From a virus, in the IMG/VR virus record IMGVR_UViG_3300027749_000295, positions 1 to 34,886 of that record: a stretch of DNA of 34,886 nucleotides. One strand, given 5' to 3'. Position numbers and translations under genes: made by a program. Numbering within the stretch: position 1 is the stretch's first letter; each line of letters begins with the position of its first letter. Positions 1 through 34,886 of the stretch are shown here, piece by piece. The notes under the pieces were generated by a model. The model was not told where the DNA came from. It worked only from the letters and a program-made list of their open reading frames with translations, and did not search any database.

Positions 1-170
1 TGCGTTGGGAGTTGTTTGGTAGTAACCAAAAGTTAAATTATAAGAATTTCCATCTATTGCAGAATAGTTTGCAAGCCAATGTGTATTATCTTGTCTTAAA
101 TATGGAGTAATTCCATTTATTGTTAAACTAACAGTAGAAAGAGGAAGGGTTGGTCCGGGTGATGGCGTGA
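1..170. repeat. Left copy of the terminal overlap
   Basis: These 170 bases match the last 170 bases of the window (34717-34886) except at positions 37, 38, 39 and 44. Positions 45-170 are an exact 126-base match and 1-36 also match. An exact block of this size at both ends is typical of assembly-graph overlap of a circular or circularly permuted genome. The four substitutions next to it look like strain variation rather than a native terminal repeat. Confidence 0.85.
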
Positions 171-231
171 TTGAGGAAACAACAGGAGTCCTGCTACCGC
201 TTACGGATATTCCGTAGCCGTAACCAGCCAT
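1..231 (-). CDS. Small structural/fibre-like protein, N-terminal part (115 aa across the contig ends)
   Basis: The ATG at 231 starts one base after the stop of the upstream 96-aa gene. 77 codons are present before the window begins. The same sequence recurs at the right end, where reading continues to a TAG at 34600, giving a 115-residue protein. It opens with MAGYGYGISVSGSRTP, then a Thr/Ser/Pro-rich stretch, then an aromatic-rich part (around residues 50-80) with the pattern DG-x-x-Y-x-LTFGYYQ. There is no signal peptide or membrane segment. Position after the capsid genes and the composition suggest a virion surface or adhesin-like protein; this is inference and no family was recognised. 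A similar aromatic pattern occurs in the 206-aa protein at 19854-20474. Confidence 0.7.
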   Translation of the reverse strand, partial: MAGYGYGISVSGSRTPVVSSITPSPGPTLPLSTVSLTINGITPYLRQDNTHWLANYSAIDGNSYNLTFGYYQTTPNA

Positions 232-232
232 A

Positions 233-523
233 TTAGTCTCCGATTGCGAGGACTACGCCAGAATGAATACGAAAATTGGAGACATCCCCAGCAATATAAG
301 CACCGGCAGGAATGGTCGTTGCACTTGCCAAGGTTGTGTTTGCAATCGCACTCATTCCAGTAACCGTAGATGTGATTGAGTAAAACTTGGTTTCAGTAAT
401 AGCCACTAGGCCAGCAAACACGCCAGTAATAGAACTTGCCGTAGTGGTTACATATTGCGTTCCGGGTCTAGCGGCGTGGGAAATCTGATCGTAGTAAGGT
501 TCGGAGTTGGAAAGGTCGGACAT
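233..523 (-). CDS. Small phage structural protein, 96 aa (unknown)
   Basis: This 96-residue protein has no membrane segment and is rich in Thr, Ser, Ala and Ile. Its C-terminal half alternates small and beta-branched residues (ITETKFYSITSTVTG, then TIPAGAYIAGDVSNFRIHSG), as in beta-sandwich virion proteins. It is the first gene after the terminator behind the capsid gene and lies one base before the start of the 115-aa gene, so the two are probably co-translated. No strong Shine-Dalgarno motif precedes the ATG. The role is inferred from position only; a head-fibre or minor decoration protein is plausible. Confidence 0.6.
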   Translation of the reverse strand: MSDLSNSEPYYDQISHAARPGTQYVTTTASSITGVFAGLVAITETKFYSITSTVTGMSAIANTTLASATTIPAGAYIAGDVSNFRIHSGVVLAIGD

Positions 524-543
524 AGTTTTATTGTCTTAATGTC

Positions 544-581
544 AAAAGAAAAAGGAGGAGCAAGGTTTCCCCTGCTCCCCC
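544..581 (-). terminator. Intrinsic terminator behind the major capsid gene
   Basis: Read on the minus strand this is a GC-rich hairpin: 9-base arms (573-581 and 554-562, with one A-C mismatch) around a loop that can pair further. It is followed directly by the run TTTTTCTTTT (553-544). It starts about 30 bases after the capsid stop codon, the usual place for a terminator that uncouples very high capsid expression from later genes. The genes beyond it would need readthrough or their own promoter. Confidence 0.8.
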
Positions 582-609
582 TTCTTCGGAGGAAACAACC
601 AACTAATCT

Positions 610-1572
610 TTAGCTGTAAGTCGTGGTGATACGGACGGCGGCGTTCGCATCAATGACTTTCTCCGAGGTGTTCATACGAACACGGAGGATGTTGGAGCGG
701 CGTGGCTCATCACGATAGCTCTCTGAGACGAATCCACCGGGAGCGTCATCAGACCAGACCAAGGTGCGTCCTAATCCACCAGCGGTGAATTGACCACCAG
801 CCACATTGGCAACTACAATCTTGGTGTCGGGCACAATGAACGAGCCAGAGTAGCTCTTGTTCTTGTTGGCAGTATTGTAAGCCGCACGTCCGATGTAGAC
901 ATTATCTACGCCGAAAGCGAGGGCGATCTGTTTCTCATCGAGCAAGCGACCACCAGTATTTGAAACAACTCCGTAGAACTGATTCTGCAAGAGGGTGGTG
1001 CGGCGAACACGCTCGTAAACGTTGGCAGACATGATGACCGCATTGGCTTCGTAACCTAATTTATTCAAGGCCAATTTACCAGCCGCAACGTCCGCAGGGG
1101 CGTTGATCGTGGCAAGATTGGCTTCGATGTAGGAAGCCGTAGGGCTAACATCAGCCGTGGTGAAGGGGGTCGAGGTTGCCCAGAGCAAATCAGCCACCCG
1201 CTTTTCGTGGGAGAGCTTGATCTGACGGAGCAAGAACTTCGCCGTCTCTGCTTCGAGCGAGAAGAACCTGTCGGCATCCGCACGGAAGCTGTCATCCAAA
1301 ACTTCTTCTAGTCCGGTTTCTTGGCAATCGTAGGTGTCGGAAGTGAATTTACGAATCGCACGGGCGTATTCGCTACCAGCGTTCCGCTTGGCCGCATCAG
1401 CGTTCAAGAGGTCAGCATCGGAAGTTTGCACTTTGAGATAAACACCACTCTTCGCCGAAACTGGCAAGAGGGGCATAATGTCCGCACCGATCATTCCAAT
1501 CGAGGCGGGTGCTTCAATGAGGGCTTGGTTAATATCGGCACGAATCGTTGTGCCACCAGAAATAAAACTCAT
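610..1572 (-). CDS. Major capsid protein
   Basis: This 320-residue protein sits directly after protease/scaffold and decoration genes, the lambda-like order. It has features of HK97-fold capsid proteins: an N-terminal region with acidic and aromatic residues, a long helical part (DSFRADADRFFSLEAETAKFL onward, about residues 95-130), the motif NAVIMSANVYERV near residue 180, and the segment GRTLVWSDDAPGG followed by an Arg-rich C-terminal strand region. The length is typical (lambda gpE is 341). The upstream sequence is purine-rich (AAAGAAAGAA) rather than a strong Shine-Dalgarno. It is probably cleaved and assembled with the scaffold encoded at 1991-2389. Confidence 0.8.
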   Translation of the reverse strand: MSFISGGTTIRADINQALIEAPASIGMIGADIMPLLPVSAKSGVYLKVQTSDADLLNADAAKRNAGSEYARAIRKFTSDTYDCQETGLEEVLDDSFRADADRFFSLEAETAKFLLRQIKLSHEKRVADLLWATSTPFTTADVSPTASYIEANLATINAPADVAAGKLALNKLGYEANAVIMSANVYERVRRTTLLQNQFYGVVSNTGGRLLDEKQIALAFGVDNVYIGRAAYNTANKNKSYSGSFIVPDTKIVVANVAGGQFTAGGLGRTLVWSDDAPGGFVSESYRDEPRRSNILRVRMNTSEKVIDANAAVRITTTYS

Positions 1573-1608
1573 ATTATATTATTCTTTCTTTTGTTTGTTG
1601 TTTATTGT

Positions 1609-1971
1609 TTAGAACAATGGGATTGCGATTTCGATAACAGCGTTTGTTGCCGTTGCCGCTTCGAGAGCGATTCCAGCCGTTGTTAGGTTTGTGGCCGCCG
1701 TGGTCACTAAACCAGTCGCATCAAAAAACACCGTGTTACCAACCGCCGCCGTGCCAGAGACGGTTGCGAAGAAGGTGGGGTGCAACAACTTAACTGTCAC
1801 AAAGCCAGCAGCGGGCGCGTCTTCTTGCGTCACGCCGATTGCTCGGGCGCTTCCAGTAACCGATGCGTTTACAAAACCAGCCGTGGTTGTATCGGGGCTG
1901 ACCATCCGATAAGCCGAAATTGCCGAGGCAGTTCCGAACGTACGAAATGCTGAATCAATTTGAGTAGACAT
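1609..1971 (-). CDS. Head decoration / capsid cement protein (DUF2190-like)
   Basis: A 120-residue small beta-rich protein. It is rich in Ala, Thr and Val with the pattern GVTQEDAPAAGFVTVKLLHPTF and a later AAVGNTVFFDATGLV, which resembles capsid cement proteins of the DUF2190 type. The ATG is preceded by AAAAGGA at a suitable distance. It lies between protease/scaffold and the major capsid gene, where lambda has gpD. Such proteins bind the expanded capsid surface and stabilise it. Assignment rests on position and sequence pattern. Confidence 0.65.
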   Translation of the reverse strand: MSTQIDSAFRTFGTASAISAYRMVSPDTTTAGFVNASVTGSARAIGVTQEDAPAAGFVTVKLLHPTFFATVSGTAAVGNTVFFDATGLVTTAATNLTTAGIALEAATATNAVIEIAIPLF

Positions 1972-1990
1972 TTTCTTTTATATCCTTTTG

Positions 1991-2389
1991 TTAGATTTTG
2001 GTAATGCCACGGCTTAACGCTTCGGCATATTCATTGGGGTTAGACAACATCACAGCTTTCATGGCTGAGAGCTTCGAAGTTCCGTAATCGCTATGGGCGG
2101 CCACGAGTGCTTCAAAATTCTTGGGTTCAACTTTTGCGGGAACTTCCACAGCGGGAGAAGCGGAGATGGGCTTGATACCAAACTCGGTGAGAACTGCTTT
2201 GAGCTTCTCGGCCATTTGGCTTTCGTCCTTCTTGGCTTTGTCTTCTGAGGAAGGAACATCAGCAACTGGCGCACCTTCCGCTGAATCTTCAGCTTGATCT
2301 TTTGCTTCATCGGCGGGTTTCATAGCGGCTTCGAGAGCCTCTAGGCGGGCTTTAAGCTCGCTCAATTCGTCCATATATTTTTTGTCCAT
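1991..2389 (-). CDS. Nested scaffolding protein from an internal start (Nu3-like)
   Basis: The same frame as the protease contains an ATG at 2389 that would give a 132-residue protein beginning MDKKYMDELSEL. It is preceded by AAAAAGGAAG about ten bases upstream, a better ribosome binding site than that of the full-length gene. The product is a coiled coil followed by an acidic linker and a conserved-looking C-terminus, typical of a scaffold. Lambda and many relatives make their scaffold (Nu3) from an in-frame start inside the protease gene. Use of this start is inferred. Confidence 0.6.
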   Translation of the reverse strand: MDKKYMDELSELKARLEALEAAMKPADEAKDQAEDSAEGAPVADVPSSEDKAKKDESQMAEKLKAVLTEFGIKPISASPAVEVPAKVEPKNFEALVAAHSDYGTSKLSAMKAVMLSNPNEYAEALSRGITKI

Positions 2390-3118
2390 ATTCTTTTCTT
2401 CCTTTTTGTCAAGTATGGGTTCATGCTCCACAACTGCTTGCGGAAGGTCGGTTGGAATACTTGCTCCACCCGCCATATAACCGAGCTTGCTTCCAACGGC
2501 GAAAACAAGCATCTCCACATCGTTACTCTGAAAATCTCTGAACTTCTCATTGCTCGCTGGGCTTGAAACTAGGTCGGCACTTTCAATCCTTTGAGGGCGA
2601 ATGTAGTCCTTGCCCTTGATTGTTTCGGACTCATTCAAGAACGCTAGGCTCACTCCAAACTGGTCGGGGGCTTCGTTGGCCATCTCTTTGACCAATTCGT
2701 AGTGGGGCGAGCTTTTGAGTAGGTGAAGGTCTGCCATCAGCTTGTCTCCCTCAATGCGAGGGTTGCGAGCGAATCCGCACACGGCATCCAATCCGCTTCC
2801 GTGATTCATCTTCACTTTCACGCCGTTGGGAGCTTTGGCCATTAGCTCATATGCCTTTTGGATGGAGGTCTTATCAATGAACAGATCGTGGCCTCGGGCT
2901 TCACCTTGGCTCAAGATATAGACATTAGGAATGATAGTTGAATCTTCCTCTAGTCTGGCTTCCTTGCGTAGCTTCTTCTTGGTGTCTCGATAGGTTTGAT
3001 AGGCAACCGCCGCCCTCTGCTTGGCTTCTGGAAAGGTCTTGTTCGCCTCTGCGTGTCCCATAAACCGCCCCACAAAGTCCTTGGTTTTCTCGCCTTTTTT
3101 GGGTGTAAGGAGTGGCAT
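1991..3118 (-). CDS. Prohead protease with C-terminal scaffold domain
   Basis: 375 residues in two parts. Residues 60-195 resemble HK97-type prohead proteases: MNHG with a candidate catalytic His106, GVSLAF with candidate Ser157, and the ESADLVSSPASN signature that follows in this family. From about residue 240 the protein becomes charged, with a predicted coiled coil (ELKARLEALEAAMK) and acidic linker, as in scaffolding proteins. The Lys-rich N-terminus (residues 1-55) is an unassigned extension. The arrangement equals lambda C/Nu3, with a scaffold also made from an internal start. It acts inside the prohead and would cleave scaffold, portal and capsid proteins. Confidence 0.8.
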   Translation of the reverse strand: MPLLTPKKGEKTKDFVGRFMGHAEANKTFPEAKQRAAVAYQTYRDTKKKLRKEARLEEDSTIIPNVYILSQGEARGHDLFIDKTSIQKAYELMAKAPNGVKVKMNHGSGLDAVCGFARNPRIEGDKLMADLHLLKSSPHYELVKEMANEAPDQFGVSLAFLNESETIKGKDYIRPQRIESADLVSSPASNEKFRDFQSNDVEMLVFAVGSKLGYMAGGASIPTDLPQAVVEHEPILDKKEEKNMDKKYMDELSELKARLEALEAAMKPADEAKDQAEDSAEGAPVADVPSSEDKAKKDESQMAEKLKAVLTEFGIKPISASPAVEVPAKVEPKNFEALVAAHSDYGTSKLSAMKAVMLSNPNEYAEALSRGITKI

Positions 3119-3122
3119 ATAA

Positions 3123-3500
3123 TTAAACTAGGGTGAGGAGATACTTTAACTGGTTCACATTGCCTAGAATCTCATCTCGGATATTCAATAGGTCTGTGTC
3201 CCCTTCGTTCAAGTAGCCCGGTAGCTCATCGGACAAGAAGGAAATAAACTCATCGTTATACTCTCCAAAGGTTTCGGAGTAGTTGTCTAGGCTAAAATCA
3301 AAGGTGGAAGCAGAGATGATTCGGCCATATTTGCCCATGTATGTCTCAACAAACTCATCAATGTTCTCTGTAAGAGATTCGTAGATTTCCCCAAAGCTCT
3401 TGTGTTGGCTATAGCTTTTGGTCTGCCAATGGAAAATCTTGTACTGGTTCTGATAACTCAGAAAGGTTGTGAGAATCGTTTCGCCGTTGGGGTTTTCCAT
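3123..3500 (-). CDS. DUF5856-like, ferritin/Dps-like helical protein
   Basis: This 125-residue all-helical protein has the pattern FLSYQNQYKIFHWQTKSYSQHKSFG and then FVETYMGKYGRI, which I associate with DUF5856 proteins of cyanophages and other aquatic phages. The HW-(Q/T) and His spacing recall Dps/ferritin-like four-helix bundles, but full di-iron ligands are not evident. It is an unusual insertion between portal and protease genes, with only four bases to the next start. The role in the virion or in metal/DNA protection is unknown. Confidence 0.55.
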   Translation of the reverse strand: MENPNGETILTTFLSYQNQYKIFHWQTKSYSQHKSFGEIYESLTENIDEFVETYMGKYGRIISASTFDFSLDNYSETFGEYNDEFISFLSDELPGYLNEGDTDLLNIRDEILGNVNQLKYLLTLV

Positions 3501-3520
3501 AATCTTCCTTACCTTGTCAA

Positions 3521-5971
3521 TTATTTTGCTTTATCTTTTAGTGGCCCGCCAACAATCCAAGCGTCACAAGTCCTTTTAGAAGCGCACTTGAAATCAAAAA
3601 TCTCGCAGTAGCCCAGATCGCCACCAAGGGTAACTTCATTTGCATCCGCACCGATGCCCTTCTTGATGCATCCAAGGAGCTTGTTGGTCTGATTAAAGGC
3701 GGCACAATTACCGCATCTCATCTTCTTTGCTGTCTCTACATCGCCTTGAAATTCGTCAGCCTTGGCCTTCCAATAGTCCTCGTTAGGTTCATTCGGATTG
3801 GCTGGGCCATAGTTCGCATCGTCCACGGCGTTCTGCCTGTTGGCTAGGTTTGTCTTTACATCTTGCGTTGCAATAGGGCAAGTAGCTGGTTCTTCTAGCT
3901 TCTCATCTCGGCTATCCATTTGCTTAACGAGTTTCTTGACCCAAGAGAATCCAGCGTCACCGCCCCAACCATTCCACGCTTGCCAGCCCTTCCCTTGATC
4001 GTCCCAGCCCTCACCCTTCTTATCTACTTCGTGACGGCTGAAAAAGGAGTGCATCCTACGAATTGTGTCTGGTGATAATTTCTTCCCTGCAATCAAGTCC
4101 CTTGCTCTAGCAATCCCCACAGAGGTCATTCCCCGCTGGCTAGGTGGTTTCTCCCCACGAACTGCCAAGGCTCTCTTTGCCGATTCCCTTGCTCCTTCGG
4201 GTGGGGTGAAATCAATGTCTGAATACTTGCCTAGTTCGCAAGAGTTTATCATTCCCTCAATAAGCATCTTGAGGCTTTCGTTATCTAGGCTTCCCAGTTC
4301 CTCTAGGTTGTTACTTATAGTTTTTTTTTGCGTATCTTCGGTTGTACTTTTTTCGGTAGGCTCACGCTCCTCGCCCACATCAATATCGCCATCGCTTCCA
4401 GTTGTTCGGCTGATGGTGTCTTGCTCTTTGATTGAGGGAACAATGGCCACGGCGTTTTCGTCTTGTGGTTCTTCTTGCATCTGTTCGGGCGCAGGGGTTG
4501 GCGAGCCAAAGGCGGGGGCTTGAATTGGTTTGTTGATGTCTGAAATTGTGTCTGGGCTTACTCCGTATTGTTCGGCCAAGTCTTTAATTAGTTTAGCCTC
4601 TAAAGCCCTCTGCCTCATCGAGCTTTCAAAGTCTAAGCCTTTCTCCGCATATATAGAACTAGCTGTGGTTAGGCCGCATCGAAATTCTGAGATATTGGCT
4701 TGGCTCTCCCTGCCTAAATCTATTGAGACATTTGCGCCAAAATTAAAGATTCCCTTTGTGCTTTTGCCTCCAAGGTTGTTCTCAATCAATCCCCTAGAAA
4801 CCGCATCGGCAATTACAATGTTCTTGAGGGGACGAAGTACCCTATCTTCTAAGAGCTTTTGGTATCTTCGGAAAGTCCGTCCCGCTTGTTGCATTTCTAG
4901 GCGAGCAGTTGGGCCAGACATCGAAGAAGGGTCAACGGCGAAGCTGTAGGGGATGCCCACCCCCATACAGATATTCCTCAATAGGATTCTATGAAACTCT
5001 GCAAAAGCCCCGCTGGGTCGGCTTGGGCCGTCTGGGAATACAATATCTTCGTTCACTTCCAAGTAGCTGATCTTCCCCGGTTCGATAGTTTCAAGTTTGA
5101 TTCCTTGGTTATCGGCGTTCAGATCATCGGTAAGAGTGGATAGGTCGGAAGCGTTGTTGTTGTTTCGCTTAACGATTCCAGCCTGTGAGCTTGCTAGCTT
5201 CGCCGCCATCTTCTCAGAGGCGATGATTTCATATAGATCGACGCAATCATTTATTGCCGTGTGGAAAGCTGAGATTCCCCTGTACTGGTCGATGCGGAGG
5301 GGGTCATAAAGATGAAAGGCTTGAGTGGCTGGGATTGTGGTTTGGAAAATGTAAGCGTTCCCGTAGGTGCGTAAATAAATATCATAACCAGTTGGTGCGC
5401 CTGTCTCTTGGTCAATATGGATTCCCCCGATTAGGTTAAGGCTTGTATATGTTCGGTTCGGGTCTCCTATCCTATCCGCTTCGATGCCTTGTAGTTTTAG
5501 GTTGCCATCTTGCGATCTGACCAAGGCAAAAAGAAAATCGCCATCTCTTAGCATACTCATCATTGCAATTTGCATTAGGAACGAGCCTGTATGCCGTCCC
5601 GATAGGTCACACTTGTCCCACCACTCGTTCCAATACGCTTCGACATCCGTGTTCACGGAAGGGTTGTCTGTTCTGCATTGATAGGAAATATTACCCGCAC
5701 AATGGCTTGCAAACTTCATCAATAGGCCACGCACTAGGCCAACATTTTCGGCTAAGTCTCTGGAACGCTTTAAAAGCTCAACCCGATCATAGTTAGAACG
5801 AAAGCCTTCCGCACCAGCTAAAGACGAAGGGCCACGCCGTTGTCTGTTGTATTTTGTCGCATCGTAATCGAACGCTGTGAGCTTTGCCCGAGAAGCAAGA
5901 CGCTCCACTCCCTTTTGTGGGCTAACAAAAGCAATCGCCCTATCCAGTATGTTCAGCCCAACTTTCTTCAC
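3521..5971 (-). CDS. Portal protein (lambda family) with long C-terminal extension
   Basis: 816 residues, starting with GTG right after the stop of the gpW-like gene. The first ~480 residues match lambda-type portals: an N-terminal region with YDATKYNRQRRG, then LLKRSRDLAENVGLVRGL, GDFLFALVRSQDG, and the YRGISAFHTAI and SGPTARLEMQQAGRTFRRYQ motifs. Lambda gpB is 533 residues, so about 300 are extra. They comprise a Pro/Glu/Gln-rich linker (480-570), a helical domain with RHEVDKKGEGW and WGGDAG near 595-670, and a Cys-rich domain near 695-810 (CGNC, then GYCEIFDFKC and RTCDAW). The fused domains resemble accessory modules found in other aquatic phage proteins; their role is unknown. Confidence 0.85.
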   Translation of the reverse strand: MKKVGLNILDRAIAFVSPQKGVERLASRAKLTAFDYDATKYNRQRRGPSSLAGAEGFRSNYDRVELLKRSRDLAENVGLVRGLLMKFASHCAGNISYQCRTDNPSVNTDVEAYWNEWWDKCDLSGRHTGSFLMQIAMMSMLRDGDFLFALVRSQDGNLKLQGIEADRIGDPNRTYTSLNLIGGIHIDQETGAPTGYDIYLRTYGNAYIFQTTIPATQAFHLYDPLRIDQYRGISAFHTAINDCVDLYEIIASEKMAAKLASSQAGIVKRNNNNASDLSTLTDDLNADNQGIKLETIEPGKISYLEVNEDIVFPDGPSRPSGAFAEFHRILLRNICMGVGIPYSFAVDPSSMSGPTARLEMQQAGRTFRRYQKLLEDRVLRPLKNIVIADAVSRGLIENNLGGKSTKGIFNFGANVSIDLGRESQANISEFRCGLTTASSIYAEKGLDFESSMRQRALEAKLIKDLAEQYGVSPDTISDINKPIQAPAFGSPTPAPEQMQEEPQDENAVAIVPSIKEQDTISRTTGSDGDIDVGEEREPTEKSTTEDTQKKTISNNLEELGSLDNESLKMLIEGMINSCELGKYSDIDFTPPEGARESAKRALAVRGEKPPSQRGMTSVGIARARDLIAGKKLSPDTIRRMHSFFSRHEVDKKGEGWDDQGKGWQAWNGWGGDAGFSWVKKLVKQMDSRDEKLEEPATCPIATQDVKTNLANRQNAVDDANYGPANPNEPNEDYWKAKADEFQGDVETAKKMRCGNCAAFNQTNKLLGCIKKGIGADANEVTLGGDLGYCEIFDFKCASKRTCDAWIVGGPLKDKAK

Positions 5972-6229
5972 TTAGGCCATTCCCAAAGATCGTGACGGGC
6001 CAAACTTTGCGTAGGTCGTTCGGACTCGTTGGCCAGTTGCGGATTGAATCGCTAGGGTGAGTTCGGCAATCGTGGACGAAACTTCACCGAGGTTCGCCCT
6101 TGAAAAAGAACGCCCAGCTATCGAATACGAGCTACCCGCCACCGCTATTGCTTCTAAACAAGTGACATATTTATCACGCAGAGAAGTTAGGGTGGCTAAG
6201 GGTAGCCCAATAAAATCACCCCTCGCCAT
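5972..6229 (-). CDS. gpW-like head-tail connector
   Basis: An 85-residue protein between large terminase and portal, the position of lambda gene W. It starts with two helices (LATLTSLRDKYVTCLEAIAVAG), has a short turn with Ser/Tyr residues, and continues with ANLGEVSSTIAELTLAIQ, which fits the gpW fold pattern. Lambda gpW is 68 residues. Its start overlaps the end of the terminase gene by 14 bases. gpW proteins join to the portal after packaging and help hold DNA in the head. Confidence 0.7.
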   Translation of the reverse strand: MARGDFIGLPLATLTSLRDKYVTCLEAIAVAGSSYSIAGRSFSRANLGEVSSTIAELTLAIQSATGQRVRTTYAKFGPSRSLGMA

Positions 6230-8006
6230 TGATTTCCTCCTCTGTCAAACTTGCGGGTGAGATTCTTAATAGCTTGTGCAATCCAGCACCCACAATGTTC
6301 ATGCACTCGCAATCTAATAAGTGGTTTTGCTTCCCAATTTGCTTCCATACCATCCTTGTTCTGCCGTTGAGGGGATTCTTCACCGCCACCTTCACCTCTG
6401 CCCTTATGTGGGTGTGCCAGACTTCGGGAGCGTCATCGGCCACGAATCCGTCAGCGTGGAGAAGATTCGAGAATATGTCCTTTATGCTGGGGTTAGACCA
6501 ACGCCACACCGGGCAAAGTCTCCACTTCCATCCCGCCCTAGATTGTCCCGCCTTGCCCGATAGGGGGTCTCCATTGGATATTCTTGCAAAGGGTCGAGTC
6601 ACTTTTTGCTCTCCGACAATCTCCGAGAAGGAGGAACGATCTGAACCAACCAAGGCTATCCAGCCGTGTAAGCAACATTGATAGTAAACCTCCCTCGTCT
6701 GATCGCCCGAATCTATAAAGACCATCTTGGGCAGTACCTTAAACTCCTCTGCCTTTGCTTCTATATCGCCCCAAGTTTCAAGACGGCCAGCCCACACCAT
6801 CCTAGACTTGCCTTCATCATTATAGGCTCGAACCAGTACCCAAGTATGAAAGCCGCCGGACTCTTGAACGTCCACGCTCATCACGCACTTCTCGCCCTCC
6901 CTCACTTCGCCCATCTTGTAGCCTCCCGCCTTAATCTCGATTCGTTCCTGTTCGTGTTCAAGCCAGGGCTCGGCCAATACTCGATTGATAAAATCTTGCA
7001 AGCCCACGATTCCCGCATACTTATCTTGCAGAAACTTAACCGCCAAGCTCCCGAATGTAACCCAAGGGGCATAGAGTCCGTTGAGATGGTAGGAGCGTCT
7101 AGCTGGTTCGCCGTTGGGATTGGTTGCCCTCCACTCCCCCCCTCTAAGCATGGCGGTTTTTTGTCCATCGGTGATTGGCTTCTTACACCCCTCGCACTCA
7201 TAATAAGCAGAAGATTTTACTAGGGCGAAGTCATATACGCTATCCTCTAGTTTTGCTTTATCGTCCCACTTGATTTGTCCCCAAATAAGTTTCTGTTTCA
7301 ATCCACAATGGGGGCAAGGCACAAAGAAGAACCGCATATCCCCTTTTAGCCACTCACTCCAAATCGTACTATCTGCCGTGGTCGGGGTGCTAGTGGTTAT
7401 GATTAGATGGTTCGGGTAGGTGCTAACTCTTGCCTCTGCAAGTTGCAACGCTCCCGCCTCTGTTTTGCTTGACCCTGCCTCTGGATATTTGTCCACCTCA
7501 TCGAGCATCAAAAGTGAAACGCTACGAGACGCAAGATTGGCGGGGCTGTTGCTTCCGACAAACCAAAGGCTCATCTTTCTAAAATGCTGTTCAAGAATCT
7601 TGATTTTGTCCGTGTTGTCGGGCTTTTCTTTGGCTAGGGCTGGGCAGTCATCAATCATTGGCAACCATCGGGTTTCAGAGAACGATCTAGCAAGAGCCTC
7701 GGAGGGCATCACCCAAAGGGCGGGACAAGGCCGCTCGGCTAGTCGATAGGCTAGGCCAGCGAGAATCGTTGTAGTCTTGGAGGTCTGCGCTCCCCAGACT
7801 AGGCACACCCGCCGAACTGAATCATCCCCGAAAGCCTCAAGGGGTTCTCGGACATAGGGCGTTAAGTTTGTTGAGTAAGCACCCGGTATATTCGTCACCC
7901 TTGCCGATAGAGTGAGATTCTTTTCTGCCCATTCTGGAATTGAAAGATGCTCTCTGGGCTTGAATAGTTCCCTAGTGAATCCGTTGATTTCTTCGAGTGG
8001 GTTCAT
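6216..8006 (-). CDS. Terminase large subunit (GpA family)
   Basis: 596 residues, close to lambda gpA (641). The ATPase domain has GAQTSKT at residues 72-78 as Walker A-like loop and LLMLDE at 165-170 as Walker B, with ITTSTPT (about 203-209) as coupling motif. A zinc-ribbon-like pair (CPHCG and CEGC) lies around residues 230-270. The nuclease half has SVDVQESGGFHTW near 365 and VFIDSGDQTREVYYQC near 430. GpA-type terminases cut cos sites, so a cos-type genome end is expected, although the contig itself appears circular. No clear Shine-Dalgarno is visible. Confidence 0.92.
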   Translation of the reverse strand: MNPLEEINGFTRELFKPREHLSIPEWAEKNLTLSARVTNIPGAYSTNLTPYVREPLEAFGDDSVRRVCLVWGAQTSKTTTILAGLAYRLAERPCPALWVMPSEALARSFSETRWLPMIDDCPALAKEKPDNTDKIKILEQHFRKMSLWFVGSNSPANLASRSVSLLMLDEVDKYPEAGSSKTEAGALQLAEARVSTYPNHLIITTSTPTTADSTIWSEWLKGDMRFFFVPCPHCGLKQKLIWGQIKWDDKAKLEDSVYDFALVKSSAYYECEGCKKPITDGQKTAMLRGGEWRATNPNGEPARRSYHLNGLYAPWVTFGSLAVKFLQDKYAGIVGLQDFINRVLAEPWLEHEQERIEIKAGGYKMGEVREGEKCVMSVDVQESGGFHTWVLVRAYNDEGKSRMVWAGRLETWGDIEAKAEEFKVLPKMVFIDSGDQTREVYYQCCLHGWIALVGSDRSSFSEIVGEQKVTRPFARISNGDPLSGKAGQSRAGWKWRLCPVWRWSNPSIKDIFSNLLHADGFVADDAPEVWHTHIRAEVKVAVKNPLNGRTRMVWKQIGKQNHLLDCECMNIVGAGLHKLLRISPASLTEEEINGEG

Positions 8007-8011
8007 TTGTA

Positions 8012-8803
8012 TTAAAACAAAAGTCTTTCATTGGCCGCTTTTGCTATAATTGGGTTGCGAACAACATTGAGCCCAACCAAATCAAGAGATGATTTTCTTT
8101 CCACCCTAAATGCTATTCTGTAAACGCTACCAACTGATATAATTTCTTCAAGTATTACCTCTCTATAATTTTGCATACCAAAATCTATAATTTTTTTAAT
8201 AATTATATCTTCATATTCTTTTCTGTTTGTTTCACCTATCCCCCAAAAACAGTCTAAATGTTTTGCGGTAATCTTATTTAGTTTTTGAACGGCCAATTTT
8301 GGAAGGGTCACAAAAAGATACCCTTTGTTCATTAAAAGAAAGATGTGGGGGAAATATCTGCTCGGCATACCATAGGGGTCTAGGTCTATTATATCAAACT
8401 TGCATTTATTCCCGACAAGCCCATGTGACTCAATTATACTATCTCCGTGTTCAGCATATACATCTTGCATCTGCATTTTATTAATATACTCCACTCTTTT
8501 TTTGTCTATATCGTAACACAGAACCTCTCCATATTGTTGATAGAGTTTTGTAAGATTCCCCCACCCACAGTTTGTTTCTAAAATATAATTTTTATTGCTT
8601 TCGATGTATCGCTCGATTTGTTCCCATTTTTGTTTTGGGTGATGATGTTTTTCGCTATTATTGTTTTGTGATATTCTTCTGAATTTATGTTTTATGGCAC
8701 TTGTGGTTATATTTAACTTTTCAGCTATATCATCAAACTTCATCCCGTTGTTTCTATAAAGAACAACGGTAGCCTCCATTTCCTTGCTCCAAATTAAATT
8801 CAT
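8012..8803 (-). CDS. HTH-linked SAM-dependent methyltransferase
   Basis: The ATG at 8803 overlaps the HNH stop codon (ATGA) and gives 263 residues. The N-terminus (IWSKEMEATVVLYRNNG, then DDIAEKLNITTSAIKHKFRR) is a helix-turn-helix. The rest is a class I methyltransferase: ILETNCGWGNLTKLY as motif I, VLCYDIDKKRV as motif II and FDIIDLDPYG as motif IV. The DPYG form is seen in Trm1-type guanine-N2 tRNA methyltransferases, but a nucleic-acid N-methyltransferase acting on DNA is also possible, given the HTH. The gene is strikingly richer in A and T than its neighbours, which suggests recent acquisition. Confidence 0.7.
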   Translation of the reverse strand: MNLIWSKEMEATVVLYRNNGMKFDDIAEKLNITTSAIKHKFRRISQNNNSEKHHHPKQKWEQIERYIESNKNYILETNCGWGNLTKLYQQYGEVLCYDIDKKRVEYINKMQMQDVYAEHGDSIIESHGLVGNKCKFDIIDLDPYGMPSRYFPHIFLLMNKGYLFVTLPKLAVQKLNKITAKHLDCFWGIGETNRKEYEDIIIKKIIDFGMQNYREVILEEIISVGSVYRIAFRVERKSSLDLVGLNVVRNPIIAKAANERLLF

Positions 8804-9084
8804 CGCTTCACCATATAATCTTTTGCATAAGCCCACGCTGGGTTCATATGAATCTTGTGGTGGCAATCAAAGCACACCGCCAAGAAGAACTCTACCTCAT
8901 TGAGCCTGTCCCCAAATCTCCCCCGCCTGTGGTGAACTTGGCTGGCTACGCTTGAGCATACTTGGCAGAGGGGGTTCAGAGTTAAGAACTTTATCCTTAC
9001 TTCCTTATACACATCGTTCTGCAACTTCCGCTTTTTAGAGACTCGTCGTAGCGGGGTCTTGCGCTTTAAGGAGGAGCGTTTCAT
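8800..9084 (-). CDS. HNH endonuclease
   Basis: 94 residues from the ATG at 9084, preceded by a very basic N-terminus (KRSSLKRKTPLRRVSKKRK). The core has CQVC, then VHHRRGR as the first catalytic His pair, then CFDCHHKIH, giving a zinc-binding four-Cys HNH fold. A longer reading from further upstream lacks conserved sequence. Small HNH proteins beside terminase genes are common in cos phages and can be needed for terminase cutting. The gene lies between the two terminase subunits with ATGA coupling to the methyltransferase gene. Confidence 0.85.
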   Translation of the reverse strand: MKRSSLKRKTPLRRVSKKRKLQNDVYKEVRIKFLTLNPLCQVCSSVASQVHHRRGRFGDRLNEVEFFLAVCFDCHHKIHMNPAWAYAKDYMVKR

Positions 9085-9151
9085 TCGTCTGAGTCTGGCA
9101 AGATTAACCCCAAGAGACAAAGAATAAACACAATAAACAGGAAGCACTCGT

Positions 9152-9289
9152 TCACTTGTTAATCCACTTCCCAATACACTCGAACAGGGTGACGATCAGA
9201 TAGGCCAGGATGATGAAGCCCCAGAAGGCCACATTGATTAGAACTATTCCTAGCACTATCCCCACGCCTATTTTTAGTCCTAATATCAT
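9152..9289 (-). CDS. 45-aa membrane protein
   Basis: The ATG at 9289 overlaps the small terminase stop (ATGA). The 45 residues form almost entirely hydrophobic helices (LGLKIGVGIVLGIVLINVAF, then ILAYLIVTLF) ending with a Lys-containing tail (GKWINK). This fits one long or two short membrane segments. It has no recognisable family. A holin-like or superinfection-related role is possible but unproven; the position between terminase genes is unusual for a lysis gene. Confidence 0.6.
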   Translation of the reverse strand: MILGLKIGVGIVLGIVLINVAFWGFIILAYLIVTLFECIGKWINK

Positions 9290-9879
9290 TTGAACTCCCC
9301 CTCTGCTTTTTGGATGGTGATAAAGATTTGATCTACCCCTTCTTGGATGGCCACCTTTGCACACTCCGGGTCTGAGGGGTTGGCTCGGGCTGAAAGGGAG
9401 GAGGGCATAGCGTCCATTAGGTTTCGGATTGCTCCGAACCAAGTTGATATAAACTCTTTGACCTCTGCCATCGCAAGGGTGTTGCGCTTTCTAAGGTCGT
9501 GGTTCTCTTTTGCTTCCTCGGCTATGATAAGGCTCTTTTGAGCGTTTATTTGCGAGTCAACCGCCGCCCTCATCGCTACCGCATTACCCTCGGCACTAGA
9601 GTTTTTAAGCATTGTATTCGCTTCTAGCAGGGCTTGTTCTGCCATCTTGATTCTTGCGTAGGGGCTTATCCAATCACCCTCTTCTTCTTGAACCTTTGTT
9701 GACTCTATTTTGATTGGGTTTTTTAGCTTGCCCCCGCCCCTGCCCACTCGTTTCTGATTTGCCATTCTCCAATTTTCTGCATCGCTTTCACTCTGTAATG
9801 GCATCCCCCTTTTTACCATTTTGGAAATCGCCCCTGCGCTTATTCCCCACTTTTTAACGAGTGTGTTTTGAGTGATCAC
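9286..9879 (-). CDS. Terminase small subunit (Nu1-like)
   Basis: 197 residues starting with GTG. The N-terminus has a winged helix-turn-helix of the Nu1 type (LVKKWGISAGAISKMVKRG, then a Trp-containing ENWR turn). A Lys/Gly-rich linker precedes helices with YARIKMAEQALLEANTML and an oligomerisation-like middle (AQKSLIIAEEAKENHDLRKR). Nu1 binds cos-proximal sites and loads the large subunit. No strong Shine-Dalgarno precedes the GTG. Lambda Nu1 is 181 residues, so the length fits. Confidence 0.75.
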   Translation of the reverse strand: MITQNTLVKKWGISAGAISKMVKRGMPLQSESDAENWRMANQKRVGRGGGKLKNPIKIESTKVQEEEGDWISPYARIKMAEQALLEANTMLKNSSAEGNAVAMRAAVDSQINAQKSLIIAEEAKENHDLRKRNTLAMAEVKEFISTWFGAIRNLMDAMPSSLSARANPSDPECAKVAIQEGVDQIFITIQKAEGEFK

Positions 9880-10052
9880 TTGTAACTAGCTTTGAACTAA
9901 GGGTTTCTAAGTCAACTCGCACAAAATAATCGCGCCTCGGAACCTGTTTAGGGGGTATTTTGCCTTTGGAAGCCTCCTAGTACCACCCCCCACCCCACCC
10001 TTCCTAATAGGGTAGATAGCGAGCGATTGCGTGGCCTTGTGGTCGCTCCCTG
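9880..10052. other. Non-coding region upstream of terS: candidate cos/packaging region
   Basis: This is the longest stretch without a gene in the window. It contains an imperfect inverted repeat (10018-10026 with 10043-10051, 8 of 9 paired) just after the stop of the 157-aa gene. A strongly G-rich run on the minus strand (about 9993-10013, G-runs of 3, 4 and 6 separated by T) follows, and then a stretch with the -35-like TTGACT before terS. In lambda-type phages cos lies just upstream of the small terminase gene, so this is the natural candidate. The cut site itself cannot be read from sequence. Confidence 0.45.
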
Positions 10053-10526
10053 TCATAGCTCCCCCCCTGCGTCCTTGTAGGCTTGAGCGATGGGGCGGGC
10101 TTCATCGATGAACTCAGAGCGTTGTTCGGGTGACCATTGGTCGACCACCTTCTTGGCTATCCATTGCTTAGCAAGGACTATATAGTGATGCCACGCACGC
10201 TCGGGTCTAGGGGTGCTGTTCTCGATTGGGTCGGGCAAGATGCCAGCCCACAACGCCAACTGCTTGAGCTGACCCGGTGCTGGTGCGCTTAGGGTGGGTC
10301 TGGCTTTGGCTACCCTCTCTAGTCTGCGGGCTTGCTCACCGTTTATCCCTGCTATGGATAGAATGGTGTCGAGGTCTGCGTCCTCCTTGCGTGCTGATGC
10401 GATGATGTCCCCTGCGTCTGCGGCTAGGGATATGCACTCGCCCATATGTTCCACGGTCTCTGACTTGGCCTTCTCTAATAGGGTGATGGTTTTCTTTAAC
10501 TCGATGCCTGTTTGTTTGTCGCTCAT
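10053..10526 (-). CDS. Unknown protein, 157 aa (helical, possible DNA-binding)
   Basis: A mostly helical, soluble protein. The N-terminal 80 residues (ECISLAADAGDIIASARKE, then LDTILSIAGINGEQARRLERVAKARP) resemble an HTH-containing domain seen in many phage accessory proteins. The C-terminal part contains WSPEQRSEFIDEARPIAQAY. It is the last gene before the presumed cos region. Its ATG is preceded by the AAGGAACAACC leader that also occurs before the genes at 14965 and 15163, suggesting shared translational control. No function assigned. Confidence 0.6.
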   Translation of the reverse strand: MSDKQTGIELKKTITLLEKAKSETVEHMGECISLAADAGDIIASARKEDADLDTILSIAGINGEQARRLERVAKARPTLSAPAPGQLKQLALWAGILPDPIENSTPRPERAWHHYIVLAKQWIAKKVVDQWSPEQRSEFIDEARPIAQAYKDAGGEL

Positions 10527-10544
10527 GTGTGGTTGTTCCTTGGG

Positions 10545-10835
10545 TTATGCAAAGGCTTCGGCCAATTCCTCGGCCTCGACCTCTGCGGGTGGTTCGATCT
10601 CTTGAAATCGTTCTTGGTTAAATCCTCGCTCACGATGGGGCGGTGTGGTTGAGCAGGGGTTGATAAGCCCTTCCAAAAGCACGGCAACCTCCCCCGCCTC
10701 GCCCCTCCAATTCACGCCTACCTCCATTGATCGGATTTGATAGATGCGGTCTTGGATGGGGAGTGCCTTGAATAGCTTGAGGGCTTCGGCTGGGAAGCGG
10801 TCATCCACACAAACCACTTTGCTCCCTACCCTCAC
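10545..10835 (-). CDS. Conserved phage protein of unknown function, 96 aa
   Basis: The pattern VGSKVVCVDDRFPAEALKLF, then PIQDRIYQIRSMEVGV, VLLEGLINP and a GFNQERFQEI close to the end is one I recognise from a widespread family of small phage and prophage proteins. The fold looks like a small beta-barrel with an acidic C-terminal tail (EVEAEELAEAFA). Its start overlaps the end of the 177-aa gene by four bases (ATGA). The function of the family is not known to me. Confidence 0.65.
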   Translation of the reverse strand: MRVGSKVVCVDDRFPAEALKLFKALPIQDRIYQIRSMEVGVNWRGEAGEVAVLLEGLINPCSTTPPHRERGFNQERFQEIEPPAEVEAEELAEAFA

Positions 10836-11365
10836 CGTTTTTTCCCTCCCTTTTTAATGCCCTTGGCAAAGGCATCCTTGTTCCATTTTGGACATTCCTT
10901 ACGCCGGCGTTCATGGATGCGCTTGGCTCGCTCCTTGTAGATTTCCCTAACTCGCTCCGTCCGTTGGATGCGGAGGGTGAGGCCTGTGCGCTTTGTGAAC
11001 TTGGAAATGCGGGCTGATAGGGCGGCTCGGGTGTAGGGCTTGCCTGTCGATGGGTTCATAAATCGGGCGGCCAAACTGGTGAGGCTCTCTGGTGATCGGT
11101 TCGACATCGTGGCTAGAATCGCCTCGTCCAAGGTATCATCTCGCTTATTCTTAAGAGTTGGGTTGTCCGTCTGGCTAGACACAGTTTCTTCTACGATCTG
11201 GGTGAGCATCTTTGCCAACTGGTCTAGGCCAAGTGCGGGGTTCATCGCTTGCATTTGCGAGAGCCGTTCCCTCATTTGATCTTCAAGGGTGTCGATGGTC
11301 TCTGCCATATCTGGGGTGTAGCTTGCCCGAATGGAGTCGGCTGGGTCTTGTCCGTCTGTTTTCAT
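10832..11365 (-). CDS. Putative DNA-binding protein, 177 aa
   Basis: A highly charged protein. The N-terminal half is helical with Met/Gln-rich segments. Residues about 95-135 (SLTSLAARFMNP, then PYTRAALSARISKFTKRTGL) resemble a helix-turn-helix with a basic recognition helix. The C-terminus is strongly basic (ERAKRIHERRRKE and KGIKKGGKKR). This composition suggests nucleic-acid binding. It is coupled to both neighbours by ATGA overlaps. No family recognised. Confidence 0.55.
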   Translation of the reverse strand: MKTDGQDPADSIRASYTPDMAETIDTLEDQMRERLSQMQAMNPALGLDQLAKMLTQIVEETVSSQTDNPTLKNKRDDTLDEAILATMSNRSPESLTSLAARFMNPSTGKPYTRAALSARISKFTKRTGLTLRIQRTERVREIYKERAKRIHERRRKECPKWNKDAFAKGIKKGGKKR

Positions 11366-11511
11366 TTTACTAAGGCCGCCAATCTGATGATTCCGTCAGT
11401 CCAATCCTTGCGCTTGCGTTCCTTGTATGCCTCAGCCAACGCTCCAAACCCACGATGGAGCATTTTCTTCTTCACCTTCTTTGGCTTCTCAAGATACCAC
11501 GGCTTCTTCAT
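11362..11511 (-). CDS. Small basic protein, 49 aa
   Basis: A 49-codon reading frame starts with an ATG that overlaps the previous stop codon and ends in a TGA that overlaps the next ATG, so it fills the gap between two genes exactly. It begins MKKPWYLEKPKKVKKK and contains GFGALAEAYKERKRKDW. About a quarter of the residues are Lys or Arg. Operon fit is the main evidence; the function is unknown. Confidence 0.6.
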   Translation of the reverse strand: MKKPWYLEKPKKVKKKMLHRGFGALAEAYKERKRKDWTDGIIRLAALVK

Positions 11512-11798
11512 TTGATAGCGTCCCGCCATTGGCTTGTGCGCTTTGGCTTCTTGATCTCACCGTTTTCCGATAGGTAGCGAGCGTGGTACTGGATAGCCCC
11601 CTGGCTTTTGTTTAGCGTCTCGGCGATAGTCCGGGTCGGGATGCCATTCGTGATCAGAGTCTTTACTGCGTCTCTCAATAGCTCGATCTTGTCTTGCCTC
11701 TTGGTCGTTGCCATCAGGTTCTCAATATCACCAGCCGTGTATCGCTCGTTGATAATCGCCTTGGCCTTGGCCGCCGAGGATATGAAGGGTTCGCTCAT
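11508..11798 (-). CDS. HTH regulator-like protein, 96 aa
   Basis: The middle of the protein (LITNGIPTRTIAETLNKSQGAIQYHARYL, around residues 48-76) is a good helix-turn-helix: a short helix, a turn and a recognition helix resembling Hin/resolvase-type HTH domains. The N-terminus is helical and may mediate dimerisation, and the tail is basic. It sits in the early region and may regulate this operon. No effector domain is present. Confidence 0.6.
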   Translation of the reverse strand: MSEPFISSAAKAKAIINERYTAGDIENLMATTKRQDKIELLRDAVKTLITNGIPTRTIAETLNKSQGAIQYHARYLSENGEIKKPKRTSQWRDAIK

Positions 11799-11852
11799 CT
11801 GTTGTTGGTTCTATGTTGCAGATTTGTTAAGGCAAGTTCCATCTTTAGGTTG

Positions 11853-12113
11853 TTACAAATAATACTCCGCAACGCTTTTCCCGCTATTCGTTTTCACGGT
11901 GCGCTTGTAGATTGGATGTCCCATCTTTTTCAGATCGCATATCCTACTTGCTAGGCGAAAGCATCTGAACCATTCCAACGCATCGAGAGCCGTGATCGCT
12001 CGCCCTGTTTTTAGGTGGGCTAGGATTCTGGCGTTCTGGTCGTGGCCTTCACTCTGCTTTGGGTGAGTGGTTCGGGTGAAAGGTAGCTCGTATTGCTCGG
12101 CAAGTAATATCAT
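11853..12113 (-). CDS. Helix-turn-helix protein, HTH_39-like, 86 aa
   Basis: The ATG at 12113 overlaps the upstream stop (ATGA); an earlier in-frame start is less likely. The core NARILAHLKTGRAITALDALEWFRCFRLASRICDLKKMGHPI matches the phage winged-helix pattern known as HTH_39: LxxG..IT..eAl..f....LaaRI.dLr..G..I. A short beta wing (KRTVKTNSGKSVAEYYL) follows. Such proteins are common in phage replication and recombination operons and often have unknown targets. Confidence 0.7.
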   Translation of the reverse strand: MILLAEQYELPFTRTTHPKQSEGHDQNARILAHLKTGRAITALDALEWFRCFRLASRICDLKKMGHPIYKRTVKTNSGKSVAEYYL

Positions 12114-12640
12114 TTGATGTTCCTTTTCTTTGCTCGCATAGCTGAGTGTCTGCATTTGGGGAACTCGATTAGATTCCTTCCTGTACCTCGTCTCGCTACG
12201 AATTTATTCTTTATCGCATGATAGACGCTTCCTCTTTCGCAACCCCAAGCCTTTGCAAGTTGAGCCGGAGTAGCCCCCGAATCAATCTGAGTTTTCCATA
12301 GCTCCCAGCGTTTCTTAACCACCTCATAAGAGCGGTTGCTTCTCACGGTTTGAAATGTAGGCAGTAGTTCCTTTGGAGTTTCGATGGGTATGTCATCCCC
12401 TTGGATATGATCTCTGATCATTTTGCGGGGTATTGTGAGACGAATGTTGGCCATTATAGAGGCTAGGTTATCAATCTGCCCTTTGTCGGAGTTCTCCTTT
12501 AGCTTACCGATTATCCCTGCAAGCTGGTTTATCTTGTGATCTTGCAATGTAAACTTATGGCTTTGCATGGCAAGCCTTTCCTCAATTTGCTTGAGCCTGT
12601 AAGCTAATGTACTTATTGCCGCGCTTTCCTCTGTTATCAT
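12110..12640 (-). CDS. Coiled-coil plus HTH protein, 176 aa
   Basis: The start is at 12640, where the ATG overlaps the stop of the initiator gene. The N-terminal 70 residues are a coiled coil (YRLKQIEERLAMQSHKFTLQD, INQLAGIIGKLKE). The C-terminus has a helix-turn-helix (SGATPAQLAKAWGCERGSVYHAIKNK) and a basic tail. Directly after a lambda O-like initiator one would expect a helicase loader (lambda P or DnaC type), but no Walker motif is visible. It may be an oligomeric regulator or an accessory replication factor. Confidence 0.55.
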   Translation of the reverse strand: MITEESAAISTLAYRLKQIEERLAMQSHKFTLQDHKINQLAGIIGKLKENSDKGQIDNLASIMANIRLTIPRKMIRDHIQGDDIPIETPKELLPTFQTVRSNRSYEVVKKRWELWKTQIDSGATPAQLAKAWGCERGSVYHAIKNKFVARRGTGRNLIEFPKCRHSAMRAKKRNIK

Positions 12641-13413
12641 GGACAACCCGCTTTCACCCAATCTTCTCTGCACTTAAAGCCCATTACCTTGTAGGTGGGC
12701 GGTGAGTAGCAACTATTCCGGTGGTTATCATTCATTGGTTTGTTTTCCTTTTTGGTTGTGGTTTGATTCCGTCTCTGACAATTTCGAGCGCAAGCTCTCC
12801 AATCCTTCACGGGGGTCTTGCCCCCAATCTTCCATCCGTTGCTTTCGTAGTAATCGAAAGCCGACTCCGCATCCGTTGCTCCCCATCCGATCTCCTTTGC
12901 ATATGCAGACCAATCAACGCGCGTGGGGCGCAAGCCCTCTCTCTCTTTCTTGTTGTTACTATTGCTCTCGCTCTGACTATAACTCTTACTCTTACTCTTA
13001 CTCTTATTCTGTACGATGGATGGTTCATCTATGGGCGATAGATGGTTCATAGATGGCTCATCTATGGTGCATCTATGGGTCATCCTTGAGGCATAACCTT
13101 CTGCCTTTTGGTTCATCTTCACAAGTCCTTTCTCTATACCAGAGTGATAGATAGCCCCATCTTTTCGGGTAAAAACACCAGCGGTTTCTAGTTCATCGAG
13201 TAGCTTTGTCGCATCCTCACCCACCATTCTGCCTATCTGTTCCGTGGTCGGCGTGATTCCGTTGATGACCAGCCGCCCCCCTTCATTGGCTTTGTAGGCT
13301 AGGCAGAGCAAATGAATCCATAGCCCTTTCGCACCAAGACTCACTAAGGCCAACTTCTCATTCGATAGCCATCGGTTCGGTTCAAAGGCAAACCAGAAAT
13401 TGTCCCGCTTCAT
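12637..13413 (-). CDS. Replication initiator (lambda O-like)
   Basis: 258 residues. The N-terminal winged-helix region (NFWFAFEPNRWLSNEKL, LGAKGLWIHLLCLAYKANEGG, then EQIGRMVGEDATKLLDELETAGVF) matches phage replication initiator/replisome organiser proteins. The C-terminal domain has AFDYYESNGWKIGGKTPVKDWRACARN, a pattern common to such initiators. Between them lies a low-complexity linker of Lys-Ser repeats. The gene itself carries six 11-bp iterons and a polypurine repeat, as in lambda, whose origin lies inside gene O. The expected partner is the host replicative helicase. Confidence 0.75.
   Translation of the reverse strand: MKRDNFWFAFEPNRWLSNEKLALVSLGAKGLWIHLLCLAYKANEGGRLVINGITPTTEQIGRMVGEDATKLLDELETAGVFTRKDGAIYHSGIEKGLVKMNQKAEGYASRMTHRCTIDEPSMNHLSPIDEPSIVQNKSKSKSKSYSQSESNSNNKKEREGLRPTRVDWSAYAKEIGWGATDAESAFDYYESNGWKIGGKTPVKDWRACARNCQRRNQTTTKKENKPMNDNHRNSCYSPPTYKVMGFKCREDWVKAGCP
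12983..13006. repeat. Hexanucleotide repeat (CTCTTA)x4, polypurine tract of the candidate origin
   Basis: Four perfect CTCTTA units, extended on both sides by imperfect units, give a strongly strand-biased tract that is purine-only or nearly so on the minus strand. It encodes the Lys-Ser repeat of the initiator linker. It lies about 12 bases from the iterons. In lambda an AT-rich, strand-asymmetric segment next to the iterons is where the duplex opens. Confidence 0.65.
13019..13084. repeat. Six tandem 11-bp iterons, candidate replication origin
   Basis: Six contiguous 11-base units on the plus strand: GATGGTTCATC, TATGGGCGATA, GATGGTTCATA, GATGGCTCATC, TATGGTGCATC and TATGGGTCATC (consensus KATGGKTCATM). 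The period is not a multiple of three, so it is not just a protein repeat; the protein shows only an 11-residue echo (IDEPS twice). The array lies inside the initiator gene between its two domains, as lambda iterons do inside gene O. Confidence 0.75.
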
Positions 13414-13616
13414 TTGCGCTTCTCCTTGTCTCGTTCCCGGTAGGTCTTGGCTCTGGCCAATAGCTCCTTCGTTACCTTGTGCGAATAGTCGAGGTGTGTT
13501 CTTACATCCTTGAACGCTTCCCGCTGGGCTGGGGTGAGGCTTGCAAACAGTTCCTTCATCCTGCTTGCTAGGTTTTTGTGGAGGTCGCCCACTAATGCCA
13601 ATCGTTTAACGCTCAT
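13410..13616 (-). CDS. Small helical protein, 68 aa
   Basis: A charged, helical protein (LHKNLASRMKELFASLTPAQREAFKDVRTHL, then a basic tail ending RERDKEKRK). Its end overlaps the start of the initiator gene by four bases, so translation is coupled. The central SLTPAQREAF pattern recalls short regulatory or scaffold helices but no family was recognised. It starts inside the end of the membrane-protein gene upstream. Confidence 0.55.
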   Translation of the reverse strand: MSVKRLALVGDLHKNLASRMKELFASLTPAQREAFKDVRTHLDYSHKVTKELLARAKTYRERDKEKRK

Positions 13617-13752
13617 CGTTCCACCACTTTCTTAGTGCATCCCAGCACAGGCCGAGCAAAAATAGCACCCCAAGAAAAACGCCGAATGAAAGCCCTATCA
13701 ATACCCCAAGCTCTACTAGCAACTTGGCGGTGGATAAAAGGAAATTTATCAT
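13606..13752 (-). CDS. 48-aa membrane protein
   Basis: The ATG at 13752 overlaps the stop of the DUF551-like gene (ATGA), which favours it over an in-frame upstream start. Residues 3-36 are hydrophobic (FLLSTAKLLVELGVLIGLSF, then GVFLGVLFLLGLCW), enough for one long or two short membrane helices. The cytoplasmic-looking tail is RKWWNDER. No known family; a small early membrane protein could influence host physiology or exclusion. Confidence 0.55.
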   Translation of the reverse strand: MINFLLSTAKLLVELGVLIGLSFGVFLGVLFLLGLCWDALRKWWNDER

Positions 13753-13922
13753 TTGGGTGGGAGCGGCCACGCCGCCCATTGAATAATTTTTGAAGCCACT
13801 TGCCAATCTCCAATATAGAAGTGCGGTTCAATATACCGCCCTCCCAATATTTCGCCGTCTCGATCAAGTAAGATTTTCGCATAGTTGTCCGGTCTTTCTT
13901 TTGTTGATTGCCATTGAATCAT
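13749..13922 (-). CDS. DUF551-like small protein, 57 aa
   Basis: From the ATG at 13922 the protein starts MIQWQSTKERPDNYAKILL and ends WAAWPLPPK. This is the DUF551 layout: Trp-x-Ser near the start, Pro-containing turn, beta-strands, and a Trp-x-PLP-P end. AAAGGTG stands about nine bases before this ATG. A longer in-frame start at 14027 exists but would overlap the upstream gene by 77 bases and adds only basic residues. DUF551 proteins are common in phage early regions; the function is unknown. Confidence 0.6.
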   Translation of the reverse strand: MIQWQSTKERPDNYAKILLDRDGEILGGRYIEPHFYIGDWQVASKIIQWAAWPLPPK

Positions 13923-13950
13923 TGTCCACTTCACCTTTGGAACTTGGACA

Positions 13951-14178
13951 TCAATCGACACTTGGTGCGAGCCTCCGTATAGCAAGCACCACTTCGTTGA
14001 GTGTTTCTTTTTGAACTTGATCTTCAATGCCGTCTGCTAATTGCTGAACAAGTTCCGCACAACGATTCCTCTCGTTAGCCTCTGCCAACCGCATACCCTC
14101 CCGCATTATTGCGGAAAGGTCGGGGAGCAGGCTCGCCCCTATTGATAATGTTTTGGGTTGCTCAGAAGGGTATTGCAT
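13951..14178 (-). CDS. Unknown small protein, 75 aa
   Basis: The ATG is preceded by GAGGAGGAT, the strongest Shine-Dalgarno in this block, which is itself part of the acidic C-terminal codons of the upstream gene (17-base overlap). The protein is helical and acidic (GMRLAEANERNRCAELVQQLADGIEDQVQKE) with no membrane segment. A helical MREGMRLA-x-x-N-x-RNRCAEL pattern also occurs in other small phage proteins. No function assigned. Confidence 0.6.
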   Translation of the reverse strand: MQYPSEQPKTLSIGASLLPDLSAIMREGMRLAEANERNRCAELVQQLADGIEDQVQKETLNEVVLAIRRLAPSVD

Positions 14179-14965
14179 CTTTTTTATCCTCCTCGGCTAG
14201 TATCTCTGCAATGATTTGGTTTCTGATTAGGTCGTTGGCGTATGGCTTTCCATCGGCGGCGGGTTTCAGTTCTTGCTTGGCCAGCCAATCTAAGTAGTCC
14301 AGCCCCTTGCCACTAGGGAACTTGGCAATCTCTCGTAGGCTTGAGCCTTTGTGCTTGCCAAACTTTAGAACCATGTCCCGCTTCTCGGTTGCTGGGGCTT
14401 GCTCACTTACCAACTGAGCCGTGATCTCGGCCACCTCTGCCTTTGTAATCTTGGCGGGAGGTGCTTCGTTCTTGTGGGTGTTGAGTGGTTCGTTATCAAA
14501 CCCTCCATGAGGAACTTCTTCCGCCGGCGTTGTGCTAAGATTGCGGTCAATCAATACCACGATGTGGGCAAAGGCAGAGCGGCAAGCCCTACTGATTGCT
14601 CGGGTCTGCACCATCGCCCTCCGTGCATAAACTGGACGCTTGCTCCACATATCCTCGTCATCGCCCAAGAACCCTTCGGCTTGGGAAATGACTTGGCCTG
14701 TGTCCATTCTTTTAACTACGCCTATGCACCTAAAGCCATCTTCAAGACGCTCAACATCTCGTGCGGAGGCTACGCATCCGTGAGCGATGGCGATTGATTG
14801 CCAGCCCTCGACTCGGACATATCTCTTTACTCCGATCTGTTGTGCCGTGGCGTTTACGATCTCCCTGCATACGCTGGCTACATCCGTAGCCTGTCGCATA
14901 TAGTTAAGCACTCCGTTGGAGTGGCCTAACCCTTGGTCATTCTTTACAATCATCTGTTCATTCAT
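14162..14965 (-). CDS. Putative single-strand annealing protein with ExoX-like C-terminal domain and SSB-like tail
   Basis: 267 residues. The N-terminal two thirds (RYVRVEGWQSIAIAHGC, VKRMDTGQVISQAEGFLG, then YARRAMVQTRAISRACRSAF) belong to a family of phage proteins placed with recombination genes, with a Gln-Thr-Arg-Ala-x-Ser-Arg-Ala motif like some Sak/Rad52-type annealing proteins. Residues around 198-228 (VLKFGKHKGSSLREIAKF, YLDWLAKQEL) resemble the ExoX-like C-terminal domain. The last residues, EEDKKDAIPF, copy the acidic D-x-I-P-F tip of bacterial SSB. An AAAGGAACAACC leader precedes the start. Confidence 0.6.
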   Translation of the reverse strand: MNEQMIVKNDQGLGHSNGVLNYMRQATDVASVCREIVNATAQQIGVKRYVRVEGWQSIAIAHGCVASARDVERLEDGFRCIGVVKRMDTGQVISQAEGFLGDDEDMWSKRPVYARRAMVQTRAISRACRSAFAHIVVLIDRNLSTTPAEEVPHGGFDNEPLNTHKNEAPPAKITKAEVAEITAQLVSEQAPATEKRDMVLKFGKHKGSSLREIAKFPSGKGLDYLDWLAKQELKPAADGKPYANDLIRNQIIAEILAEEDKKDAIPF

Positions 14966-14986
14966 TGGTTGGTTGTTCCTTTGGGT

Positions 14987-15163
14987 TCAATAGTTTGGGG
15001 TGCTTCCATAATGTCCGTATTCCTCACGCTCTCGCCGAACTGAGTCGGGGAAGCGCATGAAAGAAAAGTCTTTCTTCTGGTCATGCTCCGTGTCGGGTAT
15101 GGACTCTGCTTTGATTTCCGTCTTTGGTTCTGTTGCTGGTTTTGTATTCTTTGGTTTTTTCAT
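14987..15163 (-). CDS. Small hydrophilic protein, 58 aa
   Basis: The ATG at 15163 overlaps the nuclease stop codon (ATGA) and has AAAGGAACAACC in front of it. A longer in-frame start inside the nuclease gene is less likely. The product is Lys/Thr/Pro-rich at the N-terminus (MKKPKNTKPATEPKTEIK) and probably disordered, then has a short FSFMRFPDSVRREREEYG segment. It lies directly before the annealing-protein gene. Unknown function. Confidence 0.55.
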   Translation of the reverse strand: MKKPKNTKPATEPKTEIKAESIPDTEHDQKKDFSFMRFPDSVRREREEYGHYGSTPNY

Positions 15164-15489
15164 TTGGTTGTTCCTTTGGTTATGGTTTCTACTATCGGGG
15201 AAATCCATTTGGCCGAGATATCGTGGGAGGGGATTCGGAAAACTAGGATGCCCATTGAGGCGGCGAGGTTGTACTTCTCCATGTCATTAAGGAATCCGGT
15301 TGGCCTTGTATGTCTGCCCCTAGTCCACACTCCTCCCTCTAGCTCGATTGCTACGCCCTCAACATGGTAGTAGTCGAATCTAAATCTTCTGCCTTCAGCA
15401 AACTTGTATTCCTTTAATAACTGATAACCGCCATAGCCAGTCAGACTCTTCCAAAGAAGCTCAAACTTGGCTGATGGCGTCAGCTTCAT
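15160..15489 (-). CDS. PD-(D/E)XK nuclease, VRR-NUC/resolvase-like
   Basis: A 109-residue compact nuclease. The core runs FRFDYYHVEGVAIELEGGVWTRGRHTRPTGFLNDMEKYN. The Asp of RFDYY, the E-x-E of IELEGG and the Lys of MEKYN form the PD-(D/E)XK active-site pattern. The GGVWTRGRHTR-x-x-GF signature is shared by many small phage nucleases in recombination blocks. A Holliday-junction or branched-DNA nuclease role is plausible next to the annealing-protein candidate. Confidence 0.7.
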   Translation of the reverse strand: MKLTPSAKFELLWKSLTGYGGYQLLKEYKFAEGRRFRFDYYHVEGVAIELEGGVWTRGRHTRPTGFLNDMEKYNLAASMGILVFRIPSHDISAKWISPIVETITKGTTK

Positions 15490-15702
15490 TTAGTTACGCC
15501 CCGCCCACTCGCCCTTGAATAGTGGCGTTGGATATTTTAGTTCGGTCTTTTCTGCCTGTAATCTGTTCAGCCTATCGAGCGCAAGGAGTAAGCGACCCTG
15601 TTGGCGTTCCTTCTCGGCGGCACTCTCAGCAAGATACTTGCCGATAACTCTGATGCCATTTATTGAAAGCAACATAAAAAAAACAAGGAGGAAGATTGTC
15701 AC
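15490..15702 (-). CDS. Membrane-anchored helical protein, 70 aa
   Basis: An N-terminal hydrophobic helix (TIFLLVFFMLLSINGIRVIG) is followed by a charged coiled-coil-like helix (AESAAEKERQQGRLLLALDRLNRLQAEK) and a short tail. Topology matches i-spanin-like or other single-pass proteins, but the gene is far from the lysis cassette. It begins with an ATGA overlap with the ligase-like gene and stops directly before the nuclease ATG. Unknown function. Confidence 0.6.
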   Translation of the reverse strand: MTIFLLVFFMLLSINGIRVIGKYLAESAAEKERQQGRLLLALDRLNRLQAEKTELKYPTPLFKGEWAGRN

Positions 15703-16256
15703 CAGCGAATCCTCATCTTATGCCATTCGGGTGAGCAGTAGGAGGGGTTTGAAATCCAAGGATATTTCTGATCATCCTTGCTGACGAATCCTTCCCAAAC
15801 AACTTCCCCCGCCTTTTGGTTCTGGTAGTCCATCTCAGCCCAACACGCTTTGAGTTTGTCGTGATCGAGGCGAGGCATCCGTAGGAGAGCGTTGGCCTTC
15901 ACCTCGTAGGATGCGGGTTCAATCTCCTCAATGAGCTTGAGCCGTTCCGATATGGGGAGAGGGTTGGCTGGGTCGAACGCATCAATCAAGATGATCGTTC
16001 CCTTGGCTGACCTAGTTCGCATCCCCATAATTTCCCCATCAATATATCGTGCCTTGATCTCGATTCCCTTGAGCCGCTCCAGAACTAGCTCGGAGTTCTT
16101 GGCTTTCACGCCGTGGCGATTCATAACCAATCCGGTAGCTTGATCGAACAAGAACCGCCACCCATTCGCTTTGGGTTGGTGGATGTAGTCGGCGTATTCC
16201 TTGCCGTAAACATTGCTTGCACAAGCAACTGGTCGGGCGGGTAGCGGGGATTTCAT
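15699..16256 (-). CDS. Minimal ATP-dependent DNA/RNA ligase-like nucleotidyltransferase
   Basis: 185 residues containing the ligase superfamily motifs in order: motif I HQPKANGWRF with candidate nucleotidyl-Lys29; the KARYIDGEIMG motif III-like segment; the strand ILIDAFD as motif IIIa-like; VVWEGFVSKDD as motif IV; and WHKMRIRW as motif V-like C-terminus. The usual KxDG reads KANG here. No OB-fold domain follows motif V, although most ATP-dependent ligases have one and even the smallest are about 270-300 residues. The substrate is probably nicked DNA, but an RNA ligase cannot be excluded. Confidence 0.7.
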   Translation of the reverse strand: MKSPLPARPVACASNVYGKEYADYIHQPKANGWRFLFDQATGLVMNRHGVKAKNSELVLERLKGIEIKARYIDGEIMGMRTRSAKGTIILIDAFDPANPLPISERLKLIEEIEPASYEVKANALLRMPRLDHDKLKACWAEMDYQNQKAGEVVWEGFVSKDDQKYPWISNPSYCSPEWHKMRIRW

Positions 16257-16289
16257 TGGTGGATTATTAGGTAGGATTTCTGGGGTGTA

Positions 16290-16308
16290 AAGATAAATCT
16301 TTTATCTT
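16290..16308. repeat. Perfect 8-bp AT-rich inverted repeat
   Basis: AAGATAAA and TTTATCTT face each other across three bases, overlapping the stop codon of the 29-aa gene in front of the ligase-like gene. It could be a weak terminator, processing site or protein-binding site. There is no GC stem and no long T-run, so an intrinsic terminator is uncertain. Confidence 0.45.
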
Positions 16309-16391
16309 GTGAATACTATTTCAACGATGGCTAGAACCGAGCCAGCCCCGATCACGAGGCCAGCGATATAACTGAGGAGGAGTTTATTCAT
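16302..16391 (-). CDS. 29-aa single-pass membrane peptide
   Basis: The ATG at 16391 starts one base after the stop of the 59-aa gene and has AAAGGAA at the right distance. A longer frame through 16532 has no better start signal. The peptide (MNKLLLSYIAGLVIGAGSVL and on to VFTR) is one membrane helix with positive ends, including a G-x-x-x-G-like spacing. Its stop lies in the AT-rich inverted repeat. The function is unknown. Confidence 0.5.
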   Translation of the reverse strand: MNKLLLSYIAGLVIGAGSVLAIVEIVFTR

Positions 16392-16392
16392 A

Positions 16393-16572
16393 TTATGATT
16401 CCTTTCTTTTTTGTACCAACAAGCGATAGCGACAAACTTTTCTTCCAAGGTTAAGCTGATCGTCCATTCTCTCGTATCCTTGCTCCAACAATTCGCACTC
16501 TCGTTCCCAAGCATTGATTGAGCCATCGACAATGGACTTCCAAACTTCTCCCATATTTTCTAGTGTATTCAT
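16393..16572 (-). CDS. Small helical protein, 59 aa
   Basis: This 59-codon frame fills the gap between the 87-aa gene and the 29-aa membrane peptide. It begins MNTLENMGEVWKSIVDGSIN and contains WERECELLEQGYERMDDQL before a basic end (RLLVQKRKES). Its own last codons carry the ribosome binding site of the following gene. Helical, soluble, no family recognised. Confidence 0.5.
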   Translation of the reverse strand: MNTLENMGEVWKSIVDGSINAWERECELLEQGYERMDDQLNLGRKVCRYRLLVQKRKES

Positions 16573-16598
16573 TTGGTTTGGGTCTTTCTGGGTTTGGG

Positions 16599-16862
16599 TT
16601 ATTTTACTTCTACAACTTCAAATGGACGACCTTTGATAAAGTATGGGGGCTTGGCATTTTTAATCGAAGTGTGCCAAGTAACTACCTTGGTGTGTCCCCC
16701 GCCCCAGCCGAGTCCTGTTACGTCAGTAACGCAAACGTGAGTATATGCACGATGAGTAAGGCGAGTGAAAACCTCTCCGCTTACGTCCTTGACCGAAAGA
16801 ACTATTTTAGTGTGGCTAGCTTTGCTCGGGGTTTCCGTCTTTTCCGCTGTGGTTGTTTCCAT
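16599..16862 (-). CDS. Unknown 87-aa protein
   Basis: The N-terminus is Thr/Glu-rich and probably flexible (METTTAEKTETPSKAS). The rest looks like a small beta-rich domain with HVCVTDVTGLGWGGGHTKVVTWH and FIKGRPFEVVEV. No family recognised. A weak promoter-like pair lies just upstream (16871-16897). It is the first gene after the HTH gene and precedes three small genes and the ligase-like gene. Confidence 0.5.
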   Translation of the reverse strand: METTTAEKTETPSKASHTKIVLSVKDVSGEVFTRLTHRAYTHVCVTDVTGLGWGGGHTKVVTWHTSIKNAKPPYFIKGRPFEVVEVK

Positions 16863-16870
16863 ATGAGAAA

Positions 16871-16897
16871 TCTATACCACCCCGCCAAACTTGTCCA
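16871..16897 (-). promoter_or_regulatory. Possible sigma-70-type promoter
   Basis: On the minus strand TGGACA and TATAGA are 15 bases apart in a 48-base gap between two genes. Each box has one or two mismatches to the consensus. The spacer is shorter than ideal, and transcription would begin only a few bases before the ATG. It is listed because the gap needs an explanation. Confidence 0.2.
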
Positions 16898-16910
16898 CCT
16901 TTTTCTTATC

Positions 16911-17243
16911 TTATTTTGACGATTGTTTGTAACTCTTTGATGCTGGGGGCTTTGTAGCAGGGGGAATTAGTCGAAAGTATGGGGTTTTGCGGAGATATTT
17001 TTGGCTTGGCCCAGATCGTAGTGACTCGTTGTGCTTCTTTCTCTGGGCGCAAATAGTCCCCTTGAACTTTTTCATTTCCGCTTTGCCAGCCCGAACCATC
17101 TGCGAAATTATTCTTGAAGTTGTGGTGGGTGTGCGCTTAAAAAGTTTAGCGATTTGTTTTGTTGTGAGCCAACCGGGAGGGATTTCTTCTTCATCCCTTT
17201 TCAAAATATGATCGGCAAGTGCCTTGACCCATTCGCCACTCAT
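16911..17243 (-). CDS. Winged-helix/MarR-like HTH protein, 110 aa
   Basis: Residues 22-60 (PPGWLTTKQIAKLFKRTPTTTSRIISQMVRAGKAEMKKFKG) form a clear winged helix-turn-helix. The C-terminus is basic and Pro/Ser-rich (PPATKPPASKSYKQSSK). The start overlaps the phosphoesterase stop region by a single base. It may be the regulator of the early genes that follow it. No ligand-binding domain is present. Confidence 0.6.
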   Translation of the reverse strand: MSGEWVKALADHILKRDEEEIPPGWLTTKQIAKLFKRTPTTTSRIISQMVRAGKAEMKKFKGTICAQRKKHNESLRSGPSQKYLRKTPYFRLIPPATKPPASKSYKQSSK

Positions 17244-17986
17244 CAGAATGTTTTCATATTGGTAGGCACGATGAATTTTCCATTTCTTTCTTTAGCTTGG
17301 AATACATCGTGGCCGTGCTCGTGAATCAGTCCGAAAGCCCAGCCGTGTTGCCATCGTAGCCTTCGCATCTGTCCCCTTGTATATGCTGGGGTCTTGTTGC
17401 AAAGGCATCCCACATTGTAAGCCTCCCTAGAATCAAAGCTCACGCTCTTAAAATAATCTATGGCGTGGGTATGGCCGAACAGAACCGCCCCTGCTCCGTA
17501 AGCGTCTGCGTGTTGTTTCGCTCCGTGCATTGAAGCTCCGTATCCGTGAACAAAAGTAAGCGAGCCGTTCTTATATACTCCCGCCGTTGAATCGTAAGGA
17601 TACATCTTGCCCCGAGTCTCCTTCATAATGGTTTCGATATTGTTGCACCCATCCAAAGCGTAATCCCTCGCCACCCCACTTCGGACATTTGTGGACATAT
17701 CGAAAATACGCTCATCGTGATTCCCCCTAAGGAATATCCTCTCCTGTCCAAATTTAAAGAACGACCTTATGAACTCCTCGCCCTCATCCCAATCCCTTTG
17801 AAGCGAAGAGGCTTGGTCTGTATCGTCTGCCCCTCGGCGTATCGCTCGGAAGTCCCAAAGGTCTCCAAGGCAAACCACTAGGTCGGGCTTATAGTCGGCA
17901 CAAAAAGCGAGCAAGGCTTTGATAGTTGTTGGGTCTTGCTCATCGCCGTGGACATCGCCGGCGGCCACAAACTTAATCGGCTTCAC
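17243..17986 (-). CDS. Calcineurin-like metallophosphoesterase
   Basis: 247 residues with all five metal-binding motifs of the family: GDVHG at residues 10-14, LGDLWD near 40, GNHDE near 86, VHGYG near 145, and GHTH near 170. The full set suggests an active two-metal enzyme. Phage members hydrolyse phosphoesters such as cyclic 2',3'-phosphates, Ap4A or protein phosphates; the substrate here cannot be read. The C-terminal extension includes HEHGHDVF. It is coupled to the MazG-like gene by an ATGA overlap. Confidence 0.88.
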   Translation of the reverse strand: MKPIKFVAAGDVHGDEQDPTTIKALLAFCADYKPDLVVCLGDLWDFRAIRRGADDTDQASSLQRDWDEGEEFIRSFFKFGQERIFLRGNHDERIFDMSTNVRSGVARDYALDGCNNIETIMKETRGKMYPYDSTAGVYKNGSLTFVHGYGASMHGAKQHADAYGAGAVLFGHTHAIDYFKSVSFDSREAYNVGCLCNKTPAYTRGQMRRLRWQHGWAFGLIHEHGHDVFQAKERNGKFIVPTNMKTF

Positions 17987-18363
17987 TTAATCCCGCCCAT
18001 CATGTCGAAGATGCGCTTGCACGAATCTCTTGCCGTGGTAGCGCACAAATCTTCGTCCTCCATTCCGAGCCTCGCCAACTCTAAAATTATTTTAACTTGG
18101 CCACGAAGCGTCATTAGATAGGTCACTTGGTCGATTGATTCCTCTATGGCGTTCTCGGTTACTCGAATTGTGGGCATCGTCCAAAGGGGGCCGGCCTCTC
18201 CGTGTTGAGCTTGGCCTTTGCGATACTTAATTTCTATCGCTTCAATCGTAGCAAGTTGAATCTGTGAAAGATGATAAGCGTGTTTCTCCGTAAATTCGTT
18301 ACTCGCCACAACCTTCACGCCTGTCATCTTTTTAACGACTAGACCAAGGAAATTTTTTAACAA
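17983..18363 (-). CDS. MazG-like nucleotide pyrophosphohydrolase (putative)
   Basis: 126 residues. The segment IEIKYRKGQAQHGEAGPLW, followed by VTENAIEESIDQVTYLMTLRGQ, resembles phage proteins of the MazG-like all-alpha NTP pyrophosphohydrolase group, in which E-E-x-x-D residues bind magnesium (here EESID). Only one metal-binding helix is obvious, so activity is uncertain. The gene overlaps the end of the endolysin gene by 31 bases; a start at an internal Met is possible. Such enzymes hydrolyse nucleotides or alarmones. Confidence 0.45.
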   Translation of the reverse strand: MLKNFLGLVVKKMTGVKVVASNEFTEKHAYHLSQIQLATIEAIEIKYRKGQAQHGEAGPLWTMPTIRVTENAIEESIDQVTYLMTLRGQVKIILELARLGMEDEDLCATTARDSCKRIFDMMGGIK

Positions 18364-18835
18364 TACTTTTCTTTTGAATTACTTCTTCTTTCTGAGGTGT
18401 GACTAACTCTCGCCATCCAGAAATCAATCCATCTTCTAAGTGGGGTTCTTCCCATTCAAGATGTCGAAGCTGATACTTCTCCCCGATCTTTTGGCAGATT
18501 GCGTAGGTCTGAGAATCGTCCCACGATGCCGTAAAAGAACCACTTGAACCTAGGGATAGGGGAACATAGTCTATTGCGTGACTCCCATTGCCTTGATCAA
18601 TGTGGAGTGATTGTGGGGGTATTCCACGGGCATTGGTGACTTTCGTCCCTGCCTTTGTTCGTCCTTGGGCGTATAGTTCTTCTTGCTCCTCGGGTGTACG
18701 GCTTGAACAATAGATCAGAACTGGAATCTTTTTGCTTATCAATTCCGAATACCACCTAGAAACTCTATCCCCGAAACTAGGCTCGAGGTTTGCGATGTGC
18801 CCCCTCGATCTCTCAGAGGCTTCTTTGATCGTCAT
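18332..18835 (-). CDS. Endolysin: M15 family D,D/L,D-peptidase
   Basis: 167 residues. The order CSSRTPEEQEELYAQGRTK, then SLHIDQGNGSHAIDYVP, then LEWEEPHLE is the M15 (VanY/T5 endolysin-like) zinc peptidase signature. His78, Asp89 and His132 are the likely zinc ligands. The spacing of the S-x-H to A-x-D part is four residues longer than in the common form. It has no signal peptide, so it depends on a holin. It follows the holin-like, membrane and lipoprotein genes, coupled by ATGA. Confidence 0.85.
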   Translation of the reverse strand: MTIKEASERSRGHIANLEPSFGDRVSRWYSELISKKIPVLIYCSSRTPEEQEELYAQGRTKAGTKVTNARGIPPQSLHIDQGNGSHAIDYVPLSLGSSGSFTASWDDSQTYAICQKIGEKYQLRHLEWEEPHLEDGLISGWRELVTPQKEEVIQKKSIVKKFPWSSR

Positions 18836-19104
18836 TTATTCTCTGCCCTCGATCTCCAACGCTCCTCCTCTGCAATGGCGTTGCTGAGTGCCTTTAATGC
18901 TTTGGCATATTGCTCGCGAAACTCTGGCTTCACTTGGCCAAGACTTCGCTCTAATTTATCCCACTCCATAATCAGAGCAGGGATGTCGGCGGGTGCGGGG
19001 GCGGTGTAGTTGTAGCTAGTCGAAGCGCAAGAGCTAAGGACGAGTACGCCACCAAGAATCAAGGTCAGCATCGCGAACCCTACGGCGATATTCAATTTCT
19101 GCAT
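18832..19104 (-). CDS. Lipoprotein, o-spanin-like, 90 aa
   Basis: From the ATG at 19104 the N-terminus is a lipoprotein signal: a short basic start, a hydrophobic core (IAVGFAMLTLILGGVLVL) and the lipobox LSSC. The mature part starts CASTSYNYTAPAPADIPA, a Pro-rich tether, followed by a charged helix (IMEWDKLERSLGQ, LKALSNAIAEEERWR). This resembles outer-membrane spanins. Its 5' end overlaps a different-frame membrane protein gene. Longer in-frame starts lack the signal at the N-terminus. Confidence 0.7.
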   Translation of the reverse strand: MQKLNIAVGFAMLTLILGGVLVLSSCASTSYNYTAPAPADIPALIMEWDKLERSLGQVKPEFREQYAKALKALSNAIAEEERWRSRAENK

Positions 19105-19198
19105 CGTCTCTTTCTGTCCTAGTCTTTGCACGATTTTTAAGCCACCAATAAACAATTCCAATAACTCCCGCAAACGAGGCGATGGCGGCCTCAAACAT
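19034..19198 (-). CDS. 54-aa single-pass membrane protein overlapping the lipoprotein gene
   Basis: A 54-codon frame starting three bases after the stop of the 56-aa holin-like gene. It has an N-terminal membrane helix (AAIASFAGVIGIVYWWL) and then a highly charged helix (KTRTERDDAEIEYRRRVRDAD) ending DSWWRTRP. The last 71 bases overlap the lipoprotein signal sequence in another frame. Layout and topology match an i-spanin partner, though short; i-spanin/o-spanin genes often overlap. A holin-associated role is also possible. Confidence 0.6.
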   Translation of the reverse strand: MFEAAIASFAGVIGIVYWWLKNRAKTRTERDDAEIEYRRRVRDADLDSWWRTRP

Positions 19199-19201
19199 GG
19201 C

Positions 19202-19372
19202 CTACTTTTTCGAGAACTTGGAAAGTACGTCTACCACGGATTGTAAGAACTTCTCGGGCTGGTCACCGGGAATCAAGGAAGCAATCGCAATCACCGCAGA
19301 TAGGAGAGCCACAACCGCACCAACCCACGCAAATATGTCTTGAGACTGAATGAAGGTTAAGATTTGTTGCAT
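19202..19372 (-). CDS. Holin-like 56-aa membrane protein
   Basis: 56 codons starting with ATG 16 bases after the preceding gene. It has a hydrophobic helix (FAWVGAVVALLSAVIAIASLI) in the middle and an amphipathic C-terminal helix ending in Lys residues (FLQSVVDVLSKFSKK). One membrane segment, small size and first position in the lysis cassette (holin-like, membrane protein, lipoprotein, endolysin) support a holin. The family was not recognised. Confidence 0.6.
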   Translation of the reverse strand: MQQILTFIQSQDIFAWVGAVVALLSAVIAIASLIPGDQPEKFLQSVVDVLSKFSKK

Positions 19373-19387
19373 ACCTTGGGCGGGGTG

Positions 19388-19873
19388 TCAAAGGGCATCA
19401 AATCTTTCCTTTGCCAGGGTGAACTCTGACCATGCCCCACAAGTGGGGGCGAATGGTTCTGCTCTCTTTCTAAAATCATTACCAATCTTTGTCCATCCTC
19501 TGCGCTTCATTTTCTCGGCAGAAGGAATGTCTATCATTGTTGTAAAGACAAACTCTTTCTTGAGTAACATTTCCCAAGAGCGAGTATAAGAAAACTCCAT
19601 AAAAGTTGGCCGCGCAACAATTTGTTTGCCATCAAAAGAAAATACATTGCAGGTAATATCATATGGGCTTGTCCCACAATGGAACTTCTTACCCTGCATA
19701 ATCATTGTTTTTGCTCCTCCAATAAACTTCCAAGAGTCATAGGGTTCTGGCGTAGCCAATGGAAAGTAAAAATCAATATCGTTGTAGTCCTCGCCCCCAA
19801 TCAAATAATCTCTTACAAACCCACCGCAAAACAGACCGCCAGCCTTTAGTATTTCAATTAGACAATCTTTCAC
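19388..19873 (-). CDS. Nucleotidyltransferase, poly(A) polymerase/CCA-enzyme head-like domain
   Basis: 161 residues. The start reads ILKAGGLFCGGFVRDYLIGGEDYNDIDFYFP: the GG-x-V-R-D helix and the D-x-D pair that define the class II nucleotidyltransferase head of poly(A) polymerases and CCA-adding enzymes. A third Asp could be the D of PYDITCNVF, as in the motif that follows the central strand. No tRNA-binding neck, body or tail domain is present, so it is a single catalytic domain. The substrate is unknown. It overlaps the fibre-like gene upstream by 20 bases. Confidence 0.7.
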   Translation of the reverse strand: MKDCLIEILKAGGLFCGGFVRDYLIGGEDYNDIDFYFPLATPEPYDSWKFIGGAKTMIMQGKKFHCGTSPYDITCNVFSFDGKQIVARPTFMEFSYTRSWEMLLKKEFVFTTMIDIPSAEKMKRRGWTKIGNDFRKRAEPFAPTCGAWSEFTLAKERFDAL

Positions 19874-20474
19874 TAGCTATCGTTATGTTGGTTGTTGTAT
19901 TATTAAAATTTGTTCCAGACACATTTGCATATACAGTAAAACTATATTGATTCCCATTGATTGTAATTGTAACTGGAAATCCCCCGTAAATTGGAGTAAA
20001 ACTATTATACCACTCAATGTAGGAATAATAACCACCTAGCCTAAAAAAAGCAATTTGCGGATAATAAAGCCCATTCCTATAAATGACACCAACCTCTTGA
20101 AACAAATAAAGGTAAATGTTGTCTTGAAAAGAAAATGGGCCGGGATCTCCAGTTGCGTTTGGAAATGTTATCGAAAATGTTCCAGACTGCCCGCTTGCCT
20201 CTATTAGCGGACGGCAAGCCATTTGACTCATTGTATCTAATCCGCCATCGGGAGTTAAGATTGTATTAGTTGAGCCGGTAACGGTTGTATCTGTTCCAGA
20301 TTGGATTGTGTTCCATGTCTCTATAATTTGAAAAGATTTTGCGTTCCAGTAGAGATACATTGCATCTTCAAGGGACATTCCTACTGGAAAAGTTGTTCCG
20401 TCTCCTATTGTGCCCTCACCCTCATAAATACAGAATGGAAAATAGCCACTACCACTCGCATGAAGAAAAGCCAT
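19854..20474 (-). CDS. Tail fibre/adhesin-like protein, 206 aa
   Basis: The last of the tail structural genes. It is rich in aromatic and beta-branched residues; the C-terminal half has NIYLYLFQEVGVIYRNGLYYP, then GGYYSYIEWYN and PVTITINGNQYSFTVY, suggesting a beta-sandwich domain. The N-terminus starts MAFLHASGSGYFPF. Local base composition is AT-rich compared with the head genes. The aromatic pattern is weakly similar to the 115-aa protein at the contig ends. A role in host recognition is inferred from position at the end of the tail block. Confidence 0.55.
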   Translation of the reverse strand: MAFLHASGSGYFPFCIYEGEGTIGDGTTFPVGMSLEDAMYLYWNAKSFQIIETWNTIQSGTDTTVTGSTNTILTPDGGLDTMSQMACRPLIEASGQSGTFSITFPNATGDPGPFSFQDNIYLYLFQEVGVIYRNGLYYPQIAFFRLGGYYSYIEWYNSFTPIYGGFPVTITINGNQYSFTVYANVSGTNFNNTTTNITIASERLSN

Positions 20475-20502
20475 AGGATTTCGTTAGGGCTACTGCCCCG
20501 AG

Positions 20503-22143
20503 TTAATATCCGATTACTGTGATGCGATAGGTAGCGGTGTTTACATCCCTAGCAACGCTATCGGCATTTGTGCAAGATAGACACACGGTATTTGCTTTAT
20601 ACACTACGCCTTGAATTATTGCTCCCGCCGAGATCGCCGTGGGCAAGCCAATCAAAACAATATCATTTACGGAAGAACCCGTCACGACAACATCCCGATA
20701 ATGCTGATCGTTGCCAGCTAGCGTTCCAAAGGTGACGGAGGTTAGCGTGGTGACGGAATAGGAGGATTGTGGAAGGACTCCGTAGCTAACACCGCTTGCA
20801 ATTAGACCGACATTGATTAACCCAGAGACAACATTGATATTTCGAGGCTGTGTCGTAATTGCTGAACCATAGAATCCCATACGAGTACCCTGAAATGCCA
20901 GTCCAGTATCAAAGGTAAGTAATGGTGTTCCAAAGGCATTGTTGAGAATCCTTGCCCCGAAATTAACAGAGGTGACGGCAGAGGAATCGGCAAGACCTCT
21001 AGCCGTTGAATTTACACCAGTTGTAGAATTGCCAACAAAGGCGGCATAGCTTTCTGCGGAAGTAAGATAGGAACTTTGGGCGGCAGGAACAACGCTCCCG
21101 GTGGTGATAAGATCACGGCGTACTGTTATTGAGCTTTGAAGAACCGTCTTGGGAGTTCCAGATTGAGTTAGCTCAATTTCAATCGTGGGTGTAATAGTCT
21201 GACTGCCAGCTTCCGCAAATAATTCGTCTAGCTCTGCCGTGGCCATAGTCACGGTTGTTTGTAGGAAGTTTCCAAAGATTACCCCGCTTGCATCTAGGGT
21301 GAGGGCGGTAGTTATGTTTTGTAGGCCAAGATCACGAACAAAAGAAATAGTATAGTTCCCTGCGTTGTTTCCAGTATCTACGCTAATGTTGCCAGTTCCA
21401 ATTCCAGTAACTGCACTTAGCGCACCAGAAAAACTAGTTGCACTAGAACCAATCGGAACTGCCGTTGTGCTGTTTGTTCCGTAGTTAAGAACAACCGAAC
21501 CACCCTCTGCGTCTGGCCCAACTGATAGATTATAGATCTCGTTCTGGCTTGCTGAACCATCTTGAACTTTTGTAAGTGAAACAACCCCAGCGGTAGAGGA
21601 AGCAACAAAAGTGTCCGAGAAAACTGCGGGGTTACGAACCAGCTTTATGACTTGCTGTGCAGAAATCGAGGTGGCTGGGAAGCGTCTTGTGTTTACGATG
21701 ACCGAGCTAGTTGGGAACAGGGTAAAAGACGAGCCGCCAAAGGACATCGCAGAGTTAGCCGTTGCCGATGTGATGAGAAACGAATTGGCCTCTGCTCCGT
21801 AGGTGGTAACGGAAACGCTGGTGCTTGCAATAGCTGAGATAGAATTATAGACACAAACCGCCGTGGCATTGAAAGGAATAGCAAGGGAGGTGATTGAGTT
21901 TAGGACTAGCTTGAAGCTCCCATCGCTAGGCCCACTATCAATCCCGCCAATGCCTAGCTTTACGGACGAACCAACCGTACTGAGGTCACGCAAGAAGCCG
22001 TTGTTGTCCCTCTCTTGCAACCGCACCCGAAAGTTATAGGAGTCGTTTCTAGTGAGTGTTGGTAGCGAACCACTCCTAGAAGCACCAGCGGCCACAAGCG
22101 TCCCATTCGTAACGTCAATATAGAAGTCTATGCTTTGTGCCAT
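20503..22143 (-). CDS. Large tail/baseplate or fibre protein, 546 aa
   Basis: A beta-rich protein with almost no Lys and high Ser, Thr, Ala, Val. The N-terminal domain (FYIDVTNGTLVAAG, NDSYNFRVRLQERDNNGFLRDLS) looks like a virion-attachment domain. The middle is repetitive beta-sandwich-like sequence. The C-terminus (SYSVTTLTSVTFGTLAGNDQHYRDVVVTG to DVNTATYRITVIGY) resembles a trimeric tip; it contains CLSC. GGAG precedes the ATG. Position after tape measure genes suggests a tail-tip or fibre role. Confidence 0.6.
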   Translation of the reverse strand: MAQSIDFYIDVTNGTLVAAGASRSGSLPTLTRNDSYNFRVRLQERDNNGFLRDLSTVGSSVKLGIGGIDSGPSDGSFKLVLNSITSLAIPFNATAVCVYNSISAIASTSVSVTTYGAEANSFLITSATANSAMSFGGSSFTLFPTSSVIVNTRRFPATSISAQQVIKLVRNPAVFSDTFVASSTAGVVSLTKVQDGSASQNEIYNLSVGPDAEGGSVVLNYGTNSTTAVPIGSSATSFSGALSAVTGIGTGNISVDTGNNAGNYTISFVRDLGLQNITTALTLDASGVIFGNFLQTTVTMATAELDELFAEAGSQTITPTIEIELTQSGTPKTVLQSSITVRRDLITTGSVVPAAQSSYLTSAESYAAFVGNSTTGVNSTARGLADSSAVTSVNFGARILNNAFGTPLLTFDTGLAFQGTRMGFYGSAITTQPRNINVVSGLINVGLIASGVSYGVLPQSSYSVTTLTSVTFGTLAGNDQHYRDVVVTGSSVNDIVLIGLPTAISAGAIIQGVVYKANTVCLSCTNADSVARDVNTATYRITVIGY

Positions 22144-22169
22144 TTGAAGTGCTCCTTATGTCAATTTGA

Positions 22170-22409
22170 CTAGGCTATCCCAAAAACCACAATCGTTGAT
22201 GGGGTTCCGTTTGAGCAAACATTAAGCGTGATTCGTTGTGCCCCGGCAACCCCGCTAGCTGATAGCGTGAACCCATTGTCATCCTCTTTTATTGAAATTC
22301 CGTCCCCAGCGAGAGGCTTAGTGCATTCAATTCTGCGAATTAATCTATTGAAGAACCCTAGGGTGAGTCGAGATGCACCCTGCAATTCGTTTATTTTTGG
22401 CTCTCTCAT
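22170..22409 (-). CDS. Small tail-region protein, 79 aa
   Basis: It starts one base after the stop of the 213-aa gene. The N-terminal half is helical (LGFFNRLIRRIECTKPLAG), and the C-terminal half is beta-rich (GISIKEDDNGFTLSASG, then QRITLNVCSNG). The segment DGISIKEDDNGFTLS resembles the coil-to-strand repeats found in phage fibre stalks (G-I-x-I). Probably a minor tail protein, by position. Confidence 0.5.
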   Translation of the reverse strand: MREPKINELQGASRLTLGFFNRLIRRIECTKPLAGDGISIKEDDNGFTLSASGVAGAQRITLNVCSNGTPSTIVVFGIA

Positions 22410-22410
22410 T

Positions 22411-23052
22411 TTAGCTTATGGTTGCTATTTCTTGTTTTTCAGCATAGATGTTTTTTGCCACCAAGAAAAGCCCCCTGCGCTCGCAAGAGAAAGAGTCAGC
22501 ACAATATCCGTAATACCTTTCGATAACCAAACCATTATTATTAAAAGGCTTTCTAATGTTTACGGGCAAGGCTGTTCCATTTATAGAGGCGGGCATAGGA
22601 ATAAATGTAGTCCATCCACCACTATAGGCGGCTGGGTTTGTGGTTGCTTGTTGGCCAGAGGCAAATTGAGACTCCGTGACATCTGTCACAAACTCCACTT
22701 CAATGACTAGAGGTGGCCCATATACACCAGCCCCTGCAGTTGGAATCAATCGAACCACGGCGGGAGGAAGACCAGTTGAAGATGTAAGCCCAACATATGT
22801 GACGATCATCGAGGTTATCCCGCCGTCCTCCTCCTCTGTTGCAACTGACTCCACCGCCATTCTTGTATAGGTTGTAGAGGCAGACGAGAACGCAGAATGT
22901 AGAGTGTCCTTTGCTGGAACAACTGAAACTCGATTGCTCGTTTTGATTGCATATGCCTCAATGAGCGTCTCTAGTCCGTTGATTTCTTTATTGAAGTTCT
23001 GCCTTTTAAGCACCTTCGTATTGATTGCCGAGCCGATAATTGTTGTTGCCAT
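22411..23052 (-). CDS. Minor tail protein-like, 213 aa
   Basis: A soluble, mostly beta protein encoded directly after the tape measure gene, where distal-tail or tail-tip proteins are usually found. Landmarks: FNKEINGLETLIEAYAI, VVRLIPTAGAGVYGPPLVIEVEF and NNGLVIERYYGYCADSFSCERRG. No homology to known Dit proteins was visible to me, so the label rests on location. Confidence 0.45.
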   Translation of the reverse strand: MATTIIGSAINTKVLKRQNFNKEINGLETLIEAYAIKTSNRVSVVPAKDTLHSAFSSASTTYTRMAVESVATEEEDGGITSMIVTYVGLTSSTGLPPAVVRLIPTAGAGVYGPPLVIEVEFVTDVTESQFASGQQATTNPAAYSGGWTTFIPMPASINGTALPVNIRKPFNNNGLVIERYYGYCADSFSCERRGLFLVAKNIYAEKQEIATIS

Positions 23053-23056
23053 AAAA

Positions 23057-24415
23057 TTAGTTTACAAGGGTTGCTGATTTCATTAGGTCAACAAGGGCTG
23101 TGATGGCCTTCATTACATCGGCGGTTTGACTCTGTGCTTCAACACCGGGTTTGTCAGTTGCAGGGCCAAGGTCAGAGGTCATGCCCATAGATTGTTTTTC
23201 GAATCTGCTTTGTGCTTGTTGAGATGCAATTTGGGAGGGGTCAACACCCGTCATTTGCCCTTGAATTTGATTGGCTAGGCTAGGTGCTTCTCTTGCTGAT
23301 TGCTTGGCGGCTTCTCGTTCTTTAATCGCTTGCATTGTGATCGGGCCTTGCCCTCTCTCAGCCCTTATCTTGTTTTCGTCATCTTGCATCTTTCCAAAAA
23401 CTGCCTCTTGTGTCTTGAAATTTGCTTGCTTGTTTTCCCTTTCCGTCCTTTTCCTAGCTGAACCAAGGGCTTGTTGCCCTCCTCTGCTTGCTCCCAATAG
23501 GCCACCGCTTAGTGCTTGAGCTTTTTTAGTTTCATCTTCTCTAGTTTTCTTTACAGATTGCTCAAGCGTCAATCTTTTTTGTGCAATCTCTAGGTCTTTT
23601 TCTCTTCCCTTTCTTGTAAGATCGTCAATAAGTTTTATATTTACGCCAACATCCTTTAACTCATATAATTGCTCTAGCTGTTTGTTGATTATTATAAGCT
23701 CAGATTTTGATAGTTCTAATTCTGCTCTTAAATTATTATATGAATCTTCCTTTGTTCCATTTCTTACATTATCTAGCTGTTCAAGTATTTTATTTAATTT
23801 AACAGTTCGTTCTAATTCTCCCGACTGTTCTGTTCCCGATTTTATTATTTTTGCTTCTTCTTGTCTTGTTGCAATTATTTGTTTTTGTGTTTCTAAAAGG
23901 GCTTCGGTATCGGCTAACTCTTTTTCCGTGTCTGCAACGCCAAGGTTTATTCCGGTTAACTTCTCGAGTCCTCCAAGTATTTTTCCTAAAGAGCCTAGTT
24001 TTGTTAGTTTATCTCGTAGTTTTTCTACAATATCCTCTGTTGCTTGAAGTCCAGCTTGAGCCTCGTCAACGCTTTTGCTTTTGAATGATTGCTCAAAAGC
24101 TCCAGCTAGGGATTTTTGCGTTTCATAATAGTCGATTGCCGCCTGTTTAACCGCCTCCCCAAACTTGTTCACCGCACCAACCGCCGCCGCCCCAATAATG
24201 CCAGCCGTGCCAAGCCGAGCCAGTTGCATAAAAGAATGAGATGCGTCTGTTCCTGCGCTTCCTAGATGTAATAGGCTTTTGGCTAGGTGCTTTGTTGATG
24301 TTCCAGCATTATCAAAAGTCTTAGATGTTTTTTTGGCCTCACGCTGAAGGTTTTTGAGTACGGGAGTTCCCTTTTTGTCGTCAATCAGTACCTCTCCTTC
24401 AATCTTAAATCCCAT
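23057..24415 (-). CDS. Tape measure protein (short)
   Basis: 452 residues starting one base after the upstream stop. It is largely helical: a Lys-rich start with NLQREAKKTSKTFDNAG, a Gly/Ala hydrophobic segment (LGTAGIIGAAAVGAVNKFGEA, residues about 68-88), then long charged coiled-coil stretches and a Gln-rich tail. This composition and the place after the frameshifted chaperones identify the tape measure. It is much shorter than lambda gpH (853), predicting a short tail of roughly 65-70 nm at about 0.15 nm per residue. The central part is AT-rich. Confidence 0.75.
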   Translation of the reverse strand: MGFKIEGEVLIDDKKGTPVLKNLQREAKKTSKTFDNAGTSTKHLAKSLLHLGSAGTDASHSFMQLARLGTAGIIGAAAVGAVNKFGEAVKQAAIDYYETQKSLAGAFEQSFKSKSVDEAQAGLQATEDIVEKLRDKLTKLGSLGKILGGLEKLTGINLGVADTEKELADTEALLETQKQIIATRQEEAKIIKSGTEQSGELERTVKLNKILEQLDNVRNGTKEDSYNNLRAELELSKSELIIINKQLEQLYELKDVGVNIKLIDDLTRKGREKDLEIAQKRLTLEQSVKKTREDETKKAQALSGGLLGASRGGQQALGSARKRTERENKQANFKTQEAVFGKMQDDENKIRAERGQGPITMQAIKEREAAKQSAREAPSLANQIQGQMTGVDPSQIASQQAQSRFEKQSMGMTSDLGPATDKPGVEAQSQTADVMKAITALVDLMKSATLVN

Positions 24416-24416
24416 A

Positions 24417-25184
24417 TTACCCCTTGAGCTTGTCAGCTATTTCTTGATTCTTTCTCTCAATATATACCTTCATATCATCTTCTTCTTCATCCATAGCCAT
24501 TTGTAGTCCGTGCCATGCCCCACTCTTAGGCTTGTCTGCACCATCAGCCGCATTGCCAAATATAGCCCTGCATTTTCCAATTACTGCCAGCGCACCGCCC
24601 CCAAAGTTTGCGCTTCCCTTGAGAACAGAGAACCGCTTTTCTAAGCCCTTAGATACTGCCTTGAGTTCAGCCGCCATCGGCCCTTTGGTTAGGAATGATT
24701 TGAATAGATTGTAAGCCGGAATCCACCCTGCGGCGATATATCCACTAGAAGACATGGATGTTTTAACCAGCTTATTGTAAAACATACTAGCCGAACCGCT
24801 TCTTCCTTTATGCCCCCTGCCCGGCCCCGCTAACGATCTTGGAAAACTCTGATAGAATCCCTTGTTCTTGCCCCTGCGTATTCTCCATGTCGCAATCTGA
24901 AAGGCTTCCTTCTTTCCAGAATACATTAGCTTTGGACTCTTTCTAAACTTAACAACCTCTTTCCCCTTTTTATTTGTGAAGACATATGATGATTGAATGA
25001 CCTCATCGGCTTTTAGACTTTTCCTAATATCTTCCGTGTCTGCCCTTTTTGTATTTCGTTCTGCCATCGCTCGCATACAGATATTGGCCGCCCTGCGGTT
25101 TGTCTCATCAACATAGAACTTCCCAGACAACTCCATGTATCTTTGGAGGGTTTTATTGAAGTCAGTTGTATCTAAAACAATCAT
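24417..25184 (-). CDS. Unknown tail-region protein, 255 aa
   Basis: A basic protein between the tail assembly chaperones and the tape measure, an unusual insertion at this place. It has an N-terminal helical part (DFNKTLQRYMELSGKFYVDE, RRAANICMRAMAERNTKRAD), a middle rich in Lys/Arg/Gly (WRIRRGKNKGFYQSFPRSLAGPGRGHKG) and an acidic helical C-terminus (MDEEEDDMKVYIERKNQE). The start resembles HK97 gp10-type minor proteins (tail completion) only weakly. No function assigned. Confidence 0.45.
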   Translation of the reverse strand: MIVLDTTDFNKTLQRYMELSGKFYVDETNRRAANICMRAMAERNTKRADTEDIRKSLKADEVIQSSYVFTNKKGKEVVKFRKSPKLMYSGKKEAFQIATWRIRRGKNKGFYQSFPRSLAGPGRGHKGRSGSASMFYNKLVKTSMSSSGYIAAGWIPAYNLFKSFLTKGPMAAELKAVSKGLEKRFSVLKGSANFGGGALAVIGKCRAIFGNAADGADKPKSGAWHGLQMAMDEEEDDMKVYIERKNQEIADKLKG

Positions 25185-25204
25185 AACTATTGGCGTTCGT
25201 CAAT

Positions 25205-25785
25205 TTATAGGTTGAGGAACTTTTCTATGCCCTTCATATCTTCTTGATTAAAGTTACCCTTTGATCGGCAGTTTACGCCCTCACTCCAAAGAAATGTGTG
25301 CCGTGCTTGAATGATTAGTTTTAGGGGAACTTGCCACATAATATAGTCAATGCTCCATCCTGTTTTCTTTGCCAGCGTGAAGACCAACGCCGCCGTCCAC
25401 GCTGGCGTTAATCGTTTCCCGATGCTGTTGCCCCACTAGGAACAATCGTAACCTCGCCCTTGTTAGATTCTTCAATAATAGTCTCAACAAGTTTTGAGGC
25501 AATAGAGCGTTCTTCATCGTTCTTGTGTTCCATCCAATCTAAAAGCCTCGACCTAAACAGATTTTTATTCCAAGCAAGTTCAATGGCTGTGTCTCTGTTT
25601 TTAGCAATCTGAATGTGCATGAATATAAAAGCCCAAATAAAGAACATTGTTGTGTCTTCATCGCTCCGTACTTGCAATAAAAGCAGTCTGCTTCCCTCTG
25701 TATAGTCTGCGAGCTTTTCGCCGTTATAGTATTTTGCATTTGCTATAAAAGCCGAGTTTAATTCTTCATCTAAGGATATGTTCAT
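25205..25785 (-). CDS. Tail assembly chaperone, -1 frameshift fusion (lambda GT-like), 193 aa
   Basis: Reading starts at 25785, slips back one base at the heptamer G_GGA_AAC (25420-25414) and continues in the -1 frame to the stop at 25205. The first 124 residues are shared with the short product; the 69-residue extension starts RLTPAWTAALVFTLAKKTGWS and contains DYIMWQVPLKLIIQ, a Trp/Pro pattern typical of the T part of tail chaperones. The extension has no convincing start of its own. GT-type proteins bind the tape measure and guide tail-tube assembly. Confidence 0.8.
25408..25785 (-). CDS. Tail assembly chaperone, short form (lambda G-like), 125 aa
   Basis: The zero-frame product, ending three codons after the slippery site. 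It is helical and acidic: MNISLDEELNSAFIANAKYY, then FFIWAFIFMHIQIAKNRD and EERSIASKLVETIIEESNKGE. Lambda gpG is of similar size (140). It is the more abundant product in such systems and acts only in assembly. The start overlaps the end of the upstream 126-aa gene by four bases (ATGA). Confidence 0.75.
   Translation of the reverse strand: MNISLDEELNSAFIANAKYYNGEKLADYTEGSRLLLLQVRSDEDTTMFFIWAFIFMHIQIAKNRDTAIELAWNKNLFRSRLLDWMEHKNDEERSIASKLVETIIEESNKGEVTIVPSGATASGND
25414..25420 (-). promoter_or_regulatory. Programmed -1 ribosomal frameshift site G_GGA_AAC
   Basis: The heptamer reads G GGA AAC in the zero frame, the exact X_XXY_YYZ form. It lies two codons before the zero-frame stop, and the -1 frame is then open for 69 codons. 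A GC-rich sequence able to fold follows (GCCAGCG with CGCTGGC about 13 bases later, minus strand), suitable as a stimulatory hairpin. Confidence 0.8.
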
Positions 25786-26162
25786 AAGTGCCTAAGCATC
25801 GCCCTTTTTTGATCTGAGGTTGCGTTTTCTGACACAAGCAAAGTTTGACCGCCACGCTCAATAACTCGAATACTGGTTGCTCTCTTGACCAAGCCCAAAA
25901 GTGTTTCCCTGTTCTCAAGGGCGGCGCGAACATATCGAATGGGGGATTCTTCGGGACACTTCATCTCGCTCCACGGACACTCCATTTCTGCTCTAACTTC
26001 TGCACCCTTGCCCCCTGCCTCGAACCAGAAAGTTACTTGTGAACTGCCATCTTCTTTTATCGTTCGTGAAACTGGGTCTAGCTTGCGGAGCTTGCCACCA
26101 GCCCCGGCCACAGCACTAGCCACCTTGATATTTGTCGTGCCCCAATATGCGATTCCCTCCAT
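25782..26162 (-). CDS. Tail-region protein, 126 aa (unknown)
   Basis: A soluble protein between the probable tube protein and the chaperones. The sequence includes IAYWGTTNIKVASAVAGAGGK, GSSQVTFWFEAGGKGAEVRAEM and KRATSIRVIERGGQTLLVSENA. The mix of beta-strands and a C-terminal helix (SDQKRAMLRHL) is not diagnostic. By gene order it may be a tail tube-associated or minor tail protein. Confidence 0.5.
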   Translation of the reverse strand: MEGIAYWGTTNIKVASAVAGAGGKLRKLDPVSRTIKEDGSSQVTFWFEAGGKGAEVRAEMECPWSEMKCPEESPIRYVRAALENRETLLGLVKRATSIRVIERGGQTLLVSENATSDQKRAMLRHL

Positions 26163-26179
26163 GAGATTAGGATTTCATT

Positions 26180-26197
26180 AAGAAGCGGGTGCTTCTT
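26180..26197. repeat. Perfect 7-bp hairpin after the probable tail tube gene
   Basis: AAGAAGC and GCTTCTT pair perfectly around GGGT, beginning at the stop codon of the 115-aa gene in a 34-base gap. There is no T-run behind it on the minus strand, so it is more likely an mRNA-stabilising or processing structure than a strong terminator. This would suit a highly expressed gene in front. Confidence 0.5.
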
Positions 26198-26544
26198 TAG
26201 GTTACGTTAGGATAACCAGTTGCGGAGATGTCGAGAGTCACAAAAGCATCGTTGCTCTTGTTGAGGGTGATCGAATCAATGCGGGTCGTTCCAAGGGTGG
26301 TTGCATTGGCGAGAGCAGACAAGGCCGCCCCTGCCGTCACATTGTAAGAACCCGTGATGGCAACGGAGAGTGAGTAGGCGGTTGTTGGGTTGAAATATCC
26401 AATCGCAACAATATCGCCAGTATTATTTTTAACTTCGTTCTTCTCAACGCTACGAGCCTCGGAAAAGCTCTGAATCAATCCGATTCCGGCTTCCGCAGTT
26501 AACCCAAACACAAGCCCAGCCGTGCCGATTGTGGTCGCTGGCAT
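26197..26544 (-). CDS. Probable major tail (tube) protein, 115 aa
   Basis: A small soluble beta-rich protein: TTIGTAGLVFGLTAEAGIGLIQSFS, then NEVKNNTGDIVAIGYFNPTTAYSLSVAITG and DAFVTLDISATGYPNVT. The pattern of a Lys-Asn-x-x-Gly-Asp segment followed by alternating strands is consistent with tail-tube folds. Its place two genes before the frameshifted chaperones and tape measure is where the tube protein is expected. It is smaller than most tube proteins. A hairpin follows the stop. Confidence 0.5.
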   Translation of the reverse strand: MPATTIGTAGLVFGLTAEAGIGLIQSFSEARSVEKNEVKNNTGDIVAIGYFNPTTAYSLSVAITGSYNVTAGAALSALANATTLGTTRIDSITLNKSNDAFVTLDISATGYPNVT

Positions 26545-26598
26545 ATTAGCTCAAAACCTCAGAAAGTTTATTGATAGTCATAATGTAGTTTGAGAGTG

Positions 26599-26856
26599 TC
26601 AAATATGCCTTCCAAGGAAGCGAGCCTTGATTATTTCCCATAGGGTAGAACAGACCGCCCCAGAGATCAAAGCGACTAACCATAGCTTAGTTTTAATGGT
26701 GTGAGCATCAGCTTCTAATTTTTGTAGTCTCTGGTGGTAATCGACTATTCCTAGTTGGCTCTTTTCCAAAATGCTAACCACCGTGATCTGTCTTTCCTCA
26801 ATTCTTGCGAGCCTCTCACGAAGGTCGGCTATTTGGTCAGAACTCACTTCCACCAA
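26599..26856 (-). CDS. Coiled-coil, single-pass membrane protein (XhlA-like), 85 aa
   Basis: The frame starts with TTG at 26856 (a GTG follows directly), overlapping the previous gene by 13 bases. The first 55 residues are a coiled coil (IADLRERLARIEERQ, YHQRLQKLEADAHTIKTK). A membrane helix (LWLVALISGAVCSTLW) and a basic tail follow. This is the layout of XhlA/hemolysin-type phage proteins that support holins. Between tail genes it might also be a virion or membrane-tether protein. Confidence 0.6.
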   Translation of the reverse strand: MVEVSSDQIADLRERLARIEERQITVVSILEKSQLGIVDYHQRLQKLEADAHTIKTKLWLVALISGAVCSTLWEIIKARFLGRHI

Positions 26857-27014
26857 TCCGCAGAGTCTTTAGCTAGTCCTATGATGGCTTTCTGTGCGTC
26901 TGCAAGGCTCGTAGTGAGGAATACCGATGGCTGGCCGTCAATGTACCCTAGCGAGATGAATCCCTCGTCAAGAAGGTATTGAAGGGCTTTACAGGCTTTT
27001 TGGTCTTTGCTCAT
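26844..27014 (-). CDS. Small soluble protein, 56 aa
   Basis: The ATG overlaps the stop of the lipoprotein gene (ATGA). The 56 residues (MSKDQKACKALQYLLDEG, GYIDGQPSVFLTTSLADA, ending DSADWWK) look like a small alpha-beta domain. The last 13 bases overlap the start of the XhlA-like gene. Operon fit on both sides supports it; no family recognised. Confidence 0.55.
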   Translation of the reverse strand: MSKDQKACKALQYLLDEGFISLGYIDGQPSVFLTTSLADAQKAIIGLAKDSADWWK

Positions 27015-27139
27015 TTTGTTGAGGGAGTTTTCCCTGCATCCTCGGCGGCTTGCATCATTTCGTAATTTGGCAGGGAGTTGTTGTCCGTGCGCTTAGGCGA
27101 GCATGAGCAGAGGAAGAGGGCGAGCAGGAGGAGGGGCAT
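27011..27139 (-). CDS. Small lipoprotein, 42 aa
   Basis: 42 codons starting at an ATG that overlaps the stop of the upstream gene (TAATG). The sequence MPLLLLALFLCSCSPKRTD is a compact lipoprotein signal ending in LCSC. The mature part is about 30 hydrophilic residues. Together with the adjacent coiled-coil membrane protein this resembles a second, minimal spanin-like pair, though it is placed inside the tail block. The gene is too short for most automatic predictions. Confidence 0.6.
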   Translation of the reverse strand: MPLLLLALFLCSCSPKRTDNNSLPNYEMMQAAEDAGKTPSTK

Positions 27140-27936
27140 TAGCGCATTAGCCCGGCCATTATGTAATTGTTGTAGCACATTTCTAAGTTTGATAATTGCG
27201 TTAGCGTTAGCTCTTGAGTCCCAAAATTTGCGTAACCTATATAACCTTGAAACGTTTCAGCCGAACCCAGCTTAAATGTTTGTGAGTTAACTGCATTTTT
27301 TGACGTGGCAAGAGTTGCTGAGGCTAATTGTCCGTTAATTATCTGCCTATGCTCGGTTGCGCCCATAGAAGCCTGTAGAGATTGATAGGCTGAATTTCTA
27401 TTTGTTGTAGTTCCTGTTGGTGCAAAATAACTAGCCGAATTTCTGGTGTAAAATACATAGAATTGTGAATTGGCGCTATTGTCTAAGTTTAACTTAAAAT
27501 AATTGTCGTTGGCGTTGTTGCCATCATAAGTCATCATTCTTTGATTATTTGAAATTATCCTTGTCCTTACACAACAACCAACTTGCAGAATAGTTGCGGC
27601 CACTGCTTGCGTGATTGAAGCAGACCCGTGGTAGTCGCTCCCAGCCGTTCCGTAAAAAGTACCAAGATCAGACCAAGTGGGCGAACCAACAGCCGTAAGA
27701 TCGTAAGCATTTTTTAGGTCATACAAGGTTGTCCCGCTTCCTTTATTATGACGAGAACGGCATAGATAAATTGAGGTGAGCAAAGAATACACCCCTGCAT
27801 TTTTTAGTTCCTTAACAAAGTTGTGAATGTCTATCTGCCCCTGTAAATCTGTAATCCCCGCTCTGGAAATATACGAAGCCGCATCTACATCTGGGGTTGG
27901 AATGAATACTGAAAAAGCGGAACGATAGAGTGCCAT
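27139..27936 (-). CDS. LamG/concanavalin-like tail fibre protein, 265 aa
   Basis: A soluble protein with short helical N-terminus (FVKELKNAGVYSLLTSIYLC) and a jelly-roll-like remainder: GSGTTLYDLKNAYDLTAVGSPTW, ILQVGCCVRTRI, NDNYFKLNLDNSANSQFYVFY, and SQTFKLGSAETFQGYIGYANFG near the end. The last motif (surface sequence, then GYIGYANFGTQELTLTQLSNLE) is typical of LamG-type glycan-binding domains in phage fibres and prophage proteins. It follows the VTIG-repeat protein, and both probably form an adhesion structure. Confidence 0.6.
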   Translation of the reverse strand: MALYRSAFSVFIPTPDVDAASYISRAGITDLQGQIDIHNFVKELKNAGVYSLLTSIYLCRSRHNKGSGTTLYDLKNAYDLTAVGSPTWSDLGTFYGTAGSDYHGSASITQAVAATILQVGCCVRTRIISNNQRMMTYDGNNANDNYFKLNLDNSANSQFYVFYTRNSASYFAPTGTTTNRNSAYQSLQASMGATEHRQIINGQLASATLATSKNAVNSQTFKLGSAETFQGYIGYANFGTQELTLTQLSNLEMCYNNYIMAGLMR

Positions 27937-27946
27937 TGCCTAATCC

Positions 27947-28879
27947 TTAATGACTGACCCAGCTAGCCGTTCCAGCGGTGGCGAAGATGGCAGAGAGGGT
28001 AGTGGTGGTGTAGTCGCACTCGTAGAAATCCCCGCTAGATAAAGCGACCATAAATCCACCGCCCAGCGTTGTGGCCGTTGCCCCAGCGTTCACGAATAGT
28101 TGCCCTGCCCCGAGGTTGTAGACGGTGGCCATTTTGCGGGCGGTGTTGGCAGGGACGAGGGTGGCTGAGGTAAGGGACGAAAAACTGCCCGAGGTGATGG
28201 AGGTGGAGGAGATTGCTATGTTAGCCGTTACCGTCCCACTGATCGTAGGGAGGGAGCCGATTGTGACGCTATTCCCTACCGTGACGGAGGCGATTGAGAC
28301 GGGGACTGTCCCGCTGATGCTCGCCGTGACCGCCCCTATCTGAGCCGTGCCAGCGACTAAAGCCGGGAGGGACGCCAAGGAGACGGGCTGAGTGGCGGGA
28401 AAGTTTCCAACCGTGACGGAGGAGATGCTGATGGGAACCGTCCCGCTGATGGATGCGGTGACTGACCCGATCTGTGCCGTCCCTGCTCCGATGGTGACTG
28501 TCCCTGCTCCAATCGTCACCACGCCGATGCGGTTTGTGCCAGCGGGGAGGGCAGAGCCTATGGTGACTGTGCCAGAGATGGGAAGGGGCTGAAAGTCGCT
28601 AACATTTCTAAATGACCCATTAACGTCATCGCGCCATCCAATCAAAACCCCCTTGTCTCCATCGTTACTAGTATCTTCATCTTGAGCATAGGCAAAGTTT
28701 CCCCCATTCGCCGTCACCGTGCCAGAGATGGCAATTCCACTTGAAACCGCCGACAGAATGTCCGTCTTAGCTTGCGTCCCAAGGCTTACAACCGTATGTG
28801 CGGTAATGTGTTGACCACTAGAAAGTATTGTTGAAAGCGTAGTTGCTGTTTGATTTCCGTCTAAAATAGAGAGAGCCAT
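27947..28879 (-). CDS. Repetitive fibre-shaft-like protein, 310 aa
   Basis: The middle (residues 100-235) consists of short beta-strand repeats of the V-T-I-G / S-I-S-G-T-V type, including a near-duplicate of about 29 residues spaced 44 residues apart (GTAQIG[SA]VTASISGTVP). The segment VGNFPATQPVS also occurs in many phage virion proteins. The repeat suggests a trimeric beta-helical shaft. The N-terminus (LSILDGNQTATTLSTILSSG) and a C-terminal beta domain flank it. AAGGAAACAACC precedes the ATG. Confidence 0.65.
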   Translation of the reverse strand: MALSILDGNQTATTLSTILSSGQHITAHTVVSLGTQAKTDILSAVSSGIAISGTVTANGGNFAYAQDEDTSNDGDKGVLIGWRDDVNGSFRNVSDFQPLPISGTVTIGSALPAGTNRIGVVTIGAGTVTIGAGTAQIGSVTASISGTVPISISSVTVGNFPATQPVSLASLPALVAGTAQIGAVTASISGTVPVSIASVTVGNSVTIGSLPTISGTVTANIAISSTSITSGSFSSLTSATLVPANTARKMATVYNLGAGQLFVNAGATATTLGGGFMVALSSGDFYECDYTTTTLSAIFATAGTASWVSH

Positions 28880-28894
28880 ATGGTTGTTTCCTTG

Positions 28895-29386
28895 TTAAAT
28901 CACGCCAATATACATTGAATTTTGCTGTTGATAGAAGTTTAGGTATCGCAACCCGTCCTCAAGTTCAGAAGGAGTACAGATAACACTCATAGTCAAGCCC
29001 CTTTGCCATGCTCTTTTATTGGCTCGAATGGATGGGCTTTGACCGCTTATCCTAGCCATGTGAATTTTTGTGTCGAAAATTGTGTTCTGTATCTTGGTAG
29101 CAAGGGTAGGTGTTTCAGAATAGAACGCTTCAAAGATAGCGCAGTATTCAGCGTCAAAGTTCTCTTGGGTAATCTTGGCCGCCGTGTCTGAATAGTTCAC
29201 CGCAACGCTCAAATCATAAACCCCTGTATAGTTGCCTAGCATTTGAGTATTTACAGAGGCAGAGATTGTGACGAATGGGAAGAATCTAAGCCCGATGCGG
29301 TTTGTGGTATAGACATTCAAACCAGAGATTCCCGCAAGCAAGTCTCCAATAGCATCCTCTACATTATATTGTGGTGTCTGGTTCAT
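28895..29386 (-). CDS. Tail completion/terminator-like protein, paralogue 2 (163 aa)
   Basis: Clearly paralogous to the preceding 138-aa gene: both share GI(S/T)G(L/V)N followed by a Thr-x-Arg, a G-x-(Y/F)TGV(Y/F) strand, a FDA(E/K) helix, a P-x-LA segment and a GQS-x-(S/A)I-x-x-(N/K)-x-R-x-W-x-R-x-(L/I)T end. An extra 25-residue tail (DGLRYLNFYQQQNS) distinguishes it. The position after head genes suits tail terminator/completion proteins (gpU/Z-like). Start overlaps paralogue 1 by four bases (ATGA). Confidence 0.6.
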   Translation of the reverse strand: MNQTPQYNVEDAIGDLLAGISGLNVYTTNRIGLRFFPFVTISASVNTQMLGNYTGVYDLSVAVNYSDTAAKITQENFDAEYCAIFEAFYSETPTLATKIQNTIFDTKIHMARISGQSPSIRANKRAWQRGLTMSVICTPSELEDGLRYLNFYQQQNSMYIGVI

Positions 29387-29799
29387 TTCTTTGCGCTTGC
29401 TGTAATGTCTAGCGTTATGGCTCTATTCCAAGTTCTATTCTTGGATTCAATGGCGTTGCTCTGTCCTGTTACTTTGGCCACATAACAAGTGATATTTGAA
29501 GCCGTGGTGATATAACTTGCAAGGTCGGGTGATCTGTAAAGCTGTCCTAATATATTAAAGAACTTTGCATCAAAAGCGGTTCGGCTAATTGTGTCGGCTC
29601 TTGCCGTGTAGGTAAGCGTGGCAGGGGTTTTGAATACTCCTGTAAATGGGCCAAGTTCCTCCCCTCCAATGCTCGCTTGAACTACAATGTTGGGCATAGT
29701 CCGAGCCGTGCCTCTTTCGCTAGTGAAGAAATTAACACCAGTAATGCCAGAAACTGCGTTGAGAAGCCCCTTCTCAATCTCTCGTTCAATTGAGGCCAT
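29383..29799 (-). CDS. Tail completion/terminator-like protein, paralogue 1 (138 aa)
   Basis: The start is at 29799 (MASIEREIEKGLLNAVSG), where ATG overlaps the upstream stop as TAATG. A longer in-frame extension reads through the coding sequence of the upstream gene in another frame and has unlikely composition. It shares the domain described for the gene after it. Two related proteins in tandem suggest gene duplication followed by division of labour, for instance at the two faces of the head-tail joint. Confidence 0.6.
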   Translation of the reverse strand: MASIEREIEKGLLNAVSGITGVNFFTSERGTARTMPNIVVQASIGGEELGPFTGVFKTPATLTYTARADTISRTAFDAKFFNILGQLYRSPDLASYITTASNITCYVAKVTGQSNAIESKNRTWNRAITLDITASAKK

Positions 29800-30116
29800 T
29801 AGGTTGTGATGTCGGCTAGTTCGATGGTATAGGAAACTCCATCCGTACTTTGGGAGAATCCCGCAACCATTCGTTCTATGCCAGAAACAGAGCAGAGCAT
29901 ACCAATCGTAGGAGCAGAAATAGAAGAGGCGGGAACGACAAGGCTCTGGGTTATCCTTAGAATCTCTCCACCTATATCCAAATCTGTTGCCGTGGTTAGA
30001 TCGGTTACAGAGGCACACACGGCAGTAGAACCCAATCCAGTTACGGAAGAGTATAGGTCTTTTATCATCCCGCTGAGATCGGAAAGGAAATAGGTTGTGT
30101 CAATCGAGCCAGCCAT
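29799..30116 (-). CDS. Head-tail joining-like protein, 105 aa
   Basis: A small protein with two helices at the start (YFLSDLSGMIKDLYSSV) and a beta-rich remainder (CASVTDLTTATDLDIGGEILRITQSL, then IGMLCSVSGIERMVAGFSQSTDGVSYTIELADI). It comes directly before the paralogous tail completion genes, where lambda has FI/FII-type joining proteins. The closing strand pattern resembles FII-like barrels only loosely. Confidence 0.5.
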   Translation of the reverse strand: MAGSIDTTYFLSDLSGMIKDLYSSVTGLGSTAVCASVTDLTTATDLDIGGEILRITQSLVVPASSISAPTIGMLCSVSGIERMVAGFSQSTDGVSYTIELADITT

Positions 30117-30131
30117 AAATCCCGCCTAGTG

Positions 30132-30803
30132 TCAATCCAGCTTTATCATTCCCTCAAAGTCAAAAATGTTGTCAGTTTCCCACTCGTTCTTTTGGGGGAA
30201 GAACCCGGTGTTCTTATCCTTCCTAACCGCTGAGGCCAAGATGATCGGGGTGCTATTAATTGCCCAGAACATATCTGCACCTCGGATAGCCTTTGCCATA
30301 TCTTCAATGTCTGGGGCGGTGTAGGTCGAAAGCCCTTGTATTTTAATATCGAGCGGGGTCATCACATAGAAGTTTTCTTTGCCCATCTCAGACCTCGCCT
30401 TTGTTATGATCTCAAGCGGATTGTTCCTATACCCTTGGCTGATTCCAAAAGGAGCAACTAGGTTATATTTATCGGGCAGTTCCTTGGACGGCTTATCATC
30501 CAGCTTGTCTAGGACGATGTTCGTCTTGTCTGCTCCTTTGATTTCGGAATGGCTATAAACAAAGTCCGTCCAAGTCTTTTTGCTCTTTCGGTATTCCTCG
30601 TATTTGTTCGGCCATACCTCAAGGTCAATGATGTCTCCCTTGCTCCCCGCCTTCACATAGGAGACAAGATCGAATACGGAATGATATTGGGGCAAGCAAT
30701 CAAAGAAAACCTCTTGCCCTTGGTCTGCCAAGAACTTGGCGGCGGGTAGGCATCTGAGGACATCCCCTAGCCTCTGCGAGTATTTGATTGTCTTAGCACT
30801 CAT
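30132..30803 (-). CDS. Glycosyltransferase family 9-like protein
   Basis: From the ATG at 30803, 223 residues. KYSQRLGDVLRCLPAAKFLADQG matches the start of heptosyltransferase-like GT9 proteins (GD-x-L-x-x-LP-A). KYNLVAPFGISQGYRNNPLEI and ADMFWAINSTPIILASAVRK follow the second-domain sugar-nucleotide site pattern. It is shorter than bacterial GT9 enzymes (about 330). Last gene of the glycan cassette; its start overlaps the stop of the previous glycosyltransferase. Confidence 0.65.
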   Translation of the reverse strand: MSAKTIKYSQRLGDVLRCLPAAKFLADQGQEVFFDCLPQYHSVFDLVSYVKAGSKGDIIDLEVWPNKYEEYRKSKKTWTDFVYSHSEIKGADKTNIVLDKLDDKPSKELPDKYNLVAPFGISQGYRNNPLEIITKARSEMGKENFYVMTPLDIKIQGLSTYTAPDIEDMAKAIRGADMFWAINSTPIILASAVRKDKNTGFFPQKNEWETDNIFDFEGMIKLD

Positions 30804-31560
30804 CGGCAACGCTTTTGTCTGTTATGAATGGCAGATAATCCCTCAGCCTAACTGGGCTTGTCGTTTGTTGTAGCCTTTCCCATCCTTCAACTATCCCCTT
30901 GTACCCATAGAAATCTTCTTTGAATTGTGCCTGTTCTTTCGTGGCGTATGCGTAGTGATCAAAGGTTAGCCCCCAAGTTTCTGTGACTCCCCTCGGAATC
31001 ATCAAAGATTGGACATTGAGCTTGGGCGGTTCATGGCTTGTAAAATGAATGTCCCTTCCCCATCTCCAAGCTCTAAACCACTCGTACCAGTTCGAGCCGA
31101 ACCCCTCCCTAGTCACTACTCTCTTGTTCTGCCCTACAAAATAGTTGCAATGAAACTGCATCGCTCGCCCCTCCTCGCATCCTTTGAGATGTCCAAAAAT
31201 AGCGTCTATCTGTTCGGCTTTCCATATCTCGTCTGAATCAATCTGCATCACAACCCCTCCCTCTACTCCCCGCAAGGCTTCGTTTATCATCGCCAGCTTC
31301 CCCTCGAAGGGTTTAGCTTGCCAGTAAACAGATATATTTTCCCCTCTAATGCTCTCAAGATATTCGTGTGTTCCGTCCACGCTTGCAAAGTTCTTATGAT
31401 ATTTGTCGGGGATTTGCTTGCACCACCGAGTACATCCTAGAGGTTCGCTTACTCCTTCAACGATGTTCCATCTCCAAGGGATTTGCAGTTTTCTAAACTC
31501 TGCTAGGTGCTTCTCAATATAGGGCATCCCATTTAGAACAATGGTGAAGATAGTTAGCAT
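30793..31560 (-). CDS. GT-A type glycosyltransferase, 255 aa
   Basis: Starts MLTIFTIVLNGMPYIEKHL, as in GT2-like enzymes, with VVMQIDSDEIW near residue 105-115 carrying the D-x-D metal/nucleotide-sugar motif. The C-terminal part is Trp/Tyr-rich (NWYEWFRAWRWGRDIHF, YYAYATKEQA-like segment), which may define the acceptor pocket. It is translated with the FkbM-like gene (7-base overlap). The sugar and the acceptor are unknown. Confidence 0.7.
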   Translation of the reverse strand: MLTIFTIVLNGMPYIEKHLAEFRKLQIPWRWNIVEGVSEPLGCTRWCKQIPDKYHKNFASVDGTHEYLESIRGENISVYWQAKPFEGKLAMINEALRGVEGGVVMQIDSDEIWKAEQIDAIFGHLKGCEEGRAMQFHCNYFVGQNKRVVTREGFGSNWYEWFRAWRWGRDIHFTSHEPPKLNVQSLMIPRGVTETWGLTFDHYAYATKEQAQFKEDFYGYKGIVEGWERLQQTTSPVRLRDYLPFITDKSVADEC

Positions 31561-32066
31561 TTTAGTCGGCCATAAATAACGCTAATCTCTGAGCAGAAAG
31601 AAACAGAGTCATATTGGTAACACTCAAACCCAATAGACTCAAACCAAGTCATAAACTCCTTAAGCCATAGATCGGAATAGTGAAGTTCAATGGCGATCTC
31701 CTTTAGTGTCCCCACATCTGCAATCTGCAACATTCTTGACTCTTCTCCCTCTATGTCGCATTTGATGTGAGTTATTAAGTTTTCCTTAATCAGTCCTTGG
31801 ATTTGCTCTGATGATTCTATTCTTTGGCATAGGAATTTGCCCTCTGGATATTGCCTAGACAGAGATTCAATGTCCCCTTGGTTTATTTCGATTCCCATGT
31901 AGAACTCTGGCTTTTGTGATAGGAAGTATTTTGCCGTGCCGTTGCCCTCTTGCCTTTCTGCCTCCGTCCAGAATCCGCATCCCAAGTCTAGGACTCTTCC
32001 CCCCTTAACATTAAGATGCTCCCAATGAATCTGCGGAGCTTCCGAATCTATTGTTCCCTTGGTCAT
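31554..32066 (-). CDS. FkbM-like methyltransferase
   Basis: 170 residues from the ATG overlapping the previous stop (ATGA). RVLDLGCGFWTEAERQEGNG is motif I of class I methyltransferases; FYMGIEINQGDIESL is the acidic motif II; THIKCDIEGEESRML matches the FkbM D-x-E-G-x-E pattern; IELHYSD follows. FkbM-type enzymes methylate hydroxyl groups, often on sugars. Longer starts upstream lie within the preceding gene. Confidence 0.7.
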   Translation of the reverse strand: MTKGTIDSEAPQIHWEHLNVKGGRVLDLGCGFWTEAERQEGNGTAKYFLSQKPEFYMGIEINQGDIESLSRQYPEGKFLCQRIESSEQIQGLIKENLITHIKCDIEGEESRMLQIADVGTLKEIAIELHYSDLWLKEFMTWFESIGFECYQYDSVSFCSEISVIYGRLKC

Positions 32067-32671
32067 AACTGGAAGATGGCCGCCCCATTCCGACAAGCCA
32101 TATCCTCCCATAGCAGGGTTGCAGTTCGCTTTAGCTTTTCATAATTAGCATAGTTCTTGATGTCGTTCACATCGTCTAGGGCGATGATTGCTTTCTCTAC
32201 TAGGAAGGGTCGGACACAACGCAGTTCTGATTCCCCAGAGAAGGGCGAGCCATCAATCAATACAAAGTTAAAATCTACATTATGGTCGAAGTGAACATCC
32301 TCGATTGCGCTGGTTTTGTATTGGTAGGCAGTTTCAAGACATACATTATGCCAGCCCAAGACCTGCTCTAGCGGGTACTGGTTGAGCGTTGTCTTTGTGG
32401 TTCGATAGAACTCCTCAATATCTTTCTTGTTTAGCCATAGACTCGATAGGGTTGCCGTGCCGTTGATTGCTACTCCCCCCCTTGCCGATAGGTTCATTGA
32501 GTGTCGGCCTATGCGGTCTGGATGGTTCTCTATGCTGAATAGTTTCTTTGTCTTGATGCATTGCGTTGAGCCGTCCCCTGTTCCTCCACCAATCTCTAGC
32601 CCTACATCTAGCCCTTCACTATATTTTTGGAGGGCTTGTCCAAATGAGTCGTTGATGGTTATTTCTTGCAT
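32063..32671 (-). CDS. Class I methyltransferase, 202 aa
   Basis: VGLEIGGGTGDGSTQCI (residues 23-39) is the SAM-binding loop; KLFSIENHPDR gives motif II; FNFVLIDGSPFSGESELRCVRPFL is motif IV-like; and IIALDDVND is the next strand. This layout resembles Methyltransf_24-type O-methyltransferases found in glycan clusters. It overlaps the upstream 84-aa gene by 13 bases and is followed by an FkbM-like gene. Confidence 0.7.
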   Translation of the reverse strand: MQEITINDSFGQALQKYSEGLDVGLEIGGGTGDGSTQCIKTKKLFSIENHPDRIGRHSMNLSARGGVAINGTATLSSLWLNKKDIEEFYRTTKTTLNQYPLEQVLGWHNVCLETAYQYKTSAIEDVHFDHNVDFNFVLIDGSPFSGESELRCVRPFLVEKAIIALDDVNDIKNYANYEKLKRTATLLWEDMACRNGAAIFQL

Positions 32672-32913
32672 CTTGCCATTTCTATTAGTGCCTTCTTAAT
32701 TACATATTCAATGACGGCCTCCGGGTCTTGCTTCAAGGCCAACATCCCCGCCTCGTATAATTCCTTCTTAGCCTTTTCGTCATAGGTAATATCGACATTT
32801 ACAAACTTAGTTTTGCAGGGGCGAGATTTCCCAAAAGTAATTATACCAAGACCCTTGGTATGCTCTCCCTTTTTAGCTGTCCTACAACCAATTATTTGCT
32901 TTGTGCTTTTCAT
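32659..32913 (-). CDS. Small basic protein, 84 aa
   Basis: From the ATG at 32913, inside the end of the glycosyltransferase gene. The Lys-rich N-terminus (KSTKQIIGCRTAKKGEHTK) is followed by FVNVDITYDEKAKKELYEAG and a helical end (DPEAVIEYVIKKALIEMARCKK). No known domain. It lies within the glycan cassette and may be unrelated in function, or a small regulator of it. An earlier in-frame start adds seven residues. Confidence 0.5.
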   Translation of the reverse strand: MKSTKQIIGCRTAKKGEHTKGLGIITFGKSRPCKTKFVNVDITYDEKAKKELYEAGMLALKQDPEAVIEYVIKKALIEMARCKK

Positions 32914-34534
32914 AGATCGCCTTGCCTTTCTCATAGAACTCTGGCTTGTTGTGGTTTTTTAGTTGCTCGTCTGGGTTGCCCCCTGTGAACATAGGATTCT
33001 CGTGTTTGAATTGAACATGTCGAGCCTCAACTACCACTTGATTTAAATAGGCAAGCTCTGTGAATTCGTTATCGGAATATAAACCATCGCTCTCTTGATA
33101 GTCGGGGTGAAACATGTGACCCTGCTTTTTTAGCCTATCTTTCGTGAGAATCGCCATACAGAGGAGTTTGTCGGTTCTCAGCCCATCTGATACTGCCAAT
33201 ACCTTCTCGGCCTTGCTGTCCCCAATAGCGTTCGAAATTAGGGCATCCCAATGGCGGGGTGGTGCCCAATCATCCGACATTTGAATAATGATGTCCCCCT
33301 TGGCTATTTTTGCCCCTGCGTTCCAGGCATTGACGATGCCACCGGGGTTGCATCGAATCCCTTGGTGAGGGGTGTAGTCGGTCTTTTCGTCTGCATCCAC
33401 CATGAATAGCCATTCAATTTCAAGGGGTTTCTCGGCCAAGCACAACCATTGCCATCTTCTCTGCCAAGCGATCTGCGGTCTGCCCTTAGTAGCGTGAATC
33501 ACGCTTATCTTTGGGGCTGGTTTCATCTTCTTAATCTTCTCAACCTCCACGCTTTCGCCAACACAAACAGAGGCGGTTTCAAATAGATCGAGGGCTTGCC
33601 AGTTGTAGATCGCTTCAACTTGATTCCAATAATGAGCTTTTGGCCTGTGCAGAGTCATGCAACTTCGGATTGCTCCATATGCCTTATGCCAACTAGCCTT
33701 CCCCGAGTAGTGATTTGCTATATAAAAATACGCCTCTCTGCGGTCTGGTTGGAGAGCCACGGCTTGTCCTAGCCACGCCAGCCTGTCGTTATCCCCCACA
33801 ATCCTCCCCAGATTGCAAAGCACATCATATCGAAGCGTGTCCTCTAGCTCTGGAAAGGCCAAGGCTCTCATGCTGGAATCAATGCACTTCTCAATCTGGT
33901 TTGATAGAAAGTATTCTTGGGCTTGGTAGTATAGAGAATTGGGAGCAGTTGAAAGGGTGTCGGCTAAGATGTTAAAGTTCCTTTCAGCACTTTTGGGCTT
34001 GTACCCATCGGGCTTGTGGATTCTAAATATCTTGTCTGTCGCTATGGTCTTGTTTGACTCTTTAGTGACAAGCATTTCGTGAACTCGATTCTTCCAAACA
34101 CAAGTGCCTTTCTTGCTTATCTCTTCTCGGAGGGGCATGAGTCCGGCGTTGTCGACATTGTACTTTAAAGCCACTAGGTGAGCGTCTTTCTCTATGGCTA
34201 GGGCAATAGCTTCCTCTGCCACCTTCTCGCCGTCATCAGCCATTACATCGTCAGCGTCCACCCATAAAGCCCATTCACACTCACAAGCCTCTAGCGCAGT
34301 ATTTCGAGCCGTTGCAAAATCATCTATATGCTCCCAATCAGTTCTTTTGTTCTGGTAATGAACGATTCTAGCACCGAGAGAAAGTGCGATCTCCTCTGTC
34401 TTGTCGGGCGTAGCTGACCCCCTAGAAATACATACAACAACTTCTTTTGAGATGGGTTTAAATGATTCAATGCAACGCTTGATGTATGCTTCTTCATTTC
34501 CAGCTATTAGATAAACAGAAAGAGGATATTTCAT
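32882..34534 (-). CDS. Two-domain glycosyltransferase (GT2 - TPR-like - GT2)
   Basis: 550 residues in three parts. Residues 1-170 are a GT2 domain: SVYLIAGNEEAYIKRCIESF, then WALWVDADDVM with the D-x-D motif. About 190-335 is helical and TPR-like (YYQAQEYFLSNQIEKCIDSS, then AYFYIANHYSGKASWHKAYGA). Residues 345-550 form a second GT-A domain: ISVIHATKGRPQIAWQRR, VNAWNAGAKIAKGDIIIQMSDDWAPP and a conserved-looking HEN-x-MF tail. Two catalytic domains suggest that it makes two linkages. It opens the cassette after a 65-base AT-rich gap. Confidence 0.8.
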   Translation of the reverse strand: MKYPLSVYLIAGNEEAYIKRCIESFKPISKEVVVCISRGSATPDKTEEIALSLGARIVHYQNKRTDWEHIDDFATARNTALEACECEWALWVDADDVMADDGEKVAEEAIALAIEKDAHLVALKYNVDNAGLMPLREEISKKGTCVWKNRVHEMLVTKESNKTIATDKIFRIHKPDGYKPKSAERNFNILADTLSTAPNSLYYQAQEYFLSNQIEKCIDSSMRALAFPELEDTLRYDVLCNLGRIVGDNDRLAWLGQAVALQPDRREAYFYIANHYSGKASWHKAYGAIRSCMTLHRPKAHYWNQVEAIYNWQALDLFETASVCVGESVEVEKIKKMKPAPKISVIHATKGRPQIAWQRRWQWLCLAEKPLEIEWLFMVDADEKTDYTPHQGIRCNPGGIVNAWNAGAKIAKGDIIIQMSDDWAPPRHWDALISNAIGDSKAEKVLAVSDGLRTDKLLCMAILTKDRLKKQGHMFHPDYQESDGLYSDNEFTELAYLNQVVVEARHVQFKHENPMFTGGNPDEQLKNHNKPEFYEKGKAIYEKHKANNWL

Positions 34535-34599
34535 TTAGATAGGATTTCTGTCTGCTAGAGGATGTCAATTAAATAGTATTTGTATATATTAAATTGTAA
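34535..34599. other. AT-rich gap between the 115-aa gene and the glycan cassette
   Basis: This 65-base stretch separates the 115-aa stop from the ATG of the two-domain glycosyltransferase. On the minus strand it contains TTGACA (34568-34563) and TCCTAT 18 bases later, but these would place a start point almost at the ATG. No ribosome binding site is obvious. It could be a boundary of an exchanged cassette. Confidence 0.35.
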
Positions 34600-34886
34600 C
34601 TACGGACTTGTAATTGTAATTGATGGACTCCAGCCTGTTAGCGGAATTGCAGAACTTGATGATAGATTTGTGCTTATTACACCTCCTCCAATTTCATTTT
34701 CATACCAAACCTCCCATGCGTTGGGAGTTGTTTGGTAGTAACCAAAAGTTAACCAATAATAATTTCCATCTATTGCAGAATAGTTTGCAAGCCAATGTGT
34801 ATTATCTTGTCTTAAATATGGAGTAATTCCATTTATTGTTAAACTAACAGTAGAAAGAGGAAGGGTTGGTCCGGGTGATGGCGTGA
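34600..34886 (-). CDS. Small structural/fibre-like protein, C-terminal part (continues at 231-1)
   Basis: This end carries the rest of the 115-residue protein whose start lies at the left end. Reading from the right edge it repeats the aromatic segment, here as DG-N-YYW-LTFGYYQ, and continues WEVWYENEIGGG, STNLSSSSAIPLTGW and SITITSP before the TAG at 34600. Compared with the left copy, Ser becomes Tyr and Asn becomes Trp at two nearby positions. All four base changes fall in these two codons. Confidence 0.7.
   Translation of the reverse strand, partial: TPSPGPTLPLSTVSLTINGITPYLRQDNTHWLANYSAIDGNYYWLTFGYYQTTPNAWEVWYENEIGGGVISTNLSSSSAIPLTGWSPSITITSP
34717..34886. repeat. Right copy of the terminal overlap
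   Basis: Matches the first 170 bases of the window with four substitutions (positions 34753-34755 and 34760 here). The inner 126 bases up to the window edge are identical. Joining the contig at this overlap restores the single 115-residue reading frame without frameshift, which supports circular closure. Confidence 0.85.

Follow-up and report, generated by a model that had tools for sequence, protein, structure and literature searches.

The reading frame at positions 12637-13413 of a 34,886-bp IMG/VR virus record (the whole of this record is called the window here) probably encodes the replication initiator of the phage and contains the phage origin of replication as well, a reading to which we give a probability of roughly 85%. 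The origin would be of the theta type and embedded in the gene, with iterons bound by the N-terminal domain of the initiator itself, a neighboring tract that is melted, and a C-terminal domain that recruits the helicase. To our knowledge, the replication origins of most uncultured phages have not been identified. A linker test that preserves the protein pointed to a candidate origin in roughly half of the 166 distinct initiators analysed, and because the same layout is found in many phages, such origins could be read straight from the sequence. The features of the window gene are collected in Table 1.

Table 1. Features of the putative initiator gene and its embedded candidate origin (window coordinates).
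Feature	Position	Strand	Basis
Initiator gene (replisome-organiser type), 258 aa	12637..13413	minus	Reading frame, homologues and fold
N-terminal winged-helix DNA-binding domain (predicted), codons 1-109	13087..13413	minus	AlphaFold2 and weak Phage_rep_org_N similarity
Iteron array, period 11, core CATMKATGNNC	13012..13088	minus	TRF and unit matching
Purine-rich 6-bp tract, (AGTAAG)n on the coding strand; candidate unwinding element	12956..13010	minus	TRF, composition and stability
Short GGGC-TTGC-GCCC hairpin where the tract meets the C-domain	12926..12937	minus	Weak here, with longer stems in many relatives; census enrichment at this position
C-terminal domain RPxRxDW...FDYYESNGWKVGGKAPVKDW, codons 162-218	12760..12930	minus	AlphaFold2; almost unchanged in relatives whose N-domains are unrelated

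The Putative Initiator and Its Domains

The product is probably an initiator, judging from its relatives and its predicted fold; no gathering-level match was found in Pfam or NCBIfam. The Phage_rep_org_N models of both collections, PF09681 (E = 0.032, 14.7 bits, cut-off 23.3 bits) and TIGR01714 (E = 0.052, 13.7 bits, cut-off 49.8 bits), score below their curated thresholds. An AlphaFold2 model with 19 relatives as input (mean pLDDT 64.6) predicts an N-terminal domain of helices 26-42, 57-64 and 69-78, strands 82-84 and 87-89 and a helix 91-117, and a C-terminal domain of helices 165-174, 179-191 and 205-218. Residues 111-160 are predicted to be disordered (pLDDT below 50) and correspond to the codons of the array and the tract, in agreement with the first-pass annotation, which had placed the repeats in the linker between two domains. 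Compared with viral models by Foldseek, the whole model matches phage proteins described as Lin1244/Lin1753-like, DUF1376, "replication initiator" and "replisome organizer" (best E = 9e-9), a fold-level likeness to the DUF1376, Lin1244/Lin1753-like (DUF4373) and Phage_rep_org_N phage proteins that extends over the entire initiator. The PDB matches from Foldseek were all generic winged-helix regulators with E values of 0.001 or higher, and a search of solved structures with the family profile gave no match.

The C-terminal domain is held in common with Vibrio phage DUF4373 proteins, and in cultured phages that share it the gene is annotated as replication initiation protein or DUF4373. Several initiators with this domain adjoin a gene for a DnaC-like loader, a "replication protein P" or a DnaB-like helicase, and the domain is presumed to recruit a helicase or its loader. 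None of the window proteins scanned could be recognised as a helicase, loader or primase, and host factors must therefore be assumed.

Three other genes of the window, all on the minus strand, deserve a brief description. The 267-aa protein encoded at 14162-14965, near the origin region, strongly matches phrog_19042 (unknown function) and has a sub-threshold ExoX-like C-terminal segment, which makes it a candidate recombination protein. A low-GC (36%) gene at 8012-8866, within which the 36 bp of lowest stability in the whole window lie (around 8180), shows a sub-threshold sigma-70 region 4-like HTH and a borderline match to tRNA N2,N2-dimethylguanosine methyltransferase. The 550-aa protein encoded at 32882-34534 has glycosyltransferase-like PHROG matches in its N-terminal (phrog_13126) and C-terminal (phrog_14945) parts.

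Iteron Array and Selection on the DNA

The first-pass annotation had described six contiguous 11-bp iterons at 13019-13084, and TRF finds the same array, giving 5.9 copies of period 11 for 13020-13084 and a period of 22 for 13019-13084. In the better register, that of the minus-strand core in Table 1, the units within 13023-13077 score 11, 11, 11, 10 and 11 of 11, and those at the edges are degenerate (9/11 at 13078-13088, 8/11 at 13012-13022), so that the array itself stands and its units are better counted as five strong and two weak. Each 8-bp core, present as CATAGATG or its reverse complement CATCTATG, is a near-palindrome in either orientation. Nowhere else in the window does identity reach 33/44 or more at any lag between 8 and 30, a level attained by none of 100 Markov-resampled windows (mean maximum 25.4), and 11 of the 13 occurrences of the pattern GATGNNCCATMKATG in the window (up to 2 mismatches; 2.2 expected) fall inside the array. 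It occupies approximately codons 110-132, in the linker; the gene carries tandem iterons within the initiator coding sequence, the mark of embedded iteron origins of the lambda, Tuc2009 and SPP1 design.

When the protein was held fixed and the codons were resampled, the lag-11 identity of the window gene (33/44) exceeded all 500 synonymous nulls (mean 24.1, maximum 32; p = 0.002), and it remained significant in a stricter omnibus test over all non-triplet lags (p = 0.030). A lag-11 excess located in the linker was obtained for 23 of 25 sequences, the window included (p from 0.002 to 0.022), the weak cases being L018, with a shortened array (p = 0.056), and L039 (p = 0.17). These results support the view that selection acts on the DNA and not on the protein, as had been argued earlier from the 11-bp period being out of phase with the codons. 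Loss of the repeat in related phages, which had been named at that time as refuting evidence, is rare, as nearly all of them keep an out-of-frame 11-bp array although the unit itself has changed.

The Adjoining Purine-Rich Tract

The tract, approximately codons 136-152, contains the (CTCTTA)4 repeat at exactly the positions first given for it, 12983-13006. Purines make up 76% of its coding strand (99.4th percentile) and its AT content is 65%, and the 36 bp of lowest stability in the region 12000-14000 begin at 12977, beside the array, so that the window has the easily melted, AT-rich segment adjoining the iterons that is typical of embedded origins. The same bias is found over 39 arrays, in which the DNA between the array and the C-terminal domain is richer in purine (0.68 vs 0.56 in the N-terminal domain, p = 3e-10) and in AT (0.68 vs 0.59, p = 6e-6). 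The GC skew, which the first-pass annotation had suggested as a check, shows no turn at 13 kb and lends no support to an origin there.

The length of the tract varies among relatives. L023 has about 12 AATAAC units (encoding poly-Asn) and L014 about 4, indicating that the 6-bp tract expands like a microsatellite and that its length is therefore loosely constrained. Different iterons in L076, L100, L106, L116, L130, L179, L254 and Tuc2009 rep2009 (L258) are followed by almost the same 5-bp purine tract (AGGTTAGGTAAGGATAG or close to it), and its recurrence in different phages suggests a shared sequence that may be recognised as a single strand.

Relatives and the Exchange of Cassettes

Relatives over the full protein have the C-terminal domain in common and N-terminal domains of several types, each type accompanied by its own 11-bp unit: CATMKATGNNC in the window group, CAAGATGCTCC in L005, GATGTCCAGNN/GTCACGCCGAT in L026/L035, GTAACGCAAAT in L046 and GAAACGCAAAT in L050. 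The tract also differs by group, being AGTAAG or AATAAC (6 bp) in that of the window and AGAAGCT or AGAGGTT (7 bp) in the others. The exchange is most easily seen in L018 and L046, which share 99% of the residues and 94% of the bases of the C-terminal domain vs 30% of the residues of the N-terminal domain and 39% of the bases of the linker. The pairs L012/L029, L013/L028 and L019/L025 resemble this swap, and by inspection of the alignment the shared DNA of swapped pairs begins at the end of the tract. That the DNA-binding domain and the iterons travel together is an old idea from lambda hybrids, and natural pairs such as L018/L046 make it testable.

Among 45 distinct sequences, the distance between iterons tracks that between N-terminal domains (partial Mantel r = 0.82, p = 0.0005) vs 0.07 (p = 0.07) for the C-terminal domain. 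This co-variation supports, although it does not prove, co-evolution of the iterons with the N-terminal domain, and linkage contributes to the correlation because the two are adjacent in the gene. It likewise supports iterons that would be specific for the DNA-binding domain of their own initiator.

Census Across Phages and the Boundary Hairpin

To extend the comparison, initiators were collected by the C-terminal domain alone from viral contigs and bacterial-genome contigs, many presumably prophages, of several bacterial phyla. A significant non-triplet period was found at p < 0.05 in 86 of 166 distinct linkers vs 9 of 179 control windows taken from neighboring reading frames, and at p ≤ 0.005 in 39 of 166 vs 1 of 179; about half of the linkers are not significant, and the counts are partly non-independent, as a few of the 166 are closely related (e.g., L092/L093/L096). 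Lag 11 is most often the best one (31 cases); next come 10 (21 cases, mostly 5-bp purine tracts), 22 and 23. Examples of the iterons are GTCCCGATGTT (L073), TATCCAAAGGG (L079), TGTCAACCATA (L130) and, in a Verrucomicrobia genome bin, AACCCAGATAA (L219), and an 11-bp array of GGAGNNATTCC is present in the cultured Vibrio phage 1.259.O (L083).

The hairpin of the window is not significant against the null when taken alone (p = 0.12 and p = 0.29), and the result is an enrichment across relatives. Perfect hairpins with a stem of at least 7 bp occur at the tract/C-domain junction in 35 of 163 relatives vs 10 of 250 controls (Fisher 5e-8), and hairpins exceed the synonymous null at p < 0.05 in 29 of 163 vs 11 of 250. 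Their positions are concentrated about 77 nt ahead of the FDYYESNGW codons; the iteron region holds another maximum, and hairpins are fewer in the stretch that separates the two. The stems of the junction hairpins (L058-L256) differ from one another, e.g., GAAAAGCGGAAGCCGCTTTTC (L249), AAACCGCCAAGCGGTTT (L230) and AGGACGCTAAAGCGTCCT (L096), and the hairpin could be an entry signal for helicase or primase, a stop to unwinding or an element of the mRNA. We suggest tentatively, and with more doubt than confidence, that these phages represent a very widespread and largely unannotated class of origin: a coding cassette of three parts (iterons of 11 bp, or one helical turn; a purine tract of short period; and a hairpin at the boundary) would lie between exchangeable DNA-binding and constant recruitment domains, the DNA-binding domain, iterons and tract would recombine as a unit at the hairpin, and the hairpin, fixed in place with differing stems, would function as a signal, recognised as a single strand, at which helicase or primase enters.

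Proposed Mode of Working and Alternative Explanations

By analogy with lambda, SPP1 and the lactococcal phages (PMC7466680; PMC5499656; PMC8965321), from which we infer iteron binding, tract melting, helicase loading and origin activity, the N-terminal winged helix would bind the 11-bp iterons of its own gene, and with a spacing of 11 bp, nearly a full turn of the helix, initiator molecules bound in succession would line up along a single face of the DNA. The resulting nucleoprotein complex would put strain on the neighboring purine/AT-rich tract until it melts; the C-terminal domain would then deliver the replicative helicase of the host, or the loader of that helicase, to the unwound DNA, where theta replication would start.

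The array could instead be an intragenic operator through which the winged-helix protein represses or times its own transcription, the true origin being elsewhere, and the fold of the N-terminal domain is indeed common among transcription regulators, with several HTH genes lying around the initiator gene. We regard this explanation as unlikely, since the array is situated in the middle of the gene and not at a promoter, an easily melted purine tract follows it in relatives, its anatomy equals that of the Tuc2009 origin, and the window holds no second comparable array. Iteron arrays are also known to serve partition proteins (example in PMC6669507), and one may imagine a partition site, or a copy-number or incompatibility site, of an extrachromosomal prophage in place of a replication origin; the window proteins scanned included no recognisable product of a partition gene, however, and the array co-varies with the DNA-binding domain of the initiator itself, which leaves this explanation very improbable.

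Repeats may also arise without any function in the DNA, simply because a disordered linker is repetitive or prone to slippage, and the microsatellite-like 6-bp tract of L023 and L014 would fit such an origin. The 11-bp units, however, are out of frame and rise above nulls that preserve the protein, so that a microsatellite or protein-repeat origin is rejected for the array and still possible for the length of the tract. Moreover, the units have diverged and are still in register. In L012 the core is CATCTATG, the reverse complement of the forward core CATAGATG of L013, so that the motif is kept at the cost of altered residues, and L018 and its kin are shorter by exactly 11 residues, i.e., 33 bp or three units, the smallest change by which reading frame and iteron phase are preserved together. 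For the array as a whole we consider a slippage origin very unlikely, and an embedded origin of replication is the reading retained here.

Comparison With Known Systems

Phage origins located within the gene of their own initiator are known from several phages. In SPP1, the gene of the replisome organiser G38P has been shown to carry its own origin (oriL), and an origin within the replisome organiser gene ORF20 of 80alpha has been proposed (PMC5499656); the comparison of the window with both concerns the layout. The first-pass annotation had proposed a lambda-like origin, and as a mode of working this comparison is supported. Lambda O, like P22 gene 18, is composed of an N-terminal DNA-binding part and a C-terminal recruitment part, and ori-lambda has the same order of elements as the window, namely iterons, a purine/AT-rich segment and an inverted repeat (GTCAGAG-14-CTCTGAC, 7 bp with a 14-nt loop, at the equivalent place; p = 0.05), all inside the gene. 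The iterons of lambda, however, are 18 bp long and spaced 20-24 bp apart, or about two helical turns, whereas the units of the window are 11 bp long and contiguous, about one turn. Homology to lambda O was rejected (hhalign probability 0.1%), in line with the earlier remark that no resemblance to O beyond the winged-helix type is visible in the initiator, and so was membership of the lambda O family, given that neither homology, nor 18-bp two-turn iterons, nor a P-type loader among the scanned window proteins was recognised.

Applied to known origins, the periodicity test detected lambda O (p = 0.020, lags 20 and 23) and P22 gene 18 (p = 0.047). TP901-1 ORF13, a known embedded origin and the sister case of Tuc2009, failed as a positive control (p = 0.44), and the test therefore misses some real origins.

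The closest characterised layout is not that of lambda but that of rep2009 (ORF16) of Lactococcus phage Tuc2009, whose origin is reported to have been established experimentally (PMC8965321). Its record carries the annotation "contains origin of replication," and in the corresponding place of the initiator linker, four in-register 11-bp units (CAACCAAGTGT-CAACCATTCCG-CAACCAAATGA-CAACCAAATGT) are followed by a 5-bp AGGATAGGATAG purine tract, i.e., iterons and then a short-period purine-rich tract as in the window. The two differ in the iteron sequence and in the C-terminal domain, which is annotated as DnaD-like in Tuc2009 and is not of the FDYYESNGW type, and neither Tuc2009 nor TP901-1 has a hairpin at the boundary. 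In the open-access literature searched we found no description of a general 11-bp rule, of cassette swapping or of the tract/C-domain hairpin. The kind of origin is already known, as it works like lambda ori and is most like that of Tuc2009; the apparent novelty lies in a regularity shared by many phages, in which the period is kept, the sequence is changed and the cassette is exchanged.

Follow-up and report, generated by a model that had tools for sequence, protein, structure and literature searches.

A core, modular glycosylation locus between the capsid and neck genes of an uncultured phage group most likely acts on a virion protein

We analysed a stretch of 34,886 bases, an IMG/VR virus record (hereafter the window), which carries the terminase, portal and major capsid protein (MCP) genes on its minus strand. 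The cassette studied here (Table 1) consists of six open reading frames (ORFs), also on the minus strand, that run from 34534 down to 30132. As the first-pass annotation had described, they are tightly packed: neighbouring genes overlap at all five junctions, and 15 bp separate the cassette from the next gene, connA. The claim that the cassette lies between capsid-side and connector genes presupposes that the window is circular. We find that the 170 bases at its start agree with the 170 at its end in 166 positions, and that contig L002 reads without interruption from the MCP gene through dec, a 115-aa ORF and the cassette to connA. This contig is identical to the window over 1500 of 1500 bases in the MCP block and over 5673 of 5680 bases from the start of the large glycosyltransferase (GT) gene onward. 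Because the ends match and L002 reads through from the MCP to the neck genes, the placement is real.

Table 1. Cassette genes and neighbouring structural genes in the window.
Feature	Position	Strand	Basis or remark
GT2 + TPR + second GT2-like domain protein, 550 aa	32882..34534	-	putative protein glycosyltransferase guided by its TPR; core gene, invariant in the lineage
Small basic protein, 84 aa from conserved Met	32659..32913 (ORF opens 32934)	-	alignment
Class I methyltransferase-like protein, 202 aa	32063..32671	-	family matches to Methyltransf_24
Second methyltransferase-like protein ("FkbM-like"), 170 aa	31554..32066	-	motifs by eye, weakly assigned
GT2-like glycosyltransferase (GT2b), 255 aa	30793..31560	-	Pfam GT2 5e-4
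Compact GT9/heptosyltransferase-fold enzyme, 225 aa	30132..30803 (ORF opens TTG 30809; ATG 30803)	-	predicted fold
MCP	610..1572	-	phrog_1005 2.6e-31
Capsid cement protein	1609..1971	-	PF09956 Phage_cement_2 5.4e-7
S/T-rich 96-aa protein "dec" (our label), surface slot A	233..523	-	S+T 0.27, best 50-residue stretch 0.40
115-aa slot A protein, N-terminal part	1..231	-	near-terminal repeat 166/170; intact ORF in L002
Same 115-aa slot A protein, C-terminal part	34600..34884	-	window cut through gene
connA (our label), first neck/connector-type gene	29799..30116	-	neck role by position only
Neck-type gene that covaries most strongly with large GT	29383..29823	-	r 0.92; 0.93 on 40 common contigs; role by position only
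Neck-type gene covarying with large GT	28895..29386	-	r 0.91; neck role by position only
Repetitive S/T-rich 310-aa protein in surface slot B, candidate acceptor	27947..28879	-	S+T 0.28, best 50-residue stretch 0.46

The cassette genes recur with open reading frames among 76 contigs that span the region from the large GT to the first neck gene (duplicates removed), and their pN/pS ratios are 0.12-0.31. Thus, they are not chance ORFs, and they are under purifying selection. The median pN/pS of the large GT (0.17) is close to that of the MCP (0.16), values for which synonymous sites are near saturation. Judged from alignments, the true starts of the genes for the basic and the FkbM-like protein are probably at 32913 and 32066, respectively; Met8 of the longer ORF is invariant in the alignment of the basic protein. 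A hydrophobic anchor or membrane segment was found in none of the six cassette proteins (no 19-residue stretch above KD 1.2). Promoters showed no excess (10 versus 9.8 expected by chance), and terminator-like elements numbered 10 versus 5.6 by chance.

The first gene encodes a 550-aa protein that indeed combines two catalytic domains, as had been noticed earlier. Residues 6-101 match the Pfam GT2 family (PF00535; E 6.7e-15, 55.9 bits versus a cut-off of 23.3) and residues 342-546 match PHROG glycosyltransferase 14945 (7e-8). A TPR stretch (approximately residues 189-311), which the first-pass annotation had missed, lies between the two domains. In an alignment of 17 orthologs D93, D95 and D96 are invariant, as is the motif QMSDDW in the second GT-like domain. 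The best PDB matches of the profile built from these orthologs are GmaR (1.4e-12), SunS (2.9e-9) and a ThuS-type enzyme (7e-8), and designed TPR proteins match residues 199-311. The predicted model is of modest confidence (pLDDT 76.6, pTM 0.51, last 100 residues largely below 50); with it, Foldseek ranks SunS/ThuS at the top (6e-16). VIA aligns ThuS with 276 positions within residues 1-339 (Z 19.1) at an rmsd of 12.9, and therefore the domains may be hinged differently. Matches restricted to the GT-A domain reach Z values of at most 16.8 (rmsd 2.4, 159 aligned), and the wall-teichoic-acid enzymes TarS, TarP and RmlT, which have GT-A folds, score 15.1-15.8 on the same domain.

By profile and by predicted fold, the nearest solved relatives of the 550-aa protein are GmaR, SunS and ThuS. 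All three are protein or peptide glycosyltransferases. They share with the 550-aa protein, which matches the solved members significantly, a GT2 domain followed by a helical or TPR domain; unlike them, it has a second GT2-like domain fused to its C-terminus. GmaR is reported to transfer N-acetylglucosamine onto flagellin, with the TPR proposed to serve in substrate recognition (PMC9638930), SunS to transfer glucose onto Cys (PMC6405829), and FlmG is described as a further TPR-guided flagellin GT (PMC7591256). We saw no glycocin peptide or flagellin gene near the cassette, and the glycocin precursor and SunT-type exporter of the SunS system are absent from the six cassette proteins and the variant genes scanned.

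GT2b matches Pfam GT2 weakly, with 20.5 bits and below the curated cut-off of 23.3, and D108, D110 and E111 are invariant in its alignment. Its comparison with PDB profiles gave nothing relevant, and an A2-A1 profile comparison was weak. The 225-aa protein has no HMM or Pfam match; its AF2 model (pLDDT 92) shows a GT9/heptosyltransferase fold, an assignment that is confident for the fold only. Neither GT2b nor the GT9-like protein matched any protein of cultured phages. Foldseek and VIA give different answers as to whether the 225-aa enzyme is nearer to TibC or to the lipopolysaccharide (LPS) enzymes. Foldseek lists TibC first (2.6e-7), which is reported to modify Ser in autotransporters (PMC4358343). 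VIA, in contrast, gives heptosyltransferase II (Z 14.7, rmsd 3.3, 217 aligned) and WaaC (Z 14.5, rmsd 3.5, 215 aligned) before TibC (Z 13.0, rmsd 3.5, 213 aligned), and plant NDH-PSI subunit chains score level with or above TibC. Since VIA puts LPS heptosyltransferases and plant chains level or higher, we dropped the likeness to TibC, which is the Foldseek top hit only, as support for a protein acceptor of this enzyme. The 225-aa protein is also much shorter than TibC/BAHT and the LPS heptosyltransferases, with which it has the fold in common.

The 202-aa protein itself has no Pfam methyltransferase match; its assignment as methyltransferase-like comes from its family, in which 17 of 20 aligned members match Methyltransf_24 (best 1.7e-4). 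In the 170-aa protein the motifs VLDLGCG and IKCDIEGEE were spotted by eye. We do not retain its FkbM label: no Pfam family matched at 0.05, PDB-profile and profile-profile comparisons lent no support, and the protein matched neither the FkbM profile PF05050 nor a set of true FkbM proteins (A8).

We fetched 101 contigs by their MCP. The large GT lies downstream of or next to the MCP in 88 of them, and the remaining 13 end less than 3 kb from the MCP. Because every MCP-bearing contig with at least 3 kb of downstream sequence has the large GT, we reject the idea that the cassette is an optional moron: the large GT belongs to the core genes of this lineage and is not an add-on. MCP relatives at 48-52% identity (L132, L148, L149 and L155) retain the GT at 37-39%. 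For Arthrobacter phage Kovu, a more distant MCP relative (22% identity), only the MCP matches the profiles in the fetched stretch. The only two named clues to hosts come from MAG contigs, L132 (Betaproteobacteria) and L133 (Chthoniobacteraceae).

Among the 76 spanning contigs the other genes of the window are present in varying numbers: the GT9-like gene in 65, the basic protein in 62, the 202-aa methyltransferase and GT2b in 56 each, and the FkbM-like gene in 28. Different genes take the same place in other contigs, including a fusion of GT47-exostosin and radical SAM together with Methyltransf_23 (L152), radical SAM with Transket_pyr and E1_dh (L059), Methyltransf_23 (L051), Glyco_trans_1_2 below the cut-off (L024), and a HAD phosphatase with an NTP transferase and a weak GT2 (L132). 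The cassette of L017 contains a true FkbM gene, and the smallest cassette (L044) consists of one unassigned gene. Thus, the enzymes that follow the large GT are interchangeable between phages at a fixed place.

Two slots for S/T-rich proteins flank the cassette. The dec protein of slot A has no Pfam match, and connA has neither a PHROG nor a Pfam match. In 37 contigs, slot A alone is filled in 10, slot B alone in 19 and both in 8, with none lacking both (Fisher p 1.3e-4); slot B is therefore empty in 10 of these contigs. The pattern is suggestive, but it weakens when the contigs are thinned according to GT distance (1.0-3.1 contigs expected to lack both, none observed). Pairwise distances of the GT correlate with those of the neck genes (0.83-0.92, a covariation that rests on few deep clades), and not with those of the MCP (0.17), the cement protein (0.14) and the 96-aa protein (0.22). 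The same is seen in the 40 contigs that have all genes (0.83, 0.93 and 0.91 for the neck genes versus 0.26 for the MCP) and when terL is removed (19 contigs; 0.62-0.76 versus 0.22). Moreover, each cluster of neck genes sits within one GT cluster. MCP clusters do not: one of them combines with three GT clusters, and two of them share a single GT cluster. Thus, the history of the GT follows the neck genes rather than the MCP, which locates a recombination point between the GT and the MCP side and hints at an acceptor in the neck or tail. The covariation is not decisive, since no difference is left within close GT pairs (distance below 0.25; 0.57 for the MCP, 0.44-0.51 for the neck genes).

Taken together, the cassette is a real, core and modular glycosylation locus, and its action is most likely on a virion protein. 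A fixed enzyme resembling protein GTs and a swappable sugar-modifying set lie among the genes that build the particle, and it is therefore probable that these phages coat the particles they build with sugars that differ between them. We consider it reasonably probable that the cassette is a virion-glycosylation module building a glycan on a phage structural protein, for which we infer both a protein acceptor and the order of steps. The TPR domain of the 550-aa enzyme would bind the structural protein, and the N-terminal GT2 domain would put a first sugar on Ser/Thr (or Cys). This sugar could then be extended by the C-terminal GT2-like domain or by the separate GTs, and be capped or remodelled by the methyltransferases and other swappable enzymes. 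The module would draw on nucleotide sugars of the host and work in the cytoplasm, either ahead of particle assembly or in its course. Candidate acceptors are the S/T-rich surface proteins of the two slots, or the neck proteins that covary with the GT. A more elaborate version, which we put forward tentatively, is that of a "glycotype" locus: the invariant TPR-guided GT, moving with the neck genes, would prime the S/T-rich proteins of either slot, and sets of enzymes (methyltransferases, radical-SAM, transketolase-like, exostosin and nucleotide-sugar genes) would be swapped to obtain a different sugar coat, in the way that bacteria swap O-antigen genes.

A special case of this reading, in which the MCP itself carries the glycan, is doubtful. 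In all contigs that reach it, the MCP gene is the closest conserved one upstream of the GT, and glycosylated mycobacteriophage capsids are reported as a precedent (PMC11600133, PMC12619734). However, the covariation does not support the MCP as the favoured acceptor (0.17-0.26 versus 0.83-0.93 for neck genes), and MCP and GT clusters cross-pair, although close pairs make this not decisive.

Two further explanations place the target outside the particle proteins. The enzymes might act late in infection on sugars of the host surface (LPS core or capsule), remodelling them to block superinfection or free the progeny from receptors; such remodelling had been the other option offered at the outset. 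A role of phage GTs in superinfection exclusion is discussed (PMC10202952), the GT9 fold is level with LPS heptosyltransferases in VIA, and some homologs carry names of this kind: phrog_13126 and the PaBG homolog are named beta-1,4-glycosyltransferase/LOS glucosyltransferase. We nevertheless regard this as unlikely, given the TPR domain, SunS/ThuS/GmaR as nearest solved relatives, the absence of membrane segments, the position inside the head-neck operon directly before the next neck gene, and core conservation at one place. Glycan building or methylation by an operon placed among the virion genes, as first proposed, is supported, with a protein acceptor favoured over host LPS. Hypermodification of phage DNA bases of the glucosylation type, a role commonly given to phage GTs (PMC12619734), is very improbable: no base-modifying enzyme was found among the proteins of the subset of early ORFs scanned (10 with Pfam, 10 with PHROGs, 3 in both), the genes lie among structural genes, and the large GT has a TPR domain.

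Within the examined part of this uncultured group, the enzyme presumed to start the glycan is found as universally as the capsid gene. This suggests that the large GT is needed for a working particle, while the genes that make the glycan vary. To our knowledge, virion glycosylation has been documented in few phages. If our reading is true, the sugar coat of the particle would be a surface trait in which environmental phages vary.

In the open-licence literature, outside of which most subscription journals lie, we found no published description of this phage group or of TPR-GTs in virions. A study of freshwater actinophages proposes that the GTs of these phages protect DNA or change the host wall (PMC10202952). 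Closest in function is a mycobacteriophage system, in which the capsid and tail tube are reported to be glycosylated (Freeman et al. 2023, via PMC11600133, PMC12619734). As with our cassette, GTs together with an O-methyltransferase lie among the head genes of the cluster O/Corndog-like phages; the order in Idergollasper is portal, O-methyltransferase, hypothetical, GT, GT, protease, small ORF and MCP. At E<=10 the cassette profiles matched neither the GTs and O-methyltransferase, looked for among Idergollasper genes 33-36, nor the MCP. Moreover, the mycobacteriophage system is without a TPR-GT and has its GTs between portal and MCP, whereas the cassette lies behind the MCP and relatives exchange its parts. 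The cassette would thus be a functional analogue of mycobacteriophage virion glycosylation, not a homologous member. The same arrangement as in the window, on the other hand, is found in the uncultured podovirus ctKR88 (MW202524), where the MCP is followed by one gene, a TPR-GT homolog (24% over 288 columns) and two GTs. The MCPs of ctKR88 and the window are not detectably related, and ctKR88 may therefore be an independent case of a TPR-GT and further GTs placed behind a capsid gene.

The window carries a near-terminal repeat: its first and last 170 nt differ at 4 positions. The window is a circular genome whose cut falls within a surface-protein gene, and the mismatches are strain variation where its ends join. 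A 452-aa protein, by eye a short tape measure-like protein, hints at a short-tailed siphovirus.

Relatives vary at the neck-type gene found at 29383-29823 of the window, whose role is assigned by position and whose homologs in four related phage contigs are larger, as if enlarged by insertion. The glycosyltransferase/methyltransferase cassette of L059, and also that of L070, holds radical SAM and split transketolase/E1-like genes, possibly a branched-sugar pathway carried by phage. The domain scan, run on L152, found exostosin GT47 and radical-SAM domains fused in one phage protein, which ORFs of L149, L151, L153 and L155 resemble in size and place. A Chthoniobacteraceae MAG contig encodes a homolog of the GT2+TPR+GT2-like protein joined in a single frame to a domain that by eye is methyltransferase-like.

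Coordinates of the features discussed
Feature	Sequence	Position	Length
Near-terminal repeat	window	1-170; 34717-34886	170 nt
Putative tape measure	window	23057-24415	452 aa
Larger neck-gene homologs	L022	7404-8537	
	L033	6742-8679	
	L059	6175-8016	
	L155	14129-15199	
Radical SAM and transketolase/E1-like genes	L059	2821-5862	
GT47/radical-SAM fusion	L152	11332-13185	618 aa
TPR-GT homolog with methyltransferase-like domain	L133	1-2277	758 aa
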